Positions 1 to 64,000 of a stretch of DNA of 64,000 bases are shown here, one piece after another. The translations under genes and the position numbers were made by a program. A model generated the notes under the pieces. That model was not told the DNA's origin. It saw only the letters and a list, made by a program, of their open reading frames with translations, and made no database searches. Every line of letters begins with the position of its first letter. Position 1 is the first letter of the stretch. Origin of the DNA: Ancylomarina euxina (GTDB taxonomy: Bacteria; Bacteroidota; Bacteroidia; Bacteroidales; Marinifilaceae); contig NZ_QQWG01000008.1 of assembly GCF_003863355.1 (NCBI RefSeq), forward strand, positions 124,001-188,000. Reading direction: 5' to 3'.

Positions 1-316
1 CTAAAGGCGCTGTGAAAAATTTTTGTTGAACACTAAGAAAAACTGAGCCCAATATAATAGCATAAATAGTCTTAGCTCCGAATTTTGGACCTAAAATTTT
101 TAAAGCTATAATAATGAGAAAACAATTAATAATGAAGTAAGACACACCTACCGGGATGGTCTCTTTGGATCCATAAAAAATTAAAGTTCCAATACCACTA
201 ACGCCACCTCCTATGATTTCTGATGGAATTAAAAAGGCGGTCCAGCCAAAACTATAAATTGCCAATCCCAATGCAATGATTAAATAGGATTTTAACTCTG
301 AGGTGTTAAATTTCAT
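1..316 (-). CDS. YitT/DUF2179-type membrane protein, N-terminal part (runs off the window)
   Basis: This ORF is missing from the supplied track because it is cut by the window edge. Translated from the ATG at 316 on the minus strand it begins MKFNTSELKSYLIIALGLAI and continues with the segment FLIPSEIIGGGVSGIGTLI. That FLIPs.iigGGVsGi pattern is the signature of the YitT family of multi-pass inner-membrane proteins, whose function is poorly known. At least three hydrophobic segments are visible in the roughly 105 residues present. The start sits about 50 nt beyond the strong terminator that ends leuS, so it could be read separately. The family call is good; the substrate is unknown. Confidence 0.85.
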   Translation of the reverse strand, partial: MKFNTSELKSYLIIALGLAIYSFGWTAFLIPSEIIGGGVSGIGTLIFYGSKETIPVGVSYFIINCFLIIIALKILGPKFGAKTIYAIILGSVFLSVQQKFFTAPL

Positions 317-367
317 TTTATGAATTATTACTTTTTAAGATTAATTTATCAATTGTTATAAAAAAAG

Positions 368-411
368 AAAAGCTTTAGTTTCATTGAGTAGTCAATGAAA
401 CTAAAGCTTTT
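368..411 (-). terminator. Rho-independent terminator of leuS
   Basis: A perfect 20-bp stem (AAAAGCTTTAGTTTCATTGA paired with its exact complement) encloses the 4-nt loop GTAG. On the minus strand it is followed by a T-rich run (complement of 361-367). It lies just past the leuS stop codon. Confidence 0.9.
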
Positions 412-433
412 CAAATATGAATTTAGCTTTCTT

Positions 434-3196
434 TTAGACTACTATATTTACAATTTTTTTAGGGACAATAATCACCTTTTTAGGTGTTTTACCATCTATC
501 CATTTCTGGGCCTGTTCATTATTCATTACAGCCTCTTCAATTTCATCTTTAGTCAGGCTTAATGAAAGTTCAAGTATAAATCTCATTTTCCCATTAAATG
601 ACACCGGATATGAATAAACATCTTCTACTAAATAAGCTTCATTTAAGACAGGGAATTCAGCATCAGTAATACTATTAGTATGACCACAAAGCTTCCAAAG
701 CTCCTCTGTAATATGAGGTGCAAAAGGTGCTAAAAGAGCAAGTAACTCTTCCAAAATAGCTTTCTTATTGCACTTAATCGTATTCAACTCATTTACACAA
801 ATCATAAATGCTGAAACAGAGGTGTTGAATGAAAATCGCTCAATATCCTCCTGAATTTTCTTAATTGATTTATGAAGAATTTTATATTCATCTTTTGTAG
901 GCTCATCTGTTGAAATCACAAATTCATTCTGTTCATTATGGAATAAACGCCACAATTTCTTCAGGAATTTATGTACCCCATCAATGCCATTAGTATCCCA
1001 TGGTTTTGATGCTTCCAATGGTCCTAAAAACATTTCATACAAACGAAGCGTATCAGCCCCATATTCATCAACAATCACATCTGGGTTAACGACATTAAAC
1101 ATCGACTTCGACATTTTCTCGACCGCCCAACCACAAATGTATTTACCTTCTTCTAATACAAATTCAGCATCTGCATACTCAGGCATCCATTTCTTGAAAG
1201 CTTCAGTATCTAAAACATCGTTTTTAACAATGTTTACATCAACATGAATTTGGGTTGTATCATACTCTTCTCTCAAACCATATGACACATATTTATTGGT
1301 ATTCTTAATACGATAAACAAAGTTAGAACGACCTTGAATCATACCTTGATTTATCAATTTTTTGAAAGGTTCATCTTTACAAACTTTACCTATATCGTAA
1401 AGAAATTTATTCCAAAAACGTGAATAAATTAAGTGACCTGTTGCATGCTCGGTACCACCAATATACAAGTCAACATCCTGCCAATACTCATTAACATCCG
1501 CAGAAACCAACGCATCATTATTACGAGGGTCCATATAACGTAAATAGTAGGCAGATGAACCTGCAAAACCTGGCATGGTATTCAACTCAATAGGATGACC
1601 ATCTTCGGTTGTCCAATTGGTTGCACGTCCCAATGGTGGTTCACCCGTTTCAGTAGGTAAATATTTATCAACCTCTGGTAATTCAAGAGGTAACTTATCA
1701 AGATCCATCATCTGTGGCATCCCATCCTTAAAGTAAACTGGGAAGGGTTCTCCCCAATAACGTTGACGAGAGAAAATCGCATCACGTAAACGAAAGTTAA
1801 TTTTACGCTTACCTAATCCTCTTTCTTCAATTTCAGTATTTGCTTTTACAATGGCATCCTTAACGTCCAATCCGTTCATAAAGTCAGAATTGATCATTTC
1901 CCCTGACTTAGCATCATATGAACCTTCGCTTAAATCACCGCCTGATACAACAGGAACAATTGGCAAATCGAAATGCTTAGCGAAAGCATAATCACGACTA
2001 TCATGAGCAGGAACAGCCATAATAGCTCCTGTTCCATATCCAGCCAAAACGTAATCACTCACCCAAACAGGAATAGCTTCTCCTGAAAATGGGTGTATCG
2101 CATATGAGCCTGTGAATTCACCGCTAACCGTTTTAACGTCGGCCATACGTTCTCTTTCAGTACGCTTTTTAGTCGCTGCAATATAAGCTGCAATTTTTTC
2201 TTTACATTCTGGAGTAGTTAATTGATCTACCAGCTCACTTTCTGGTGCCAAAACCATAAAGCTCACACCAAAAATAGTATCAGGTCTAGTTGTGAAAATA
2301 GTCATCTTCACATCAGAGTCCTTCACCATAAAATCCATCTCAGCTCCTTCGGAACGACCAATCCAGTTACGTTGAATTTCTTTTAATGAGTCTGTCCATT
2401 CAAGCTTCTCCATATCTTCAAGTAAACGCTTTGCGTAAGCAGAAACTCTTAAAGACCATTGACGCATTTTTTTCTGCTCAACTGGATGTCCTCCTCTAAC
2501 AGATAAACCTTCTTTAATTTCATCATTGGCAAGAACTGTACCCAACTGAGGACACCAGTTCACCATTGTATTGGCCAAATATGCTAAACGATAATTCAAA
2601 AGAATTCCATCTTGTTCTTTTTCGGATAGAGCATTCCATTCTTCAGCAGTAAAGATATCTTCCTGAGAGGTTGAAGCATCAACCTCTGCATTTCCTTTAG
2701 TTTGAAATTCTAGAACCAAATCAGAAATTGCCTCAGCTTTTTGAGTCTTATTATTGAAATAATGTTTAAACATTTCAACAAAAGCCCATTGAGTCCACTT
2801 ATAATACTCAGGATCAGAAGTGCGAATCTCTCTATCCCAATCGTATGAAAAGCCGATTTTATCTAATTGCTGACGGTATCTCTTAATATTAACATCCGTT
2901 GTTATTGCTGGATGCTGACCGGTCTGAATCGCATACTGCTCAGCAGGCAAACCATAAGCATCGTAGCCCATAGGATGCAATACATTAAATCCCTTTAAAC
3001 GCTTATAGCGAGAATATATATCAGAAGCAATATAGCCAAGTGGGTGTCCTACGTGTAAACCAGCCCCTGATGGGTACGGAAACATGTCGAGAACATAAAA
3101 TTTTGGTTTGCTTGTATCAACATCAACTTTATAAGTCTTGTTATCTACCCAAAACTTTTGCCACTTTTTTTCTATTTCTTTAAAATTGTATTCCAT
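434..3196 (-). CDS. leuS: leucyl-tRNA synthetase
   Basis: Class I aminoacyl-tRNA synthetase that charges tRNA-Leu in the cytoplasm. The protein is about 920 residues, normal for Bacteroidota LeuRS. The HIGH motif appears as HVGH near residue 48-51 after FPYPSGAGL, and the KMSKS motif as EKMSKSMFN near residue 700. Between them is the CP1 editing domain, with TTRPDTIFG and the conserved [15 protein letters not shown] segment. The C-terminal part contains the anticodon-binding helical domain and ends [13 protein letters not shown]. The ORF track starts at a TTG (3202); I prefer the ATG two codons in (3196), giving [14 protein letters not shown] promoter-like box and a leader of roughly 165 nt lie upstream, and a strong terminator follows. 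Confidence 0.97.
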
Positions 3197-3370
3197 GTTC
3201 AATAGCTAATTAGATATGAATTCCGATTACATACGGGTTGAGTTAATCTAGAGACCTAGATAAATCTCACACTTTCAATCTGATTGATAATTAAATGATA
3301 TAGATTTCGAATTTCACTATTATTAATAATTGCAAATTAAAATAACAAAACTGGAGCCTTCATTAAGGCG

Positions 3371-3378
3371 CAAAAGTA
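3371..3378 (-). promoter_or_regulatory. probable leuS promoter -7 box (TACTTTTG)
   Basis: Read on the minus strand the sequence is TACTTTTGCGCC, matching the Bacteroidota -7 consensus TAnnTTTG. No clear -33 TTTG lies at the ideal distance. It would give an untranslated leader of about 165 nt before leuS. Confidence 0.45.
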
Positions 3379-3545
3379 GCAAAAGTTTGAAATAAATGTG
3401 AACTTTATTTTAGTAAAGAGAAATTATTAAATTTTGTCTATTAGGACTTTAGCAAATTGCAAGAAAATTTCGAGGGGTGATCACAGAAGCAAGAAGCCAA
3501 TTTCCATAAATAAATGAATTAATTTTCTAAATTTGTCTTTAAATT

Positions 3546-3619
3546 GGCTCCATAGTTCAGCTGAATAGAACGTCAGATTCCGGTTCTGGAGGTCATGGGT
3601 TTGAATCCCATTGGGGTCA
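3546..3619 (+). tRNA. tRNA-Arg (anticodon CCG)
   Basis: A 74-nt cloverleaf can be drawn by hand. The acceptor stem is GGCTCCA with TGGGGTC (two wobbles) and discriminator A. The D stem is GTTC/GAAC. The anticodon stem is TCAGA/TCTGG with loop TTCCGGT, which places CCG at positions 34-36 and reads codon CGG. The T stem is ATGGG/CCCAT with loop TTTGAAT. The CCA end is not encoded. It stands alone between leuS and the exbD operon and is followed at once by a terminator. Confidence 0.93.
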
Positions 3620-3623
3620 CAAT

Positions 3624-3655
3624 AAAGCTCGAAGTGTTAACTTCGAGCTTTTTTC
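3624..3655 (+). terminator. terminator of tRNA-Arg
   Basis: Stem AAAGCTCGAAG/CTTCGAGCTTT with loop TGTTAA, followed by T residues, five bases after the tRNA 3' end. Confidence 0.85.
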
Positions 3656-3685
3656 ATTTCAATCGTGCATCAAAAATTACAGCAC

Positions 3686-3716
3686 AAAAAAAAAGGAGTC
3701 CATCAGGACTCCTTTT
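3686..3716 (-). terminator. terminator of the exbB-exbD operon
   Basis: Stem AAAAGGAGTCC/GGACTCCTTTT with loop ATCA. On the minus strand it is followed by a run of T (complement of 3686-3694), 22 nt past the stop of the last exbD-like gene. Confidence 0.88.
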
Positions 3717-3737
3717 AATTATATATCGAATAATAAA

Positions 3738-4205
3738 TTATTCAGCAGTTTGTCTAGTTGAATAGTTCAATTTAAGAGAACTCGCTTTTCTAAGCTCCTG
3801 CTTAATATCAGTGATAATACCCATTTTAGTGTATTGATCAACTTTCAATGAAGTAGTCAACTTATTACGTAATTCTTCTTTTCTTGACTCACGCTCTGTA
3901 CTAATAAAAGCCTGAATATCATCAACTGTTGCAAATTGGTCGTTCAACTGGATACGAGGCTCAGATCCGTAAGTCTTCGCAAATTTTCTCATAGGCACAC
4001 CTACATAGATGTTACTAACAAGATCCTTCTTTTCCAATTTAGTTATCTCTTTCGCTTCTGGTACCATAATATCCACATTCAAATCTACTTCTCTCATGGT
4101 TGTTGCAACCATAAAGAAAAATAACAACATGAATACAATATCAGGAAGAGAAGCTGTTGATATGGCCGGTAATTCTTTTTTACCGTCTTTTCTAAACTTT
4201 GACAT
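3738..4205 (-). CDS. ExbD/TolR-family biopolymer transport protein (second copy)
   Basis: Inner-membrane subunit that, with an ExbB/TolQ channel, uses proton flow to energise outer-membrane processes. The 155-residue protein has one N-terminal membrane helix, DIVFMLLFFFMVATTMR, preceded by the family-typical stretch with Asp in the membrane (ASLPDIVFMLLFF), followed by a periplasmic domain. The start codon overlaps the stop of the upstream exbD by one base (TAATG), so the two are translationally linked. It is the last gene of a four-gene operon and is followed by a terminator. The two ExbD proteins differ in sequence and length and are not a recent duplication. Whether the partner is TonB or a gliding/secretion system cannot be told here. 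Confidence 0.9.
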   Translation of the reverse strand: MSKFRKDGKKELPAISTASLPDIVFMLLFFFMVATTMREVDLNVDIMVPEAKEITKLEKKDLVSNIYVGVPMRKFAKTYGSEPRIQLNDQFATVDDIQAFISTERESRKEELRNKLTTSLKVDQYTKMGIITDIKQELRKASSLKLNYSTRQTAE

Positions 4206-4780
4206 TATTTACCTCCTGTATTTCTTGGTTCTGCTTCAGAAATCTGTACTGGGATATATTTTCTAACCGCTTCTTGCTGATCTGCATCAAGCTGGTCATA
4301 TTTCTTACCCCATTTTTGCATTGACTTCTCATCTTTTAACTCACGAGAAGCGGCTGCAAGTTCATCCTGAACGCGAATGTAAGTTGCGTATTGTGTTCCA
4401 CGGTCATTCTGTAACGAGATCAATCCCTTAGAAACCATAACGTCACCAAAATAGGGTACGTTTTTCAAGGCTTTTTCTGGAAGTGTCTCAAGATTTGAAG
4501 GATTCATGAAGAACTCCTTAGTTTTTTCGCGTAAATCCGAAATCCTAAGAATTTCTCCGTTCACCAACAATTCGTTGTTACGATTCACCAAAATGGAAAA
4601 AACGTTACGTTTTTTAACCTTAACATCAACATCCTGTTGTTCCTTATCTGGAATCGGTGGCAACTTTTTGTAGATACCTGTATCTACATCCATTGTAGTT
4701 GTCACCAAGAAGAAAATAAGCAACAAGAAAGCGATATCGGCCATCGAACTCGAATTTATCTCTGGTGTTTTTCTTGCCAT
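4205..4780 (-). CDS. ExbD/TolR-family biopolymer transport protein (first copy)
   Basis: A 191-residue ExbD/TolR protein. The N-terminus KTPEINSSSMADIAFLLLIF contains the conserved Asp at the start of the single membrane helix (ADIAFLLLIFFLVTTTM), which is the proton-pathway residue in this family. The periplasmic part (residues about 40-191) is longer than in proteobacterial ExbD (about 140 residues in total), and its C-terminal half is lysine- and glutamate-rich with likely coiled-coil character. It lies between a small four-helix membrane protein upstream and the second ExbD, which it overlaps by one base. Confidence 0.9.
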   Translation of the reverse strand: MARKTPEINSSSMADIAFLLLIFFLVTTTMDVDTGIYKKLPPIPDKEQQDVDVKVKKRNVFSILVNRNNELLVNGEILRISDLREKTKEFFMNPSNLETLPEKALKNVPYFGDVMVSKGLISLQNDRGTQYATYIRVQDELAAASRELKDEKSMQKWGKKYDQLDADQQEAVRKYIPVQISEAEPRNTGGK

Positions 4781-4828
4781 AATATTATTTATTAAGGTTT
4801 ACGATTTGAATTTAATCAAATCATTGTC

Positions 4829-5278
4829 TTAGCGAAATTTTCTCAAAGTTTCTGTCACTACGATAGAAACGATAGCACCAACACCTAAAATATACATCGT
4901 ATAAAGAATAGTATCAGCAAACTTTAATGCTCCAACATTATTGTCTTCTCCTGTGTAACCAGGAAGATTTAATAATGTACCGTCAGATAAAGAATATGCT
5001 ACCAAGATAATTAATCCAAGACCAGCAAGTCCAGCTAATCCTAAAATTGCTCCTTTAGGATCAGATACGATCTGAAGTACAGGAAACAAGATTGATAAGC
5101 CAACAGTGATAATGAATAAAGCCTTTGCCCATTGAATCAACGAATCAGTATAAACTGGTGTTGTATAGGCTGCATTTGGCACTTCTCCACCAAAGTAAAA
5201 CATGGCTACAAAAATAACTGTAAGACCAAGCATTACATAGGTAAGAATATTTAAATATTTACTCAATGTATTTGACAT
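4829..5278 (-). CDS. four-helix inner-membrane protein of the ExbB/ExbD operon
   Basis: I do not recognise a named family. The 149-residue protein has four clear hydrophobic segments, near residues 9-27, 47-67, 75-95 and 123-141, joined by short loops. The segment AILGLAGLAGLGLIILVAYS is glycine-rich. It starts 9 nt after the exbB stop codon and precedes the two exbD genes, so it is co-transcribed with them. That position suggests an accessory component of the proton-driven motor, but this is inference from context only. Confidence 0.8.
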   Translation of the reverse strand: MSNTLSKYLNILTYVMLGLTVIFVAMFYFGGEVPNAAYTTPVYTDSLIQWAKALFIITVGLSILFPVLQIVSDPKGAILGLAGLAGLGLIILVAYSLSDGTLLNLPGYTGEDNNVGALKFADTILYTMYILGVGAIVSIVVTETLRKFR

Positions 5279-5287
5279 AGTCGGAAA

Positions 5288-6121
5288 TTATTTTTTCAAG
5301 TTGTATTTTACTAAGATATCAAGAAGAGAAATAGATGCATCTTCCATGTTGTTAACAATACTATCAATTTTAGCAGTACAGTAGTTGTAGAATACCTGAA
5401 GGATCATAGCTACGATCAAACCAGATACAGTTGTAATCAAAGCAACTTTAATACCACCAGCTACAGCAGCAGGAGAAATAGTACCCATTGACTGAATAGA
5501 GTCAAATGCACCAATCATACCGATTACAGTACCCATGAAACCCAACATAGGAGCAAGACCAATCATCAAAGAAATCCAAGAAAGACCTTTCTCTAAAAGA
5601 CCCATTTGAACTGAACCGTAAGCGATTACTGATTTCTCAACAACGTCTACACCTTCTTCGATACGATCAAGACCTTGATAGAAGATACTAGCGATAGGAC
5701 CGCGAGTGTTTCTACAAACTTCTTTAGCAGCATCAACACCACCATTGTTCAACGCTTCCTCTAGGCTAGCGATCAACTTCTTAGTGTTTGTAGTTGACAT
5801 GTTTAAGTAAATGATTCTTTCAATACAAAGAGCCAAACCTAAAATAAGAGTCAACAATACAAAACTCATAAACATCGCACCACCTTGGATGAATTGTTTT
5901 TTTACTACAGCGTGGAATGAAGTACTTTCTACTTCTTCCTCCATAACTGGAGCTACTTCTTCTACAGCAGTTTCTTGAGCTGCAACTTCCTCAGTTGTTT
6001 CATCCTGAGTATCTACGGTAGCTTCGGTAGTTTCAGCTGTCTCATCTTGAGCAACTGCATTAAATGATGCTCCAAAATTCAGCATCCCGATAACTGCTAT
6101 AAATGCAAATAACTTTTTCAT
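5288..6121 (-). CDS. MotA/TolQ/ExbB proton channel protein with acidic N-terminal extension
   Basis: Channel subunit of the ExbB/TolQ/MotA family; it forms the proton-conducting ring around ExbD. The 277-residue protein starts with a signal-like helix (MKKLFAFIAVIGML, ending near NAVAQ at about 25), then a Glu/Thr-rich acidic stretch (about 26-66), then three membrane helices near 75-100, 175-205 and 220-245. The family core GLAPMLGFMGTVIGMIGAF is intact and includes the conserved Gly/Thr. The acidic N-terminal region is characteristic of Bacteroidota ExbB and probably lies in the periplasm. It is the first gene of the operon; an inverted repeat lies about 65 nt upstream. Confidence 0.93.
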   Translation of the reverse strand: MKKLFAFIAVIGMLNFGASFNAVAQDETAETTEATVDTQDETTEEVAAQETAVEEVAPVMEEEVESTSFHAVVKKQFIQGGAMFMSFVLLTLILGLALCIERIIYLNMSTTNTKKLIASLEEALNNGGVDAAKEVCRNTRGPIASIFYQGLDRIEEGVDVVEKSVIAYGSVQMGLLEKGLSWISLMIGLAPMLGFMGTVIGMIGAFDSIQSMGTISPAAVAGGIKVALITTVSGLIVAMILQVFYNYCTAKIDSIVNNMEDASISLLDILVKYNLKK

Positions 6122-6186
6122 AGTCTGTTTTTCAAATTTTAATTAACGAAATTATTTTTTACAAAATTAAACGGTTACAATCAAAA

Positions 6187-6208
6187 AATTGATTAACAAT
6201 AATCAATT
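6187..6208. promoter_or_regulatory. inverted repeat upstream of the exbB operon
   Basis: A perfect dyad AATTGATTA-ACAA-TAATCAATT in the 213-nt gap between ansA and exbB. It has no T-tract in either direction that would make it a good terminator, so it may be an operator or a weak hairpin. Confidence 0.4.
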
Positions 6209-6334
6209 AAATTTTCTTTTTAAAGAACAAGCTTAAACCTCTTATATTACCTATATCTCACTCCTTTTCTTATGTAATACAAGATGATTTTAACAGTGCA
6301 CCAAATTACAAAAAAAAAGTGAAAAACAAATTTT

Positions 6335-7360
6335 CTATTGGCATAATTCACCTTTAATAGACTTATTTAAAAAGAATTTTATCTTATCTGAATCAAGCTG
6401 CTGTCCAAGCAAAAACATTAGCTTGGTGATAGCTGCTTCAGTTGTGATGTCATGACCACTCACAACCCCTATCTTTAATAACTCAACACTTGTTTCGTAC
6501 AAGCCCATATCCACACTACCTGCTGGGCACTGAGTCACATTATATACAATAATACCTTTATCGATTGCATCCTTAAGGGAAGCTACAAACCATTCATCTG
6601 TTGGTGCATTTCCTGCCCCATAGGTTTCAATCACAACGGCTCGTAAACCCTCGATATTCAAAATAGCATCTACCGTTTTTTTATTAATGCCTGGGAATAT
6701 TTTAAGAATAGCAATATTGGTATCTAAATCCGTCGCAATTGCAAACTCATTCTCTGTCGAAACTTTTTGAATAACGGCATGGTTGTAATGAATATTAATA
6801 CCCACTTTTGCCAAATCCGGATAGTTGTATGAATAAAAAGCATTGAAATATTCCGCATTATGCTTTGTCGTGCGATTCCCCCTAAATAATTTATTCTCGA
6901 AAAGCACACAAACTTCTGGAACAATCGCTTTACCATCTTTATAATCGGCGGCAATTTCAATGGCAGTAATCAGGTTTTCCTTACCATCAGTACGTAACAT
7001 CCCAATTGGCAACTGCGAACCCGTCAACACAACTGGTTTTTCAAGGTTATCAAGCATGAAACTTAAAGCTGATGCAGAATATGACATCGTATCGGTACCA
7101 TGAAGAACAACAAAACCATCAAATTTCTCATAGTTTTCTTTAATCATATTCGCAATCTTAACCCAAACTTCTGGATTCAGATTAGAAGAATCGATAAGTG
7201 GTTCAAAAGCTACTGAAGTTAAATCGAAACCAAATCCATTGAGTTCTGGCACCTGCTTTAGAATATGATCAAAATCGAATGGTTTTAAAGAACCATTTTT
7301 TGGATCTTTTACCATCCCAATAGTTCCTCCAGTATAAATTATCAAAATTGAAGTCTTCAT
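6335..7360 (-). CDS. ansA: cytoplasmic (type I) L-asparaginase
   Basis: Hydrolyses L-asparagine to aspartate and ammonia. The 341-residue protein has no signal peptide. The first catalytic threonine sits in IIYTGGTIGM (about residue 12) and the second in LHGTDTMSYSASAL (about residue 90), followed by DGKENLITAIEIA with the catalytic lysine. The C-terminal domain carries ETYGAGNAP. The Phe/Lys-rich C-terminus and overall length match type I enzymes rather than the secreted type II enzyme found at 55215. It starts just after a long AT-rich spacer from tatD. It is probably a single-gene unit for nitrogen metabolism. Confidence 0.95.
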   Translation of the reverse strand: MKTSILIIYTGGTIGMVKDPKNGSLKPFDFDHILKQVPELNGFGFDLTSVAFEPLIDSSNLNPEVWVKIANMIKENYEKFDGFVVLHGTDTMSYSASALSFMLDNLEKPVVLTGSQLPIGMLRTDGKENLITAIEIAADYKDGKAIVPEVCVLFENKLFRGNRTTKHNAEYFNAFYSYNYPDLAKVGINIHYNHAVIQKVSTENEFAIATDLDTNIAILKIFPGINKKTVDAILNIEGLRAVVIETYGAGNAPTDEWFVASLKDAIDKGIIVYNVTQCPAGSVDMGLYETSVELLKIGVVSGHDITTEAAITKLMFLLGQQLDSDKIKFFLNKSIKGELCQ

Positions 7361-7492
7361 TTACTTATAAATTTCATGTTTTAACATTCCGATTAAAATC
7401 GGGAAATAATCACTTTAGCAAAACTACTCTTTGACCTTGTCTATTCAAGACAGAAGATTTTCGCAAATCTAACATCCCTGTCTAAAACTTGT

Positions 7493-8260
7493 TTAAATTT
7501 TAAATAGATTTTGAGCATTTCGACTTGTTATCTTAGTCACCTCATCAAGACTCAAATTGTGAATCTCAGCTAATTTTTCAGCAATAAAAGCAACATAAGC
7601 CGACTCATTCCTTTTCCCACGTTTGGGAGTTGGTGCCAAATAAGGGGAATCAGTTTCTAAAATTAAATATTTTGTATCGATTTCTTTAACGACTCGATCT
7701 AATCCAGAATTTTTAAAAGTAAGGATTCCATTTAAACCTAATAAAAACCCCATAGAAATTGCTTTATTGGCCTGCTCTAAATTTCCAGTAAAAGAATGAA
7801 ACACACCAGTAAGATTTTTAGATTTGAAAGGTTCCAAAACTTCAAAGATTTCTGAAAAAGATTCACGCGCATGAATAACAACTGGCAATTCTCTTTCAAC
7901 AGCCCAATTCAATTGTTTTTCGAAAACCAATTGCTGTTCCTTCAAAAAGGTTTTATCCCAATACAAATCGATTCCAATCTCACCAATTGCAATAAAACTT
8001 TCCTTTTTCAACCATTTCTCACAGATAGCCAATTCTTCCTCATAATTCTCTTTCACAGAAGTTGGGTGCAAGCCCATCATTGGCAAACAATAATCTGGGT
8101 AGTTTTTCACCAATTTAAACATGGGTTCGATTGACTCGGAATCAATATTTGGCAAAAAAATTTGGCCCACATTAGCATCTTTTGCTCGTTGAATTGCTTC
8201 AGCGATATCCTCGTCAAAAGCTTCAGAATAAATATGAGAGTGGGTATCGATTAACTTCAT
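7493..8260 (-). CDS. TatD-family metal-dependent hydrolase (DNase)
   Basis: Amidohydrolase-superfamily TIM barrel; TatD proteins are Mg-dependent 3'-5' exonucleases. The metal ligands are visible in order: THSHIY (residues 5-10), GEIGIDLYWD with the bridging Glu (about 93), VIHARESF (about 127), GVFHSFTGN (about 151) and LETDSPYLAP with the catalytic Asp (about 203). At 255 residues it has the standard family length. It lies between gdhA and ansA on the same strand and is separated from gdhA by a bidirectional-looking terminator. Confidence 0.94.
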   Translation of the reverse strand: MKLIDTHSHIYSEAFDEDIAEAIQRAKDANVGQIFLPNIDSESIEPMFKLVKNYPDYCLPMMGLHPTSVKENYEEELAICEKWLKKESFIAIGEIGIDLYWDKTFLKEQQLVFEKQLNWAVERELPVVIHARESFSEIFEVLEPFKSKNLTGVFHSFTGNLEQANKAISMGFLLGLNGILTFKNSGLDRVVKEIDTKYLILETDSPYLAPTPKRGKRNESAYVAFIAEKLAEIHNLSLDEVTKITSRNAQNLFKI

Positions 8261-8313
8261 AAAAAATTGTATTGACTATGAAATTGGCTTTCAAAATTAA
8301 TTTTCACACTTAT

Positions 8314-8346
8314 AAAAAAAGCCGGCTAAAGCCGGCTCTTTTTTAT
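8314..8346 (-). terminator. terminator of gdhA
   Basis: GC-rich stem AGCCGGC/GCCGGCT with loop TAAA. It is flanked by an A-run on the left and a T-run on the right, so it can work in both directions; gdhA reads into it from the minus strand. Confidence 0.88.
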
Positions 8347-8364
8347 ATTTGAATCGCTAGGAGA

Positions 8365-9699
8365 TTATACACATCCTTGAGCCACCATCGCTTCAGCAAC
8401 TTTTACGAAGCCTCCAATGTTTGCACCATTTACGTAATTAATCTTACCTTCTTTTGTACCGAAACGTACACAAGTATCGTGAATATCTTTCATGATACGA
8501 GATAATTTAGCGTCAACTTCTTCAGCTGTCCAGTTGAAACGAAGCGAGTTTTGTGACATTTCAAGACCTGAAACAGCAACACCACCAGCATTAGCTGCTT
8601 TACCAGGAGCAAATGAACTGTTCTCACATAAGTAAAGCATAGCTTCTGCAGTACAACCCATGTTAGAAGTCTCAACAACATACTTACATCCGTTTGCAAC
8701 AAGAAGTTTAGCATCTTCTTCGTTCAATTCGTTCTGAATTGCACAAGGGAAAGCCATATCAACTTTTACACCCCAAGGCTTTTGTCCAGCGAAGAACTCA
8801 GCACCAAATTTCTCAGCGTAAGGAGCTACAACATCATTGTTAGAAGCACGAAGATCCAATAAGTAATCAATCTTCTCTGCATCTAAACCTTCTTTATCGT
8901 AAATGTATCCATCAGGACCAGAAACAGTAACAACTTTAGCACCAAGCTCAACTAATTTAAGAGCAGCACCCCAAGTTACATTACCGAAACCTGAAAGAGC
9001 AACAATTTTGCCTTCTAATGTCTCATTGTTTTCAGCAACCATATGCTGAGCAAAGTAAACAGAACCAAAACCAGTCGCTTCAGGACGGATTAAAGAGCCA
9101 CCAAACTCAAGTGGCTTACCAGTTAATACACCAGTAAATTCGTTACGAATTCTCTTATATTGTCCGAAAAGGTATCCGATCTCGCGACCACCTACTCCGA
9201 TATCACCTGCAGGAACGTCAGTGTTAGGACCAATATGCTTACACAACTCAGTCATGAAACTTTGGCAAAAACGCATAATTTCGTTATCTGATCTTCCTTT
9301 TGGGTTGAAGTCAGAACCACCTTTACCACCACCCATAGGTAGAGTAGTCAAAGAGTTCTTGAAAGTTTGTTCGAAACCTAAGAATTTAAGAGCACTTAGA
9401 GTTACAGAAGGGTGAAAACGTAAACCACCTTTGTAAGGTCCAATTGCAGAGTTAAACTCAACACGGTATCCACGGTTAATCTCTACTTCGCCATTATCGT
9501 TGAACCAAGGCACTCGGAACATGATAGTACGTTCTGGCTCACACATTTTCTCAAGAATTTTAGCATTCTTGTATTTAGGGTTAGAATCGTAAGTTTCCCA
9601 TACAGATTCTACTACTTCTTGTGCAGCCTGGTGAAATTCTGCTTCACCTGGAGTTCTACCCTTAAGGGCTTCCATGAATTCATTAATCTTCGCTTCCAT
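8365..9699 (-). CDS. gdhA: NADP-type glutamate dehydrogenase
   Basis: Interconverts glutamate with 2-oxoglutarate and ammonia; in anaerobic Bacteroidota it is the main ammonia-assimilating enzyme. The protein is 444 residues, standard for the hexameric bacterial class. The active-site region LPMGGGKGGSDFNPKGRSD contains the catalytic lysine near 125, and the dinucleotide fold is marked by ALSGFGNVTWGAALKL (GxGNV). The track begins at TTG 9705; the ATG at 9699 (MEAKINEF) is preferred. A good promoter lies upstream. It connects to the asparaginase genes through aspartate/ammonia metabolism, but they are not co-transcribed. Confidence 0.97.
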   Translation of the reverse strand: MEAKINEFMEALKGRTPGEAEFHQAAQEVVESVWETYDSNPKYKNAKILEKMCEPERTIMFRVPWFNDNGEVEINRGYRVEFNSAIGPYKGGLRFHPSVTLSALKFLGFEQTFKNSLTTLPMGGGKGGSDFNPKGRSDNEIMRFCQSFMTELCKHIGPNTDVPAGDIGVGGREIGYLFGQYKRIRNEFTGVLTGKPLEFGGSLIRPEATGFGSVYFAQHMVAENNETLEGKIVALSGFGNVTWGAALKLVELGAKVVTVSGPDGYIYDKEGLDAEKIDYLLDLRASNNDVVAPYAEKFGAEFFAGQKPWGVKVDMAFPCAIQNELNEEDAKLLVANGCKYVVETSNMGCTAEAMLYLCENSSFAPGKAANAGGVAVSGLEMSQNSLRFNWTAEEVDAKLSRIMKDIHDTCVRFGTKEGKINYVNGANIGGFVKVAEAMVAQGCV

Positions 9700-9761
9700 G
9701 TCCAAAATATGTTATGAAATTAAAATAAGATTGTTGTGATACAATTGTTAATATTTTGGTT

Positions 9762-9791
9762 CAAATGTATATAAATTTTAAGAACCTCAAT
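9762..9791 (-). promoter_or_regulatory. gdhA promoter
   Basis: On the minus strand: -33 TTG, an 18-nt spacer, then TACATTTG matching the -7 consensus TAnnTTTG. It lies about 60 nt before the start codon. Confidence 0.6.
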
Positions 9792-9904
9792 TTTTTTTAG
9801 TAAAAAAATTCAAACGTTTTAAAAAACACTTAACCTTTAATTGCCAGACAATTACATATTTGAAAATCCTGCTCTACAACATCAGCTAAAAAAAAGTAGA
9901 TTTT

Positions 9905-11008
9905 TCAGGAAGTCAAAGAGTAGATTTTACCTGGAAGTGCTCTAATAAGTCCTTCAAATTCCATTTTTAGCAACAAACTTGAAACCCTACTCATGGGCAA
10001 ATTCAAATTGATGGAAAGCATATCAATTCCTAATTTGCCTTCATTATTTAATAGGTCCACAATTAGTTCTTCCTCTGATGAGAGTTCAACAAACATTCTT
10101 GATTGAACCGCATCCTTCTTTCCCAAATCATTCTCCCAGCCCAGAATATATTCAATATCAGAAATCGATTCTATTAAATGTGCCTGATTGGTTTTAATTA
10201 AATGATTACATCCTTTAGAGTAGATATCACCTGACCTACCAGGAAATGCAAATACATCTCTATGATATGAATTCGCAATTTCAGCAGTTGTCAATGAGCC
10301 CCCCTTTCTAGCAGATTCAATCACCAAAGTAGCATCAGACATGCCGGCAATAATTCTATTGCGACGAACAAAGTGTCTAGGATCAATAACACTTTTCGAA
10401 GTAAACTCTGTAATAATCGCTCCACTTTGTATAATCTCTTCTGCATATTTACGATGCTGAGCTGGATACATCAGATGAAAACCATGTCCCACAACTGCTA
10501 CTGTAGGTAAATTATATTTCATTGCTGCCTTATGAGCACAAATGTCAATACCATAAGCTAAACCACTCACGATGATAGTTTTCTCAGCATGTGAAGCAAG
10601 TGCCTTAATAAGCTTATTACAATTCCCCCGCCCATATTCTGTGGCATTACGAGTTCCAACTACACTTAAAATGCGAGAAGCATTAAAATCAATCTCACCT
10701 TTATAATATAAGGTACTTGGAGAATCAGCGCAGTTCAATAACCGCTGTGGGTAATTTTCATCGAGATAAAAAGCGACTTTAATAGCATTTTCATCAATAA
10801 ATTTAAGTTCTGCTTCAGCATCTCGTAGAGCAGAATTCCGATCAAGCTTCTGTATTATATTTTTTCCAATACCTGGAACTTTCAGTAGGTTTTGTTTCTT
10901 CTCCTTAAAAAATGCCTCAGCACCACCCGAATAAGCAATCACTTTCCGTGCATTAATACTGCCCAGGCCAGTTAAAAAACTAAAGGCGACTTTATAAAGT
11001 GTTTCCAT
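9905..11008 (-). CDS. dprA: DNA processing protein DprA/Smf
   Basis: Single-stranded-DNA-binding protein that loads RecA during natural transformation. The 367-residue protein has an N-terminal helix-hairpin-helix region (LLKVPGIGKNIIQKL, about 41-55) and a Rossmann-like core. The core shows LSVVGTRNATEYGRG (about 111-125), SGLAYGIDICAHKAAM and VGHGFHLMYPAQHRK, followed by RHFVRRNRIIAGMSDATLVI and RKGGSLTTAEIA. A C-terminal winged-helix (DML1-like) segment ends the protein. All core motifs are intact. No other competence gene is nearby. Confidence 0.96.
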   Translation of the reverse strand: METLYKVAFSFLTGLGSINARKVIAYSGGAEAFFKEKKQNLLKVPGIGKNIIQKLDRNSALRDAEAELKFIDENAIKVAFYLDENYPQRLLNCADSPSTLYYKGEIDFNASRILSVVGTRNATEYGRGNCNKLIKALASHAEKTIIVSGLAYGIDICAHKAAMKYNLPTVAVVGHGFHLMYPAQHRKYAEEIIQSGAIITEFTSKSVIDPRHFVRRNRIIAGMSDATLVIESARKGGSLTTAEIANSYHRDVFAFPGRSGDIYSKGCNHLIKTNQAHLIESISDIEYILGWENDLGKKDAVQSRMFVELSSEEELIVDLLNNEGKLGIDMLSINLNLPMSRVSSLLLKMEFEGLIRALPGKIYSLTS

Positions 11009-11070
11009 GGTTTGGATTTAGATCATCCAAATTAGGAAATTGCATTGTCAAATCAAAAAAAGAGTAGTTC

Positions 11071-11637
11071 TTACATATCAAATGCAAAACCTATTGTCAC
11101 AAAACCAGCATTACCATAACCCAATTCTGTAAAAATGTCGATATTCTCACTTATATTGTATCGACCTCCAATCAGAATTCCTAAATCGAATAAAAAGTTA
11201 TTCTCTTTATTATTAATCCCTTTTTCAGCTATAATATGCTCCAAAGAGAAACCTGTTTTTAATGAGGCATATAAGTCTACTCCAAACTCAGGAGATAGAT
11301 GTATCGCATCCAAGAGGTCATTCAAATCATAAGAGACCACTCCTCCAAAACGATAATAGTTATGAGTAATCTCAGTAAAGTCATTAAACAATGATTCATT
11401 CTTCTGTCCAGCAAAACCAATATAAGCACCTAAACGGAACCCATCACGCCAAGGCTTATCAGCCTGAATCAAAAATGATGGGTATTGTATTTCATTTCCA
11501 TTTTTAAAATTGTGATCAAACTTCCCGTATTTAGCAAATGGCAATCCTACCTGAATTCTTAAACCCTCCTCTACTTTCTGTGAAAATAAAGACAAAGATA
11601 AAAAAGACAGAACGGCTAAAACGACATATTTCTTCAT
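11071..11637 (-). CDS. small outer-membrane beta-barrel protein
   Basis: A 188-residue protein with a classic signal peptide (MKKYVVLAVLSFLSLSLFSQ, cleaved near residue 20). The rest alternates aromatic and hydrophobic residues in beta-strand patterns (RLGAYIGFAGQ, YYRFGGVVSYDLN, FTELGYGNAGFVTIGFAF), and it ends with Phe-rich strands as in outer-membrane barrels. No enzymatic motif is present. It is probably an eight-stranded porin-like or OmpW-like protein of unknown role. It starts 20 nt after the stop of the upstream 152-residue gene, so the two form a likely operon. Confidence 0.75.
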   Translation of the reverse strand: MKKYVVLAVLSFLSLSLFSQKVEEGLRIQVGLPFAKYGKFDHNFKNGNEIQYPSFLIQADKPWRDGFRLGAYIGFAGQKNESLFNDFTEITHNYYRFGGVVSYDLNDLLDAIHLSPEFGVDLYASLKTGFSLEHIIAEKGINNKENNFLFDLGILIGGRYNISENIDIFTELGYGNAGFVTIGFAFDM

Positions 11638-11657
11638 GTGAATATTATAATAGGTGA

Positions 11658-12116
11658 TTATTTTTTTGAATACTTTGAAAGAGATCCTAATAACTCAGCT
11701 CTTTGTTCCTTTGATAAGGCTGATAAGCTAATCCCTTGATATTTGGCCAAACCTTTAGCACTCATCTGAAAAAGATATAAATCCTCTCTTAATCCCAGAT
11801 TACGCTTTTCTAACTCAAAATGCGAAAATGTTTGTTTACTTATCTCAATCGATTTAAACTTATCGTGGAATGGATGTAAAGGGTAATAACGCATAATCAA
11901 CTTATCATCAGTCTCCTTATAAATAATAAAATTATACTCACGTGCTAAATTAAGCACTATAAGCAACACATAAATTACAAACACCCCTGCAATAATAAAA
12001 TTCATATGTACAGGATCTTGATATACCGTAAGAACCGTTAAACTCAGATATACAAAAGTTACAATATAATAAAATAGCTTAATATGTGCCGCTCGGTTCT
12101 GATTGCTTAGTGTCAT
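11658..12116 (-). CDS. membrane protein with PH-like cytoplasmic domain
   Basis: Not assigned to a named family. The 152-residue protein has two adjacent membrane helices (about residues 12-30 and 38-58), then a soluble region with KLIMRYYPLHPFHDKFKSIEI and FSHFELEKRNLGLREDLYLF. That arrangement resembles bacterial PH-like domain (YdbS/DUF304) proteins, in which two helices are followed by a small beta-sandwich. The C-terminal helix contains ALSKEQRAELLGSLSKY. It is divergent from aroB across a 140-nt gap and sits directly upstream of the small barrel gene. Confidence 0.7.
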   Translation of the reverse strand: MTLSNQNRAAHIKLFYYIVTFVYLSLTVLTVYQDPVHMNFIIAGVFVIYVLLIVLNLAREYNFIIYKETDDKLIMRYYPLHPFHDKFKSIEISKQTFSHFELEKRNLGLREDLYLFQMSAKGLAKYQGISLSALSKEQRAELLGSLSKYSKK

Positions 12117-12193
12117 ATGAGTATCAATATAAAATTTTGGTATATGATCGATTAATCTAAATAGCCTTAGTCCTTATTTTTGAAATCAGCAAG

Positions 12194-12224
12194 TTTGACA
12201 TCACTCGCTAAAATACTATATTTG
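12194..12224 (+). promoter_or_regulatory. aroB promoter, exact Bacteroidota consensus
   Basis: TTTG (12194-12197), a spacer of exactly 19 nt, then TATATTTG (12217-12224). This matches TTTG-N19-TAnnTTTG perfectly and lies 33 nt before the aroB start. Confidence 0.8.
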
Positions 12225-12256
12225 ACCAAAGTTAGAAACTATAAATAAGTTAGCAA

Positions 12257-13318
12257 ATGAGTCCTCAATCTTACGATTTAATTTTTACTGAAAGCATTGA
12301 AAAAGAGCTTGGCAAAATTTTGGAAACTTATTCCAAGTCAAAAATTTTTATCCTTATGGATTCAGGTGCGCAAGAGCATTGTTGGCATCTTCTATCAGAA
12401 AACAAAAAATTACAAAGTTTCCCTAAGCTTATAATTGAGTGTGGGGAGCAAAATAAATCATTAGAGTCAGTTGTTAAAGCCTGGGAATTTCTAGGTGAAA
12501 ATGGAGCTAATCGACACAGTCTGGTCATCAATATTGGTGGTGGCATGATGTCTGATTTAGGTGGTTTTGTTGCATCTACATTTAAGCGTGGCTGTCATTT
12601 TATTAATATACCAACAACCTTACTCTCACAAATTGATGCTTCTGTTGGCGGAAAAACAGGATTCAATTTTAATGGGCTTAAAAACGAAATTGGTGTTATC
12701 AATCAACCGGACATGGTTGTTATTAGCCCTGAATTCCTAAAAACATTACCAATGAAGGAATTCAAATCTGGCTTTGCTGAAATGTTGAAACATGCAATCA
12801 TTTATAGTCAGAACTATTTAGATGAGCTTATTTCCTTTAATTTCGATGATATAAACTATTCCAGATTACTAAATCTGATTAGAAAATCGGTAGCAGTAAA
12901 ACAAGAGTTTGTGATGAAAGATCCGATGGAGAGAGATGTGAGAAAAGTTCTAAACTTTGGTCACACTATAGGTCATGCTTTCGAAAGCTATGCCCATCGT
13001 CATAAGCTTGATTTATACCATGGTGAGGCTGTAGCGCTTGGTATGATAGGGGAACTTTACTTATCGGTAAAGAAAAAAGCATTCCCTCAAGATAAATTTG
13101 AAGAGATAGTGAAATATATAACAGATATTTACTCAGACTTTTCTATTTTTGCGAAGGATTACCCCGAATTATATCAATTGATGTTACACGATAAGAAAAA
13201 TAGTGACGAAGGAGTCAATTTTACTCTTCTTCCAAATGTTGGTGCTTATACAATAAATAACATCTGCACAGAAGAAGAAATATTTGAAGCTCTCAATCAG
13301 TATGGAAAAAGAAATTAA
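12257..13318 (+). CDS. aroB: 3-dehydroquinate synthase
   Basis: Second step of the shikimate pathway: DAHP to 3-dehydroquinate, with NAD and a divalent metal. At 353 residues it has the standard length. The NAD site is NIGGGMMSDLGGFVASTFKRG (about 93-113), the substrate/metal region IPTTLLSQIDASVGGKTGFN, and the metal-binding histidines appear in LNFGHTIGHAFE and YHGEAVALGM. Read from an exact consensus promoter, with apt following after one base. aroA lies 700 nt downstream, so two shikimate genes are clustered here. Confidence 0.97.
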   Translation: MSPQSYDLIFTESIEKELGKILETYSKSKIFILMDSGAQEHCWHLLSENKKLQSFPKLIIECGEQNKSLESVVKAWEFLGENGANRHSLVINIGGGMMSDLGGFVASTFKRGCHFINIPTTLLSQIDASVGGKTGFNFNGLKNEIGVINQPDMVVISPEFLKTLPMKEFKSGFAEMLKHAIIYSQNYLDELISFNFDDINYSRLLNLIRKSVAVKQEFVMKDPMERDVRKVLNFGHTIGHAFESYAHRHKLDLYHGEAVALGMIGELYLSVKKKAFPQDKFEEIVKYITDIYSDFSIFAKDYPELYQLMLHDKKNSDEGVNFTLLPNVGAYTINNICTEEEIFEALNQYGKRN

Positions 13319-13319
13319 G

Positions 13320-13850
13320 ATGGACGTTAAACTTCAAGAAGCAAAAAACTCAATTAGAGATATCGTTGATTTTCCTAAAGAAGGTATTGTATTTAAAGAT
13401 ATCACTACCATGTTGAAGGATCAAAAACACCTAAACACTTTGGTTGAATCTCTTTATGAGCAATATAAGAACAGAGGTATTACAAAAGTTGTAGGACTCG
13501 AAAGCCGCGGTTTTATTCTAGGTACTGTTTTAGCCTATAAATTAGGAGCTGGATTTGTACCTGTACGTAAACCAGGAAAATTACCTGCACCTACTTATTC
13601 CGAAAAATATTCTCTTGAGTATGGAGAAGATGAAATGTTCATTCACCAAGATGCTTTGAATTCTGAGGATGTCATTTTAGTACACGATGATTTATTAGCA
13701 ACTGGAGGAACAGCCAAAGCATCGATAAATCTAATCAGCAAATTCAATGTTAAGGATGTTTATATTAACTTCCTTGTTGAGTTAGACTTCTTAAACGGAC
13801 GTGAAAAATTAGATACTCATTATCAAGTTGATTCTCTTTTCCATTTCTAA
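13320..13850 (+). CDS. apt: adenine phosphoribosyltransferase
   Basis: Purine salvage: adenine plus PRPP gives AMP. The track extends the frame back to 13284 inside aroB; I choose the ATG at 13320 (MDVKLQEAKNSIRDIVDFP), which begins one base after the aroB stop and gives 176 residues, the usual Apt length. Motifs are FPKEGIVFKDITT near the N-terminus, GLESRGFILG, FVPVRKPGKLPA and the PRPP loop VILVHDDLLATGGTAKAS. It is co-transcribed with aroB and ends at a terminator. Confidence 0.95.
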   Translation: MDVKLQEAKNSIRDIVDFPKEGIVFKDITTMLKDQKHLNTLVESLYEQYKNRGITKVVGLESRGFILGTVLAYKLGAGFVPVRKPGKLPAPTYSEKYSLEYGEDEMFIHQDALNSEDVILVHDDLLATGGTAKASINLISKFNVKDVYINFLVELDFLNGREKLDTHYQVDSLFHF

Positions 13851-13878
13851 ACAATAGAAATTAAGGAATTACACCATA

Positions 13879-13917
13879 CAGCCGTTGGGAAATTCAATTT
13901 TCTAACGGCTGATTTTT
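13879..13917 (+). terminator. terminator of aroB-apt
   Basis: Stem CAGCCGTTGGGAAATT with AATTTTCTAACGGCTG (G-T wobbles), followed by ATTTTTT, 28 nt past the apt stop. Confidence 0.85.
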
Positions 13918-14044
13918 TGTACAGTTATTTTTAAGGATAAAGGTTAAAGGGATAAGGATAAAAGTTATTTCCACTTTTGTACTTTCCCACACGTTTACTC
14001 TTTACTCATTCACTTTTTAACTCTTTCACTCATAACCAGAAGCC

Positions 14045-15271
14045 ATGCATTACACTATATCAAAACCAGAAAAAAACATTGAAGGGAAAATTACTGTTCC
14101 CTCATCGAAAAGCATTTCGAATCGTGTACAAATCATTAATGCTTTAAGTTATAGTTTTGAACCCATTAAGAATCTATCTACTTGTGATGATTCTAAGGTT
14201 ATGCAAGAGGTTTTATTTTCTAACACTAATGTTTTTGATATTGGCCATGCAGGTACAAGTATGCGATTTTTAACAGCTTACTTATCAAAAATATTAGGTG
14301 AATGGACCCTTACTGGTTCTGATCGAATGAAAGAGAGACCTATATCTGTATTAGTAGATGCACTGAATTCATTGGGAGCCCAAATCACCTATCTGGAAAA
14401 AGAAGGCTATCCTCCTTTAAAAATAATGGGATCGAATATCACGGGTAAAGACGTTGAATTAGCTGGTAACACCAGCTCTCAATACATCTCAGCCATCCTA
14501 CTTATTGCTCCTACTCTTGAAAATGGTCTTCGCATCAAACTACAGGGAAAAATTGTATCTCGTTCATATATCGAGATGACTCTGGCTATCATGGAAGAGT
14601 TTGGAATCCAGTCGGAGTTTAAAAACAATGAGATTTACATCGCGAATCAAACCTATAAGGTTATGCCTTACACTGTAGAAGGTGATTGGTCGGGAGCCTC
14701 TTATTGGTATGCCTTTATGGCCCTGGCTCCCAAAGGGAAACTCTTTCTGGATGGGCTCAGAAAAAACAGTTTTCAGGGAGATTCAGGTTTAATTAATGTG
14801 TTTGAGAAACTTGGTGTTAAAACCAATTTCACTAAAAAAGGGATGTATATCGAACAAACTAATGAGGTTTGTAAAAAACTGGTTTTCGATTTTATCGAAA
14901 TGCCAGACTTGGCACAAACATTTGCAGTGGTTTCTGCCTTAAAGAATATCCCTTTCCATTTTAAAGGCCTTGAAACGCTTAAAATAAAGGAAACCAATCG
15001 TATTGCAGCGCTTATCGATGAATTGGCGAAATTGGGCTATGTTCTTTATGAACCTCAGGAAGGAGAGTTAGCTTGGGATGGCGAAATGAAAGCTGAAAAC
15101 GAAGAGATTATCATTAAAACCTATCACGATCACAGAATGGCCATGGCTTTTGCTCCAATTGCAATGGTTCGTCCAGAAATTAAAATTGATGATCCAATGG
15201 TTGTCAACAAATCTTACCCAAACTTCTGGGAACAACTTAAAGAAACTGGATTCCAGATTAATCAAGGGTAA
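14045..15271 (+). CDS. aroA: 3-phosphoshikimate 1-carboxyvinyltransferase (EPSP synthase)
   Basis: Sixth step of the shikimate pathway: shikimate-3-phosphate plus PEP gives EPSP. The 408-residue protein is slightly shorter than the roughly 430-residue norm, as is common in Bacteroidota. It shows VPSSKSISNRVQIINAL at 19-35 with the catalytic Lys/Ser/Arg, GHAGTSMRFLTAYLS (the PEP-binding NxGT-like loop, here HAGT), TGSDRMKERPI, GDWSGASYWYA and ETNRIAALIDEL. Near the C-terminus is YHDHRMAMAFAP, which contains the catalytic HDHR region. The usual NAGT is replaced by HAGT. It has its own transcript after the apt terminator. Confidence 0.95.
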   Translation: MHYTISKPEKNIEGKITVPSSKSISNRVQIINALSYSFEPIKNLSTCDDSKVMQEVLFSNTNVFDIGHAGTSMRFLTAYLSKILGEWTLTGSDRMKERPISVLVDALNSLGAQITYLEKEGYPPLKIMGSNITGKDVELAGNTSSQYISAILLIAPTLENGLRIKLQGKIVSRSYIEMTLAIMEEFGIQSEFKNNEIYIANQTYKVMPYTVEGDWSGASYWYAFMALAPKGKLFLDGLRKNSFQGDSGLINVFEKLGVKTNFTKKGMYIEQTNEVCKKLVFDFIEMPDLAQTFAVVSALKNIPFHFKGLETLKIKETNRIAALIDELAKLGYVLYEPQEGELAWDGEMKAENEEIIIKTYHDHRMAMAFAPIAMVRPEIKIDDPMVVNKSYPNFWEQLKETGFQINQG

Positions 15272-15311
15272 TGATTTGGAGATGTGGTGATATGTTGATT
15301 TGAAAATAAAC

Positions 15312-15359
15312 CACGAATTCACGAATGAATTTCTAAAAAATAGCATTCGCGAATTCGTG
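15312..15359. repeat. long imperfect inverted repeat (CACGAATTCACGAATG type)
   Basis: CACGAATTCACGAATG at 15312-15327 is paired with CATTCGCGAATTCGTG at 15344-15359 (15 of 16 positions). It lies just past aroA. It looks like one of the intergenic hairpin repeat families common in Bacteroidota, and it could also act as a transcription end. Confidence 0.7.
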
Positions 15360-15390
15360 TGATTTTAATGAATTCCAAGACTCAACTAAA

Positions 15391-15474
15391 GGTTTTCCAA
15401 ATTCCCCTGATGGTTTTCAGAATTCCTCTGAGCTATTCCCGGATTCCCATGGTCATTTTCCACATTATCCTCTG
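15391..15474 (+). repeat. degenerate tandem array, four 21-nt units
   Basis: Four consecutive units of exactly 21 nt start at 15391, 15412, 15433 and 15454. The shared core is TTTTCCA.ATTCCcCTG. The 72-residue ORF in the track over this area (15359-15577) merely reflects the repeat as a 7-residue VF.IPL. period; I do not call it a gene. Confidence 0.7.
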
Positions 15475-15567
15475 CAATATCTATCAAGTGTTTTACTCTT
15501 ATCGAGAATCAGTGGCTCATATTAAACCATTAACAAAATCCCAGCATTGCATTCAATGGAATATCAA

Positions 15568-16434
15568 TCATAAATAAAGCCTATCAATACTGATCATGAT
15601 CATGATGAGTAAAAAATACAAGTTCAGTTGAAGGAATAATTTTTGAACAGAAAGTCTATCGTAGTTTTTCAGAATAGGAAAACTGTAAACAATAATCCAC
15701 AAAGACAGGATCAATAAGCCCCATATGGCAAACTGAGAGCTGATCACATCGTACATCGGTAATAGAAGAGCAACCATAATGGTTGCCAGCATCCAAATAA
15801 GTGTGATGAAATGGATCTGCTTTACTGAAAAGACATCCGTCAGCACTTTAAAACCGCCCCGTTTATAATCTTCACCATAAAGCAATAACAATAGCCAGAA
15901 ATGAGGAATTTGGCCTATAAAGAAGAAGAATGCCAAGGCCAGTATTGGAGGTGCCAGAATATCACCCCCAGCAGCCACATAGCCAATTAATGGGGGAAAA
16001 GCGCCACTCAAAGCTCCGGGAACAACAGCAAAGGCAGAAATTTGTTTTAAGGGTGTGTAAAGTAGATTATACCACAGAATAGAAAAAAGAGCAATATAAA
16101 AACTCAACATCGTTCCACCCCAAACTAGCAAGCCACAACCAACTAGTAAGAATAATAGGCTCCAAACAAACGCCTCATTAACACTCAACTTTCCTGCTGG
16201 AATCGGCCGAAACATTGTTCTATTCATCAAGGCATCTTTCTTATGCTCCTGAATGTGATTAATGGCTGAAGCGCCAGCAACAATGAATAAAATCCCAAAA
16301 ATCACGGCAGCCATATCCAATGAAAGATCAGTAGACTGCAATAAATAGCCCGTGAAACAAGAAACGGCTATAGGAATAGCAATCTTTATTTTTCCCAATT
16401 CAAGTAGGCTGCGAAGTTTTAAAGATATGGACAT
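15568..16434 (-). CDS. UbiA-family prenyltransferase, probable protoheme IX farnesyltransferase (heme O synthase)
   Basis: Integral-membrane prenyltransferase that would attach a farnesyl group to heme B to give heme O for terminal oxidases. About 288 residues with seven to nine hydrophobic helices. The first prenyl-diphosphate motif is NHIQEHKKDALMNRT followed by RPIPAGKLS, matching the heme-O-synthase pattern N..x.E...D..M.RT..RP...G. The second region is FWLLLLLYGEDYKRGGFKVL, with the DYK of this group. The track starts at TTG 16455; I prefer ATG 16434 (MSISLKLRSLLELGKIK). No oxidase subunits are nearby, so it is an orphan, and another UbiA substrate cannot be excluded. Confidence 0.8.
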   Translation of the reverse strand: MSISLKLRSLLELGKIKIAIPIAVSCFTGYLLQSTDLSLDMAAVIFGILFIVAGASAINHIQEHKKDALMNRTMFRPIPAGKLSVNEAFVWSLLFLLVGCGLLVWGGTMLSFYIALFSILWYNLLYTPLKQISAFAVVPGALSGAFPPLIGYVAAGGDILAPPILALAFFFFIGQIPHFWLLLLLYGEDYKRGGFKVLTDVFSVKQIHFITLIWMLATIMVALLLPMYDVISSQFAIWGLLILSLWIIVYSFPILKNYDRLSVQKLFLQLNLYFLLIMIMISIDRLYL

Positions 16435-16696
16435 AGAATAAAGTATAGAGTACAATTTTCAGTATTATAAAGACACAGGTGACTCTTACTAAAAATATGA
16501 AATTATTCTGATGGTGTTTAATGTGAAAAGTTTTTTTTTAATGACTTAGCTTATTTAGACTAGCTTAGAATCGATACAAATAAGTTGAAATTCAGGCTAT
16601 ATAATGTTTACGAAAGGATCTTGCTTTCTAAAACATGAGATTAAAGCGTCACATATAAAAATAAGAGCATAATAACCTGACAGGAAACAATAAGAC

Positions 16697-16731
16697 ATAA
16701 AAAAGGAGAAGCTACCCAAAGCTTCTCCTTT
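16697..16731 (-). terminator. terminator hairpin, near-copy of the deoD terminator
   Basis: Stem AAAAGGAGAAGCT/AGCTTCTCCTTTT with loop ACCCAA and a T-run on the minus strand. The flanking GCAATCTATTT.GATCTAAATT also occurs beside the deoD terminator at 36264-36322, in the same orientation. Confidence 0.8.
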
Positions 16732-16874
16732 TAAAATGCAATCTATTTCGATCTAAATTTTAAACCAATAAATCATCCTCTCCACAACCATTCTCAGTTT
16801 GCAAAAAAAGGTGAAACAACCGAAAAGATGTGTTTCAATGACTGTGAAGAGAATGCAACAGGCAAGTCTAGATT

Positions 16875-16992
16875 AAAAAAAAGAGCAAAACCCAAAACCT
16901 ATTTTCAATTCCATTAAATCAGATCCGACCAAAGATGATTTAATAAAGTTTGTACTGGAGTACCAAACAGAGTTTACTGAGGGTTCTGCTCT
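16875..16992 (-). ncRNA. candidate structured RNA with three helices and a 3' U-tract
   Basis: Read on the minus strand, AGAGCAGAACCC (complement of 16981-16992) pairs with GGGTTTTGCTCT (complement of 16882-16893) to close a loop of about 87 nt, followed at once by eight T. Inside are two further hairpins: GTTTGGTAC/GTACAAAC (one bulge, loop TCCA; 16948-16968) and ATTAAATCA/TGATTTAAT (16913-16944). The single imperfection in the closing stem is a G-T wobble on this strand but A-C on the other, which favours transcription from the minus strand. It matches no RNA family I know. The 5' end is unknown and may lie further upstream. Confidence 0.45.
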
Positions 16993-17290
16993 ATTCACCG
17001 ACTAACTAAATCCGTTATAGTAAAAACAACTCAAATTCAAAACAGGGTGGGTGTTGGCCTGAATTATTTTCAAATTACGATAAAATGAAAAGGCCAATTC
17101 CCCTTTGATAATCTGATATAGAAGCCTGCTGTAATGGGATAAATAATGAACAGGACGCCCGACCGACAACCCCAAAACCGTTCTAAGAAACTGCTGACTG
17201 TTCGCATTTCGTACTTAATTCTCTTTTAATATTGTATTAAGTTCCTAAAAACAATATTATGTCTTTCTGTAAAAAATAATAAAAAATTAA

Positions 17291-17366
17291 ACCACTAAGC
17301 ACACTAAGTACACAAAGGGGAAACGTGATAAAATTAAACTTTGTGTTCGTTGTGCTCTTTGCGGTT
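17291..17366. repeat. imperfect inverted repeat (ACCACTAAG...CACAAAG type)
   Basis: ACCACTAAGCACACTAAG followed by CACAAAG is mirrored imperfectly by CTTTGTGTTCGTTGTG followed by CTTTGCGGTT. It resembles intergenic repeat families I recall as widespread in Bacteroidota and some other phyla. It sits between the last small gene of the Sus-linked region and the dyad-rich gap. Confidence 0.55.
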
Positions 17367-17400
17367 AATAAAACGAATATCCCATAGGATATTATTTATT

Positions 17401-17625
17401 CTACTTCCTGAGATTTTTTCGTCTTGTTTTTTTCTTTAATCCTCTATACCCAAATAAAAACCCAGCGACTAAAGCAATGAGTAATCCAACAAAATGATTT
17501 TCATCAAAGAAGTACCAAATTATCAAAGCTACAACTTGACTTACTACAACCATAATTAATAATGAATAGATAAATGCTTTTCGTTCTACTTTATCTTTAA
17601 AATTTACGTTGCTATATATCTTCAT
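17401..17625 (-). CDS. small two-helix membrane protein
   Basis: A 74-residue protein with two membrane helices (about residues 18-39 and 45-60), the second ending in GFLFGYRGLKKKTRRKNLRK, a strongly basic cytoplasmic tail. No family is recognised. It follows the cytochrome c-type lipoprotein gene after 13 nt and is probably the last gene of that three-gene unit. Confidence 0.6.
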   Translation of the reverse strand: MKIYSNVNFKDKVERKAFIYSLLIMVVVSQVVALIIWYFFDENHFVGLLIALVAGFLFGYRGLKKKTRRKNLRK

Positions 17626-17638
17626 GATTATTCTTTTA

Positions 17639-18652
17639 TTAATTATCTTTTGCGCCTTGTTTTATCCACTCCAAAATCAGATTCTCCTCTTTTTGTGTAA
17701 TAAACCCAGCGTGTCTACCCTTCAATTGCTTGATAATTCGACTGTCGTTAGGTGAAGCAATATTCACGTAATTCCCATCAACTAAAGAAGCATAAGCATA
17801 AGCTTCTCGCAAGTCAGGGTTTTGAGTACCTCCATGACAAGAAATACAAGACTGATCTGTAAAAATTGGTTGAATCATTTCACTAAACTTAAGCTCGCCA
17901 GGAATCGTTGTAAAACGCCATTCGAAATCTTCCGCTAATGCGTTTCCAGCTAAATCTTTAACATCGCTTGTTACAATACAAGTGTACACAAGTCCTGTAT
18001 TCAATTCTGCATCTGGGGTAAATATTACTGTTTTATCAGCATACGTTAATGAGCCAGCAACTTCAGTATCTCCATTTTTAACAACAAACGAGCTGCTGGT
18101 GATGCTCTCAGCATCCATTGCCTCATCAAAAGAAACTTGAATTTTACTATCTGTAAACACCCAGATCTCAGAATCTGCTGGTATGTTTTCGTTTACTGTT
18201 GGCGCAATTAAATCGGGTTCCACTCCCGAGGTAAAACTCCAGTGGTAATCCTGCGCAATTGATTGACCACTTTTACTCTTTACGGCAACAGTAAGCGTAC
18301 AGTTGTATTGTTTTTCGTCGGCAAGTTGCTTTGCAGGTTTAAAAATGGCCGTACTCCCCGAACAAGTCAGTTTCCCATAAACAGAGTATTGTCCCTTATT
18401 CACAACAAAACTATTTTCATCGACTGAGGAAGCATCAATATCCTCGCTAAAAAGAACTGTGATCTCTGAAAAAACATCCACCTGAGCGGCACCATCAGTA
18501 ATATTAGTAGAAACAACACTGAAAGGTGCACTTGTATCTTCTTCCTTTTGACAGCCAAAGACAAGTAAAAGGATAGCCATTACGAATAGCTTGGATAAGC
18601 TTTTAAAAATTTGAATCCCCTTATTCAGGGACTTATGATAAATGTCAGACAT
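17639..18652 (-). CDS. lipoprotein with two Ig-like (SbsA/Big_5) domains and a C-terminal cytochrome c-like domain
   Basis: The 337-residue protein has a membrane helix and lipobox near residue 33 (MAILLLVFGCQKEED), so it should be a lipoprotein. Two repeated Ig-like domains follow: about 42-143 (FSVVSTNITDGAAQVDVFSE...WSFTSG) and about 150-248 (PTVNENIPADSEIWVF...WRFTT). Each has the Big_5 pattern ending FTP..L......Y.C...V. The last 85 residues hold one heme-attachment motif, CISCH, in QSCISCHGGTQNPDL, and end HAGFITQKEENLILEWIKQGA, as in small c-type cytochrome domains on cell-surface proteins. Redox activity is inferred. It sits between two small membrane proteins, downstream of the Sus operon terminator. 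Confidence 0.82.
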   Translation of the reverse strand: MSDIYHKSLNKGIQIFKSLSKLFVMAILLLVFGCQKEEDTSAPFSVVSTNITDGAAQVDVFSEITVLFSEDIDASSVDENSFVVNKGQYSVYGKLTCSGSTAIFKPAKQLADEKQYNCTLTVAVKSKSGQSIAQDYHWSFTSGVEPDLIAPTVNENIPADSEIWVFTDSKIQVSFDEAMDAESITSSSFVVKNGDTEVAGSLTYADKTVIFTPDAELNTGLVYTCIVTSDVKDLAGNALAEDFEWRFTTIPGELKFSEMIQPIFTDQSCISCHGGTQNPDLREAYAYASLVDGNYVNIASPNDSRIIKQLKGRHAGFITQKEENLILEWIKQGAKDN

Positions 18653-18727
18653 GTTGTTTTTTTAATTTTTATTTAATTATTGACCTTATACTATAAAACA
18701 AGCTTCTCAATAAGTTTTCTCTCCAAT

Positions 18728-18973
18728 TTATCTTTCGTTTTTTCCCTTTTTAGTTATCCATTTATGCAGAAAGTATTGCATCACTAAGCCAATGATTAAC
18801 CAAATAGGAAGGGTATACAATTTTTCTCCTGTAAGTAGTGTATACACTTTTCCCCAGGTAATAATCTCGCCATCCATTACAGGCAAAATTAAGGTCAGCC
18901 CAAGAAACATGAAGACTCCCCAAAACAAACCTGGATAAATCCATGTTTTTAAACCAAAACTCGTATCAAACAT
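18728..18973 (-). CDS. small two-helix membrane protein
   Basis: An 81-residue protein with two hydrophobic segments (about 12-34 and 55-72) and a basic C-terminus (HKWITKKGKNER). No family is recognised. It is the first gene of a small unit (this gene, the cytochrome c-type lipoprotein, the 74-residue membrane protein) that begins just after the terminator of the DUF4302 gene. A same-strand 60-residue ORF in another frame (18762-18944) is a shadow. Confidence 0.6.
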   Translation of the reverse strand: MFDTSFGLKTWIYPGLFWGVFMFLGLTLILPVMDGEIITWGKVYTLLTGEKLYTLPIWLIIGLVMQYFLHKWITKKGKNER

Positions 18974-18998
18974 TTTTTTACTTTAAAATTCAGAATAT

Positions 18999-19048
18999 TA
19001 AAAAGCCCTCCTGCCTTCAGTACTGAGAAATACACAGGTAGGAGGGCT
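18999..19048 (-). terminator. terminator of the Sus-type operon
   Basis: Stem AGCCCTCCTGCCT paired with AGGTAGGAGGGCT (13 bp, one wobble) around a loop of about 19 nt, followed by T residues on the minus strand. It lies about 90 nt past the DUF4302 gene. Confidence 0.82.
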
Positions 19049-19139
19049 ATTAAACCACTAGCAAGAATTTGCAATAAAATTCGCAGAATACATGCTAGAA
19101 AAATCAAGTATGCTAAATGATTAATTTTAGAATCAATAA

Positions 19140-20447
19140 TTATTCAAAAAACACATACATTTCAGGATCTTCATTGCTTACTAAGTAATAATCCGTACCA
19201 AATTCTTTAATTTCCACAGGCACGATAGTCCAACCTTTAACACTAGTTATCAAAGCCCTTATCGCAACGCCTTTCTCTGTATTCATAACAGCATCAATCC
19301 CTTCTTGATTATCAAAAGGTGGAGACCATTCAAAAACATATTCCGTAGATTTTATAACAACAATATCTTCCGATACTTGTTCAAAATCATCAATTGCAAA
19401 TTTAATGGCTGTCCAATCGTCAAAAAATATCTCAAAAGTTTTTGGTGCCCAGGATTTCAAATATGGATCTACGTCAAATGACTTAAATGATGCTCCATCA
19501 ATTCTCAAACCACTCATCAAAGACAACAGTTTAGGACTAATATACTTTCCTGATGAATCAAATGATTTAGGTCCAAAGAGTTTTGTCACCATTCCATCAA
19601 GCTCTGCCGTATATATCGTTTCGTATTTAAAAGCACCTGTAACATCTACGTCTGTAATATCAAACTGATTCTTGCTAGCATCATATTTAAAAGAACGAAC
19701 GCCAATGCCGTTAAGAACAAGGGGATGATGAAATTCAAAACCTTCATGTGTGAAATTTACGGGCATTAACTCACGTTTTGATTCACCAGCAAGCATATAG
19801 CTCAAAAAAGCAATACTCCTATTCTCATCAAATACCATATTTACAGAAGAATCCCAACCATCAACTGATAAATTGAAATAAAAGGGAACAACTGACTCAT
19901 TTCTTCTGGTCAAATGTTCTGCATGCTTCGCATATTCTCTAAGCTGAGCAGATGTTTCAGCCGTAGCCTTAACTAGCACCATAGGATCTTCATTCACTCT
20001 CTCTGCGAGATACAAAGTGTCACCATCAGCTGATTGTCTAACGAAAGAAAACTCGAGCTCACCACCATATCCTTTACCTAGCTCTCCAATTTCCGGATCA
20101 GTCATCTTGGAAAATTTACTATAGGTATCAAAAATCAAGATTGGCTCTTCGATCATCTTTACAGAATACTCCGCTTGATCAGGATAGTCATACAGATCCC
20201 AATTCATACTTACAGTACCTGTCTCACCAAAATTAAGAATATAAGTATATCCTCCAAATTTATTAGGATTAGGATAATAATGGGTTAACCATCCATATTC
20301 CGAGGAGGTTAAGACTTCTTTAAACTCCTTAACAGCCTCACTGGCTCTTTCGTCCGGAGAAAGATCGAACTCACTTTCAAAATCATTATTACATGCTGTA
20401 AAGGCAAGTAAAATGAGAGAAGTGATATATAAATTTATTTTTTTCAT
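19140..20447 (-). CDS. DUF4302-type SusCD-associated lipoprotein
   Basis: The 435-residue protein has a signal peptide with lipobox at residue 19 (LILLAFTACNN), so it is lipid-anchored, probably on the cell surface. After the Cys comes FESEFDLSPDERASEAVKEFKEVLTSSEYGWLTHYYP, the start that I associate with the DUF4302 family found beside SusC/SusD pairs and zinc metallohydrolase lipoproteins in Bacteroidota. The rest is beta-rich and contains no catalytic motif. It is the last gene of the operon and is preceded by a hairpin element that also occurs before the metallohydrolase gene. Its likely role is substrate binding for the SusCD importer. Confidence 0.85.
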   Translation of the reverse strand: MKKINLYITSLILLAFTACNNDFESEFDLSPDERASEAVKEFKEVLTSSEYGWLTHYYPNPNKFGGYTYILNFGETGTVSMNWDLYDYPDQAEYSVKMIEEPILIFDTYSKFSKMTDPEIGELGKGYGGELEFSFVRQSADGDTLYLAERVNEDPMVLVKATAETSAQLREYAKHAEHLTRRNESVVPFYFNLSVDGWDSSVNMVFDENRSIAFLSYMLAGESKRELMPVNFTHEGFEFHHPLVLNGIGVRSFKYDASKNQFDITDVDVTGAFKYETIYTAELDGMVTKLFGPKSFDSSGKYISPKLLSLMSGLRIDGASFKSFDVDPYLKSWAPKTFEIFFDDWTAIKFAIDDFEQVSEDIVVIKSTEYVFEWSPPFDNQEGIDAVMNTEKGVAIRALITSVKGWTIVPVEIKEFGTDYYLVSNEDPEMYVFFE

Positions 20448-20471
20448 TTGATTCTAATTTTAGATTAAGGT

Positions 20472-20559
20472 CATATGAAAGTCGCCCAACGCTGATCGAA
20501 CTCATGCTGATAGATCGTCGATTTTGTGTGAAATCGAATAGCTTGCGGCTCCTTTCATA
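20472..20559 (-). other. intercistronic hairpin element, copy 2
   Basis: Outer arms TATGAAAG/CTTTCATA plus an inner hairpin CGATTT/AAATCG, starting 20 nt after the metallohydrolase stop codon and ending 25 nt before the DUF4302 start. The arm sequences GGCTCCTTTCATA and CATATGAAAGTCGCC are nearly the same as those in the element at 21516-21580. It is probably an mRNA processing or stability element. Confidence 0.6.
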
Positions 20560-20578
20560 AACATCCTATTTTTATCTT

Positions 20579-21490
20579 TTATTCACCTTTTATCTCTGCT
20601 AAAATTCCTTCAATCTCAGCTTGAAGTTCATAGATATTTACATTCCAAACCTGCAACATATAGTCAGCCATAATTTTCTCTTTCTGGCGAATTTTAGCTT
20701 TAGCTATATTTTCGGCTGCTGTATCATATTTCCAATTCTCATCGTAAATATAGATATCATCAATAAGCTTATTCCAGCCCTCATTACCCGACATTATGAA
20801 GGTTGACAACATCTCAACAAAATCCTCATCCGGATTAAGCATCGAATAGCCTGTAATAAAGCCCAATCTTTTAGCATCCATATCACTGAAATTCATCCAG
20901 TTTGAAGTATAGCCCGTACAAATTTTCTTATATTCGATAGGGTAAGCTACAGTTTGGTGCAAAATATGACCAAACTCATGATGCATGGTTTTGAAAACTT
21001 GCACTATTGCCTCCATAGCTTTCCTCTTGTGATAAGAATCCATTTCCGACAAATCAAACGTAATATAATTTAAATCGAAAAGAGTAACTTTACGTCCACC
21101 CTCAGCCTGACCTAATACGATGGATCCATTGTCATTGTAATTATGACTCCCAACAAGAACCATTTGTTTAGGAATAAACCTTTTCATGAAATCAATACCA
21201 CCAGCATTCACATAGGGATCTATCCATATATTCTTCATTTTATCAAGAAAAGGAATCACATCTGCTTTTGCAGGAGGGGTTAAGATCTTGGAATTATCAA
21301 CCTCTGAATTATCCCATCTATATTTAACTTCAACATTGAATGGATAAGTATAATTTTCTCTGATCCACTCATCAACATCATTCAACTCCGGTGTGGAGGT
21401 ATCTATTAATGACTTTCCTAAATCATCTTCCTTGGTACACGAGGTAAAAAGGATAGCAATAGAAAAGAATAGAAATAATATCTTTTTCAT
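20579..21490 (-). CDS. substrate import-associated zinc metallohydrolase lipoprotein
   Basis: A 303-residue lipoprotein with lipobox at residue 18 (AILFTSCTKED). The zinc site is HHEFGHILHQ (HExxH, about residue 172), followed by a conserved acidic/aromatic region. The overall fit is to the SusCD-linked putative zinc-binding metallopeptidase family (Peptidase_Mx1 type). FITGYSMLNPDEDFVEMLSTF downstream probably holds the third ligand (Glu). It is placed between susD and the DUF4302 gene, as in many Bacteroidota loci. Family knowledge suggests peptide or protein substrates for such loci, but the substrate here is not shown. Confidence 0.88.
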   Translation of the reverse strand: MKKILFLFFSIAILFTSCTKEDDLGKSLIDTSTPELNDVDEWIRENYTYPFNVEVKYRWDNSEVDNSKILTPPAKADVIPFLDKMKNIWIDPYVNAGGIDFMKRFIPKQMVLVGSHNYNDNGSIVLGQAEGGRKVTLFDLNYITFDLSEMDSYHKRKAMEAIVQVFKTMHHEFGHILHQTVAYPIEYKKICTGYTSNWMNFSDMDAKRLGFITGYSMLNPDEDFVEMLSTFIMSGNEGWNKLIDDIYIYDENWKYDTAAENIAKAKIRQKEKIMADYMLQVWNVNIYELQAEIEGILAEIKGE

Positions 21491-21515
21491 CTGTTTATTA
21501 TTTTAGAATTATTGC

Positions 21516-21580
21516 CATATAGGAGTCGCCAAAAAACCTTCTTTCAATATCCCATCTTATCTGCATGGCTCCTCTCATAT
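21516..21580 (-). other. intercistronic hairpin element, copy 1
   Basis: Arms ATAT..AGGAG.CC and GG.CTCCTATAT on the minus strand, placed 16 nt after the susD stop and 26 nt before the metallohydrolase start. It shares its flanking arm sequences with the element at 20472-20559. Confidence 0.55.
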
Positions 21581-21595
21581 CTTATATGTTTATAA

Positions 21596-23104
21596 TTATC
21601 GTGGATTTGCCTGTAATCCAATTGCAACCGCCTGAGCAGGTATCTGAATGGCTCTTCTCAAATCATCTTTGGGTAAAGTAACCGTAGAACCATCTACAAG
21701 CGTGTGAACAACTTCAATATTATATCTTTTAAGATCAAACCATCTTAAACCTTCGTGAACAAACTCTCTACGACGCAAATCAAGAAGATACGACACATAG
21801 AATTTCTGATCGGCATTAACCGCGTAGAAAGGAGCCATATCGGGTGCAGCAACCATCTCATAGGCCGCTTTAATTTGATTAAGATCGATTTTATTATCCG
21901 GATTATAGGTTTGACTTCTCTTTGAATAATATGCATCCAAATCAGAAAGAGCAGATGTATAATCAGTCGTCATCGCGTAAGCTTCTGCACGATTAAACAG
22001 AACTTCTTCGGCCGTAAATATGGGTACGATTGAATTTGGGTATCCAATATCAGCATTACCACCATGAGATTCAGTACGATTTTGAAATTTAGGGATAAAT
22101 CCTAACTGCAATTCTCCGGCAGCATAAAGTAATTTACTACCAATAATCAAATCAAAATTTGCCTCACCGGCATCAGACTCACCAAATAATTCGGTTGCTT
22201 TTGAAGATGCTAGTGAATATCTGAATACAACAAGACCGCCTCCCCAATTGGTGTATTGTCTATTCAACATTAAGTTTGCCTGCTCTTCAGATTTTGTGTA
22301 CTGTGCCCATAATTCCATAGCCTCATAAGTCATATACTTACCAGTCCAATCTCTCAATTTAGAAGCGGCATTGGCACCTAATACATAATTAGAATGCTCA
22401 ATCACTTTATCCCACTCGCCTTTATATAAATAAAAACGTGAAGCAAAGGCATGTAAGGCCGTTTTAGTCATATGATATTTAGGAACCGAATAGGCTTCAT
22501 CTTTAATCAGTTCAAAAGCTAAATTAATATCTCTTTCGATATTATCGTAAACTTCCTGAACCGTTGCTCTTTCATACTGTTCAAAAACGACTTTTTCCGA
22601 CTTTTCAACAAAAGGAACACCTAAATCTGTTTTAGCCGTTTCTGGATTGTAATGTTTAGCAAAAAGATTCACAAGCATAAAGTGAGAATAGGCTCTTGTT
22701 GCAAGAGCTTCACCTTTTTGTGCTGTATAATTCTCCTTATCGGAAGCCAATTCGATAGCATTTAGAGCTTCATTAGCTGCAGCAATAGCCGTATAACAGG
22801 CATTCCAGTAGAACACAGGCGTATCGTAATCTTCAGCCCCACTATCCTTCCAAAAGAAAGCATCTTCATTAGCTTGATATTCTGCAATATAACCACCTAT
22901 CCCTTTATCAGCCACATTATCCGACATTACTTCAGTAAATGCCAAACAACCTGCTTCCGGGTAAGAAGAAACCAACAATTCACTCACCGCTTCCGGCGAA
23001 TCTAATCTAGTCCGGTTATCTGGTGTTTCATCTAAAAAGTCGTTACATGACGATAGCAAAGCTATCCCCATTAAGACCAAGACTTTATTCTTTATATTTT
23101 TCAT
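21596..23104 (-). CDS. RagB/SusD-family nutrient-binding outer-membrane lipoprotein
   Basis: Surface lid of the SusCD importer. The 502-residue lipoprotein has lipobox at residue 20 (MGIALLSSCNDFLDETPDNR). The CNDFLDE.PDNRT start and the TPR-like helices (KGEALATRAYSHFMLVNLFAKHYN) are typical of SusD. The C-terminal signature RREFVHEGLRWFDLKRYN and the ending IPAQAVAIGLQANPR are also SusD hallmarks. Compact SusDs of this size often accompany peptide or small-substrate systems rather than large glycans, but no glycan enzymes or peptidases beyond the Mx1 lipoprotein are present to decide. It follows susC by 116 nt. Confidence 0.96.
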   Translation of the reverse strand: MKNIKNKVLVLMGIALLSSCNDFLDETPDNRTRLDSPEAVSELLVSSYPEAGCLAFTEVMSDNVADKGIGGYIAEYQANEDAFFWKDSGAEDYDTPVFYWNACYTAIAAANEALNAIELASDKENYTAQKGEALATRAYSHFMLVNLFAKHYNPETAKTDLGVPFVEKSEKVVFEQYERATVQEVYDNIERDINLAFELIKDEAYSVPKYHMTKTALHAFASRFYLYKGEWDKVIEHSNYVLGANAASKLRDWTGKYMTYEAMELWAQYTKSEEQANLMLNRQYTNWGGGLVVFRYSLASSKATELFGESDAGEANFDLIIGSKLLYAAGELQLGFIPKFQNRTESHGGNADIGYPNSIVPIFTAEEVLFNRAEAYAMTTDYTSALSDLDAYYSKRSQTYNPDNKIDLNQIKAAYEMVAAPDMAPFYAVNADQKFYVSYLLDLRRREFVHEGLRWFDLKRYNIEVVHTLVDGSTVTLPKDDLRRAIQIPAQAVAIGLQANPR

Positions 23105-23220
23105 TTTTTTTTGATTTAGATATAAGTACAGAAATGATTTAAACTTCAGTCATTATCTCAAGTTCTTGATAAGCGAACTCATCTATTAGCACTCTGTTGT
23201 TTTATTACATCATCTTTTTT

Positions 23221-26200
23221 CTAAAAGCTCGCTTTTAGTGTGAAAGTATATTGTTTTGGCACTGGCATAGCCACACCTCCTGAACCTAAAAACTCAGGGT
23301 CCTGACCATTAAGCTTCTTATCAGAATAGATCAGGAATAAATTCGACCCCTGAACTTTTAATGACAGATCACTAAGGCCAATATTAGTCGCAAAAGTTTT
23401 AGGCAATTGGTAGGCTAATGAAATTTCTTTCATTCTGGCAAAAGAACCATCAGCAACCCTGGCTGTTGACATATTATAGGCATTATAGGCTTTTCGGTCA
23501 TTAACATTATGCTTAAGTTCAGATAAAATGGTAGGAATATCAGTGATATTCTCATCACCTGCTAACATCCAACGATCGAAAAATTCCTTAGGCATGGCAT
23601 CCAGGTCAGAATATTGTGACTTAAATTCAGGATACAATCTCACCTTATTGCCGTACTGATAAGTCATAAATACATTAAGCTTCCAATTCTTGTAAGAGAA
23701 TGTATTACCTAAACCTCCTGTAATTGATGGATCAATAGAGCCTTCATACTTTAAGTGATCAATATCATTCGATTGGAAATCAAAATCATTAATCGTTAAG
23801 TCACCTTCTTCATTAATAAAAGTTGGTAAACCTTCACTATTTAATCCTTTGTAGTCGATTGAGTAAAGCCCCCTTACAGGACCACCTTCCAATGGACCTC
23901 CGGTATCTCTAAGCAAAGAGATCATTTTAGGGAACGACTTCAAATTTGTAATCTCGTTATGATTATAGGCAAAAGTGAAGTTGGTATTCCATTTAAAATC
24001 GTCAGACTTAATATTTTTAGTCAATAAGGTAAACTCAATACCATGAGATTTCATATCAGCGTAATTGGCAAACTTCCAGAATTCTCCACCAATACCCGAA
24101 GTCTTCACAAAACCAATTAAATCGAAACCTTTACGTTGATAAGCATCCATACTGATATTAACTCGATTATTAAACAAACCTAGATCCATACCAATGTTGG
24201 TCTCGTATTGCTTTTCCCAAGTCAGTTCAGAATTCTCCAAAGCATCAATATACATTTGTGATTCCTGCTCAGATAGATAAGGTCTATCTGTCACTTTGTT
24301 CATCAGCACTAAGGTCGAATTTTGAGCATTACCCATACTGGCTGTTAAACCATAAGTTCCTCTAAAAGACAAAAACGAAATCGTTTCATTATCTTTCAAG
24401 AAATCTTCTTCTTTTGCATTCCATTGTCCACTCACGTTCCATGTAGGTAACCAACGAGCAGAAGTGGATGCACCTAATTTATTAGATCCATCATATCTGA
24501 AGGTTCCGTTCAGCGTGTATTTACCCGCATAAGAATAACTCGCTGTAGCAAAAAAGGCAGCATATCGATCACGATACTCTTCCATTCCATAGTAAGAATA
24601 TCCATTTTGCAATTGTTGCTTTACAAAATCAGGATTGATAAAAGGAATCCCTCCCCTTTCATACTGATAACCAATCCCATCAAATGAACTATTTTTACGA
24701 TCGGCAGATTTCACTTCCATACCCGCAAAAGCATTGACAATATGTATTTCATCAAATATTTTATTCCAGTTCGCAGTTCCTCTAAAATAGTAGTTCAATA
24801 AGGTATTGTCGCTTCGGTTATAAAATCCCCCCTTAGGCAAAACAACTTGAGGCAACGAATTCGGCACTTCATAATCCTTGAATAAAAACTTATTATTCTT
24901 AGCGATTTCGTAAGTATCAGCGGCACGATAAGCAGAAGCCATATTCGAATTTTCCAACACTTTATGCTCCTGAGTAGACTTCACATATCTAATAGAGGCA
25001 ACAGCACTTAAATCCAAACCTTTTATAGGTGTATAATCTAAATTAGACTGAAGTTTAAGATCAAGTACATCCAGATCGAGATAATTGTTTTTCATCTCGT
25101 CAAGAATATTGAACTCGGCATAATTCATACGGTAATATTCCAAATTTCCATTGTCGTCGTAAGGACGCATAGCTCTACTGGTATTCAAAGCATAAGAAAA
25201 TGGATTGATGTCAAAATCACGGCTATATTCACCGTTGATAGGATCCTCTGTACGATTTACTGATCCTGGTGCTTTTTGTTGTCTGAAAGATCCAGCTGTA
25301 AGAAAACCAAGTTTTAATTTATCATTGATTTTTACATTACCGTTTGCATTGATTGTATATCGATCTACTTTATCTGCAATAGACCAACCTTTGTCACCAT
25401 AATAACTGGTTGAGAAATAGAAGTTAGACTTATCAGTACCACCGGAAAGACTTACAGAATGATTTTGAGTGATTGTATTTTTAAACAACACATCAAACCA
25501 ATCGGTATTGGCCATTTCATATTTCTGTAAAAATTTAGCCCGTGCTTCAGGCGTATTCTCCAAACCAAAACCTGTGGTTGGATCATAACTGTTAATCATG
25601 TCATACATCTTCTTGTAAATACCACCATCTTTCTGACGGGATATTTCAGCATGATTTAACCATCCTTTAGCCTCAAGTTCTCTATAAACAGACATCTGTT
25701 CACGAGAATTCATGATATTATAACTCGAATAAGAAGGCTTCATTCTAAAGGTATATTCACCCGAATAAGAAACTTTCGTCACACCTGTTTTACCTCTCTT
25801 TGTTGTAATAACAATCACTCCATTCATGGCACGAGCACCATAAATAGCCGTAGCCGAAGCATCTTTTAGAATCTCAAATTTCTCAATATCGTCAGAGTTC
25901 AAACCAGCTACTGCTGAACTAATCAAAGTTGTCGCATCACCCGAAGATAAATCATCAGGAGAAACATCCACAACATCTTCAAGCACAACACCGTCGACTA
26001 CCCATAAAGGTTTCGAATCTCCATAAATTGAAGAAGCTCCACGAACTCTAATCTTAGGCGCAGTACCAAAGGTACCTGATACCGTTTGAACAGATACACC
26101 AGCTGCCTTACCTTCAAGCATCTGTGCAACATTAACAATACCATCGACTTTAGCATCCTCAGACTTGATAGAAGTGGCCGAACCCGTAAATAATCGACGA

Positions 26201-26877
26201 TCTGTTTTTCTAAAACCATCTGAAACGACAGTAACTTCTGACAATTGTTCTGCATCAGATAATAATACGATCTTCAACTCCTTCTGATCCTTCACCAAAA
26301 TCTCCTGAGATTTCATTCCAATAAAAGAGAAAACCAAAACGGTATTGGCAGGAACTTCTATAGTAAATTTCCCATCAAAATCGGTAGAAACTCCATTCGT
26401 GGTTCCCTTCTCCAAAACAGAAACACCAGGCAATGAAATTCCCTGATCATCCAAAACAACACCAGATATTTTTTGTTTCTGTTGTTGTTGCGTATTTGCA
26501 GGTGAATCCTCAGACTTAGAGATTTTTCGCAAGGTTACAGCCTTACTTTTGAACTCATATTCCAATTCACTGTCTTTTAAACAGCGATTCAAAACCGATT
26601 TTACGGTTTCTTCCTTAGCATCAACACTAAGTTCTTTTACATCTTTCACATCGGAAGAACTGTATAGAAATACCAAACCAGTCTGTTCATGGATCTCCCA
26701 CAACACCTGTTCCAATTCCGCACCTTCCATGTTTAATGTCACTTTTGCATCCTGAGCTAATGTATTTGCCGAAGCACTTAACACACTAAGGAACAGGAAA
26801 ACGGCGAGCATTTTCATAACTAGTAGTAGTTTAAACAGCCTCCTGGATCGGAAGCCATTATTCAAACATTTTTTCAT
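23221..26877 (-). CDS. SusC/RagA-family TonB-linked outer-membrane receptor with STN domain
   Basis: Barrel of the SusCD importer, powered by TonB. The 1218-residue protein has an extended signal region (about 1-42, ending ANTLAQ), then an STN domain (about 45-115, VTLNMEGAELEQVLWEIHEQ), the domain that passes signals to an anti-sigma factor. A carboxypeptidase-regulatory-like domain follows (about 134-212, ISGVVLDDQGISLPGVSVLE), then the plug (AQMLEGKAAGVSVQTVSG, KDASATAIYGARAMNGVIVI), and the barrel, ending TFTLKASF. The STN domain agrees with the adjacent ECF sigma/FecR pair: substrate binding should induce the locus by transenvelope signalling. Between fecR and this gene lies a hairpin that may limit read-through. 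Confidence 0.97.
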   Translation of the reverse strand: MKKCLNNGFRSRRLFKLLLVMKMLAVFLFLSVLSASANTLAQDAKVTLNMEGAELEQVLWEIHEQTGLVFLYSSSDVKDVKELSVDAKEETVKSVLNRCLKDSELEYEFKSKAVTLRKISKSEDSPANTQQQQKQKISGVVLDDQGISLPGVSVLEKGTTNGVSTDFDGKFTIEVPANTVLVFSFIGMKSQEILVKDQKELKIVLLSDAEQLSEVTVVSDGFRKTDRRLFTGSATSIKSEDAKVDGIVNVAQMLEGKAAGVSVQTVSGTFGTAPKIRVRGASSIYGDSKPLWVVDGVVLEDVVDVSPDDLSSGDATTLISSAVAGLNSDDIEKFEILKDASATAIYGARAMNGVIVITTKRGKTGVTKVSYSGEYTFRMKPSYSSYNIMNSREQMSVYRELEAKGWLNHAEISRQKDGGIYKKMYDMINSYDPTTGFGLENTPEARAKFLQKYEMANTDWFDVLFKNTITQNHSVSLSGGTDKSNFYFSTSYYGDKGWSIADKVDRYTINANGNVKINDKLKLGFLTAGSFRQQKAPGSVNRTEDPINGEYSRDFDINPFSYALNTSRAMRPYDDNGNLEYYRMNYAEFNILDEMKNNYLDLDVLDLKLQSNLDYTPIKGLDLSAVASIRYVKSTQEHKVLENSNMASAYRAADTYEIAKNNKFLFKDYEVPNSLPQVVLPKGGFYNRSDNTLLNYYFRGTANWNKIFDEIHIVNAFAGMEVKSADRKNSSFDGIGYQYERGGIPFINPDFVKQQLQNGYSYYGMEEYRDRYAAFFATASYSYAGKYTLNGTFRYDGSNKLGASTSARWLPTWNVSGQWNAKEEDFLKDNETISFLSFRGTYGLTASMGNAQNSTLVLMNKVTDRPYLSEQESQMYIDALENSELTWEKQYETNIGMDLGLFNNRVNISMDAYQRKGFDLIGFVKTSGIGGEFWKFANYADMKSHGIEFTLLTKNIKSDDFKWNTNFTFAYNHNEITNLKSFPKMISLLRDTGGPLEGGPVRGLYSIDYKGLNSEGLPTFINEEGDLTINDFDFQSNDIDHLKYEGSIDPSITGGLGNTFSYKNWKLNVFMTYQYGNKVRLYPEFKSQYSDLDAMPKEFFDRWMLAGDENITDIPTILSELKHNVNDRKAYNAYNMSTARVADGSFARMKEISLAYQLPKTFATNIGLSDLSLKVQGSNLFLIYSDKKLNGQDPEFLGSGGVAMPVPKQYTFTLKASF

Positions 26878-26937
26878 AACTTTGTAAAGATTTAGTTTAC
26901 ACTTAAATTCAATTTCTGTTTCTGCAGAAATATTTAG

Positions 26938-26963
26938 ACAGGAAATGTGACAGCATTTCCTGT
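26938..26963. terminator. hairpin between fecR and susC
   Basis: Perfect 10-bp stem ACAGGAAATG/CATTTCCTGT with loop TGACAG, directly after the fecR stop on the minus strand. There is no T-run in the minus direction, so it is at most an attenuating or protective hairpin between the regulatory and the uptake genes. Confidence 0.5.
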
Positions 26964-26964
26964 T

Positions 26965-28221
26965 TTATTTTTCACCAATTACAATGGTTCCACCATTGAT
27001 ATTAGCATCTACTTTATGGGTCAATTCAAACATCTCCATAATAGAACTGATGTCACTATTCCGATTAAAGTGTCCTCCAAAACGGAATTCCTTTACCGAT
27101 GGATTCGTATAAAAAACCTTTAGATCGTACCATCTGGACAATTCGATCATAATATCCTCCATTCGCTGATTTTTAAATAAGAAAACGCCCTCTCTCCACG
27201 AAGTAAACAAAACCACATTCACTTCCCTCATATCGATACTTCCCATTTTATCGTTCGTAACAGCCTGCTGACCTGGCTCCAATAAGATAGGTTCAGTCAT
27301 AAAACCTGAAGATTGTACCTTTACGCTCCCTTCCACCAAGGTTGTCTCAATATTCTCGTCCTCCTCATAAGCCTTTACATTAAAAGAAGTTCCAAGCACT
27401 TCAACTTTTGTTCCTAAAACATTCACTATAAAGGGATGTTTAGCATCTTTCTTAACCTCGAAATAGGCTTCCCCAGTCAATTTAACTTCTCTTGTCTTTC
27501 CTGAAAACTGAACAGGAAACTTCAAGGAGCTCATGGCATTTAAATGAACCTTCGTACCATCAGACAGAACTAACTTATAATCACTGCCCCTTGGAATATC
27601 CACTGTATTATACAAAGGCTTTCCCTTTATCTTTTCCTCACCTGCCTGATACTTTAAGTTCCCTTCTCCTTTTTCAATTTGGGTCCCATCCTTCTCTTTT
27701 AAGGCTGCGACCTTATAATCCTCAAGGCTCACCTTTCGTCCATCTGCTAAAGTCAACTGAGCTTGCGGTGCTTGCGGCTCATATTTTGCAAACTGCTCTT
27801 GCTGTTGTTGAGACAGATTAATTAAATCGTTGTATAAATAATAACCAACTCCTGCCAAAAACAGGGGGATAAATATCACTGCGGCATAGCGGAGGATAGT
27901 TTGGAATACAAACACCATTCTATTGGGATTTACTGCCTCATCAAAACGCTTCCACCCTTCCTCAACATTCACCTGATGAAAATCTTCATCCCAATTCAGA
28001 AAGCTCTTCTTATTCATTATTCTTGAATAAGCTTGACTATTCTCTGCGCTTTCATTCATCCAAGTATTCAATTCCTTCTTCTCATTATCATCCAGACCAA
28101 AATTCACTTCTTTGGCGATCAGCTGAGATATTCTTATATGATGGTCAATTCTATTCACTAGAAAATTTATTTTATTTGAATTGGACTTTTGTTCTCCATA
28201 CGAACCCTTCGCTCCAAACAT
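26965..28221 (-). CDS. FecR-family anti-sigma factor
   Basis: Inner-membrane protein that relays occupancy of the SusC STN domain to the ECF sigma factor. 418 residues: an N-terminal cytoplasmic part with the sigma-binding region (LDDNEKKELNTWMNESAENSQAY), one membrane helix near residue 110-130 (ILRYAAVIFIPLFLAGVGYYLY) and a periplasmic FecR domain (DIPRGSDYKLVLSDGTKVHLNAMS, about 210-310). It ends with a DUF4974-type region (VFLFKNQRMEDIMIELSRWYDLKV). Order and orientation (sigma, fecR, susC, susD) are the standard Bacteroidota arrangement. Confidence 0.95.
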   Translation of the reverse strand: MFGAKGSYGEQKSNSNKINFLVNRIDHHIRISQLIAKEVNFGLDDNEKKELNTWMNESAENSQAYSRIMNKKSFLNWDEDFHQVNVEEGWKRFDEAVNPNRMVFVFQTILRYAAVIFIPLFLAGVGYYLYNDLINLSQQQQEQFAKYEPQAPQAQLTLADGRKVSLEDYKVAALKEKDGTQIEKGEGNLKYQAGEEKIKGKPLYNTVDIPRGSDYKLVLSDGTKVHLNAMSSLKFPVQFSGKTREVKLTGEAYFEVKKDAKHPFIVNVLGTKVEVLGTSFNVKAYEEDENIETTLVEGSVKVQSSGFMTEPILLEPGQQAVTNDKMGSIDMREVNVVLFTSWREGVFLFKNQRMEDIMIELSRWYDLKVFYTNPSVKEFRFGGHFNRNSDISSIMEMFELTHKVDANINGGTIVIGEK

Positions 28222-28275
28222 TATACAACTAAAACAACTCAGAAATAAAAGGGGGTGGGATGCAATTTATTTTTT

Positions 28276-28312
28276 TCAAAAAAAAATGTCAGAGCCCACA
28301 TGAACTCCGACA
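28276..28312 (-). terminator. terminator between the ECF sigma gene and fecR
   Basis: On the minus strand TGTCGGAG pairs with CTCTGACA (with a G-T wobble, only an A-C mismatch on the other strand) and is followed by a run of nine T. It separates sigma from fecR transcription at least in part. Confidence 0.75.
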
Positions 28313-28349
28313 TCAGTTTGTGATTTAGATCTAAAAACAGGCGTTCTCA

Positions 28350-28865
28350 TCAAAAAAAACCAGTTAGGATCAACAAAAAAACAACAACATTTTTCAATTG
28401 TAAACGAAGTAAGCGATAAGCATTCGCTTTAACCGACTTTACTGTATTGATAGATATCTTTAGCCGAAGGGCAATCTCAGGATTTTTAAGACCTTTCATA
28501 CTCATTTGAACCACACGTTTTCCTTGGGATGGTAAAACTTCGATGGCTTTATGAATTTCATAATAGGTTTCTTCCTCGAGAATAGTATCTCTAAAGAATA
28601 ACTCAGTATTCATAGCTTGGATTCCATAATCCAATACTTTTTTGTGATGCTTGATATAGTTCAAACAAGAGTTTCGAGTCACCATATATAGAAAACCCTT
28701 TATGGCATTTTCATTATCAAATGCCTCCTTTCCCTTCCATAATTTAATAAAAGCCTCCTGAGCCATGTCTGCAGCGATATCTCTATCATCAACATACTTG
28801 TTGGCAAACAGACATAAACTGGAATAGAAGCTTTCAAAAAATGGTTTAAATTCCTTTCTCTTCAC
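28350..28865 (-). CDS. ECF RNA polymerase sigma factor (SusCD-linked)
   Basis: A 171-residue sigma-70 family protein of the extracytoplasmic-function type. Region 2 contains DIAADMAQEAFIKLWKGKEAF and AIKGFLYMVTRNSCLNYIKHHK. Region 4 contains LPSQGKRVVQMSMKGLKNPEIALRLKISINTVKSV with the helix-turn-helix. The C-terminus (LLRLQLKNVVVFLLILTGFF) is hydrophobic, which is common in this group. The start is a GTG; no in-frame ATG lies upstream before a stop. It should direct transcription of the susC operon when released by the downstream FecR protein. Confidence 0.92.
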   Translation of the reverse strand: MKRKEFKPFFESFYSSLCLFANKYVDDRDIAADMAQEAFIKLWKGKEAFDNENAIKGFLYMVTRNSCLNYIKHHKKVLDYGIQAMNTELFFRDTILEEETYYEIHKAIEVLPSQGKRVVQMSMKGLKNPEIALRLKISINTVKSVKANAYRLLRLQLKNVVVFLLILTGFF

Positions 28866-28901
28866 TTGGCTATCGTTTTGGGTTAAAAACTCTATGAGTA
28901 C

Positions 28902-29105
28902 ATGGAAGAATTAGGGACTTCCCAAATACTGTACTCCAAAACTATCAACCGCGAACAGGATAAGCTAATTTACAGGCTAGACAAAAGGGGTCACGACACT
29001 TTTTATCGCATAGACAAAAGGGGTCGCAAATCAGAATCATTAGATTTCATGGGGCTTTTCAGCTATTGGCTAGAACAAAAAGAATATGATTTATTGAGAA
29101 GATAA
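28902..29105 (+). CDS. possible small basic protein with an internal repeat
   Basis: A 67-residue ORF with an ATG start, divergent from the ECF sigma gene with only 36 nt between starts. It contains two copies of DKRG in YRLDKRGHDTFYRIDKRGRK; the DNA repeats TAGACAAAAGGGGTC exactly 30 nt apart. The end, FSYWLEQKEYDLLRR, looks protein-like. No homologous family is recognised. The sigma promoter would have to lie inside it, and the DNA repeat may be regulatory rather than coding, so I keep confidence low. Confidence 0.3.
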   Translation: MEELGTSQILYSKTINREQDKLIYRLDKRGHDTFYRIDKRGRKSESLDFMGLFSYWLEQKEYDLLRR

Positions 29106-29432
29106 ATTGAAAATAATTCAACCATCAGCTATTTAAATTCCACTCACACATCTTATATTTTTTAAAGGTTCTAGTCATCTTAAATGATTCAAACTATTCT
29201 TGTCTCTAGTTAATACAATCACCGTAACAAGTTTGAATCAGTACTGGGTTTTTCCAGACTTATTCCAAACATGATCCAGACTTGTTCCGATCTTGATATA
29301 GACTTAAGTAGATTCTAGCTTTAAATGATGTCATTTCAGTGATCACAAAAAATCACAGAAGAATATAGTATAAAACAAATGTGCTCACTATGAATGGGAA
29401 AAGACTAGCATCATCTCTCAGAAGATTTGATT
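29106..29432. other. intergenic region holding a short tandem array
   Basis: 327 nt without a gene. The visible structure is the 11-nt-period array at 29252-29306; the rest is AT-rich with nothing I can name. Confidence 0.6.
29252..29306 (+). repeat. degenerate tandem array, five 11-nt units
   Basis: Units start at exact 11-nt spacing (29252, 29263, 29274, 29285, 29296): TTCCAGACTTA, TTCCAAACATG, ATCCAGACTTG, TTCCGATCTTG, ATATAGACTTA. One unit per helical turn. Confidence 0.65.
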
Positions 29433-31295
29433 TTAAAAATTACTAAGGAATTCAAAGAGATTATCAGTGGAGCTCAATTCTAATTTTTTCCTTAATCGAT
29501 ATCGACGTTTTTCAATCGCATTAACTGAAAGATTTAGAATTCTTGCAATTTCTTTAGCATCTAAATTCAACCTCAGGTAAGCACAGAATCTCAAATCATT
29601 TGCATTTAAATCGGTAAATTTATCAACCAAGCGCTTAAAGAAATCCTGATGAACTTCCTCGAAGTGCATTTTAAACATCTCCCAATCCTGATCCAAATTA
29701 ATGTTACCCTCTATCTCCTTAATCAATCTTTTTAATGAAGCTTTCACATTATCTTTATCAGATGCTAAGACAGCTTCAACAGATTTTTTGAGACTATCAA
29801 GCGTTTCATTTTTACTGACAACATGCAAGGCATTTGCTGCTAATTCTCGTTCTTTATGCTTTAAATCTTCTTTATATTTCAATTGCTTTAAACGATTTAT
29901 CTCTTGATTAGCCAACATTTCATCCTGCAATCTTAAATTCTCAAGGTCTTTTTCCCTTTTCTCCGAATCCATTTTTTCAAGAGCCAATTTATCCATTAAA
30001 TTAACCTGTTCAAGCAATAAATTTTTCCTTTTAAGATTAAGCTGTTTTAAATGCAAAACCCTAAGAATCAAAAAAGAAATAATCAACAAGCCAAGAATCA
30101 GAATGATCTGATTTCTTTTCTGAATTCTCATCTTTAATTGCAATAATTCGATCTCTTCCTCTTTCTTCTCCGTTTCGTATTTTATCTGAAGTTCATTGAT
30201 TTGCTTTTGAGTTTGTTCATTGTAGATTTCATCTCTATAGGCCATAAACTGCTTCGTATTTTCAAGAGCCTTCTGATAATTCCCCTGTAGAGTATAAACC
30301 TTGGCTATTCCAGCATAACAATCTTTAAGGCTAGTCTTATTCAGATCTTTCAAAGCAATCTTTTGTGCTTTTTCAAAAAAGAACAAAGCCTTTTCCAATT
30401 TATTTTCATTTACAAAATACTCCCCAATATTAATAGATGAAGATATGATTCCACTCGCGTAATTATTTTGTTCAGAAATTTCAAGTGCTTTATTGTAGTC
30501 AGCAAGAGCTTCTTTTCTTTTATTCAACTTAAGATAAATCACACCTCTATTATTCAAGGTAGAGGTAAGCATCAAATTATTACCAGACTCTATGAAAAAG
30601 GGTATCGCCTTATCCAAATACTGAAATCCTTTTTCGTACTCACCAATCTCATCATAAATATTAGCAATATTTACCGAGGTTAGCGCAAAATGAAACGAAT
30701 CCTGCTCTTTTTCATAGATTTCCAGAAGCTTATAAAATAATTCCAAAGCCTTTTCGTGATTCTTATAAATGGAATAGATAATGGCAATATTGTTCTTCAT
30801 TCCAATTACCCGCTTCTTATAGTCAATTTCTTCAGCTTTTTTTAAGGCTTTAAAATAAAAGGACTGAGCCTCTTCGTAGCTACTCATATTGAAATAGGTA
30901 ATGCCAATTTCGTTCCAGGAATCAACCAAACCTTTCCCATCATTTTCACGATCAGCAATTCCTGCGGCCTCTTTGAAATGTTGCAAGCCTTCAAAATAGT
31001 TGCCTAAATTTGAATCCTCTCTACCTAGAAAAATCAATGCTTTAACCTGAGATCGGGGACGATTTAACTTTTGAGATAGCTTTAAAGCTTCCTCTGCATA
31101 AGCCATACACTTCTCAGAATCTTTCTCAACCAGTTCCTCACAAAGTTTTAATAAGAGTTCCAGCTTCTCATCACCATCAACAATCATTAACCGATTTTCC
31201 AGGCTATCGACTTTCCCCTCATCAATAAGAATCACATTTTCAGTGAAAGATGATACAGATAAAAAAACAAGTAAAAAGGTCAGTAGAATTCTCAT
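29433..31295 (-). CDS. TPR-containing membrane regulator with C-terminal LuxR-like HTH
   Basis: A 620-residue protein with a signal-like N-terminus (MRILLTFLLVFLSVSSF) followed by about seven to eight TPR repeats (roughly 45-360; for example ALELFYKLLEIYEKEQDSFH and ALADYNKALEISEQNNYASG). A membrane helix near 395-413 (IILILGLLIISFLILRVLHL) and a charged coiled coil (about 415-490) come next. The end is a helix-turn-helix region, LRLNLDAKEIARILNLSVNAIEKRRYRLRKKL. This layout is a common Bacteroidota one-component regulator with periplasmic TPRs and a cytoplasmic DNA-binding domain. It is divergent from the TonB receptor operon at 31505, which it may control. Confidence 0.88.
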   Translation of the reverse strand: MRILLTFLLVFLSVSSFTENVILIDEGKVDSLENRLMIVDGDEKLELLLKLCEELVEKDSEKCMAYAEEALKLSQKLNRPRSQVKALIFLGREDSNLGNYFEGLQHFKEAAGIADRENDGKGLVDSWNEIGITYFNMSSYEEAQSFYFKALKKAEEIDYKKRVIGMKNNIAIIYSIYKNHEKALELFYKLLEIYEKEQDSFHFALTSVNIANIYDEIGEYEKGFQYLDKAIPFFIESGNNLMLTSTLNNRGVIYLKLNKRKEALADYNKALEISEQNNYASGIISSSINIGEYFVNENKLEKALFFFEKAQKIALKDLNKTSLKDCYAGIAKVYTLQGNYQKALENTKQFMAYRDEIYNEQTQKQINELQIKYETEKKEEEIELLQLKMRIQKRNQIILILGLLIISFLILRVLHLKQLNLKRKNLLLEQVNLMDKLALEKMDSEKREKDLENLRLQDEMLANQEINRLKQLKYKEDLKHKERELAANALHVVSKNETLDSLKKSVEAVLASDKDNVKASLKRLIKEIEGNINLDQDWEMFKMHFEEVHQDFFKRLVDKFTDLNANDLRFCAYLRLNLDAKEIARILNLSVNAIEKRRYRLRKKLELSSTDNLFEFLSNF

Positions 31296-31504
31296 AGGGG
31301 ACTAGGTTTATGAACATCCCAAATATAGAACTTTAATTTACTTTTTAAAAAAGAAGAAAGTCCAGCAGGATAACAGGACTTTAAAAGGCCTTGATTTTCA
31401 TATGACAATTCAGTAACAGAATTCAACAAGTCGGAAACTATTCTTTTTTAATGAGCCCTGCGAAAGGCAATTTTGTAAGTGTTAATCATCAATACTTATA
31501 TCGC

Positions 31505-33664
31505 ATGTTACGAACCACTTTAGTATTCTTCATTCTGCTTACAACTCAATTTCTATCTGCACAAGGCCAAATCAGTGGCAGGGTTTGCGATAAAAAAGGA
31601 AATCCAGTTCCCGGTGCCAATGTTTACATCGACAAAAGCTACGATGGAGCTTCAACAGATGCAAATGGTACCTTTAATTTCAAAAGCAATACATCTGGTA
31701 AGCAGACATTGGTGGTATCCTGCATTGGATTTGTCACAACCAAACTAAGCAAGGATGTAAAGGAAATGCAAAATCTGCAAATCCGCCTTAAAGAATCGGT
31801 GAATTCTTTAAATGCAGTGATGATTACCGCAGGAACATTTAGCGCTGGGGATAATACAAAGATATCGGTACTTAAACCTCTCGATGTTGTCACAACAGCC
31901 GGTGCTGCGGGCAATTATATTGCTGCGTTTAAAACCTTACCCGGCACAGCAACCGTAGGCGAAAGCGGCGAATTATTTATACGTGGGGGCAACAGTTACG
32001 AATCGCAAACCTTTATAGATGGGATGAGAGTATTTAAACCTTATACAGCCTCGGCCAAGAACAATCCTTCAAGGGCTCGCTACTCCCCCATGCTTTTTAA
32101 AGGCACGACTTTTAGCACGGGTGGCTATTCGGCAGAGTACGGGCAGGCTCTTTCGGGGGTACTCCTATTAGACACTAAGGACACTCCTATTGAAGAGAGC
32201 AGCGAAATATCTATCATGTCTGTTGGTGCTGGTTTTGGGCAGGTGATTAAAAAGGAAAAAGATGCCTTAACGGTAAACGCCTCATACACTAATCTTGCTC
32301 CTTACAACAAACTAAATGCTTCGAAGCAAGAGTGGGAAAAATTGCCAGAAAAAATATCAGGCGAAGCCGTTTATCGTCACCAATTTAACAAGGGCCTTTT
32401 AAAATTCTATACGGCTTACCATCATACTCAATTCCACATCCTACAAAAGGACATTGATTATCTTGAAAAGCTGAGCTATAATACAAAAGAGAAGGATCTT
32501 TATTTTAACACATCGTATAATGGCTCGATATCAGAAACTTGCTTGCTAAAAGCTGGTGCCAGTTACTCTAACAATCACAATAAAGAAAAGATAGACTCTA
32601 TCAGCATCAGTAATAAAGAAAAAAACGGACACGTCAAGTTTAAGTTGAAACACATTCCTAATGAGAATATAAAATTGAGCATGGGTGCTGAGTATTTTTT
32701 TACTGTTGCCAATAAGACGATCAGCCTATCGAATTCTGCCTGGGAACAAAATTACAATCTGAAAAATCAGCTCGCGGCTATATTTACTGAGTCAAATATT
32801 CTTTTTACAAAAAATACGGCACTTACAGTTGGCTTGAGAGGAGAATACGCCGATTATAGCGAATCGTTTCATTTATCACCGAGAATCTCTGTCGGTCAAA
32901 AAGTAAGTGAGCATGGTCAGCTGTCGTTTGCTTGGGGAGAATTCTATCAATTGCCTCAGAACAGGAATCTACAGCTTAGCCAAAGCCTAAAGGAAGAGAA
33001 GAGTCAACACTATCTCTTTAATTACCATTACAATAATGATAAACGAATTTTGAGAGCTGAGTTGTATTATAAAAAATATGCCGACTTGATGAAATACGAG
33101 ATGATCGATAACAGCTCCCCATCGAATTTTAACAATACAGGATCTGGCTATGCCCGAGGTTTGGACTTATATTGGAAAGACGAAAAGACTTTTAAAAACT
33201 TTGAATACTGGATTTCGTACTCCTACCTCGATACTGAGAGAGATGACAAGGATTTTCCAGAAAAAGCAGCAAGTAATTTTAGCAACAAGCACAACTTATC
33301 GATAGTCGGTAAGTATTGGGTAGAGAAGTTGCGCTCGCTAATTGGGATAAGCTACAACTTTGCTAGTGGCAGACCCTATAACGACCCTAACTCGGACAAG
33401 TTTATGAGTAAGAAGACCAAAAGCTACACTAACTTAAGCCTTAACTGGTCGTGGCTGATTTCGCAACAAACCATTTTTTATTGCTCGGCCACCAATATAC
33501 TCGGTCATAATAATATTTACAATTACGATTATAGCAATAAGCCCAATTCTGAAGGACAATACAACCGACAAGCCATTCCCCCCGATACCAAACATTTCTT
33601 TTTTGCGGGCTTATTCATTACCATCAGTAAGAACAAAAATAAGAATCAACTGAAGAATCTATAA
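31505..33664 (+). CDS. TonB-dependent outer-membrane receptor with carboxypeptidase-like N-terminal domain
   Basis: The 719-residue receptor begins at ATG 31505 (MLRTTLVFFILLTTQFLSAQG, a good signal peptide); the track start at 31451 adds 18 residues that would spoil the signal. After cleavage comes a carboxypeptidase-D-regulatory-like domain (QISGRVCDKKGNPVPGANVY, about 20-105), then the plug (LFIRGGNSYESQTFIDGMRV) and the barrel. It is much smaller than SusC proteins, lacks an STN domain and has no SusD partner, which points to a small ligand such as a metal chelate or cofactor. The downstream TPR protein, sensor kinase and LytTR regulator are closely spaced and probably co-transcribed with it. 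Confidence 0.92.
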   Translation: MLRTTLVFFILLTTQFLSAQGQISGRVCDKKGNPVPGANVYIDKSYDGASTDANGTFNFKSNTSGKQTLVVSCIGFVTTKLSKDVKEMQNLQIRLKESVNSLNAVMITAGTFSAGDNTKISVLKPLDVVTTAGAAGNYIAAFKTLPGTATVGESGELFIRGGNSYESQTFIDGMRVFKPYTASAKNNPSRARYSPMLFKGTTFSTGGYSAEYGQALSGVLLLDTKDTPIEESSEISIMSVGAGFGQVIKKEKDALTVNASYTNLAPYNKLNASKQEWEKLPEKISGEAVYRHQFNKGLLKFYTAYHHTQFHILQKDIDYLEKLSYNTKEKDLYFNTSYNGSISETCLLKAGASYSNNHNKEKIDSISISNKEKNGHVKFKLKHIPNENIKLSMGAEYFFTVANKTISLSNSAWEQNYNLKNQLAAIFTESNILFTKNTALTVGLRGEYADYSESFHLSPRISVGQKVSEHGQLSFAWGEFYQLPQNRNLQLSQSLKEEKSQHYLFNYHYNNDKRILRAELYYKKYADLMKYEMIDNSSPSNFNNTGSGYARGLDLYWKDEKTFKNFEYWISYSYLDTERDDKDFPEKAASNFSNKHNLSIVGKYWVEKLRSLIGISYNFASGRPYNDPNSDKFMSKKTKSYTNLSLNWSWLISQQTIFYCSATNILGHNNIYNYDYSNKPNSEGQYNRQAIPPDTKHFFFAGLFITISKNKNKNQLKNL

Positions 33665-33821
33665 TAAACAGGACTCCCGCTTAAGAATAAAAAAGATTGG
33701 TACAAATAGTATCTAGTCCCAATATACCATTCAGCAGTATAAATCAACAGTTGGGTCAATTTCTTTTTGAACTCCATTTTGCATTCAACAATTTTACTCT
33801 CTCAAACTAAAAAAGAATATC

Positions 33822-34454
33822 ATGAAAAAAATCGTACTTTTTATTTTGCTAATAAGCAGTCAAATTTTAATCAGTTCAGCACAAAACAGCTATGAAAAAG
33901 GAATGAGTCAAGCTCTGCAGTTATGGGGCAACACTAAACCCATGGAGGCTATAGCTCTATTCGAACGAATTGCTTCCAACGAGAAAGAAAACTGGCTTCC
34001 CAATTATTATATCGGATTGATATCTGCAACACAGGTGCTTTCAGGAAGAGAAAAAGAGCAAGCCTCTGCCTTACTTGAACAAGCTCAAGAAAGTCTGAAT
34101 AAGGCAAAGAAACAATCAAGTAATAACTCAGAACTTTTCTGTTTACAAGCACTAATCAATACGGCATGGGTTACTTTAGATCAGATGAATAATGGACAAA
34201 AATTATCGGCCTCAATCATGAAAGATTACCGAACAGCCATACAATTAGACACCAATAATCCACGTCCACTTTATTTATTAGCCGAATATCAAATCAATAT
34301 GGCGAAACTCTTCGGACAAGACACTAAACCCTTTTATGAGATGATTCAATCATCATTAAAAAAGTTTGATAACTTTAAAGCACCTTCAGCATTTTATCCA
34401 AGGTGGGGGAGAAATAGAGCTGAACAATTATTAATTGGAAAAAATGCAAACTAG
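33822..34454 (+). CDS. secreted TPR-like protein of the TonB receptor operon
   Basis: A 210-residue protein with a signal peptide (MKKIVLFILLISSQILISSAQN). The mature part is all helical with TPR-like spacing (MEAIALFERIASNEKENWLPNYYIGLI; ALLEQAQESLNKAKKQSSNN; DYRTAIQLDTNNPRPLYLLAEYQ). No catalytic motif is present. It is probably a periplasmic scaffold linking the TonB receptor to the sensor kinase encoded next. Its stop codon overlaps the kinase start region by 11 nt, indicating translational coupling. Confidence 0.8.
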   Translation: MKKIVLFILLISSQILISSAQNSYEKGMSQALQLWGNTKPMEAIALFERIASNEKENWLPNYYIGLISATQVLSGREKEQASALLEQAQESLNKAKKQSSNNSELFCLQALINTAWVTLDQMNNGQKLSASIMKDYRTAIQLDTNNPRPLYLLAEYQINMAKLFGQDTKPFYEMIQSSLKKFDNFKAPSAFYPRWGRNRAEQLLIGKNAN

Positions 34455-35484
34455 CGAATTAAAAATTAGATTAAAAAAGGACATTAAGTTGTCATTACGA
34501 CTCACACTCATATCTATCGTAATAACACTTTTAATCATGTTCAACAGACTCAATTGGAATATTTTCTATTCTTCCATTATTGTTTCCGCAATGTATTGTT
34601 TTGGATTAGCTATGGGCTGCAGTGTGATTTCCACATTGTTAGACTGGAAATTCAACTGGCATTTGCAAGGGAAAAAGCGTCTAGTGTGGGGCATTATTAT
34701 CACAATCATTTATGTTGTAACAGTTGTTCTACTTATCGATTACTACTTATTAGTGAAACTTCAAAAGTTACCTTACGAGCAATTTTTTAAAGGTCGATTT
34801 TTGTGGATGCATCTTTTCTATATCGTATTGTCATTGGGTATTGCCACTTTTTTTCATGCAAAAGGCTCCATGCAGGCATTGAAAGTCGCTTTAACACAAA
34901 AAGCATTATTGGAGAATCAAAATATTGCCTCTCAATACGAAGCCTTAAAAAATCAGGTCGATCCGCATTTTTTATTCAACAGTTTGAATGTGCTTTCTTC
35001 ATTGGTGGATGAAAATCCAGAAATGGCACAAAAATTTATTAGTAAATTATCACACATCTATCGCTATATTTTAGATCAAAAAAATCAAGAATTGGTAAAC
35101 TTAGAAGAAGAATTGAGTTTTGCTGATAAATACATTTTTCTGCAACAGATAAGATTCGAGGGAGGAGTCAACTATAGTACCGATATTGCTTTTAGTGATA
35201 TGAATAAAACAACTATTCCTTTGGCTCTGCAAATTTTGATAGAAAATATATTTAAGCACAATATCGTATCAGACGAAAAACCGATTAATATTAAGATTGA
35301 AACTGATAATCATTACCTAATTGTAAGCAATAATATCAATCCAAAAAGTACCAAACAAACCTCCCACAAAATGGGATTGGAAAATATTAAAGCTCGCTAC
35401 AATTATTTTACCGATGAGCGTATTATAATAGAAGAAACCGCAGATTTATTTAAGATTAAACTCCCATTGATAAACAGCCAATAA
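34444..35484 (+). CDS. LytS-type membrane sensor histidine kinase
   Basis: A 346-residue kinase of the His_kinase (LytS/YehU) type. Four membrane helices lie in the first 155 residues (TLISIVITLLIMF; IIVSAMYCFGLAMGCSVI; GIIITIIYVVTVVLLIDYYLL; HLFYIVLSLGIATFFHA). The phospho-acceptor motif is NQVDPHFLFNSLNVLSSL, and the ATP-binding domain shows PLALQILIENIFKHN and KMGLENIKARY. The track starts at TTG 34435; I prefer ATG 34444. Its partner regulator begins two bases after the stop. The ligand is unknown, but the position suggests it senses the state of the TonB receptor or its substrate. Confidence 0.93.
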   Translation: MQTSELKIRLKKDIKLSLRLTLISIVITLLIMFNRLNWNIFYSSIIVSAMYCFGLAMGCSVISTLLDWKFNWHLQGKKRLVWGIIITIIYVVTVVLLIDYYLLVKLQKLPYEQFFKGRFLWMHLFYIVLSLGIATFFHAKGSMQALKVALTQKALLENQNIASQYEALKNQVDPHFLFNSLNVLSSLVDENPEMAQKFISKLSHIYRYILDQKNQELVNLEEELSFADKYIFLQQIRFEGGVNYSTDIAFSDMNKTTIPLALQILIENIFKHNIVSDEKPINIKIETDNHYLIVSNNINPKSTKQTSHKMGLENIKARYNYFTDERIIIEETADLFKIKLPLINSQ

Positions 35485-35486
35485 AA

Positions 35487-36245
35487 ATGAATATAGTTAT
35501 AGTTGAAGATGAAAAGCCAGCGGCACGTAGACTAGAACGGATGTTGAACGATCTAGGAGAAAAAGTCAATAAAACACTACATTCAGTAGCCACATCTGTT
35601 AAATGGTTCGAAGAAAATAATCATCCCGATTTAATTTTCTTAGACATTCAGCTTTCTGATGGCTTAAGTTTTGAGATATTCGAAAAAACAAAAATCACAT
35701 GCCAGGTGATTTTCACGACTGCTTACGATGAGTATGCCTTAAAAGCCTTTAAACTAAACAGCATAGACTATTTATTAAAGCCAATTGATGATGAAGATTT
35801 AAAAAAGGCTATGAACAAATACCATCATTTTAACTCTCAAAAAAACGGAGCGAATGAAACATTTAATTTAGAGCAAATAAAGCAACTGTTAAGTACACCT
35901 CAAAAAACTTATAAGGATAGATTTACAGTGAAAGTTGGCCAACATATCCGAAGTATAAAAACCGAAGACGTAGAATGTTTTTACAGTGAGAATAAAGCCA
36001 GTTTTATATTCACCAATACCGAAAGAAATTATCCTGTCGATTTTTCATTAGAACAATTAGAAGAATTACTAGACCCTAGTATATTTTTTAGAGTCAGCCG
36101 TAAGTTTTTTGTCAACATCAATTCTATAAAAGACATATTGGCCTACTCAAATAGCCGCCTGAAAATTAAAATGACCAACTATCAGCAGGATGAAATTATC
36201 GTAAGCCGGGAAAGAGTGAAAGAATTTAAAACCTGGTTAGGCTAA
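35487..36245 (+). CDS. LytTR-family response regulator
   Basis: 252 residues. The receiver domain spans about 1-120, with VEDEKPAARRLERML, the phospho-acceptor Asp in DLIFLDIQLSDG (about 54) and YLLKPIDDEDL. The LytTR DNA-binding domain spans about 148-250 (RFTVKVGQHIRSIKTEDVECF, FFRVSRKFFVNINSI). It pairs with the upstream LytS-type kinase, two bases away. Its likely target is the operon itself. Confidence 0.95.
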   Translation: MNIVIVEDEKPAARRLERMLNDLGEKVNKTLHSVATSVKWFEENNHPDLIFLDIQLSDGLSFEIFEKTKITCQVIFTTAYDEYALKAFKLNSIDYLLKPIDDEDLKKAMNKYHHFNSQKNGANETFNLEQIKQLLSTPQKTYKDRFTVKVGQHIRSIKTEDVECFYSENKASFIFTNTERNYPVDFSLEQLEELLDPSIFFRVSRKFFVNINSIKDILAYSNSRLKIKMTNYQQDEIIVSRERVKEFKTWLG

Positions 36246-36263
36246 GTAGTTCAGTTCAAGGCA

Positions 36264-36297
36264 TAAAAAAAGGAGAAACCCCCAAGTTTCTCCTTTT
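36264..36297. terminator. bidirectional terminator between the LytTR gene and deoD
   Basis: Stem AAAAGGAGAAAC/GTTTCTCCTTTT with A- and T-runs on both sides, between two convergent genes. The neighbouring sequence recurs at 16695-16757. Confidence 0.88.
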
Positions 36298-36322
36298 GTA
36301 ATGCAATCTATTTAGATCTAAA

Positions 36323-37039
36323 TTATTGCTTGATTGCAGTTTCCAAACCGATTGTAATCATTGTATTCAATGAGGTCTGACGCTCTTCAGCGGTTGTTTC
36401 TTCTCCTGTTAAAATATGATCGCTAACGGTTAAAATAGCCAATGCTTTTGCCTTATGACGAGCTGCGATGGTATATAAAGCTGTGGCTTCCATTTCTACA
36501 GCTAGAACGCCATAGTCAGCCCAAATTTTAAATGGCTCTGGATTATTATCCAAGTCGTGATAAAAAATATCAGACGTTAAGGTTGATCCTACTTTAATAT
36601 TAACACCTTGTTCTTTGGCTGACTGGTGCGCATCGGTCAACAAACCAAAATCAGCACATGGAGCATAATCCATCCCTCTGAAAAGGTTTTTGTTCATTGC
36701 TGAATCTGTACAAGAAGTCATAGCAAGAATCACATCAAAAACTTTTACATCGTGATTAAACGAGCCACAAGTTCCAATGCGAATCACATTCTTCACACCA
36801 TATTGAGTAATTAATTCGTGAGTATAAATACCAATTGAAGGCACACCCATACCTGTTCCCTGTACAGAAATACGCTTTCCTTTATAGGTACCTGTAAAAC
36901 CCAACATGTTTCTCACTTTGTTATAACAAACAACATCTTCAAGAAAATTGTCTGCAATATATTTTGCTCTTAGTGGATCTCCAGGTAAAAGAATCGTTTC
37001 TGCAATATCACCCATTTTAGCCTCGTTATGCGCGCTCAT
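36323..37039 (-). CDS. deoD: purine-nucleoside phosphorylase, DeoD type
   Basis: Cleaves purine nucleosides with phosphate to free base and ribose-1-phosphate. The 238-residue protein has the hexameric DeoD signatures: [19 protein letters not shown] (about 15-33), [15 protein letters not shown] (about 63-77), [11 protein letters not shown] with the phosphate-site Arg, [13 protein letters not shown] (ribose/base site) and [14 protein letters not shown] with the catalytic Asp. A single-gene unit. Its terminator is shared with the convergent LytTR gene. Confidence 0.96.
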
Positions 37040-37318
37040 AATATCTATTTTTTAATGTTTTATTATTAAAAATGTAGTTCCAAGAACAATCTATAACAAC
37101 ATAAATTGCACAAGGATACACAAATCTACAAAAGATTATAAACACTTTCAACGAAAAGAGATGGATGATATAAATGGTTGGATTGTAGTGATCCTAAATT
37201 GGTAAAAGGTTAAATTACCCCTAATAAAACCCCTGTTTACTTCTTTTAGGATTTTCAGCTTGCTAAAATAATGCTTTTGATTGGTGTTTCAAAATTAGGG
37301 ATCATAAAATAACACAAC

Positions 37319-37771
37319 TTACCTTTTCTTCTGAAAAAAACACTTTACCAAACTAGCGCACTCTTCCTCTAAAACCCCCTTTACAAGCTCGGTTCTTGGA
37401 TGTAATGGTGAAGGTGAAAATGCTGTATAACCTCTTTTCTTATCGCCTGCACCATAAACAATTCGACTTATTTGCGACCATGCTAAGGCACCAGCACACA
37501 TATTACAAGGCTCTAAGGTCACATATAGAGAGCAATCCTTTAAATACTTTCCTCCTAAATAATTTGCAGCAGCAGTGATAGCCTGCATCTCAGCATGAGC
37601 AGTGACATCGTTTAAGCGTTCGGTTAAATTGTGAGCTCTTGCAATAATTCTATTATTACATACGACAATAGCTCCCACAGGAATTTCATCCTCATCAAAA
37701 GCCTTATGCGCTTCTTCCAAAGCTTGCCTCATAAAATATTCATCAGAAAATGGATTAATCGTATCTCCCAT
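37319..37771 (-). CDS. nucleoside/tRNA adenosine deaminase family protein (TadA-like)
   Basis: Zinc deaminase of the CDA superfamily, 150 residues. The zinc site is THAEMQAI (HAE, His and catalytic Glu, about 54-57) and EPCNMCAGALAWSQI (PCxxC, about 84-88), with the TadA-like sequence RIVYGAGDKKRGY after it. Overall it matches the bacterial tRNA(Arg) A34 deaminase that makes inosine in the ACG anticodon, although guanine-deaminase-like relatives share this pattern. It is a single-gene unit between deoD and aspS. Confidence 0.85.
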   Translation of the reverse strand: MGDTINPFSDEYFMRQALEEAHKAFDEDEIPVGAIVVCNNRIIARAHNLTERLNDVTAHAEMQAITAAANYLGGKYLKDCSLYVTLEPCNMCAGALAWSQISRIVYGAGDKKRGYTAFSPSPLHPRTELVKGVLEEECASLVKCFFQKKR

Positions 37772-37914
37772 AAGAGTTATAAATAAAGAATTATTATCGT
37801 TGAATGTTACTAATCAAATTAGAATAAGGAGCTACAGTTTTGTAGCTAAACAAGATAAAATGCAAAAGCCTGCCCTATTTCAAAAAAAATCTATTCTAAT
37901 TCACAAAAACTTAG

Positions 37915-37922
37915 TATTTTCG
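37915..37922 (+). promoter_or_regulatory. probable aspS promoter -7 box (TATTTTCG)
   Basis: Fits TAnnTTTG with one change (C for T), 24 nt before the aspS start; the -33 element is weak. Confidence 0.45.
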
Positions 37923-37946
37923 CAAAGTTAATAAAATAGGAATAAG

Positions 37947-39707
37947 ATGTATAGAACTCATACTTGTGGTGAATTAAGAATTCAGAATATAAAAGAAACT
38001 GTAACCCTTAGTGGTTGGGTACAAAAAGCTCGTGACCTAGGAGGAATGACCTTTGTCGATCTTCGTGATCGTTATGGTATTACTCAATTTGTTTTCGATA
38101 TGGAAACCAATCCAGAGCTTTGTGCTCAGGCTAGAAAATTAGGTCGTGAATTTGTTGTTGCAATTACAGGAACCATTCATGAACGTCAAAGTAAAAACTC
38201 AAAAATACCAACTGGTGATATTGAGATTATTGCTGAGAAGATTGAAGTATTGAGTAAATCAGTTACGCCTCCTTTTACTATTGAAGATAATACGGATGGC
38301 GGAGACGAGCTAAGAATGAAGTATCGTTACCTTGACCTACGTCGTAGCTGTGTTCGTGAGAATTTAGTATTGCGTCACAAAATGGGTATCGAGATTCGTA
38401 ATTTCCTTGATCAATTAGATTTTATTGAAACCGAAACACCTGTATTGATTAAGTCGACTCCAGAAGGAGCTCGTGACTTTATCGTACCATCACGTATGAA
38501 TCCAGGTGAGTTTTATGCTTTGCCACAGTCGCCTCAGGTATTCAAACAACTGTTAATGATTTCTGGTTTCGACCGTTATTACCAAATTGTAAAATGTTTC
38601 CGCGACGAAGACCTTCGTGCTGACCGTCAGCCTGAATTTACTCAGATTGATTGCGAGATGGCATTTGTTGAACAAGACGATATCTTAAATACTTTCGAAA
38701 ACTTAACGAAGCATTTATTCAAAAAATTGAAGAATGTTGAGTTGAACTTCGATTTCCCTAAGTTAGACTATGCGGATGCCATGACTTACTATGGTAACGA
38801 CAAACCAGATACACGTTTCGAAATGAAATTTGTAGACTTAAGCGTTATTGCTAAGGGGAACGATTTCAAAGTATTTGATGAAGCTGAATATATTGGTGCA
38901 ATCTGTGCGACAGGTTGTGCAAACTACACGCGTAAGCAATTGGATCAGTTAACTGATTTTGTGAAAAAACCACAAATTGGTGCTAAAGGATTGGTTTACG
39001 TAAAATATAACGAAGATGGTTCATTCAAATCATCTGTAGATAAATTCTACTCTACCGAACACTTACAAAAGTGGGCTGAAGCTTGTAACGCCAAGCCAGG
39101 CGACCTATTATTAGTTCTTGTTGGTGATCGTAACACAACGCTTCCTCAACTTTCTGAGTTGCGTCTTGAAATGGGTTCTCAACTTGGACTTAGAGATAAT
39201 GAGAAGTTCTCTCCACTTTGGGTTGTAGATTTCCCTCTATTGGAGTGGGATGGCGACAATAAGCGTTTCCATGCGATGCACCATCCATTTACATCGCCTA
39301 AGAAAGATGATCTTCACTTATTGAATACCGATCCAGGTGCTGTTCGTGCTAATGCATACGACTTGGTTATTAATGGTGTTGAGATTGGTGGTGGTTCTAT
39401 CCGAATTCACGATACTGAACTTCAAGCTCAAATGTTCAAACATTTAGGTTTTACCGATGAAGAAGCTCAAGAACAATTTGGTTTCCTTATGAATGCATTT
39501 AAATATGGTGCACCTCCTCATGGCGGTATTGCTTTCGGATTTGACCGTTTAGCTTCACTATTTGCAGGCATAGAATCTATTCGTGACGTCATTGCTTTCC
39601 CGAAAAACAATTCGGGTCGCGATGTTATGATCGATTCTCCATCTACAGTATCAGATGCACAACTGGTTGAGTTAAACCTAGCATTACGAGAGATTAAAAA
39701 GAAGTAA
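37947..39707 (+). CDS. aspS: aspartyl-tRNA synthetase
   Basis: Class II aminoacyl-tRNA synthetase for tRNA-Asp (586 residues, the bacterial type with GAD insertion). The N-terminal OB-fold anticodon-binding domain (about 1-105) includes [20 protein letters not shown]. Motif 1 lies near [20 protein letters not shown], motif 2 is [18 protein letters not shown], the GAD insertion spans about 285-420, and motif 3 is [15 protein letters not shown]. All catalytic residues appear intact. It is a single-gene unit with a terminator. Confidence 0.98.
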
Positions 39708-39729
39708 TTCTTAAACTCATTGGATATAA

Positions 39730-39764
39730 CAAAGGCCGTCTCTCATGAGATGGCCTTTGTATTT
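39730..39764 (+). terminator. terminator of aspS
   Basis: Stem CAAAGGCCGTCTC/GAGATGGCCTTTG with loop TCAT and one G-T wobble, followed by TATTTT. Confidence 0.88.
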
Positions 39765-39790
39765 TCGGCTAATAGCTATATCTATTGCAT

Positions 39791-39822
39791 AAAAAAACCA
39801 TCGAATAAAATCCGATGGTTTT
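39791..39822 (-). terminator. terminator of the 39847 gene unit
   Basis: Stem AAAACCATCG/CGATGGTTTT with a T-run on the minus strand (complement of 39791-39797). Confidence 0.8.
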
Positions 39823-39846
39823 GAAATATCTAACAGATTGGAAATA

Positions 39847-40128
39847 CTATTCCATATCTTCTTCCTCTTTTTGATTAACAAGGCCTTGTTCGCGCTTTAT
39901 CATATCTTTATACATGCCACGCATAAACAAACAACCATGCTTTACTGCTTCATCCTTACTTTGGAAATTAGCTTTAATTAGATGATGCTCGCTCATTTCA
40001 AGCTCTGGATCGTCAGTATAGAAATAAATACTAACATTGGGTCTTCCACCCTTTTTCTTAATATCTAGTCCTAACCAGGTTTCAAAAACCTCACCATCAA
40101 CCTTTATATGTCGTTTAAACTTTATCAT
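39847..40128 (-). CDS. small hypothetical cytoplasmic protein
   Basis: A protein of 93 residues from ATG 40128 (MIKFKRHIKVDGEVFETWLG); the track start is a GTG eight codons earlier. It is a compact alpha/beta-looking protein with an acidic tail (NQKEEEDME). HLIKANFQSKDEAVKHGCLFMRGMY resembles a helix-containing small domain, but I recognise no family. It follows the 67-residue membrane protein after 36 nt and ends at a terminator. Confidence 0.6.
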   Translation of the reverse strand: MIKFKRHIKVDGEVFETWLGLDIKKKGGRPNVSIYFYTDDPELEMSEHHLIKANFQSKDEAVKHGCLFMRGMYKDMIKREQGLVNQKEEEDME

Positions 40129-40164
40129 TTCAATTCTATTACTTGATAACACAAAATTAGAGCT

Positions 40165-40368
40165 TTACTTTTCTTGCTCCAAATCCTTTATTTTCTTTTC
40201 CATATTATTTACAAGAACCATAGTTAGTGTTAAGATAAACATCACAAACACTTCAATGTAAATACCTGTTTTATCCCCAGCTTCTCCTGTTGAATGTAGA
40301 AGGTTTAAAACACTTGCTACCATAATTAGAAAGGTAGACATTATCAAAAGAAATTTAATCAGTTTCAT
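40165..40368 (-). CDS. small two-helix membrane protein
   Basis: A 67-residue protein with two hydrophobic helices (about 3-23 and 37-54) and a charged C-terminal helix (NMEKKIKDLEQEK). No family is recognised. It is placed between the acyltransferase gene and the 93-residue gene, on the same strand with short spacing. Confidence 0.55.
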   Translation of the reverse strand: MKLIKFLLIMSTFLIMVASVLNLLHSTGEAGDKTGIYIEVFVMFILTLTMVLVNNMEKKIKDLEQEK

Positions 40369-40409
40369 CCTTATTAATATTGGTATGAGTAATTGATATC
40401 AATTAAATC

Positions 40410-41576
40410 TTATAAGTTATCATGTATAAAATCAGGTTTTGTTAACTCGATCTGATTTTTCACTGGATTCGCATATATTTCAAAGAAAATTTCCTTAAGC
40501 CTTTCATGATCAACATCAACAGTTCCCAATTTTTTATCCATATGTTTCAGGAACAATTCCTTTTCCTCATCCGTATATTTATCTTGATATTCGTCAGTCT
40601 TATTCAAAATATCAAAAGCAATATAGTTGTCCGGCCAAAGTTTGAAATTCTTATGAATCTTATAGTCAATCAAATCAGCCAAAGCTTTAAGCTTATCACG
40701 GCTATCATCCATTTCTTCTATCACATCAAGCATCTCCGAAATTGGCTTCCCAACTCGAAAATGAACGCGTCCCTTTTCATTAATTAGCCCCTTAAGCATG
40801 CTTAATAAATCATCCTTTGGAGTTTTCTTATAGCCCTCTTCCGTTTCTTTCAAGAAGCGTTCACGTGACTTTAAAGCATCACATGGCTCATACTCATACG
40901 AAATAGCAACAGGAACAATTCTTAAAGATTTAAAATGCTCAGAGAAGCTTTTATTACCACTCATCTGTAACATTTTTAATAAACTTTGTTGAGTTCTATC
41001 GTCACCATCCTTTGTTCTTCCCTCGCGCTGTGCTATCCAAACCGAAGATTTCTTCGTATTTATAGCATGGTCGATATATGATGAAAGATGATTTGAGTTT
41101 ACCAACATATCACGCACCGACGAATTTCGCTTGACAACAAAACTTTTATTAAGCTTTACCAAGTCGCTAATCCAGGGTTTGATCAATAAATTAGATCCGA
41201 TCGCAATTTCAGTTGTCGAAAAATTATTTCGATATAACAGAATATTCAGAAGAGCAGAATCTAGAATAATATCTCGGTGATCGGATATAAAAAGGTAACT
41301 CTCGTTATTATCCAATTTATCTAATCCTTCGATACTTATTCCTTTTGTCGTATTTTTTATAATATTATTCGCCAAGGGGACAATGAACATCGACTGAAAA
41401 TCGTCAACCGTTTTGACCTGTGACAAACTACCTTCAATTTTTTCTCGAGATAAATCGGGAAATAATTGTAAAGCAAATTTTAAAAAATCGTCATTATTAA
41501 TTAATCGTTCTATTACTTCCGGTACTTCGGAGTCGCAATAAGGACGTATATCATCATATTCTGATTCAGAAATCAT
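40410..41576 (-). CDS. PlsB/PlsC-type glycerol-phosphate acyltransferase family protein
   Basis: A 388-residue membrane-associated acyltransferase. Motif I reads LFISDHRDIILDSALLN (about 115-131, the catalytic HxxxxxD variant seen in Bacteroidota relatives of PlsB). The lysophosphatidate/glycerol-phosphate-binding motif appears as AQREGRTKDGDDRTQQSLLK (about 195-214), and RIVPVAISYEYEPCD follows as motif IV. There is no N-terminal membrane helix. It is probably involved in phospholipid synthesis; the exact acyl acceptor is uncertain. It is the first gene of a three-gene run with two small proteins. Confidence 0.82.
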   Translation of the reverse strand: MISESEYDDIRPYCDSEVPEVIERLINNDDFLKFALQLFPDLSREKIEGSLSQVKTVDDFQSMFIVPLANNIIKNTTKGISIEGLDKLDNNESYLFISDHRDIILDSALLNILLYRNNFSTTEIAIGSNLLIKPWISDLVKLNKSFVVKRNSSVRDMLVNSNHLSSYIDHAINTKKSSVWIAQREGRTKDGDDRTQQSLLKMLQMSGNKSFSEHFKSLRIVPVAISYEYEPCDALKSRERFLKETEEGYKKTPKDDLLSMLKGLINEKGRVHFRVGKPISEMLDVIEEMDDSRDKLKALADLIDYKIHKNFKLWPDNYIAFDILNKTDEYQDKYTDEEKELFLKHMDKKLGTVDVDHERLKEIFFEIYANPVKNQIELTKPDFIHDNL

Positions 41577-41689
41577 TATCTAATCGGATTGGTTTTAAGG
41601 AACTGCAAAAATAAGTAAATAAAATGGATTATCTAAATAGTGATGCATGATACAAACTCATTTCTCTCTATATCAAACACTAAAATACA

Positions 41690-41727
41690 AAAGCAGTTGC
41701 TAAAACTTTTCATTTAGCAACTGCTTT
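41690..41727 (-). terminator. terminator of the BlaI-M56/M23 operon
   Basis: Perfect 15-bp stem AAAGCAGTTGCTAAA/TTTAGCAACTGCTTT with loop ACTTTTCA, followed on the minus strand by TTTTGTATTTT. An 18-bp perfect palindrome TAAGTGTTTAAACACTTA (41737-41754) lies between it and the stop codon. Confidence 0.82.
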
Positions 41728-41765
41728 CGAATATTTTAAGTGTTTAAACACTTATTGACTGTTCA

Positions 41766-43112
41766 TTACTTCCTTTTAAGGCTGGTTAAATCAATCAGGT
41801 CAGCAGGATTAATATTCGCGCCATTCTTCTTAATTTCAAAGTGCAAGTGTGGACCAGTAGAAATTCCTGATGTGCCTACAAAACCAATAACATCACCTTT
41901 TTTCACTTGCTCTCCTAACTCAACAGAATAAGCATCCAACTGAGAATAAAGGCTCGCAATATCCCCATCATGCTGGATAATGATAAAACGCCCATAGGCT
42001 TTACCTTCCACATGATTTGCCTGAAGCTTCTTTATTAATCCATCGGCAACGGCATAAATTGGAGTTCCTTTTGGAGCTGCAATATCAAGGCCCGCATGAA
42101 ACAACTTTTTTTTCTTAATTGGATGCATTCTTTCTCCATATGGCGACGAAATCCACACCTTTTCAGCTGGCTTTATTGGAGACGAAAAACTCTCCCTATT
42201 TGATGAAATATTCATCTCAGGATCATCTGCTTTAATTTCAGAATAATCAAAGCTCAACATCGAGATTATGAGAACTGGAAGTATAAGTATCAGCTTCAAA
42301 TGAGCCCATACTGATGTATTTGATTTTTTAATCATTTTTATACGTTTTAGAGTTAATGAAGATTTAAATGCACTTGTCAAGTTGAAGTTCATTCGACTTT
42401 CAATATGCTGAACCAAACACTTTTGGTAACTAATCTTGTTTGTATCATTGATGACACAGGCTTGATCAGCACAGTATTCGTGTACTTCGACTAAAGCATT
42501 TTTTACTAGATAGATAATAGGATTAAACCAGAAAAAGGCCTTGAGTAATTCTATTATAAGCAAATCGATACTATGCAACTGTTTTGAATGAATTGACTCG
42601 TGCAAAAGAATCTGCTTATTTTCTGTCTTCGAAAGAATTGACGGATTCCAAAAGACATAATTAAAGAAAGAATAAGGTGAGTGTGCTTGCTCTAAATAAA
42701 TCAAGTTCAAATCACCTTCTTTTTTTATTTCATTGGCTCGAATGATTTTAAAAATTGAAACTAAATTTAAAATGAATCGACCTAAAATTGTTAAAACACC
42801 AAGGCTATACAAAAGTGTCATCCAAAAACCAGAGTCAAAAATAATCTTCTGTGAAGAATCAGACTCTCCGATAATAAGTTGATCTTCGATAGAATTTTCA
42901 AATTCCCAAACAACCTGATTCACTTTAGCCAATTCCTCATGTTCAATCGTAAAACTAATTGAGGGTAGAACTAATGAAAACAGAATGGCCGTGAGTAAAT
43001 AAACGCGATTCCTCTTGACGTGTGTTTCCTTTGCTAATACAAGTTGATAAAAACCATAGAATATGGCAAGGTACAGGCCTGATTTGATCGAATATAGAAT
43101 AAAATCAATCAT
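41766..43112 (-). CDS. M56 (BlaR1-like) membrane sensor peptidase fused to an M23 endopeptidase domain
   Basis: A 448-residue two-part protein. Residues about 1-290 form a BlaR1/MecR1-type M56 membrane domain: four helices and the zinc motif LLHESIHSKQLHSIDLL (HExxH), with LVEVHEYCADQACVI as the second conserved region. Residues about 320-440 form a periplasmic M23 (LytM) peptidoglycan endopeptidase domain with FHAGLDIAAPKGTPIYAVADG and TGPHLHFEIKKNG, so the HxxxD and HxH zinc ligands are intact. The penicillin-sensing domain of true BlaR1 is replaced by M23. The start is ATG 43112, overlapping the blaI-like stop by 8 nt; the track start 43148 lies inside that gene. It probably senses or cuts cell wall and inactivates the BlaI repressor. 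Confidence 0.9.
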   Translation of the reverse strand: MIDFILYSIKSGLYLAIFYGFYQLVLAKETHVKRNRVYLLTAILFSLVLPSISFTIEHEELAKVNQVVWEFENSIEDQLIIGESDSSQKIIFDSGFWMTLLYSLGVLTILGRFILNLVSIFKIIRANEIKKEGDLNLIYLEQAHSPYSFFNYVFWNPSILSKTENKQILLHESIHSKQLHSIDLLIIELLKAFFWFNPIIYLVKNALVEVHEYCADQACVINDTNKISYQKCLVQHIESRMNFNLTSAFKSSLTLKRIKMIKKSNTSVWAHLKLILILPVLIISMLSFDYSEIKADDPEMNISSNRESFSSPIKPAEKVWISSPYGERMHPIKKKKLFHAGLDIAAPKGTPIYAVADGLIKKLQANHVEGKAYGRFIIIQHDGDIASLYSQLDAYSVELGEQVKKGDVIGFVGTSGISTGPHLHFEIKKNGANINPADLIDLTSLKRK

Positions 43113-43491
43113 CAGGATTGGCTTTTTTGTTTTGAATTTGCTCTTCAATTAAAGCTTTCATTTCTTCCAATTCACTTAAAGATAAATCTTGTTCTTTGGT
43201 GAAAAATGAAGCAAAACCTTTGGCTGAGTTATTAAAGAAACTTTTAATCATTCCTGACATAAACTCACGGGCGTAAACTTTTTTAGGCACAATAGGGAAA
43301 TACTGATTGGTTTTACCAAAGGTCTCAAATCCAATAAATCCCTTTTTAACCAGAATCCTAATCACAGTAGCAACCGTTGTATTAGCTGGTCGTGGTTCTG
43401 GGAATTCTGATACAATATCCTTAAGGAAAGCTTTTTCCAACTTCCATAGGTATTGCATAATTTGTTCTTCTGCTTTTGTCAATTCTTTCAT
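43105..43491 (-). CDS. BlaI/MecI/CopY-family transcriptional repressor
   Basis: A 128-residue winged-helix repressor. The N-terminal domain has KELTKAEEQIMQYLWKLEKAFLKDIV and NTTVATVIRILVKKGFIGFE, the standard BlaI recognition helix region; the C-terminal half (FMSGMIKSFFNNSAKGFASFF) is the dimerisation part. It is followed with an 8-nt overlap by the M56/M23 protein that should inactivate it. A 22-bp perfect palindrome lies 11 nt upstream of the start and is the likely autoregulatory operator. Confidence 0.94.
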   Translation of the reverse strand: MKELTKAEEQIMQYLWKLEKAFLKDIVSEFPEPRPANTTVATVIRILVKKGFIGFETFGKTNQYFPIVPKKVYAREFMSGMIKSFFNNSAKGFASFFTKEQDLSLSELEEMKALIEEQIQNKKANPDD

Positions 43492-43501
43492 AAGTCAAAC
43501 A

Positions 43502-43523
43502 TACGACTAAATATTTAGTCGTA
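43502..43523. promoter_or_regulatory. probable BlaI-type operator (22-bp perfect palindrome)
   Basis: TACGACTAAATATTTAGTCGTA, 11 nt before the repressor start and about 100 nt before the divergent lipoprotein gene. BlaI/MecI operators are palindromes of this size with an AT-rich centre. A weaker half-similar dyad ACTATTTTTATAGT follows at 43526-43539. Confidence 0.75.
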
Positions 43524-43624
43524 CAACTATTTTTATAGTCAACTCATATTAAAATTTGTTAAAGCTCTTTTAATTCTATACAATAAATACGATATTGATA
43601 ACTCAAAAATCAAACACACATCCA

Positions 43625-44266
43625 ATGAAAAACTTAAGCCTCTCAATTATCCTTGCATTCCTAGTGAGTAGCTGTGCTAGCTCATATGTCTCTGATCAGA
43701 GTATCTCTCAACCCGAAAAAGCATATCATCATATTTTAGTCATGAGCTTATTCAACGATATCAACTTAAAAAAGTTTGATGAAGAAACCTATTATTCTTC
43801 TATTAAGGACTACTTCTATGATCTGAATAGAATTGATAATCACCCTCTACTCCAAAATTGCATAAAAGAATTCATGGCAAGTAACCGAACAATTGTTGTC
43901 CCCAACCACACATTATTCAAAGTAAATCAAGACATTAGTTATGAAGACTTTCTAGAAACAATCGATAAAAAAGATATTGATGCCATCTTGATAATCAACC
44001 AACAAAATTACTTCTACGAAAAAAAAGAGCGCATATTGGAAGATGGTGAAATTCGTGTTGATGAATCTCCAAATGCAGTTTTTAACACCTATCTGGTCGA
44101 TAGAAAAAATTTAGAAGCTGTATGGGTGAGTCGAATCTATTCAAGCGGTACATCCTGGGATTCACATGGCAGTATGTATAACAGCATGGGGCGCAAACTA
44201 ACTAAAAAGCTGATTAAATCGGGCTATATTAGGCCTCCATTTTATTCTCGTAATGTCAGTAGATAA
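43625..44266 (+). CDS. lipoprotein of unknown function
   Basis: Starting at ATG 43625, the protein has a lipobox at residue 17 (LSIILAFLVSSCASSYVS). The 213-residue lipoprotein has an alpha/beta look (YHHILVMSLFNDINLKKFDEE; DIDAILIINQQNYFYEKKE; FNTYLVDRKNLEAVWVSRIY), resembling lipoproteins with a nucleotide- or ligand-binding-like fold, but I know no family name. It is divergent from the BlaI-type repressor across the palindromic operator, so it may belong to that regulon. Confidence 0.75.
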   Translation: MKNLSLSIILAFLVSSCASSYVSDQSISQPEKAYHHILVMSLFNDINLKKFDEETYYSSIKDYFYDLNRIDNHPLLQNCIKEFMASNRTIVVPNHTLFKVNQDISYEDFLETIDKKDIDAILIINQQNYFYEKKERILEDGEIRVDESPNAVFNTYLVDRKNLEAVWVSRIYSSGTSWDSHGSMYNSMGRKLTKKLIKSGYIRPPFYSRNVSR

Positions 44267-44272
44267 TATAAA

Positions 44273-44308
44273 AAAAGGGCTGTCGATTTGAATATCGACA
44301 GCCCTTTT
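44273..44308. terminator. bidirectional terminator between the lipoprotein gene and groEL
   Basis: Perfect 15-bp stem AAAAGGGCTGTCGAT/ATCGACAGCCCTTTT with loop TTGAAT and A/T runs at both ends, between convergent genes. Confidence 0.92.
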
Positions 44309-44329
44309 AAAATTTATATGAATTCAGAT

Positions 44330-45973
<1,644 letters not shown>

Positions 45974-45996
45974 TTAAAATTTATGCTAGAAGTTTC

Positions 45997-46278
45997 TTAT
46001 AAAATATAAAGGATATTCTCTTGATCCATTAAAAAATAATCGACACCTTCAATTCGGATTTCTTCAATACCATATTTTTCACAATAGTAGACAGAATCAC
46101 CTACTGCAACTTCCATTTCTGCTTTAACCATAGATTTACCAACTAATACTACTTCTCCTCTTAGTGTTTTAGTTTCCGCAGTAATAGGAATAATAATTCC
46201 TCCTCTAGTTTCTTCTTCTTTTTGCTGTTTCTTTACTAATACTTTTCCAGCAAGTATGCGACCATTTAATTCTGCCAT
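45997..46278 (-). CDS. groES: co-chaperonin GroES (Hsp10)
   Basis: A 93-residue lid of the GroEL chamber, from ATG 46278 (MAELNGRILAGKVLV; the track start is a TTG three codons earlier). The mobile loop KQQKEEETRGGIIIP and the C-terminal EIRIEGVDYFLMDQENILYIL are typical. No CIRCE element (TTAGCACTC-N9-GAGTGCTAA) is seen upstream; instead there is a different perfect hairpin about 60 nt before the start. Confidence 0.97.
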   Translation of the reverse strand: MAELNGRILAGKVLVKKQQKEEETRGGIIIPITAETKTLRGEVVLVGKSMVKAEMEVAVGDSVYYCEKYGIEEIRIEGVDYFLMDQENILYIL

Positions 46279-46339
46279 TTTTCTCAATATTTAAATTTAT
46301 CTTTTTCTATTTAATTATATATATCAATATACATCCAAG

Positions 46340-46368
46340 ATCATGTTGTTTAAAAAAAACAACATGAT
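46340..46368. promoter_or_regulatory. perfect inverted repeat upstream of groESL
   Basis: ATCATGTTGTTT, loop AAAAA, AAACAACATGAT: a 12-bp perfect stem located 62 nt upstream of groES. It is a candidate heat-shock operator or 5' leader hairpin; it is not CIRCE. Confidence 0.5.
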
Positions 46369-46575
46369 TTGCTTTCATAATCCATGCCAAACAGAAAGTC
46401 TTGTCATTTTTGCAGTACAAAGATTTATTCAAATTTGAATTTACATCTAAACAATCAATTTAGCAAAATCAAAAACTCACTCACAAAACACATCTCCCAC
46501 AAGATCAATAGAATACACATAAAACAAATTTAATATCACTTGAGATTCTTTAAAAATTCATTTTAATCAGGGTAT

Positions 46576-46611
46576 AAAAAAAGTGTCAGCATGAATGACA
46601 TACTGACACTT
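46576..46611 (-). terminator. terminator of secG
   Basis: Stem AAGTGTCAG/CTGACACTT with an inner dyad, followed by a T-run on the minus strand (complement of 46576-46580). Confidence 0.75.
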
Positions 46612-46638
46612 AAATATCTTAGAAGATGTAATTTGAAA

Positions 46639-46986
46639 TTACTCTGCCTTTTCTGTTTCTTCCTCTTTAGCAGGAGCTTCAGTTGGGAAAACTGGTACTT
46701 CAGGAGCTGTTTCAGTTTCCTGTAATTGCTGCTCAATAGCCGACTTAGGAGCACCGTTGTTGCTACGATCGATAGTAGCAGCAGCACCCATACAAAGTAT
46801 AAAAAGACTTAATGCAAGCACCCAAGTTGCTTTTTCAAGAAAATCTGTTGTTTTCTTAACGCCCATAATCTGGTTAGAAGATGAGAAGTTAGAAGCTAAT
46901 CCGCCTCCTTTTGAGTTTTGTACCAAAACGATTAAAACCATTAGTACACAAACAATAAGGATCAATACTGAAATAAAGGTAAACAT
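46639..46986 (-). CDS. secG: preprotein translocase subunit SecG
   Basis: Small Sec translocon subunit of the inner membrane. 115 residues with two helices (about 2-22 and 54-72), joined by the conserved cytoplasmic loop VLVQNSKGGGLASNF...IMGVKKTTDFLEKATW, the SecG signature. The C-terminal tail is acidic and Pro/Glu-rich (APAKEEETEKAE), as usual in Bacteroidota. It starts two bases after the upstream TPR-like gene. Confidence 0.95.
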   Translation of the reverse strand: MFTFISVLILIVCVLMVLIVLVQNSKGGGLASNFSSSNQIMGVKKTTDFLEKATWVLALSLFILCMGAAATIDRSNNGAPKSAIEQQLQETETAPEVPVFPTEAPAKEEETEKAE

Positions 46987-46988
46987 AC

Positions 46989-48038
46989 TTATCTATTTTT
47001 TAATTTTTCTATTCTTTCCAATTGACTCGCAAAGTAAATATTTTTTTCGGGATTTTTCAACATTAATTTCTCATAAACGGCTTCTGCCTTTTCAAAAAGC
47101 TTTTGTTTAATATAAATTCCTGCTAAAGTCTCACTCATACAACCGACATCTTCTTTCAAACTCTCCTTTGAAACATCAATCTGATTTTCAGTCTTTTCAT
47201 CAGGTTTTGGTATGCGAGGTTTATTTTCTATAAAGTTGGAAATCAAGTCGGAATTCTTGTTTGATTTTTGTTTTTTAGGCGACTTTTTTTCTTCTGTTTC
47301 ATTTACAATTTGTACTGATTTTACATCCGAAGAAGCCAATTTAGTCATCCAATCCGAGAAAGAATGATTTTCCTCTGGCTCAGGCTGATCATCAACTGGC
47401 TTATCAACTGGCTTATCAACTGAATTTAAAACATATAAATTACCTCCAAAATCCATATCATAGATCTCAAATTCTAAGTTTAATAAATTTGAATTTGGTG
47501 ATTTCTTTACACTAGATTCAGATGTTAGATAGGTCTTATTTCCAAAGAGCGTTTCTTCTTGATTTTCGATAGAAAAACCCGTTTCCAAATCTACAAAATC
47601 AATAATTTCACCTTCTATTTCACCGAAAACTTCATTTTTCAGATTCGATTCAGGCAGGCCATTATGCAGAGAAGAAGTAATTAAAGCATCCGTCTCATTA
47701 TCATCCAAAGTAAATACCTCATCCTCCTTTTTTGACTCAACAATTGGAGTCTCATTTATAGGCGAATTAATTTCAGTTTGATCAAGTTTATAAATCGGAA
47801 ATTCCAACTTATCGTTTAAGTATAAATACAAACGACGACGATCTGGAATAAGTAGAGCTGAATTCTTTAGTTCTTGATTAAAACGAATACTCTTTTGTTG
47901 ATTTAATGTTTTAAGCAACAACAAATAGGGCGCTTGGTAAAATGGATATTCATCAATAAGAGCTTTCAACTCTTTATGACTATTCCCATCCATTTTGTGT
48001 GGATCTCTTAACCAAGTTTGCAACAATTCCTTGTTCAT
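46989..48038 (-). CDS. hypothetical protein with N-terminal conserved region and C-terminal TPR
   Basis: A 349-residue protein widely placed between lptE and secG in this phylum, as far as I recall; no assigned function. The N-terminus (MNKELLQTWLRDPHKMDGNSHKELKALIDEYPFYQAPYLLLLKTL) is the conserved part. The middle (about 95-290) is acidic and low in complexity, including the repeat VDKPVDKPVDDQ. The C-terminus forms a single TPR-like hairpin (LAGIYIKQKLFEKAEAVYEKLMLKNPEKN). No signal peptide is present. Confidence 0.8.
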   Translation of the reverse strand: MNKELLQTWLRDPHKMDGNSHKELKALIDEYPFYQAPYLLLLKTLNQQKSIRFNQELKNSALLIPDRRRLYLYLNDKLEFPIYKLDQTEINSPINETPIVESKKEDEVFTLDDNETDALITSSLHNGLPESNLKNEVFGEIEGEIIDFVDLETGFSIENQEETLFGNKTYLTSESSVKKSPNSNLLNLEFEIYDMDFGGNLYVLNSVDKPVDKPVDDQPEPEENHSFSDWMTKLASSDVKSVQIVNETEEKKSPKKQKSNKNSDLISNFIENKPRIPKPDEKTENQIDVSKESLKEDVGCMSETLAGIYIKQKLFEKAEAVYEKLMLKNPEKNIYFASQLERIEKLKNR

Positions 48039-48157
48039 TCTTTAATCATTTATTACTGCTCACCAATTGGGGATAATACAACATTAAAATCCCCATTTAT
48101 TTTGTTTTTTTGTTCAATGTTAAACTTAAGGAAAAATGAATTAATAATCCTCAACAA

Positions 48158-48670
48158 CTACCAGTTAACAACCGATTGGTTGTAGATATCATCAATAATT
48201 TTTTCCAGAATTTTCTCCACAAGTTCATTTTCAACATCACTCAATTGACTATTACTATCAAAGTCCTCGAATGCAGAAAAGCTCTTGTCAAAATCATTAT
48301 CAGGATCAATATCATTAGTAAACTTCACACGAATGGTAACTGTCAAACGGTTTGTTGCAGAAATATCATTACTGGTAACATCCATTGCTCTGGTTTGGTA
48401 ACCTGTAATCTCACCCGAGAAATTCAAGTGTCCTTCACCATCAACAATCTCATCAAGAGAGGTACGGCTACGGAATTTCTCTTTTAGATCTTCGGTAAAT
48501 TTATCACTCAAATTAGGATTTACAAGCGGGGCTCTATTCTGGAAAAACTGCACCGAAAAAGTTTTCACGTCTGGAGATAAAGTTCCTCCAGTAAATGAAT
48601 AACTCACCTTACATGCTGTAAAGGCTAAACCGATAATGATAATGAGTAATGCTGATTTGATCCAATTCAT
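48158..48670 (-). CDS. lptE: LptE-family LPS-assembly lipoprotein
   Basis: A 170-residue outer-membrane lipoprotein with lipobox at residue 20 (IIIGLAFTACKVSYSFTGGT). The GGTLSPDVKTFSVQFFQNRAPLVNPNLSDKFTEDLKEKF region and DGEGHLNFSGEITGYQTRAM match the Bacteroidota LptE family, which plugs the LptD barrel during lipopolysaccharide export. The gene order sigma-54 activator, lptE, TPR-like gene, secG suggests one operon. Confidence 0.9.
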   Translation of the reverse strand: MNWIKSALLIIIIGLAFTACKVSYSFTGGTLSPDVKTFSVQFFQNRAPLVNPNLSDKFTEDLKEKFRSRTSLDEIVDGEGHLNFSGEITGYQTRAMDVTSNDISATNRLTVTIRVKFTNDIDPDNDFDKSFSAFEDFDSNSQLSDVENELVEKILEKIIDDIYNQSVVNW

Positions 48671-48742
48671 AATTCTAATTCTTACATATTCTATTTAAAA
48701 TCTGCCTCGGTAAATATACTTAAAAGCAGTCTTCCATTCGAT

Positions 48743-49984
48743 TTAATTAATGTCGTATTCCTTAATTTTTCGATAAAGGGTTCTTTCCGATATCCCTAAA
48801 TCCTGAGCCGCATGCTTTCTCTTTCCATTATGTCTGGCCAGAGCCTTACTAATCAGTTCTATTTCTTTATCTACGAGAGATAGAGATTCTTCAACAAACT
48901 CTTCGGTATCCTGAATATGAGGGATATCAGAATGCGAAACACTGGCTTTGCTTGGAGAGTAGCTCTGATGTGCAACAACATCCATCTCCTGATCTTCATG
49001 AAGCTTACGAATCAACATGGCCTTCTTTTGCTGTAAATCTTTTGCGTCACCATCTTTTTGCATTAAATCGAAAACCAATTTTTTAAGATCAGTCATATCT
49101 TTCTTCATATCGAAAAGAACTTGATATAAAATCTCTCTTTCCGAAGAAAAGCTTTTTTCTTCACTCTTATCTTTCTTATAAATAGCAGGCAACATTTGCT
49201 CATCACTTGTTGGCAAATAATTTTGCAATATTTCAGATGTGATCAAACGCTCTTTCTCAATAATTGAGATTTGTTCGGTTATATTCTTCAACTGACGAAT
49301 ATTTCCCGGCCATCTGTAGGCTTGAAGAAGTTGTTGAGCGCTTTCATTCAATCTTAAAGCTGGCATGCGGTATTTCTCGGCAAAATCCTGAGCAAATTTT
49401 CTAAACAGAAGATAAACATCTTCTCGACGCTCGCGCAATGCAGGCATTACAATAGGAACCGTGTTTAATCGATAAAATAAATCCTCTCTAAACTTTCCGT
49501 TCTTTACGGCTTTGGGGATATTTATATTTGTAGCAGCTACAACACGTACATTCGTTTTTAAGACCTTAGACGAACCCACTTTCATAAATTCCCCTGTCTC
49601 CAAAACACGCAATAACCTAACCTGTGTAGATAGAGGTAATTCGCCAATTTCATCCAAAAAGATGGTTCCATTATTAGCAACCTCGAAATAACCTTTTCGA
49701 TCAGATAAGGCACCTGTAAAAGCACCTTTTTCATGACCAAAAAGCTCTGAATCGATAGTTCCTTCCGGTATTGCACCGCAGTTAACGGCTATATATGAAG
49801 CATGTTTACGTGCACTAAATTGATGAATAATCTGGGGGAAGACCTCCTTACCTGTCCCACTCTCACCCGTAATAAGTACAGAAAGATCCGTTGGTGCCAC
49901 TTGCACAGCAATATCAATCGCTCGAGTTAGGGCATAAGTGTTCCCAATAATTCCAAAGCGTAATTTTATTTTTTGTACATCCAT
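48743..49984 (-). CDS. sigma-54-dependent AAA+ transcriptional activator without receiver domain
   Basis: A 413-residue enhancer-binding protein. The AAA+ domain begins almost at the N-terminus: Walker A LITGESGTGKEVFPQIIHQ (about 37-44), the sigma-54-contact loop GHEKGAFTGALSDRKG, Walker B NNGTIFLDEIGELP and the arginine-finger region FREDLFYRLNTVPI. A linker of about 100 residues leads to a Fis-type helix-turn-helix (LVDKEIELISKALARHNGKRKHAAQDLGISERTLYRKIKEYDIN). It lacks any sensory domain, so activity must be set by level or by a partner. It is the first gene of the lptE-secG run. Confidence 0.95.
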   Translation of the reverse strand: MDVQKIKLRFGIIGNTYALTRAIDIAVQVAPTDLSVLITGESGTGKEVFPQIIHQFSARKHASYIAVNCGAIPEGTIDSELFGHEKGAFTGALSDRKGYFEVANNGTIFLDEIGELPLSTQVRLLRVLETGEFMKVGSSKVLKTNVRVVAATNINIPKAVKNGKFREDLFYRLNTVPIVMPALRERREDVYLLFRKFAQDFAEKYRMPALRLNESAQQLLQAYRWPGNIRQLKNITEQISIIEKERLITSEILQNYLPTSDEQMLPAIYKKDKSEEKSFSSEREILYQVLFDMKKDMTDLKKLVFDLMQKDGDAKDLQQKKAMLIRKLHEDQEMDVVAHQSYSPSKASVSHSDIPHIQDTEEFVEESLSLVDKEIELISKALARHNGKRKHAAQDLGISERTLYRKIKEYDIN

Positions 49985-50290
49985 TCTTTCAATATTGATA
50001 GAAATTTGATTTTAATATCAAGCTATTGGGGATCATATAATCCCAAATTAACTCTAAAAACCTGCAATTATTTCCGATTGCCTGACAAAATTACTACTTT
50101 TTAGATAGATTTCTAAAAATGCAGCTCCCATTCTTTGGTAAATAATGTTAATAATAAAGCTGAAATTTATTTATTCCAAAGGGAATTTTAAAAGGAAAGG
50201 AACTTCTTATCTTTACTCAATCAAAAATAAATGAAGAGATAGTCTCCTATCTAAAAATTGGAGACGCATATAAAACACAAATTTAACCAT

Positions 50291-51040
50291 ATGAAATTCA
50301 TAGGCATTATTCCAGCCCGCTACGCATCAACCCGTTTCCCGGGCAAACCTTTAGCCGATATTGATGGTAAACCCATGATTCAACGCGTTTACGAACAAGT
50401 TAAAATTGCGTTAGATGATGTGGTTGTGGCAACTGATGATAGTCGAATCGCTGAAGCTGTAAAGGCTTTCGGCGGCGAAGTTGTTATGACTTCAAGCGAG
50501 CACCAAAGTGGTACAGATAGAATTGCCGAAGCCATTGAAAAGATCGAAGCTGAAAACTCTGAGAACTATCAAGTGATTATTAATATACAAGGTGATGAAC
50601 CTTTTATTCAGCCTGAGCAAATTCTGGCTCTCAAGGATTGTTTCAAAACACCCTCAACACAAATTGCAACCCTGATAAAAGCCATTGAAAACTCCGAAGA
50701 GATATTCGATATGAATAAGGTAAAGGTTGTTGTTAGTAAAAGCCTTCGTGCACTTTATTTCAGTCGTTCACCTATTCCATTTTTGCGAGGAAGCGAAAAA
50801 GAAGATTGGATGAAGAAACAGACCTATTACAAACACATTGGCATGTATGCCTACCGCAGAGATACGCTAAACGAGATTACAAAGTTGCCACAAAGCTCAC
50901 TTGAAATTGCAGAATCACTTGAGCAATTAAGATGGCTCGAAAATGAATATGTCATCCAAACAGACATCACAAAACACGAATCGATAGGGATTGATACTCC
51001 AGAAGATTTGGAACGAGTGAAACAACTTGGCTTGTTATAA
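50291..51040 (+). CDS. kdsB: 3-deoxy-manno-octulosonate cytidylyltransferase (CMP-Kdo synthetase)
   Basis: Activates Kdo with CTP for LPS inner core. 249 residues from ATG 50291 (MKFIGIIPARYASTRFPGKPLADI; the track start adds 11 residues). Motifs are GIIPARYASTRFPGKPL (nucleotide site), VVATDD, MTSSEHQSGTDRIAEA, NIQGDEPFIQPEQI (metal site) and KHIGMYAYRRDTL. It is a single-gene unit ending at a terminator, with the structured leader of the MATE gene beginning just beyond. Confidence 0.97.
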   Translation: MKFIGIIPARYASTRFPGKPLADIDGKPMIQRVYEQVKIALDDVVVATDDSRIAEAVKAFGGEVVMTSSEHQSGTDRIAEAIEKIEAENSENYQVIINIQGDEPFIQPEQILALKDCFKTPSTQIATLIKAIENSEEIFDMNKVKVVVSKSLRALYFSRSPIPFLRGSEKEDWMKKQTYYKHIGMYAYRRDTLNEITKLPQSSLEIAESLEQLRWLENEYVIQTDITKHESIGIDTPEDLERVKQLGLL

Positions 51041-51049
51041 AACATTGAA

Positions 51050-51079
51050 GAGTCTACTTAAAAAGTAGGCTCTTTTTTT
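51050..51079 (+). terminator. terminator of kdsB
   Basis: Stem GAGTCTACTT/AAGTAGGCTC with loop AAA followed by seven T, ten nt after the kdsB stop. Confidence 0.88.
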
Positions 51080-51080
51080 A

Positions 51081-51111
51081 TTTTGAAAAAAGTCAAAATA
51101 TATTACCTTCG
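51081..51111 (+). promoter_or_regulatory. promoter of the MATE leader RNA
   Basis: TTTTG (51081-51085), 18-nt spacer, TACCTTCG (51104-51111), matching the Bacteroidota consensus with one C for T. Transcription should begin near 51117, some 250 nt before the MATE start codon. Confidence 0.65.
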
Positions 51112-51116
51112 CGGCC

Positions 51117-51263
51117 TTAAACATAGAATTAACGACTCACTTACATCGAGTTTTTGTTTTGCAACATTTCACACCTTGAAATCCGAAACGCCAGTTTCGA
51201 AAAGAGTACAAAACAAAAGATGTAAGCCGGAGGAAAAGGTCTCGTTTTACTACCATTTTTTTT
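51117..51263 (+). ncRNA. structured 5' leader, candidate riboswitch or attenuator (or stand-alone sRNA)
   Basis: A long closing helix pairs CTTACATC (51140-51147) with GATGTAAG (51219-51226) and continues as TTTTGTTTTG (51152-51161) with CAAAACAAAA (51209-51218). Inside are two hairpins: ATTTCA/TGAAAT with loop CACCT, and CGAAAC/GTTTCG with loop GCCA. This makes a three-way junction. Loop bases ACCT (51173-51176) could pair with AGGT (51237-51240) downstream. A weak hairpin (GGAGGAAAA with TTTTACTACC) and eight T (51256-51263) then form a terminator-like end. No known riboswitch class is recognised. A further dyad CCTCAA/TTGAGG lies at 51296-51334. Confidence 0.55.
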
Positions 51264-51369
51264 ATTAATAATGTCTGTATTTCAATTATGAAATGCCTCA
51301 ATTTCGTGCGCACAACTGTCGCATAAGCTTGAGGTGATTTATTGTGATACGGATGTAAATTTTCAACTC

Positions 51370-52710
51370 ATGATGAGATTTTGGGAGCAACACGCGGGTG
51401 AATACAAAAAGACTCTTTCACTTAGTATTCCTGTGATTATTGCACAAGCAGGACAAATTACAGTAGGATTAATTGATAATGTCATGATTGGCCAATTGGG
51501 AACCATCCCTTTGGCTGCAGCATCATTTACCAATACTCTTTTCAACTTAGTTTTAATATTCGGGATGGGCTATTCATTTGCTTTAACCCCACTAATTGGC
51601 AAAAGCTGGGGTGAGAAAGATCATCATTCCGTAGGCTCTTGGATTAAAAATGGCCTCATGGCAAATGCCTTTATGGGTGTAGCCCTCGCTCTACTATTAA
51701 TCATTCTATATGTATTTATGCCCTATATGGGACAACCTCAATCGGTACTACAACCTTCACGAGATTATTTGGCTATACTTATAAGCTCCGTGATACCCAT
51801 GATGGTTTTTTATGGCTACAAACAATTTGCCGAAGGAATTGGTGATACAAAAACAGCAATGAAAATTATGCTTTGGGCCAATGTGGTCAATACAGTTGGT
51901 AACTATATGTTTATGTATGGAAGGTTTGGTGCTCCAGAAATGGGCCTCACCGGAGCAGGTATCGGTACATTATTAGCTCGAATATTTATGGCAATCGCCT
52001 TTATTATTCTTTTTTATAAAAACCAGAAGTACAAATTATTTACAGAACTCTACAATCAGGCTTCATTCTGTTGGACTAAATTCATTCAGGTTGTAAAATT
52101 AGGCATCCCCCTTGGCGGACAAATTGTAATGGAAGCTTGTGCATTTGGTCTATGTGCCATTATGATGGGATGGGTCAGCGAAATAGGTATGGCTGCACAC
52201 CAAATTGCGATCACTCTTTCCACCTTAGGTTTTATGATCTATCAGGGACTGGGATCTGGTACAACCATACGTGTTAGTCATTATAAGGGAGCGAATAATA
52301 AGGAAGGCATTATTCGGGCAACAAAAACAGCTATGAATTTGATGTACGTCTACTGTGCTTTTTCTGTCATTTTGTTTGTAGGTGCTCGTAATATATTACC
52401 CCTCATGTTTACCACAGACACAACGGTTGTGCAACTTGCAGCTCAAATGTTGATCGTTTGTGGTGTATTCCAACTTGTAGATGGCATTCAAATTGTACTT
52501 GTAGGAACTCTAAGAGGATTCGCTGATGCTCGAATTCCGGTCATCATAACCTTTATATCATACTTCATCGTTTCTCTTCCATTTAGTTATATGTCAGCAT
52601 TCGTATGGGGTTTTGGAGCGGTAGGTATCTGGTTCGGATTTCCAGTTGGTTTAGTTGTTTGCTCGGCACTTTTCCAAATGCGATATAAATATATTCTCAG
52701 GAAAATTTAA
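51370..52710 (+). CDS. MATE-family multidrug/Na+ efflux transporter
   Basis: Inner-membrane antiporter of the MATE (NorM-like) family. From ATG 51370 (MMRFWEQHAGEYKKTLSLSIPVIIAQ) it has 446 residues and about 12 helices. Family landmarks: LSIPVIIAQAGQITVGLIDNVMIGQLG near the N-terminus, MGYSFALTPLIGKSWG, and the repeat in the second half KLGIPLGGQIVMEACAFGLCAIMMG with the GSGTTIRVSHYKGA loop. The substrate cannot be read from sequence. The track start 51334 would place the start inside a leader dyad. It follows a structured leader with its own promoter, so conditional expression is likely. Confidence 0.93.
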   Translation: MMRFWEQHAGEYKKTLSLSIPVIIAQAGQITVGLIDNVMIGQLGTIPLAAASFTNTLFNLVLIFGMGYSFALTPLIGKSWGEKDHHSVGSWIKNGLMANAFMGVALALLLIILYVFMPYMGQPQSVLQPSRDYLAILISSVIPMMVFYGYKQFAEGIGDTKTAMKIMLWANVVNTVGNYMFMYGRFGAPEMGLTGAGIGTLLARIFMAIAFIILFYKNQKYKLFTELYNQASFCWTKFIQVVKLGIPLGGQIVMEACAFGLCAIMMGWVSEIGMAAHQIAITLSTLGFMIYQGLGSGTTIRVSHYKGANNKEGIIRATKTAMNLMYVYCAFSVILFVGARNILPLMFTTDTTVVQLAAQMLIVCGVFQLVDGIQIVLVGTLRGFADARIPVIITFISYFIVSLPFSYMSAFVWGFGAVGIWFGFPVGLVVCSALFQMRYKYILRKI

Positions 52711-52726
52711 TCAAAAATCAAGCTAA

Positions 52727-52763
52727 TAAAAAAGAGATCTAATGATTTAGACCTCTTTTTTAT
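52727..52763 (+). terminator. terminator of the MATE gene
   Basis: Stem AAAAGAGATCTAA with TTTAGACCTCTTTT (one A-C mismatch), ending in a T-run. Confidence 0.8.
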
Positions 52764-52782
52764 TCTTTATAGTAAGAATGAC

Positions 52783-53460
52783 TTAACCTTTTTTCTTTAT
52801 CTGTGTTAAAAGGTCAACATTCAAAAGTTCGACCAATTTATCCTCAACCTTGATAATCTTTTCCTTATTAAATTTTGAAAAGGTATGAATCACACTTTCA
52901 CGGGAATAGCCAATGGTCTCGGCAATCTCTTTTCTGGAAAAAGGCAATTTAAAGATCATGGAATTTTCCATTTGGGCATAGTGTAGTAAAAAAGTAGCCA
53001 AACTTCCCTCTACATTCTTATTACTGTACATGACCATTCGCTTGACTTGCCTATGTGAAGTCTTCGACATGGTTTCGATAATACCCATAGCAAAACTACC
53101 ATTGGTTTTTATTAATTGTTTAAATACGGCTATATCAATCAATAAAACCCTGGAGTTCTCCATGGCAGTTGCCGAAATATGATAGGTCTTATCAAAAAAG
53201 GCATGCGATAAACCCAGGAAACGAAATTGTGGAGCCATTCGAATCGTATTGTTTCGCCCATCAGATTCTATATTAATCTTAGCTAAACCATTTAATACGT
53301 AATATATATGTGTCGCAAAACTTCCCTGTTTTATAATATTTTCATTTTTCTTAAAATCAAGAATCGTACTATTATTAATTATCATACTTACATCCCGACC
53401 AGAAAGGGATGAAAAGCAAGGATGCTTCAAGTATTGCTCTAATTCTAAATTCTCATCCAT
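52783..53460 (-). CDS. CRP/FNR-family transcriptional regulator
   Basis: 225 residues: a cyclic-nucleotide-binding-like beta barrel (about 20-130, KNENIIKQGSFATHIYYVLNGLAKI), a dimer helix and a C-terminal winged helix-turn-helix with FSRKEIAETIGYSRESVIHTFSKFNKE. The recognition helix SRES resembles CRP's SRET, in which Arg and Glu read the GTGA half-site. Only one N-terminal cysteine (HPCF) is seen, so it lacks the four-cysteine set of oxygen-sensing FNR. It is divergent from the dcuB-type operon, whose upstream region carries a GTGA-N6-TCAC site. It is the likely regulator of the asparagine/aspartate module. Confidence 0.92.
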   Translation of the reverse strand: MDENLELEQYLKHPCFSSLSGRDVSMIINNSTILDFKKNENIIKQGSFATHIYYVLNGLAKINIESDGRNNTIRMAPQFRFLGLSHAFFDKTYHISATAMENSRVLLIDIAVFKQLIKTNGSFAMGIIETMSKTSHRQVKRMVMYSNKNVEGSLATFLLHYAQMENSMIFKLPFSRKEIAETIGYSRESVIHTFSKFNKEKIIKVEDKLVELLNVDLLTQIKKKG

Positions 53461-53850
53461 ATTAATTTAATATTAAAAAAATTTCAGCAGCAAATATCTG
53501 CTATTTTTTCTCAACATGCATGATACAAGTTACTTAATTTCGGATTCATGGAGTAAAATAACTCACCATATAATCACATGTGTTAAAATAACAAAAAAAC
53601 AATACAGTTTCAACAACCAATCCTATTGTCATACAAGTTATTGACTATCTAGAAAAAACAAAACAAATGAACAAAAACCTAACTACCTAGTATAGCTAGG
53701 GTGAGATATTTCACTATCGCCCATGTATTTTCCTTTAGACTCGAGTGACTTACTCGCATCCAATTGCGTGTCCAGCAACAGATTACATCGCATATTTGAT
53801 GTTGAATAGCCATATATCTTTACCTCCGAACCAGATAAAGAAATAAACAT
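53461..53850. other. divergent regulatory region between the CRP-type gene and dcuB
   Basis: 390 nt without a gene. It contains GTGAGATATTTCAC (53701-53714), immediately preceded by the dyad CCTAG-TATAG-CTAGG (53687-53701), and a possible dcuB promoter with -7 CATATTTG (53791-53798). Confidence 0.7.
53701..53714 (+). promoter_or_regulatory. CRP-type site GTGAGATATTTCAC before dcuB
   Basis: GTGA-N6-TCAC core, 137 nt before the dcuB start. The identical 14-mer occurs upstream of aspA (57793-57806). In both places a TTTG-ending -7-like box follows 90-91 nt after the start of the site. Confidence 0.7.
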
Positions 53851-55164
53851 ATGTTTTGGATTGAATTTGCGGTAGTATTAATAGCAATTTTTGTTGGAGC
53901 CCGATTGGGAGGTATCGGCCTTGGAGTAATGGGGGGGATTGGACTTTCCATTTTAACTTTTGGATTTAATTTACAACCCACTTCACCTCCTATAGATGTG
54001 ATGCTGATGATTGTATCAGTAATTACTGCCGCAGCAGCCATGCAAGCCGCTGGTGGATTGGACTATCTGGTAAAGCTGGCTGAGAGCGTACTTAGAAAGA
54101 ATCCGAATCGGATTACTTACTATGGCCCTATTGTATCTTATTTGTTTACCCTTGTGGCTGGTACAGGTCATGTATGTTATTCAATACTGCCTGTTATATC
54201 AGAGGTGGCAAGAGAAACGGGCGTTCGTCCAGAACGACCATTGTCTATCGCAGTGATTGCATCACAACAGGCTATTACGGCAAGTCCCATATCTGCAGCA
54301 ACCGTTGCCTTATTGGGTATGCTTACACCTTACGATTTTCAATTGATCGATATATTAATGATCAGTATTCCTGCAACTTTTTTTGGCGTATTATTGGGAG
54401 CATTTGCTGCCAATAAAATGGGAAAAGATTTAAAGGACGATCCTGAATACCAAAAAAGACTAAAAGAAGGAAAACTAAAATCGAATTCAGAAAGAGTAGA
54501 TAAAGAAGTTCCAACTTCCGCTAAAATATCAGTTGCCTTATTTATTCTTGGAGCATTTGCTATTGTGATGTTTGGTTCATTTGAAAGCTTACGTCCAGTA
54601 TGGAATGTAGGTGGTGAGATGATCAAAATGGGCATGCCCGCGACCATTGAGATGGTGATGATGGCTATTGCAGCATTAATCCTGATTTTCTCAAAGGTTA
54701 AAGTTGAAGACGTTGCTAAAGGCAATGTTTTTTCAGCAGGAATGCAGGCGGTAATTGCAATCTTCGGAATTGCCTGGATGGGTGATACCTTCTTTGCAGC
54801 TAATATGGATTATCTGGGTGGAGGTATTAAGGAGATGGTGACCAACATGCCATGGTTGTTTGCCTTAGCATTGTTTGTGCTTTCAATCTTGCTTTATAGC
54901 CAGGCAGCTACAATTCGTGCCCTAATGCCTTTGGGTATTGCATTGGGTATACCTGCTCCAGCTCTTATTGCTATGTTCCCATCAGTAAACGGATACTTTT
55001 TTATTCCAAACTACCCAACGGTAGTCGCAGCCATTAATTTCGACCAAACGGGTACAACCCGAATTGGAAAATACTTATTAAATCATAGTTTCATGATTCC
55101 AGGAATGGTGGCTACCATTGGCGCTGTTTCAATGGGCTTCCTATTAGTTTCAATACTATTCTAG
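53851..55164 (+). CDS. anaerobic C4-dicarboxylate antiporter, DcuA/DcuB family
   Basis: A 437-residue inner-membrane carrier with about 10-12 helices. Dcu-family sequences are plain: MFWIEFAVVLIAIFVGARLGGIGLGVMGGIG at the start, MQAAGGLDYLVKLAES, LVAGTGHVCYSILPVI and, near the end, FPSVNGYFFIPNYPTVVAAINFDQTGTTRIGKYLLNHSF. These carriers exchange fumarate, malate or aspartate for succinate in fumarate respiration. It is the first gene of an operon with periplasmic asparaginase and a porin. DcuA versus DcuB cannot be decided here. Confidence 0.95.
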   Translation: MFWIEFAVVLIAIFVGARLGGIGLGVMGGIGLSILTFGFNLQPTSPPIDVMLMIVSVITAAAAMQAAGGLDYLVKLAESVLRKNPNRITYYGPIVSYLFTLVAGTGHVCYSILPVISEVARETGVRPERPLSIAVIASQQAITASPISAATVALLGMLTPYDFQLIDILMISIPATFFGVLLGAFAANKMGKDLKDDPEYQKRLKEGKLKSNSERVDKEVPTSAKISVALFILGAFAIVMFGSFESLRPVWNVGGEMIKMGMPATIEMVMMAIAALILIFSKVKVEDVAKGNVFSAGMQAVIAIFGIAWMGDTFFAANMDYLGGGIKEMVTNMPWLFALALFVLSILLYSQAATIRALMPLGIALGIPAPALIAMFPSVNGYFFIPNYPTVVAAINFDQTGTTRIGKYLLNHSFMIPGMVATIGAVSMGFLLVSILF

Positions 55165-55196
55165 AAAAACCAAAAATAAAACTTACGACTAATTAA

Positions 55197-56288
<1,092 letters not shown>

Positions 56289-56337
56289 AAATCTGATTCA
56301 GTAGAATCATTTCCAGCATCGTTTAAATTATGACCTC

Positions 56338-56363
56338 GGGAAGAGTCGAGAGGCTCTCTTCCC
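56338..56363. other. intercistronic hairpin between ansB and the porin gene
   Basis: GGGAAGAG/CTCTTCCC with a 10-nt loop, followed by CCCCTTGGGG and TTTTCCCA/TGGGAAAA dyads (to about 56395). No T-tract on the plus strand, so it is more likely an mRNA processing or stability element than a terminator. It may set a different level for the porin. Confidence 0.5.
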
Positions 56364-56450
56364 CTTGGGGTTCCTTTTCCCAATTTCTGGGAAAAATCAA
56401 AAAAAAACTCTCAAAATTACTTACAATAGAAACCTGTTTACGACTACAAA

Positions 56451-57620
56451 ATGAGTTTAAAAAAATATATTATCGCACTAGTTGCTGTTCTTACCATAGG
56501 TGGAACATCAATGGCTCAGGAAGCTTTAAACCTAAAAACTTTAGAGAAAAAAATAGCTTCTTTAGATCAAAAGAATGACTCTTTTAACTTCTACCTGAAT
56601 CTTCAAAATTCTGCCAACCTTTATTTAAACGGTGGCGATTATCAAGGAATCGATTTCAAAACAAACCAAATGCGTTTGGAAATGCGTGGTGAAGTGGTTA
56701 AGGGTATCCGTTACCGTGTGCGTCACCGTATGAACCGTGGCACTTCTGCCGAAGGTTTAGACAACCTATCTCGTGCTACTGATATTGCGTCTATCTCTAT
56801 CGATGTTGCAAAAAACTTCACCATTACTGGTGGTAAGCAGTGTACTGCTTTTGGTGGATATGAGTTCGACTTGAACCCTATTGACATTTACCAGTACAGC
56901 GACATGATCGACTATATGGATAACTTCCTTACAGGTGTGGATTTTGCATACCAGATGAAAGGTCAGGAATTCCGTTTTCAGGTTGTGAATTCTCGTAACG
57001 ACTATATGGATAACATCTACAATGGTTTAAACGGTGTAGAAGCTAGCAAAAATGCATTGGGTTATACATTAAACTGGAATGGTAGCTTATTCAACGGTAT
57101 TGTACAGACTCGTTGGTCTTACTCTCTTTTCGAAGATGCTAAGGATATGAATACAAACTATATTGCTTTAGGTACACAAGTAAAATTGGGTAAGAAAGCA
57201 CAATTACAATTCGACTGGATGAACTCTCACGAGGATATCGATCGTAAAGGTATTGTATCTGATATGGTGAATGCTAATGGTGGTGAGTATGTGCGTGCTT
57301 CTGATGTTGTTTACAACTCATTCGTAGCGAAAGTAGATTACCGTGTGAACAATAAATTCAACATGTTTGTGAAAGGTATGTACGAAACTGCGACCAATAA
57401 TGGTAACACCGATACAAACCTAAACGACGAGTTCCGTACATCATACGGTTATATGACTGGTTTGGAATATCACCCTATTGCTGATGGTTTGAAGATCTTC
57501 TTCACATATACAGGTCGCTACTTCGATTACGATAGCAATTTGACTGAAAGCTTAGGACTTAAAGATCAGTACACAAACCGTTTCTCTATTGGTATGGTTT
57601 ACAGACTTAAAATGTACTAG
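56451..57620 (+). CDS. outer-membrane porin of the asparagine/aspartate module
   Basis: A 389-residue barrel protein with a signal peptide (MSLKKYIIALVAVLTIGGTSMAQ), a short coiled-coil-like start (LNLKTLEKKIASLDQKNDS) and then alternating beta-strands rich in Tyr/Phe/Arg (YRVRHRMNRGT, FTITGGKQCTAFGGYEFD, FRTSYGYMTGLEYHP, NRFSIGMVYRLKMY with an aromatic C-terminus). It resembles OprO/OprP-type porins of Bacteroidota. Its place behind dcuB and ansB suggests it lets asparagine, aspartate or dicarboxylates cross the outer membrane (inference). Confidence 0.85.
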   Translation: MSLKKYIIALVAVLTIGGTSMAQEALNLKTLEKKIASLDQKNDSFNFYLNLQNSANLYLNGGDYQGIDFKTNQMRLEMRGEVVKGIRYRVRHRMNRGTSAEGLDNLSRATDIASISIDVAKNFTITGGKQCTAFGGYEFDLNPIDIYQYSDMIDYMDNFLTGVDFAYQMKGQEFRFQVVNSRNDYMDNIYNGLNGVEASKNALGYTLNWNGSLFNGIVQTRWSYSLFEDAKDMNTNYIALGTQVKLGKKAQLQFDWMNSHEDIDRKGIVSDMVNANGGEYVRASDVVYNSFVAKVDYRVNNKFNMFVKGMYETATNNGNTDTNLNDEFRTSYGYMTGLEYHPIADGLKIFFTYTGRYFDYDSNLTESLGLKDQYTNRFSIGMVYRLKMY

Positions 57621-57720
57621 GCTTCTGGTTATTTTAGATTAATAAAATGTTAACAGTCTGAATTCACAATTTAAATAAAATGCCCCTCGCATTTTAAACT
57701 TACTGTTACAAATTATCCAA

Positions 57721-57757
57721 GAGGGGTACCTGTTTTATCAGATACCCCTCTTTTTTT
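57721..57757 (+). terminator. terminator of the dcuB-ansB-porin operon
   Basis: Stem GAGGGGTA.CTG/CAG.TACCCCTC followed by seven T. Confidence 0.88.
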
Positions 57758-57792
57758 ATAGTACTGATTAATAAAAGCTTCACAACATAGGA

Positions 57793-57806
57793 GTGAGATA
57801 TTTCAC
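57793..57806 (+). promoter_or_regulatory. CRP-type site GTGAGATATTTCAC before aspA
   Basis: The 14 bases are identical to the site before dcuB (53701-53714). It lies 250 nt before the aspA start and 91 nt before the possible -7 box. Confidence 0.7.
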
Positions 57807-57855
57807 CCTGGCGTAGGCTATAAAGAGTTTAATTTTAAGTCGAACAGCATGGCAC

Positions 57856-57891
57856 TTTTGTAGCAGCATACTGTTACTTCATCTAATTTTG
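57856..57891 (+). promoter_or_regulatory. possible aspA promoter
   Basis: TTTTG (57856-57860), 23-nt spacer, TAATTTTG (57884-57891). The spacer shares CAGCA and TTAC..TC with the corresponding region before dcuB. Confidence 0.45.
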
Positions 57892-58055
57892 AACCGAAAT
57901 AAAAACAACAAATCTGAGCTTAAGAATTCTTGGAAACAAAAGCCTCCTTAGACAATCTCATTCACTAGTAGGTGAGAGATCAATCAGAAAGGGACACAAT
58001 AATAAAGGATAAAAGCAATCAGATCGATTAATTAATAATTTTAGTAATTTCTTCG

Positions 58056-59462
58056 ATGAAAACAAGACAAGAACACGATCTATTGGGTTATAAAGAGGTA
58101 CCAGCTGATGCTTACTATGGCATCCAAACACTCCGCGCCGTTGAAAACTTTGATATCTGTGGTGTTAAACTAAGTTTCTATCCTCTATTTATTGATGCTT
58201 TGGCAATGGTGAAAATGGCTTCAGCCAAAGCGAATAATGAATTAGGTCTACTTTCTGATGAATTGACTCAGTTTATTATTAGTGCAAGTGAAGAAGTTTT
58301 GGCTGGCGAATTCTACGATCAGTTTCCTGTTGACATGATTCAAGGTGGTGCAGGTACATCGACCAATATGAATGCCAACGAAGTGATTGCAAACCGTGCT
58401 TTAGAATTAATGGGATTCGAAAAAGGTGACTACGAACACTGTCATCCTAACAATCATATCAATCTTTCACAATCCACAAATGATGCCTATCCTACAGCCA
58501 TTAAGATTGCTCTAATCAATCACAACACACGTTTGATTGAGGTATTGAAACAATTAATTGAAGCTTTTCATGCCAAAGGAAAAGAGTTTGACCATGTGAT
58601 TAAAATGGGTCGCACCCAACTTCAGGATGCGGTTCCAATGACACTTGGACAAGAATTCGAAGCTTATGCTGTAAATCTTGAGGAAGAAATTGCTCGTTTG
58701 AATCAAAACGCACAGTTGTTCCGCGAAGTAAACATGGGAGCAACCGCTATTGGTACAGGAATTAATTCTGAGCCTGAGTATTCAGAGAAAGTGGTGAGAC
58801 ATTTGCAGCAAATTACCAATTTGGATATTGTATTGGCTGGAAACCTTATTGAGGCGACTCCTGATACAGGTTCTTACGTGATGTATTCTTCTGCATTGAA
58901 ACGTTTGGCTATTAAATTGTCTAAGATTTGTAACGACCTTCGTTTATTGTCTTCAGGACCACGTTGTGGTTTTAATGAGATTAACTTGCCTCCAATGCAG
59001 CCAGGTTCTTCTATTATGCCAGGTAAAGTAAACCCAGTAATTCCAGAAGTGGTAAATCAGGTTGCCTACAAGGTTATTGGTAACGATTTGACTGTAACTT
59101 TTGCAGCTGAAGCCGGACAATTGCAACTTAATGTGATGGAGCCAGTATTGGTTAGATCTATTTTGGAATCAATGGAGATGCTTGAGAATGCTATGAACGT
59201 TCTGAATACAAAATGTATCACTGGTATCACTGCCAACGAAGAGATTTGTCGTGCTATGGTTCTTAATAGTATTGGTATTGTGACTGCACTGAATCCAACT
59301 TTGGGTTACGAAGCTTCATCGTCTTTGGCATCAGAAGCTCTTGCAAACAACCGTAGCGTTTACGATTTGGTTCTAGAGAAAAACCTATTGACCAAAGAGA
59401 TGTTAGACGAATTACTACAACCTGAAAGAATGATCAAACCTCAAAAGTTTGTGAAAAAATAA
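58056..59462 (+). CDS. aspA: aspartate ammonia-lyase (aspartase)
   Basis: Deaminates aspartate to fumarate and ammonia. 468 residues, the usual length. Motifs are GGAGTSTNMNANEVIANRALE (about 98-118), HINLSQSTNDAYPTAIKIA, KMGRTQLQDAVPMTLGQEF and the superfamily loop PGSSIMPGKVNPVIPEVVNQ with the catalytic Ser (about 320). QSTNDAYPTA and GRTQLQDAVP favour aspartase over fumarase, as does the asparaginase/Dcu context. It is transcribed separately from the dcuB operon but behind an identical CRP-type site. Confidence 0.95.
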   Translation: MKTRQEHDLLGYKEVPADAYYGIQTLRAVENFDICGVKLSFYPLFIDALAMVKMASAKANNELGLLSDELTQFIISASEEVLAGEFYDQFPVDMIQGGAGTSTNMNANEVIANRALELMGFEKGDYEHCHPNNHINLSQSTNDAYPTAIKIALINHNTRLIEVLKQLIEAFHAKGKEFDHVIKMGRTQLQDAVPMTLGQEFEAYAVNLEEEIARLNQNAQLFREVNMGATAIGTGINSEPEYSEKVVRHLQQITNLDIVLAGNLIEATPDTGSYVMYSSALKRLAIKLSKICNDLRLLSSGPRCGFNEINLPPMQPGSSIMPGKVNPVIPEVVNQVAYKVIGNDLTVTFAAEAGQLQLNVMEPVLVRSILESMEMLENAMNVLNTKCITGITANEEICRAMVLNSIGIVTALNPTLGYEASSSLASEALANNRSVYDLVLEKNLLTKEMLDELLQPERMIKPQKFVKK

Positions 59463-59470
59463 TAGCATAC

Positions 59471-59501
59471 AGAGTGCGCTAAGCGATATTAGCGCCACTC
59501 T
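59471..59501 (+). terminator. first hairpin after aspA
   Basis: AGAGTG.CGCTAA paired with TTAGCGCCACTCT (one bulge) just after the aspA stop. No T-run follows, so the next hairpin is probably the true end. Confidence 0.5.
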
Positions 59502-59525
59502 AAATTTACCTTTCATGAGTGTAAG

Positions 59526-59587
59526 ACGGCAAGTTCGCTGTTCTAGAATTGTACTCGATTCTAAAACAAGTGGCTTGCCGTTTTTCG
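59526..59587 (+). terminator. terminator of aspA
   Basis: ACGGCAAG (59526-59533) pairs with CTTGCCGT (59574-59581) and an inner TAGAAT/ATTCTA hairpin extends it. TTTTCG follows. Confidence 0.75.
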
Positions 59588-59645
59588 TTTAAGGATATGT
59601 GTTTCTCCATCTTTAAGATTTAGCGCGATAGCACATATTCTTCTT

Positions 59646-60386
59646 TTACTCGGAATTATTATTCAACAGGATTTGATTCCCAAATTTCTGTTTAACCTTT
59701 TTAAAAGAATAACTCTTATGATCTCCTCCCATTAGAAAAAGAAGTTTCTTTCCAGGATTGTCATTGATGATGCTTATAATATTTTGGGCGATATGCTCAT
59801 CTCTTTGAAGAAAAGAATCGGTTATTTCAGAATATTTGGTATTCATAAATATTGCAGCTAAACCTTCAAAAGCTATAGCATTAATTGAATCAAGCCTTCC
59901 ATTATTTAGTTCACAGAGAGAAGCATTAAATACAATTGTATTTTTCATTTTTACTAAGCCATCCATTGCAGACAATTTTTTGAGCATTATGCTGTCTTGA
60001 TTTAGTTCTTGCACGAGTCTTTTAATAACACTCATCTCTTTCCTATAATTATCTGGAAAACTTTTCCCTTCCAATTCTTCGCCAAGCCAATCAAATCCCA
60101 CTAATTTCTTATCAATATATTTAGATATACACTCATACATTTCAAATGGGTAGAATTTTTTAAGATAAGTAACAGTGCTATCCATATCTTCTTGCCTAAT
60201 CTCAATTCCTATAATATCAGGATTATAGGAATCTATAAAAGAAAACAAATTTTCATATGTGTAGTTCGGATTTTTCTCATGAAATCCATGAATCGTACTA
60301 CATATTATAACTTCAGTCTCTTGCTTTTGGCAATAAAACAGGGCTAAAATTGCAATAAAAACAGTTATAAAAGTTACGTACTTCAT
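59646..60386 (-). CDS. lipoprotein-like protein, possibly TraB/TIKI-related
   Basis: A 246-residue protein with a hydrophobic start and a lipobox-like site (TVFIAILALFYCQKQETE, Cys 19). The mature part has VIICSTIHGFHEKNP, DIIGIEIRQEDMDS, RDEHIAQNIISIINDNPGKK and LFLMGGDHKSYSFKK. The pattern of an early histidine, an early Glu after a hydrophobic strand, an (R)(D/N)..A..I helix and a late G.H motif resembles TraB/TIKI-type metalloproteins, but I am not certain. It stands alone between aspA and the two-component system. Confidence 0.6.
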   Translation of the reverse strand: MKYVTFITVFIAILALFYCQKQETEVIICSTIHGFHEKNPNYTYENLFSFIDSYNPDIIGIEIRQEDMDSTVTYLKKFYPFEMYECISKYIDKKLVGFDWLGEELEGKSFPDNYRKEMSVIKRLVQELNQDSIMLKKLSAMDGLVKMKNTIVFNASLCELNNGRLDSINAIAFEGLAAIFMNTKYSEITDSFLQRDEHIAQNIISIINDNPGKKLLFLMGGDHKSYSFKKVKQKFGNQILLNNNSE

Positions 60387-60666
60387 TTGTTTATATGTGA
60401 TAACGTATATATAACATCAATCTAAATATTTTATCATATTCATTATGAAATCACTAAAGTATTAAATCTAAACTAAGATATATACTGTCAAGTTTGCCAA
60501 ATTCTTAATGTCCGTAAATACCTCTTCAATTTATATCTGATAAAATCAATGGGATCTTCGGGAATTCATTATTAACAAACCACCTCCCCCTCGCTCAATC
60601 GGGTACTCCTCCTTAACCAAGGAGGAGAAATTAATTACTATGGGGTTCCTATATTTACAGCTTGCC

Positions 60667-60687
60667 GATAGCTATCGGGACATGACG
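60667..60687 (+). repeat. 21-nt intergenic repeat, copy 1
   Basis: GATAGCTATCGGGACATGAC plus G, identical to 63441-63461. The left part is the palindrome CCGATAGCTATCGG. Confidence 0.75.
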
Positions 60688-60798
60688 GACAGAAACAAAA
60701 GTTTCATCAAGAAAAAAAAGAATGACTTCTGAGGGGATAAGATATCTCCAAGTCAAAACCTACAGATAGTATATCACCAGGAGCAATTATATTCTTAT

Positions 60799-60830
60799 CT
60801 GTGATAATCCGCGAAATCTGCGGGAGAAAT
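60799..60830 (+). repeat. hairpin repeat (AATCCGCGAAATCTGCGGGAG type), copy 1
   Basis: Contains CCGC-GAAATCT-GCGG. Copy 2 (63477-63508) has CTGCA-AAATC-TGCAG, so the stem is kept by paired changes. Confidence 0.7.
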
Positions 60831-60938
60831 AAATTAAACCTAACTTTAACTTTTCCTTAAGTTTAATTAGCTGTTCATTAAGAGTCAAAAACGACTTCAA
60901 TTGTTAAATTTGTAATAAGCGAAATTTAAACTGTTCTT

Positions 60939-62525
60939 ATGAATAAAAAACTCATCATCGGTCTTATCGTTCTCATGTCAATTTCTTTGATTGGTATTAT
61001 TGGGGTTCAGGTCTTATGGATTCAGAATAATATTCGTATTGAAGAGAAAAAATTTGATGATAATATCAAAGATATATTAGAGACTGTAGTTGAGAATTTA
61101 GAACAAGATGAAGACATTCACATCATAGGCAAAGGCCTAAATTGGGTTAAAGAGATTCATGGTGACGATAACGAAATTCTCAAAATATCGGAGTTTATCG
61201 ATAATAAGACTCACCAAAAACATCAAAAAATTACAATTACTGGAGATCACGACTCCCTTTCTAAAAAAAAGTTTCTCGAAACAAGAGCAAAAATCTTAAT
61301 TCAATCAGATGGAAAAGAATTTAAGGTTCAGGGTAATTCATCAGATGATAACGATTCGACCATCGACATTAATATTAATCTGACAGATACCGATACCCTA
61401 ATTCGAATAAAAAATAAGGAAAAGCAGATTGAAAACTTATTCAGCAAGGTTATATACGAATACAAACTAAAGGACAATAAACTTGAAGACAGAATCGATC
61501 AGGAGGATATTGCCAATCAATTGAAATTAGCTTTTCAGGAGGAAAATATCGATATTGACTATCAGTTTGGGGTATCCAACAAACAAAATAATAAACTCAT
61601 CTTCAGTTCTGATTCCATTCAAAACCCTATCATACTAAATTCGAAATACAAACAGAGTCTATTCCCTGGTGATGTATTCAAAAAGAACAATCAACTCTTT
61701 GTTGCTGTCACAAATCGCGGCAGCTTAATTTATAAGAGCATTCTCCCTTTATTAATTCTTTCGGGAATTTTCACTTTATTTATTCTAGCCAGTTTTGTTG
61801 CCACTGTCATTTTCATTTTCAAGCAGAAAAAAATCAGCGATATCAAAACGGATTTCATCAATAATATGACACATGAATTCAAAACGCCTATTGCAACCAT
61901 TGCCCTAGCCAGTGATTCAATCGTCAACCCTAAAGTTATTGGTCTGCCCGAACGCATTCGATATTTTGCCGCCATCATTAAAGACGAGAACTACCGAATG
62001 AATAAACAGGTTGAGAATATCATGCAATTGTCTTTATATGGCAAACACGAATTGGAAATTAATCCACAAGCACTGCATTTAAACGAAAGCATACAAAAGG
62101 CCGCCGAGCATATTCTACTCCAGATTGACGAACGAAAAGGAAGTTTGAATCTGAAATTAGATGCCATTAATGATATTGTAAAGGTCGATGAAGTTCATTT
62201 TTTCAATGTCCTTTTCAACCTGCTGGACAATGCTATTAAATACTCGGAGGGAAAGCCCGAAATTGAAATTGGCACAAAGAATGTGGGACGACAGATATGT
62301 GTTTGGATTAAGGATTCAGGAATGGGTATGAATCAAAAAACACAAAAACGTATCTTCAAAAAATTCTATCGAGCACAAACAGGAAATATCCACAAAGTAA
62401 AAGGTTTTGGACTTGGATTAAGCTATGTGAAATTGATTGTTGATCGACATATGGGAGATATTAAAGTCACTAGTAAAATTGGGCAAGGGACTTGTGTCGA
62501 GATCAGTCTGCCTTTAAATATATAA
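60939..62525 (+). CDS. membrane sensor histidine kinase upstream of pstS
   Basis: 528 residues. First membrane helix about 5-27, a large extracytoplasmic region (about 28-265, acidic and poor in motifs), second helix about 268-292. A HisKA domain follows with the phospho-acceptor in FINNMTHEFKTPIATIALAS (about 308-327), then HATPase_c with NLLDNAIKYSEGKPEIEI, DSGMGM and GFGLGLSYVKLIVDRHMG. It pairs with the OmpR-type regulator 3 nt downstream. The arrangement resembles RprX/RprY-type Bacteroidota systems. The neighbouring pstS suggests a PhoR-like role, but that is inference. Confidence 0.94.
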   Translation: MNKKLIIGLIVLMSISLIGIIGVQVLWIQNNIRIEEKKFDDNIKDILETVVENLEQDEDIHIIGKGLNWVKEIHGDDNEILKISEFIDNKTHQKHQKITITGDHDSLSKKKFLETRAKILIQSDGKEFKVQGNSSDDNDSTIDININLTDTDTLIRIKNKEKQIENLFSKVIYEYKLKDNKLEDRIDQEDIANQLKLAFQEENIDIDYQFGVSNKQNNKLIFSSDSIQNPIILNSKYKQSLFPGDVFKKNNQLFVAVTNRGSLIYKSILPLLILSGIFTLFILASFVATVIFIFKQKKISDIKTDFINNMTHEFKTPIATIALASDSIVNPKVIGLPERIRYFAAIIKDENYRMNKQVENIMQLSLYGKHELEINPQALHLNESIQKAAEHILLQIDERKGSLNLKLDAINDIVKVDEVHFFNVLFNLLDNAIKYSEGKPEIEIGTKNVGRQICVWIKDSGMGMNQKTQKRIFKKFYRAQTGNIHKVKGFGLGLSYVKLIVDRHMGDIKVTSKIGQGTCVEISLPLNI

Positions 62526-62528
62526 GCT

Positions 62529-63227
62529 ATGGAAACTGCCATTAAAATATTACTTGTAGAGGATGAAGCAAATTTCGCAGCTGTCATGAAAAGCTATCTC
62601 GAACTTTCTGATTTCACTGTCGACCATTGTAATGATGGACAAAAAGGCTACGATCATTTTATGAAAAATGAATACGACTTATGCATTTTAGATGTGATGA
62701 TGCCGGAAATGGACGGCTTTACGCTGGCTAAAAAAATAAAAGATCTCAATCCGACTATCCCTCTTATCTTTCTAACCGCAAAAACACTTAAAGAAGATAT
62801 CATACAAGGTTATAAAATTGGGGCTGACGATTATATTACCAAACCTTTCGATTCGGAATTATTAATCTATAAAATTAAGGCTATTCTTAACCGAAACTTA
62901 AACGAGGATAATGGGAATAACAAAAGTGAATTCAAAATTGGGACCTTTACATTTATTCCACGTTTAAGAACCCTTTCTTGTTCTAATACTGAATACAAAC
63001 TTTCTCCTAAAGAGTCGGAGCTACTAAAATTGTTATGCGAAAGCGAAGAAGAAATCCTTCCTAGAACAAAAGCTTTAAAAATCATATGGGGTGATGATAA
63101 TTTCTATACAACCCGAAGTATGGACGTTTATATTACCAAACTGAGGAAGTATCTTAAAAAAGATGCATCCATTAAAATCGAAAACATTCATGGGAGTGGC
63201 TTCCGATTATTGATATTGAAGCAATAA
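62529..63227 (+). CDS. OmpR/PhoB-family response regulator
   Basis: 232 residues. The receiver domain (about 1-120) has ILLVEDEANFAAV, the phospho-acceptor Asp in LCILDVMMPEMDGF (about 55) and DDYITKPFDSELL. The C-terminal winged helix (about 135-232) has YKLSPKESELLKLLCE and RSMDVYITKLRKYLKKD. It is encoded directly after its kinase. Likely targets include pstS downstream. Confidence 0.95.
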   Translation: METAIKILLVEDEANFAAVMKSYLELSDFTVDHCNDGQKGYDHFMKNEYDLCILDVMMPEMDGFTLAKKIKDLNPTIPLIFLTAKTLKEDIIQGYKIGADDYITKPFDSELLIYKIKAILNRNLNEDNGNNKSEFKIGTFTFIPRLRTLSCSNTEYKLSPKESELLKLLCESEEEILPRTKALKIIWGDDNFYTTRSMDVYITKLRKYLKKDASIKIENIHGSGFRLLILKQ

Positions 63228-63440
63228 ATCCTAAGAAATTAAATTTAGCTTGAGGGTCTCACTTTTTTGAGAGGCTCTCAATAATTAGTCATACTCTGAC
63301 ATTTACAGCTTCCTTTTAGTCAGAGCATGACGCAAGGCCCACAAAAACCCTAAGCTATCGCGAGTTTACTTCTGCTGACTGGTTAATTTCTACTAAAATA
63401 CGATATCAATTGTATTAACCATGACTATGCTAACCTAAGG

Positions 63441-63461
63441 GATAGCTATCGGGACATGACG
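63441..63461 (+). repeat. 21-nt intergenic repeat, copy 2
   Basis: Identical in all 21 bases to 60667-60687, same orientation. Confidence 0.75.
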
Positions 63462-63476
63462 AATGAAATAATCACA

Positions 63477-63508
63477 TCCGCAATAATCTGCAAAATCTGC
63501 AGGAGATA
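63477..63508 (+). repeat. hairpin repeat, copy 2
   Basis: AATAATCTGCAAAATCTGCAG core; differs from copy 1 mostly by paired changes in the stem. Confidence 0.7.
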
Positions 63509-63711
63509 CAGGCAAAAGACAGTTCATTTTCGCACTATCCTAAACCTTAAATTAACATTGAGGGCTTCAATTCTAATGTTTTATTAATATTCCTTTTAAA
63601 CTGGCTTAATGCTGTAGCCGTATACTTGCAATATGATTTGATGGACAGAACAAATCAAACAGCTGTTCACAAAATCAGTTTAAAATAGACAAATATTTAA
63701 AAGACAATAGA

Positions 63712-64000
63712 ATGAAAAAGTTTCAATTACTACTAGTAACAATCATTTCAATTTCCCTGATGACATCATGTGGAGATTCTGGGAAAAAGCAAAGCAATGA
63801 GAAAAAGGCTAAAGCTCTTACAGGAGCTGGAGCAACTTTCCCACAACCCTTTTACAACACAATATTCAAAACTTACACCAAGTCGAAAGGTCTTTTAGTA
63901 ACCTACGGTGGCATAGGTTCAGGTGGTGGTATTCGTAGCCTGAAAGATAAGATTGTAGATTTTGGCGCAACAGATGCTTTCCTTTCGGATAAAAAATTAG
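63712..64000 (+). CDS. pstS: phosphate ABC transporter substrate-binding lipoprotein, N-terminal part
   Basis: Not in the ORF track because the window ends inside it. ATG 63712 gives MKKFQLLLVTIISISLMTSC, a signal peptide with lipobox at Cys 20, then ALTGAGATFPQPFYNTIFKTY and VTYGGIGSGGGIRSLKDKIVDFGATDAFLS. GAGATFPqP and y.giGSGgGi...dF..tDa are PstS hallmarks (phosphate-binding loops). It is the high-affinity phosphate-binding component, probably heading a pst operon beyond the window. Confidence 0.95.
   Translation, partial: MKKFQLLLVTIISISLMTSCGDSGKKQSNEKKAKALTGAGATFPQPFYNTIFKTYTKSKGLLVTYGGIGSGGGIRSLKDKIVDFGATDAFLSDKKL

Follow-up and report, generated by a model that had tools for sequence, protein, structure and literature searches.

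The NorM-like MATE transporter gene of Ancylomarina euxina is preceded, in the 64-kb window (the whole stretch of 64,000 nucleotides that was analysed), by a structured RNA element that lies between kdsB (50291-51040) and the MATE gene, right behind a promoter (Table 1). A terminator scan around the leader called a single terminator, that of kdsB, at 51047-51075. The nearest solved structures to the MATE protein are those of NorM. Established Bacteroidota promoters follow the consensus TAnnTTTG, to which the TACCTTCG of the leader promoter has a single mismatch, and elements of this type are found a short way 5' of the RNA in every homologue; the good Bacteroidota promoter that an earlier note on this DNA had placed ahead of the leader is present where it was described. 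Transcription would be expected to start near 51117, about 14 nt 5' of the outermost helix, P1.

On its other side, the MATE gene converges with a gene for a Crp/Fnr-type regulator (52783-53460). In two other genomes (G017 and G009) the MATE gene has instead a divergently oriented neighbour encoding a cyclic-nucleotide-binding domain, so that regulators of this kind recur beside it. Adjoining the Crp/Fnr gene are genes for a DcuA/DcuB-type C4-dicarboxylate transporter and an asparaginase (53851-56288), a pair that looks like an asparagine/aspartate-to-fumarate unit. The sole Rfam match above cut-off within the window is a tRNA gene at 3546-3619.

The element is composed of P1, P2 and a three-way junction from which P3 and P4 emerge as hairpins; the P3 loop forms a pseudoknot with the strand preceding the 3' side of P1. 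Most of this architecture had been recognized in the earlier note: its 18-bp closing helix with a bulge corresponds to P2, found as 8 + 10 bp with a one-sided bulge, its two inner hairpins forming a three-way junction are P3 and P4, and its possible loop-to-tail pairing is the pseudoknot (ACCUU with AAGGU; Table 1). The outer helix P1, which closes the whole element, had been overlooked.

Table 1. Features of the MATE leader and gene (window coordinates)
Feature	Position	Strand	Remarks
Promoter	51082..51111	+	TTTG 51082-51085, 18-nt spacer, TACCTTCG 51104-51111
Candidate aptamer, whole element P1 to P1'	51131..51246	+	116 nt; R1/R2 matches in 10 genomes
P1 5' strand AACGA	51131..51135	+	pairs with 51242-51246; GGCGA/UCGCU in G128 and G314
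CUC	51136..51138	+	pairs with GAG 51230-51232; CUCAA/UUGAG in G006, CUCG/CGAG in G128
P2 5' strand, two segments	51140..51161	+	51140-51147 and 51152-51161; partners 51219-51226 and 51209-51218
P3 hairpin, loop ACACCUU	51166..51182	+	51166-51170/51178-51182; compensatory change at 2 pairs; paired in 100% of cells
Pseudoknot strand 1, ACCUU in P3 loop	51173..51177	+	compensatory C-G to G-C exchange in G001 and G013; paired in 100% of cells
P4 hairpin CGAAAC-GCCA-GUUUCG	51184..51199	+	4 pairs changed on both sides
P2 3' strand	51209..51226	+	pairs with P2 5' strand; complementarity kept in divergent lineages
Pseudoknot strand 2, AAGGU	51236..51240	+	just 5' of P1 3' strand
P1 3' strand UCGUU	51242..51246	+	pairs with AACGA 51131-51135
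Second long hairpin	51271..51356	+	base strands 51271-51287/51340-51356; consensus fold, modest support; 7 long-leader genomes only
MATE transporter gene, NorM-like	51370..52710	+	start ATG 51370 or 51373; TIGR00797 and PF01554 above cut-off

Distribution of the element and covariation of its helices

The element was found in 10 genomes, 8 of the window's family and 2 of another family of the same order. BLASTN searches of 60 related genomes recovered it, at 79-89% identity, ahead of the orthologous MATE gene in 6 other genomes, and a divergent copy in G006 was reached through a search with the MATE protein. A covariance model built from 8 copies, all from the window's own family (R1), matched two genomes of the second family, G128 (E = 4.7e-4) and G314 (E = 4.1e-5), and in both the next gene encodes a MATE protein. 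The model extended by these two copies (R2) matches the window at 51129-51252 with 139 bits; it detected the element in 7 of 40 genomes of the family and 2 of 3 of the second family, with no other convincing copies. The family is narrow: of the genomes sampled, 3 of 393 in the order (by a pattern search) and 1 of 395 in the class carry it, these large searches scoring few candidates per genome, such that rarer or more diverged copies may escape them. No copy was detected upstream of more distant MATE orthologues or of the MATE paralogue of the window genome with the model filters off. Several weaker candidates were set aside, namely the BLASTN matches L008-L013 away from MATE loci (A/T-rich chance similarity), marginal R1 matches in G051 (within a phosphoglycerate-kinase-like gene) and G037 (partial), and 13 pattern matches in viral contigs, none of which scored with R2 and which were taken as chance.

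The structure of the element is real. In an alignment of 10 sequences, 7 of them close, P1, the CUC/GAG pairing, P3, P4 and the pseudoknot are paired in 97.9% of cells, and sliding the structure by 1-3 columns leaves 32-49% of cells paired. Changes on both sides of a pair were counted at 8 pairs in 18 cells, against 4.1 +/- 1.6 in shuffled alignments; none of 500 shuffles scored as high, a count that is not a probability because the sequences are related. Compensatory changes occur in P1, P3, P4 and the pseudoknot. The pseudoknot is kept in all 10 copies and changes from ACCUU/AAGGU to AGCUU/AAGCU, a C-G to G-C exchange, in G001 and G013; since it is absent from both covariance models, the fact that G128 and G314 preserve it tests the structure independently. 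P2 and P4 have been rewritten in each lineage, and for these helices, chosen by eye, own strands pair at 92-100% versus about 40% when strands are swapped between lineages. Conservation of the helices in related genomes, which the earlier note had named as one test of its proposal, is therefore borne out, with both helices and pseudoknot retained through compensatory change.

Such conservation and covariation are a stronger test of structure than folding energy. The window RNA folds with z = -2.75, 1 of 200 shuffles being equally stable, and several homologues have no significant z in the shuffle test when energy is taken by itself. When the pseudoknot strands are kept unpaired, the window, G006, G128 and G314 are predicted to share one topology; in the same folding, the optimum predicted for 3 close relatives lacks the full P1. 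Conserved letters are concentrated at the pseudoknot (CGACUC; YUUCNCASCUUGAARYCC; GGNNAAGSUHUCG), the pattern expected of a binding pocket.

Linkage to MATE genes

All 10 copies lie directly 5' of a MATE gene and on its strand. The remaining neighbours vary over at least four settings: copies follow kdsB or methylmalonyl-CoA mutase, stand divergent from a Crp/Fnr-like gene, or have other surroundings in the second family. MATE genes of named Ancylomarina relatives are 83-93% identical to that of the window, which places the window in the genus of Ancylomarina salipaludis; the MATE proteins downstream of the divergent copies in G006 and G314 are 54% and 43% identical to that of the window. Copies are found on three separate branches of the MATE protein tree, and their presence requires three changes on it, which could reflect either an ancient presence with losses or several gains. 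Three Marinifilum-like genomes (G009, G024 and G034; loci L021, L022 and L023) have a similar promoter and MATE gene without the element, indicating that the element is a module of the MATE mRNA and not a separate gene. As judged from these genome comparisons, the same-strand link and the Marinifilum pattern fit a regulatory module of the MATE mRNA rather than a free small RNA.

A conserved structured RNA in the 5' leader, on the strand of the gene in 10 of 10 copies, is what is generally looked for in a riboswitch, and we consider it likely that the element represents an orphan riboswitch class, serving as its aptamer domain in the leader of NorM-like MATE genes. The earlier note had envisaged a new ligand- or peptide-controlled attenuator. 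Its cis-acting, promoter-proximal, pseudoknotted MATE leader of no known class stands, and control by a ligand is what we infer, while attenuation (see below) and the peptide are not supported. A 61-aa frame at 51083-51268 does not stay open in relatives, being interrupted in G017 by one inserted base and in G006 by length changes; most sister genomes have no short ATG frame near 51270, and no short ORF is conserved among the relatives.

It is also conceivable, if unlikely, that the leader is bound by a protein and not by a metabolite, either in autoregulation or by a dedicated RNA-binding regulator. The single kind of downstream gene in all 10 genomes and the narrow taxonomic range would suit such an arrangement, but the element has been kept alongside MATE genes of three divergent branches and amid varied neighbours, and no gene for an RNA-binding protein is linked to it. 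Moreover, we know of no MATE protein that binds RNA.

Output of the leader

The earlier note had also interpreted a hairpin followed by eight T as a terminator. This did not hold up in comparison: the eight-T run reads TTTCATTT in 3 sister genomes and is missing in divergent homologues, and the terminator scan called nothing there. A transcription attenuator, in which the hairpin AGGAAAAGGU/ACCAUUUUUUUU (approximately 51231-51264) terminates unless the aptamer forms, is accordingly quite improbable. This hairpin overlaps the pseudoknot and P1 3' strands, and in the window it is the local minimum-energy fold, excluding P1 and the pseudoknot, which speaks for an attenuator; however, its T-run lies within the stem, it has few G-C pairs, it does not form in sister species, where the letters are AAUUUUAUUAUU or AUUUCAUUUAUU, and it is lacking in G006, G128 and G314, in which P1 ends 30-31 nt ahead of the start codon with no T-run. 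We rejected this alternative hairpin over P1 and the pseudoknot, strong in the window species only; a conserved G+C-rich hairpin followed by a U-run, the hallmark of an intrinsic attenuator, was not found in the leaders compared.

The extra space in long leaders is filled by the predicted second hairpin (Table 1), which is imperfect, so that about 37 nt remain unpaired from P1 to the start codon, and there is no room for it in G006, G128 and G314; it may act as a spacer or belong to the expression platform. The Marinifilum-like loci L021, L022 and L023 do not have this second hairpin either, which looks like a clean loss of the module. In the window, the openness predicted for the start-codon region is 0.37 with the element formed versus 0.38 without, and folding with and without P1 revealed no clear change at the start codon and identified no expression platform.

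A translational effect seems more likely than attenuation, because the hairpin with the T-run is confined to the window species, no terminator is called, and the spacing in divergent genomes is short. In our proposal the leader RNA folds as P1-P2-(P3,P4), with the P3 loop pairing with the strand that precedes the 3' side of P1. The ligand, a small molecule that is probably a toxic or surplus substrate of the transporter, would lock both the pseudoknot and P1 in place, and the A/U-rich stretch ahead of the start codon would then be released or hidden, altering translation. With an exporter as the target, an ON switch would be expected.

Comparison with known RNA classes

A search of the whole window with Rfam 15 gave no family above the gathering cut-off at the element, and no riboswitch matched at E <= 5 in the window region or at E <= 1 in four related loci (L007, L026, L045 and L054), in line with the earlier statement that no known aptamer class could be recognized. 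Likewise, no MATE-linked motif of this kind appears in the main texts of three large screens, including one of 104 motifs (PMC2864571) and one of 50 genomes (PMC11109978). By Rfam and the main texts of the large screens, the element is unclassified.

The THF-I riboswitch contains a P2/P3/P4 three-way junction and a P3 loop that pairs with J2/1 (PMC9881143). Compared with that description, the element shares P1, P2, the three-way junction and the L3-J2/1 pseudoknot, in the same helix order and with the same type of knot, which would be expected if it were a divergent THF-I riboswitch, either a true member or one sensing a pterin-like compound. We regard this as very unlikely: the THF covariance model does not match the element, with no hit at the thresholds given above in the window or the four related loci, and THF-I controls folate genes in Firmicutes, whereas the element precedes MATE exporters in Bacteroidota rather than genes of folate synthesis or uptake. 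Least probable of all is a free-standing small RNA gene located upstream of MATE by chance, since, despite an own promoter and a long conserved primary sequence in close genomes, every copy found precedes a MATE gene on the strand of that gene, in varied contexts, a second convincing copy is absent in the genomes searched, P1 ends 30-31 nt ahead of the start codon in two families, and there is no conserved terminator, the hairpin and T-run with which the earlier note would have ended such an RNA being specific to the window species.

We lean instead towards a new riboswitch class that has the THF-I topology but another pocket and that serves NorM-like MATE exporters of marine Bacteroidota, with their native substrate as its ligand. 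To our knowledge, few MATE exporters have a known native substrate; if our reading is correct, an aptamer tied only to one MATE group would be a direct handle, as the ligand of the RNA would probably be the pumped compound. Such an aptamer would also give the Bacteroidota a further riboswitch class and provide a second, apparently unrelated aptamer with a junction and pseudoknot of the THF-I type.

Guanidine-IV and Gd4v RNAs consist of a pair of hairpins connected through a pseudoknot, and the 3' hairpin is terminator-like; some are located upstream of MATE genes, and Gd4v is found in Bacteroidetes among other phyla (PMC9788692). The element is similarly pseudoknotted and MATE-linked, a link that is partial in those RNAs, but it differs in its outer P1, its three-way junction and its lack of a conserved terminator, and it falls outside the two-hairpin definition. 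In the kind of evidence that defines it, namely conserved core letters, covariation and a constant downstream gene, the element resembles the orphan candidates that have come from comparative genomics (PMC2864571, PMC11109978).
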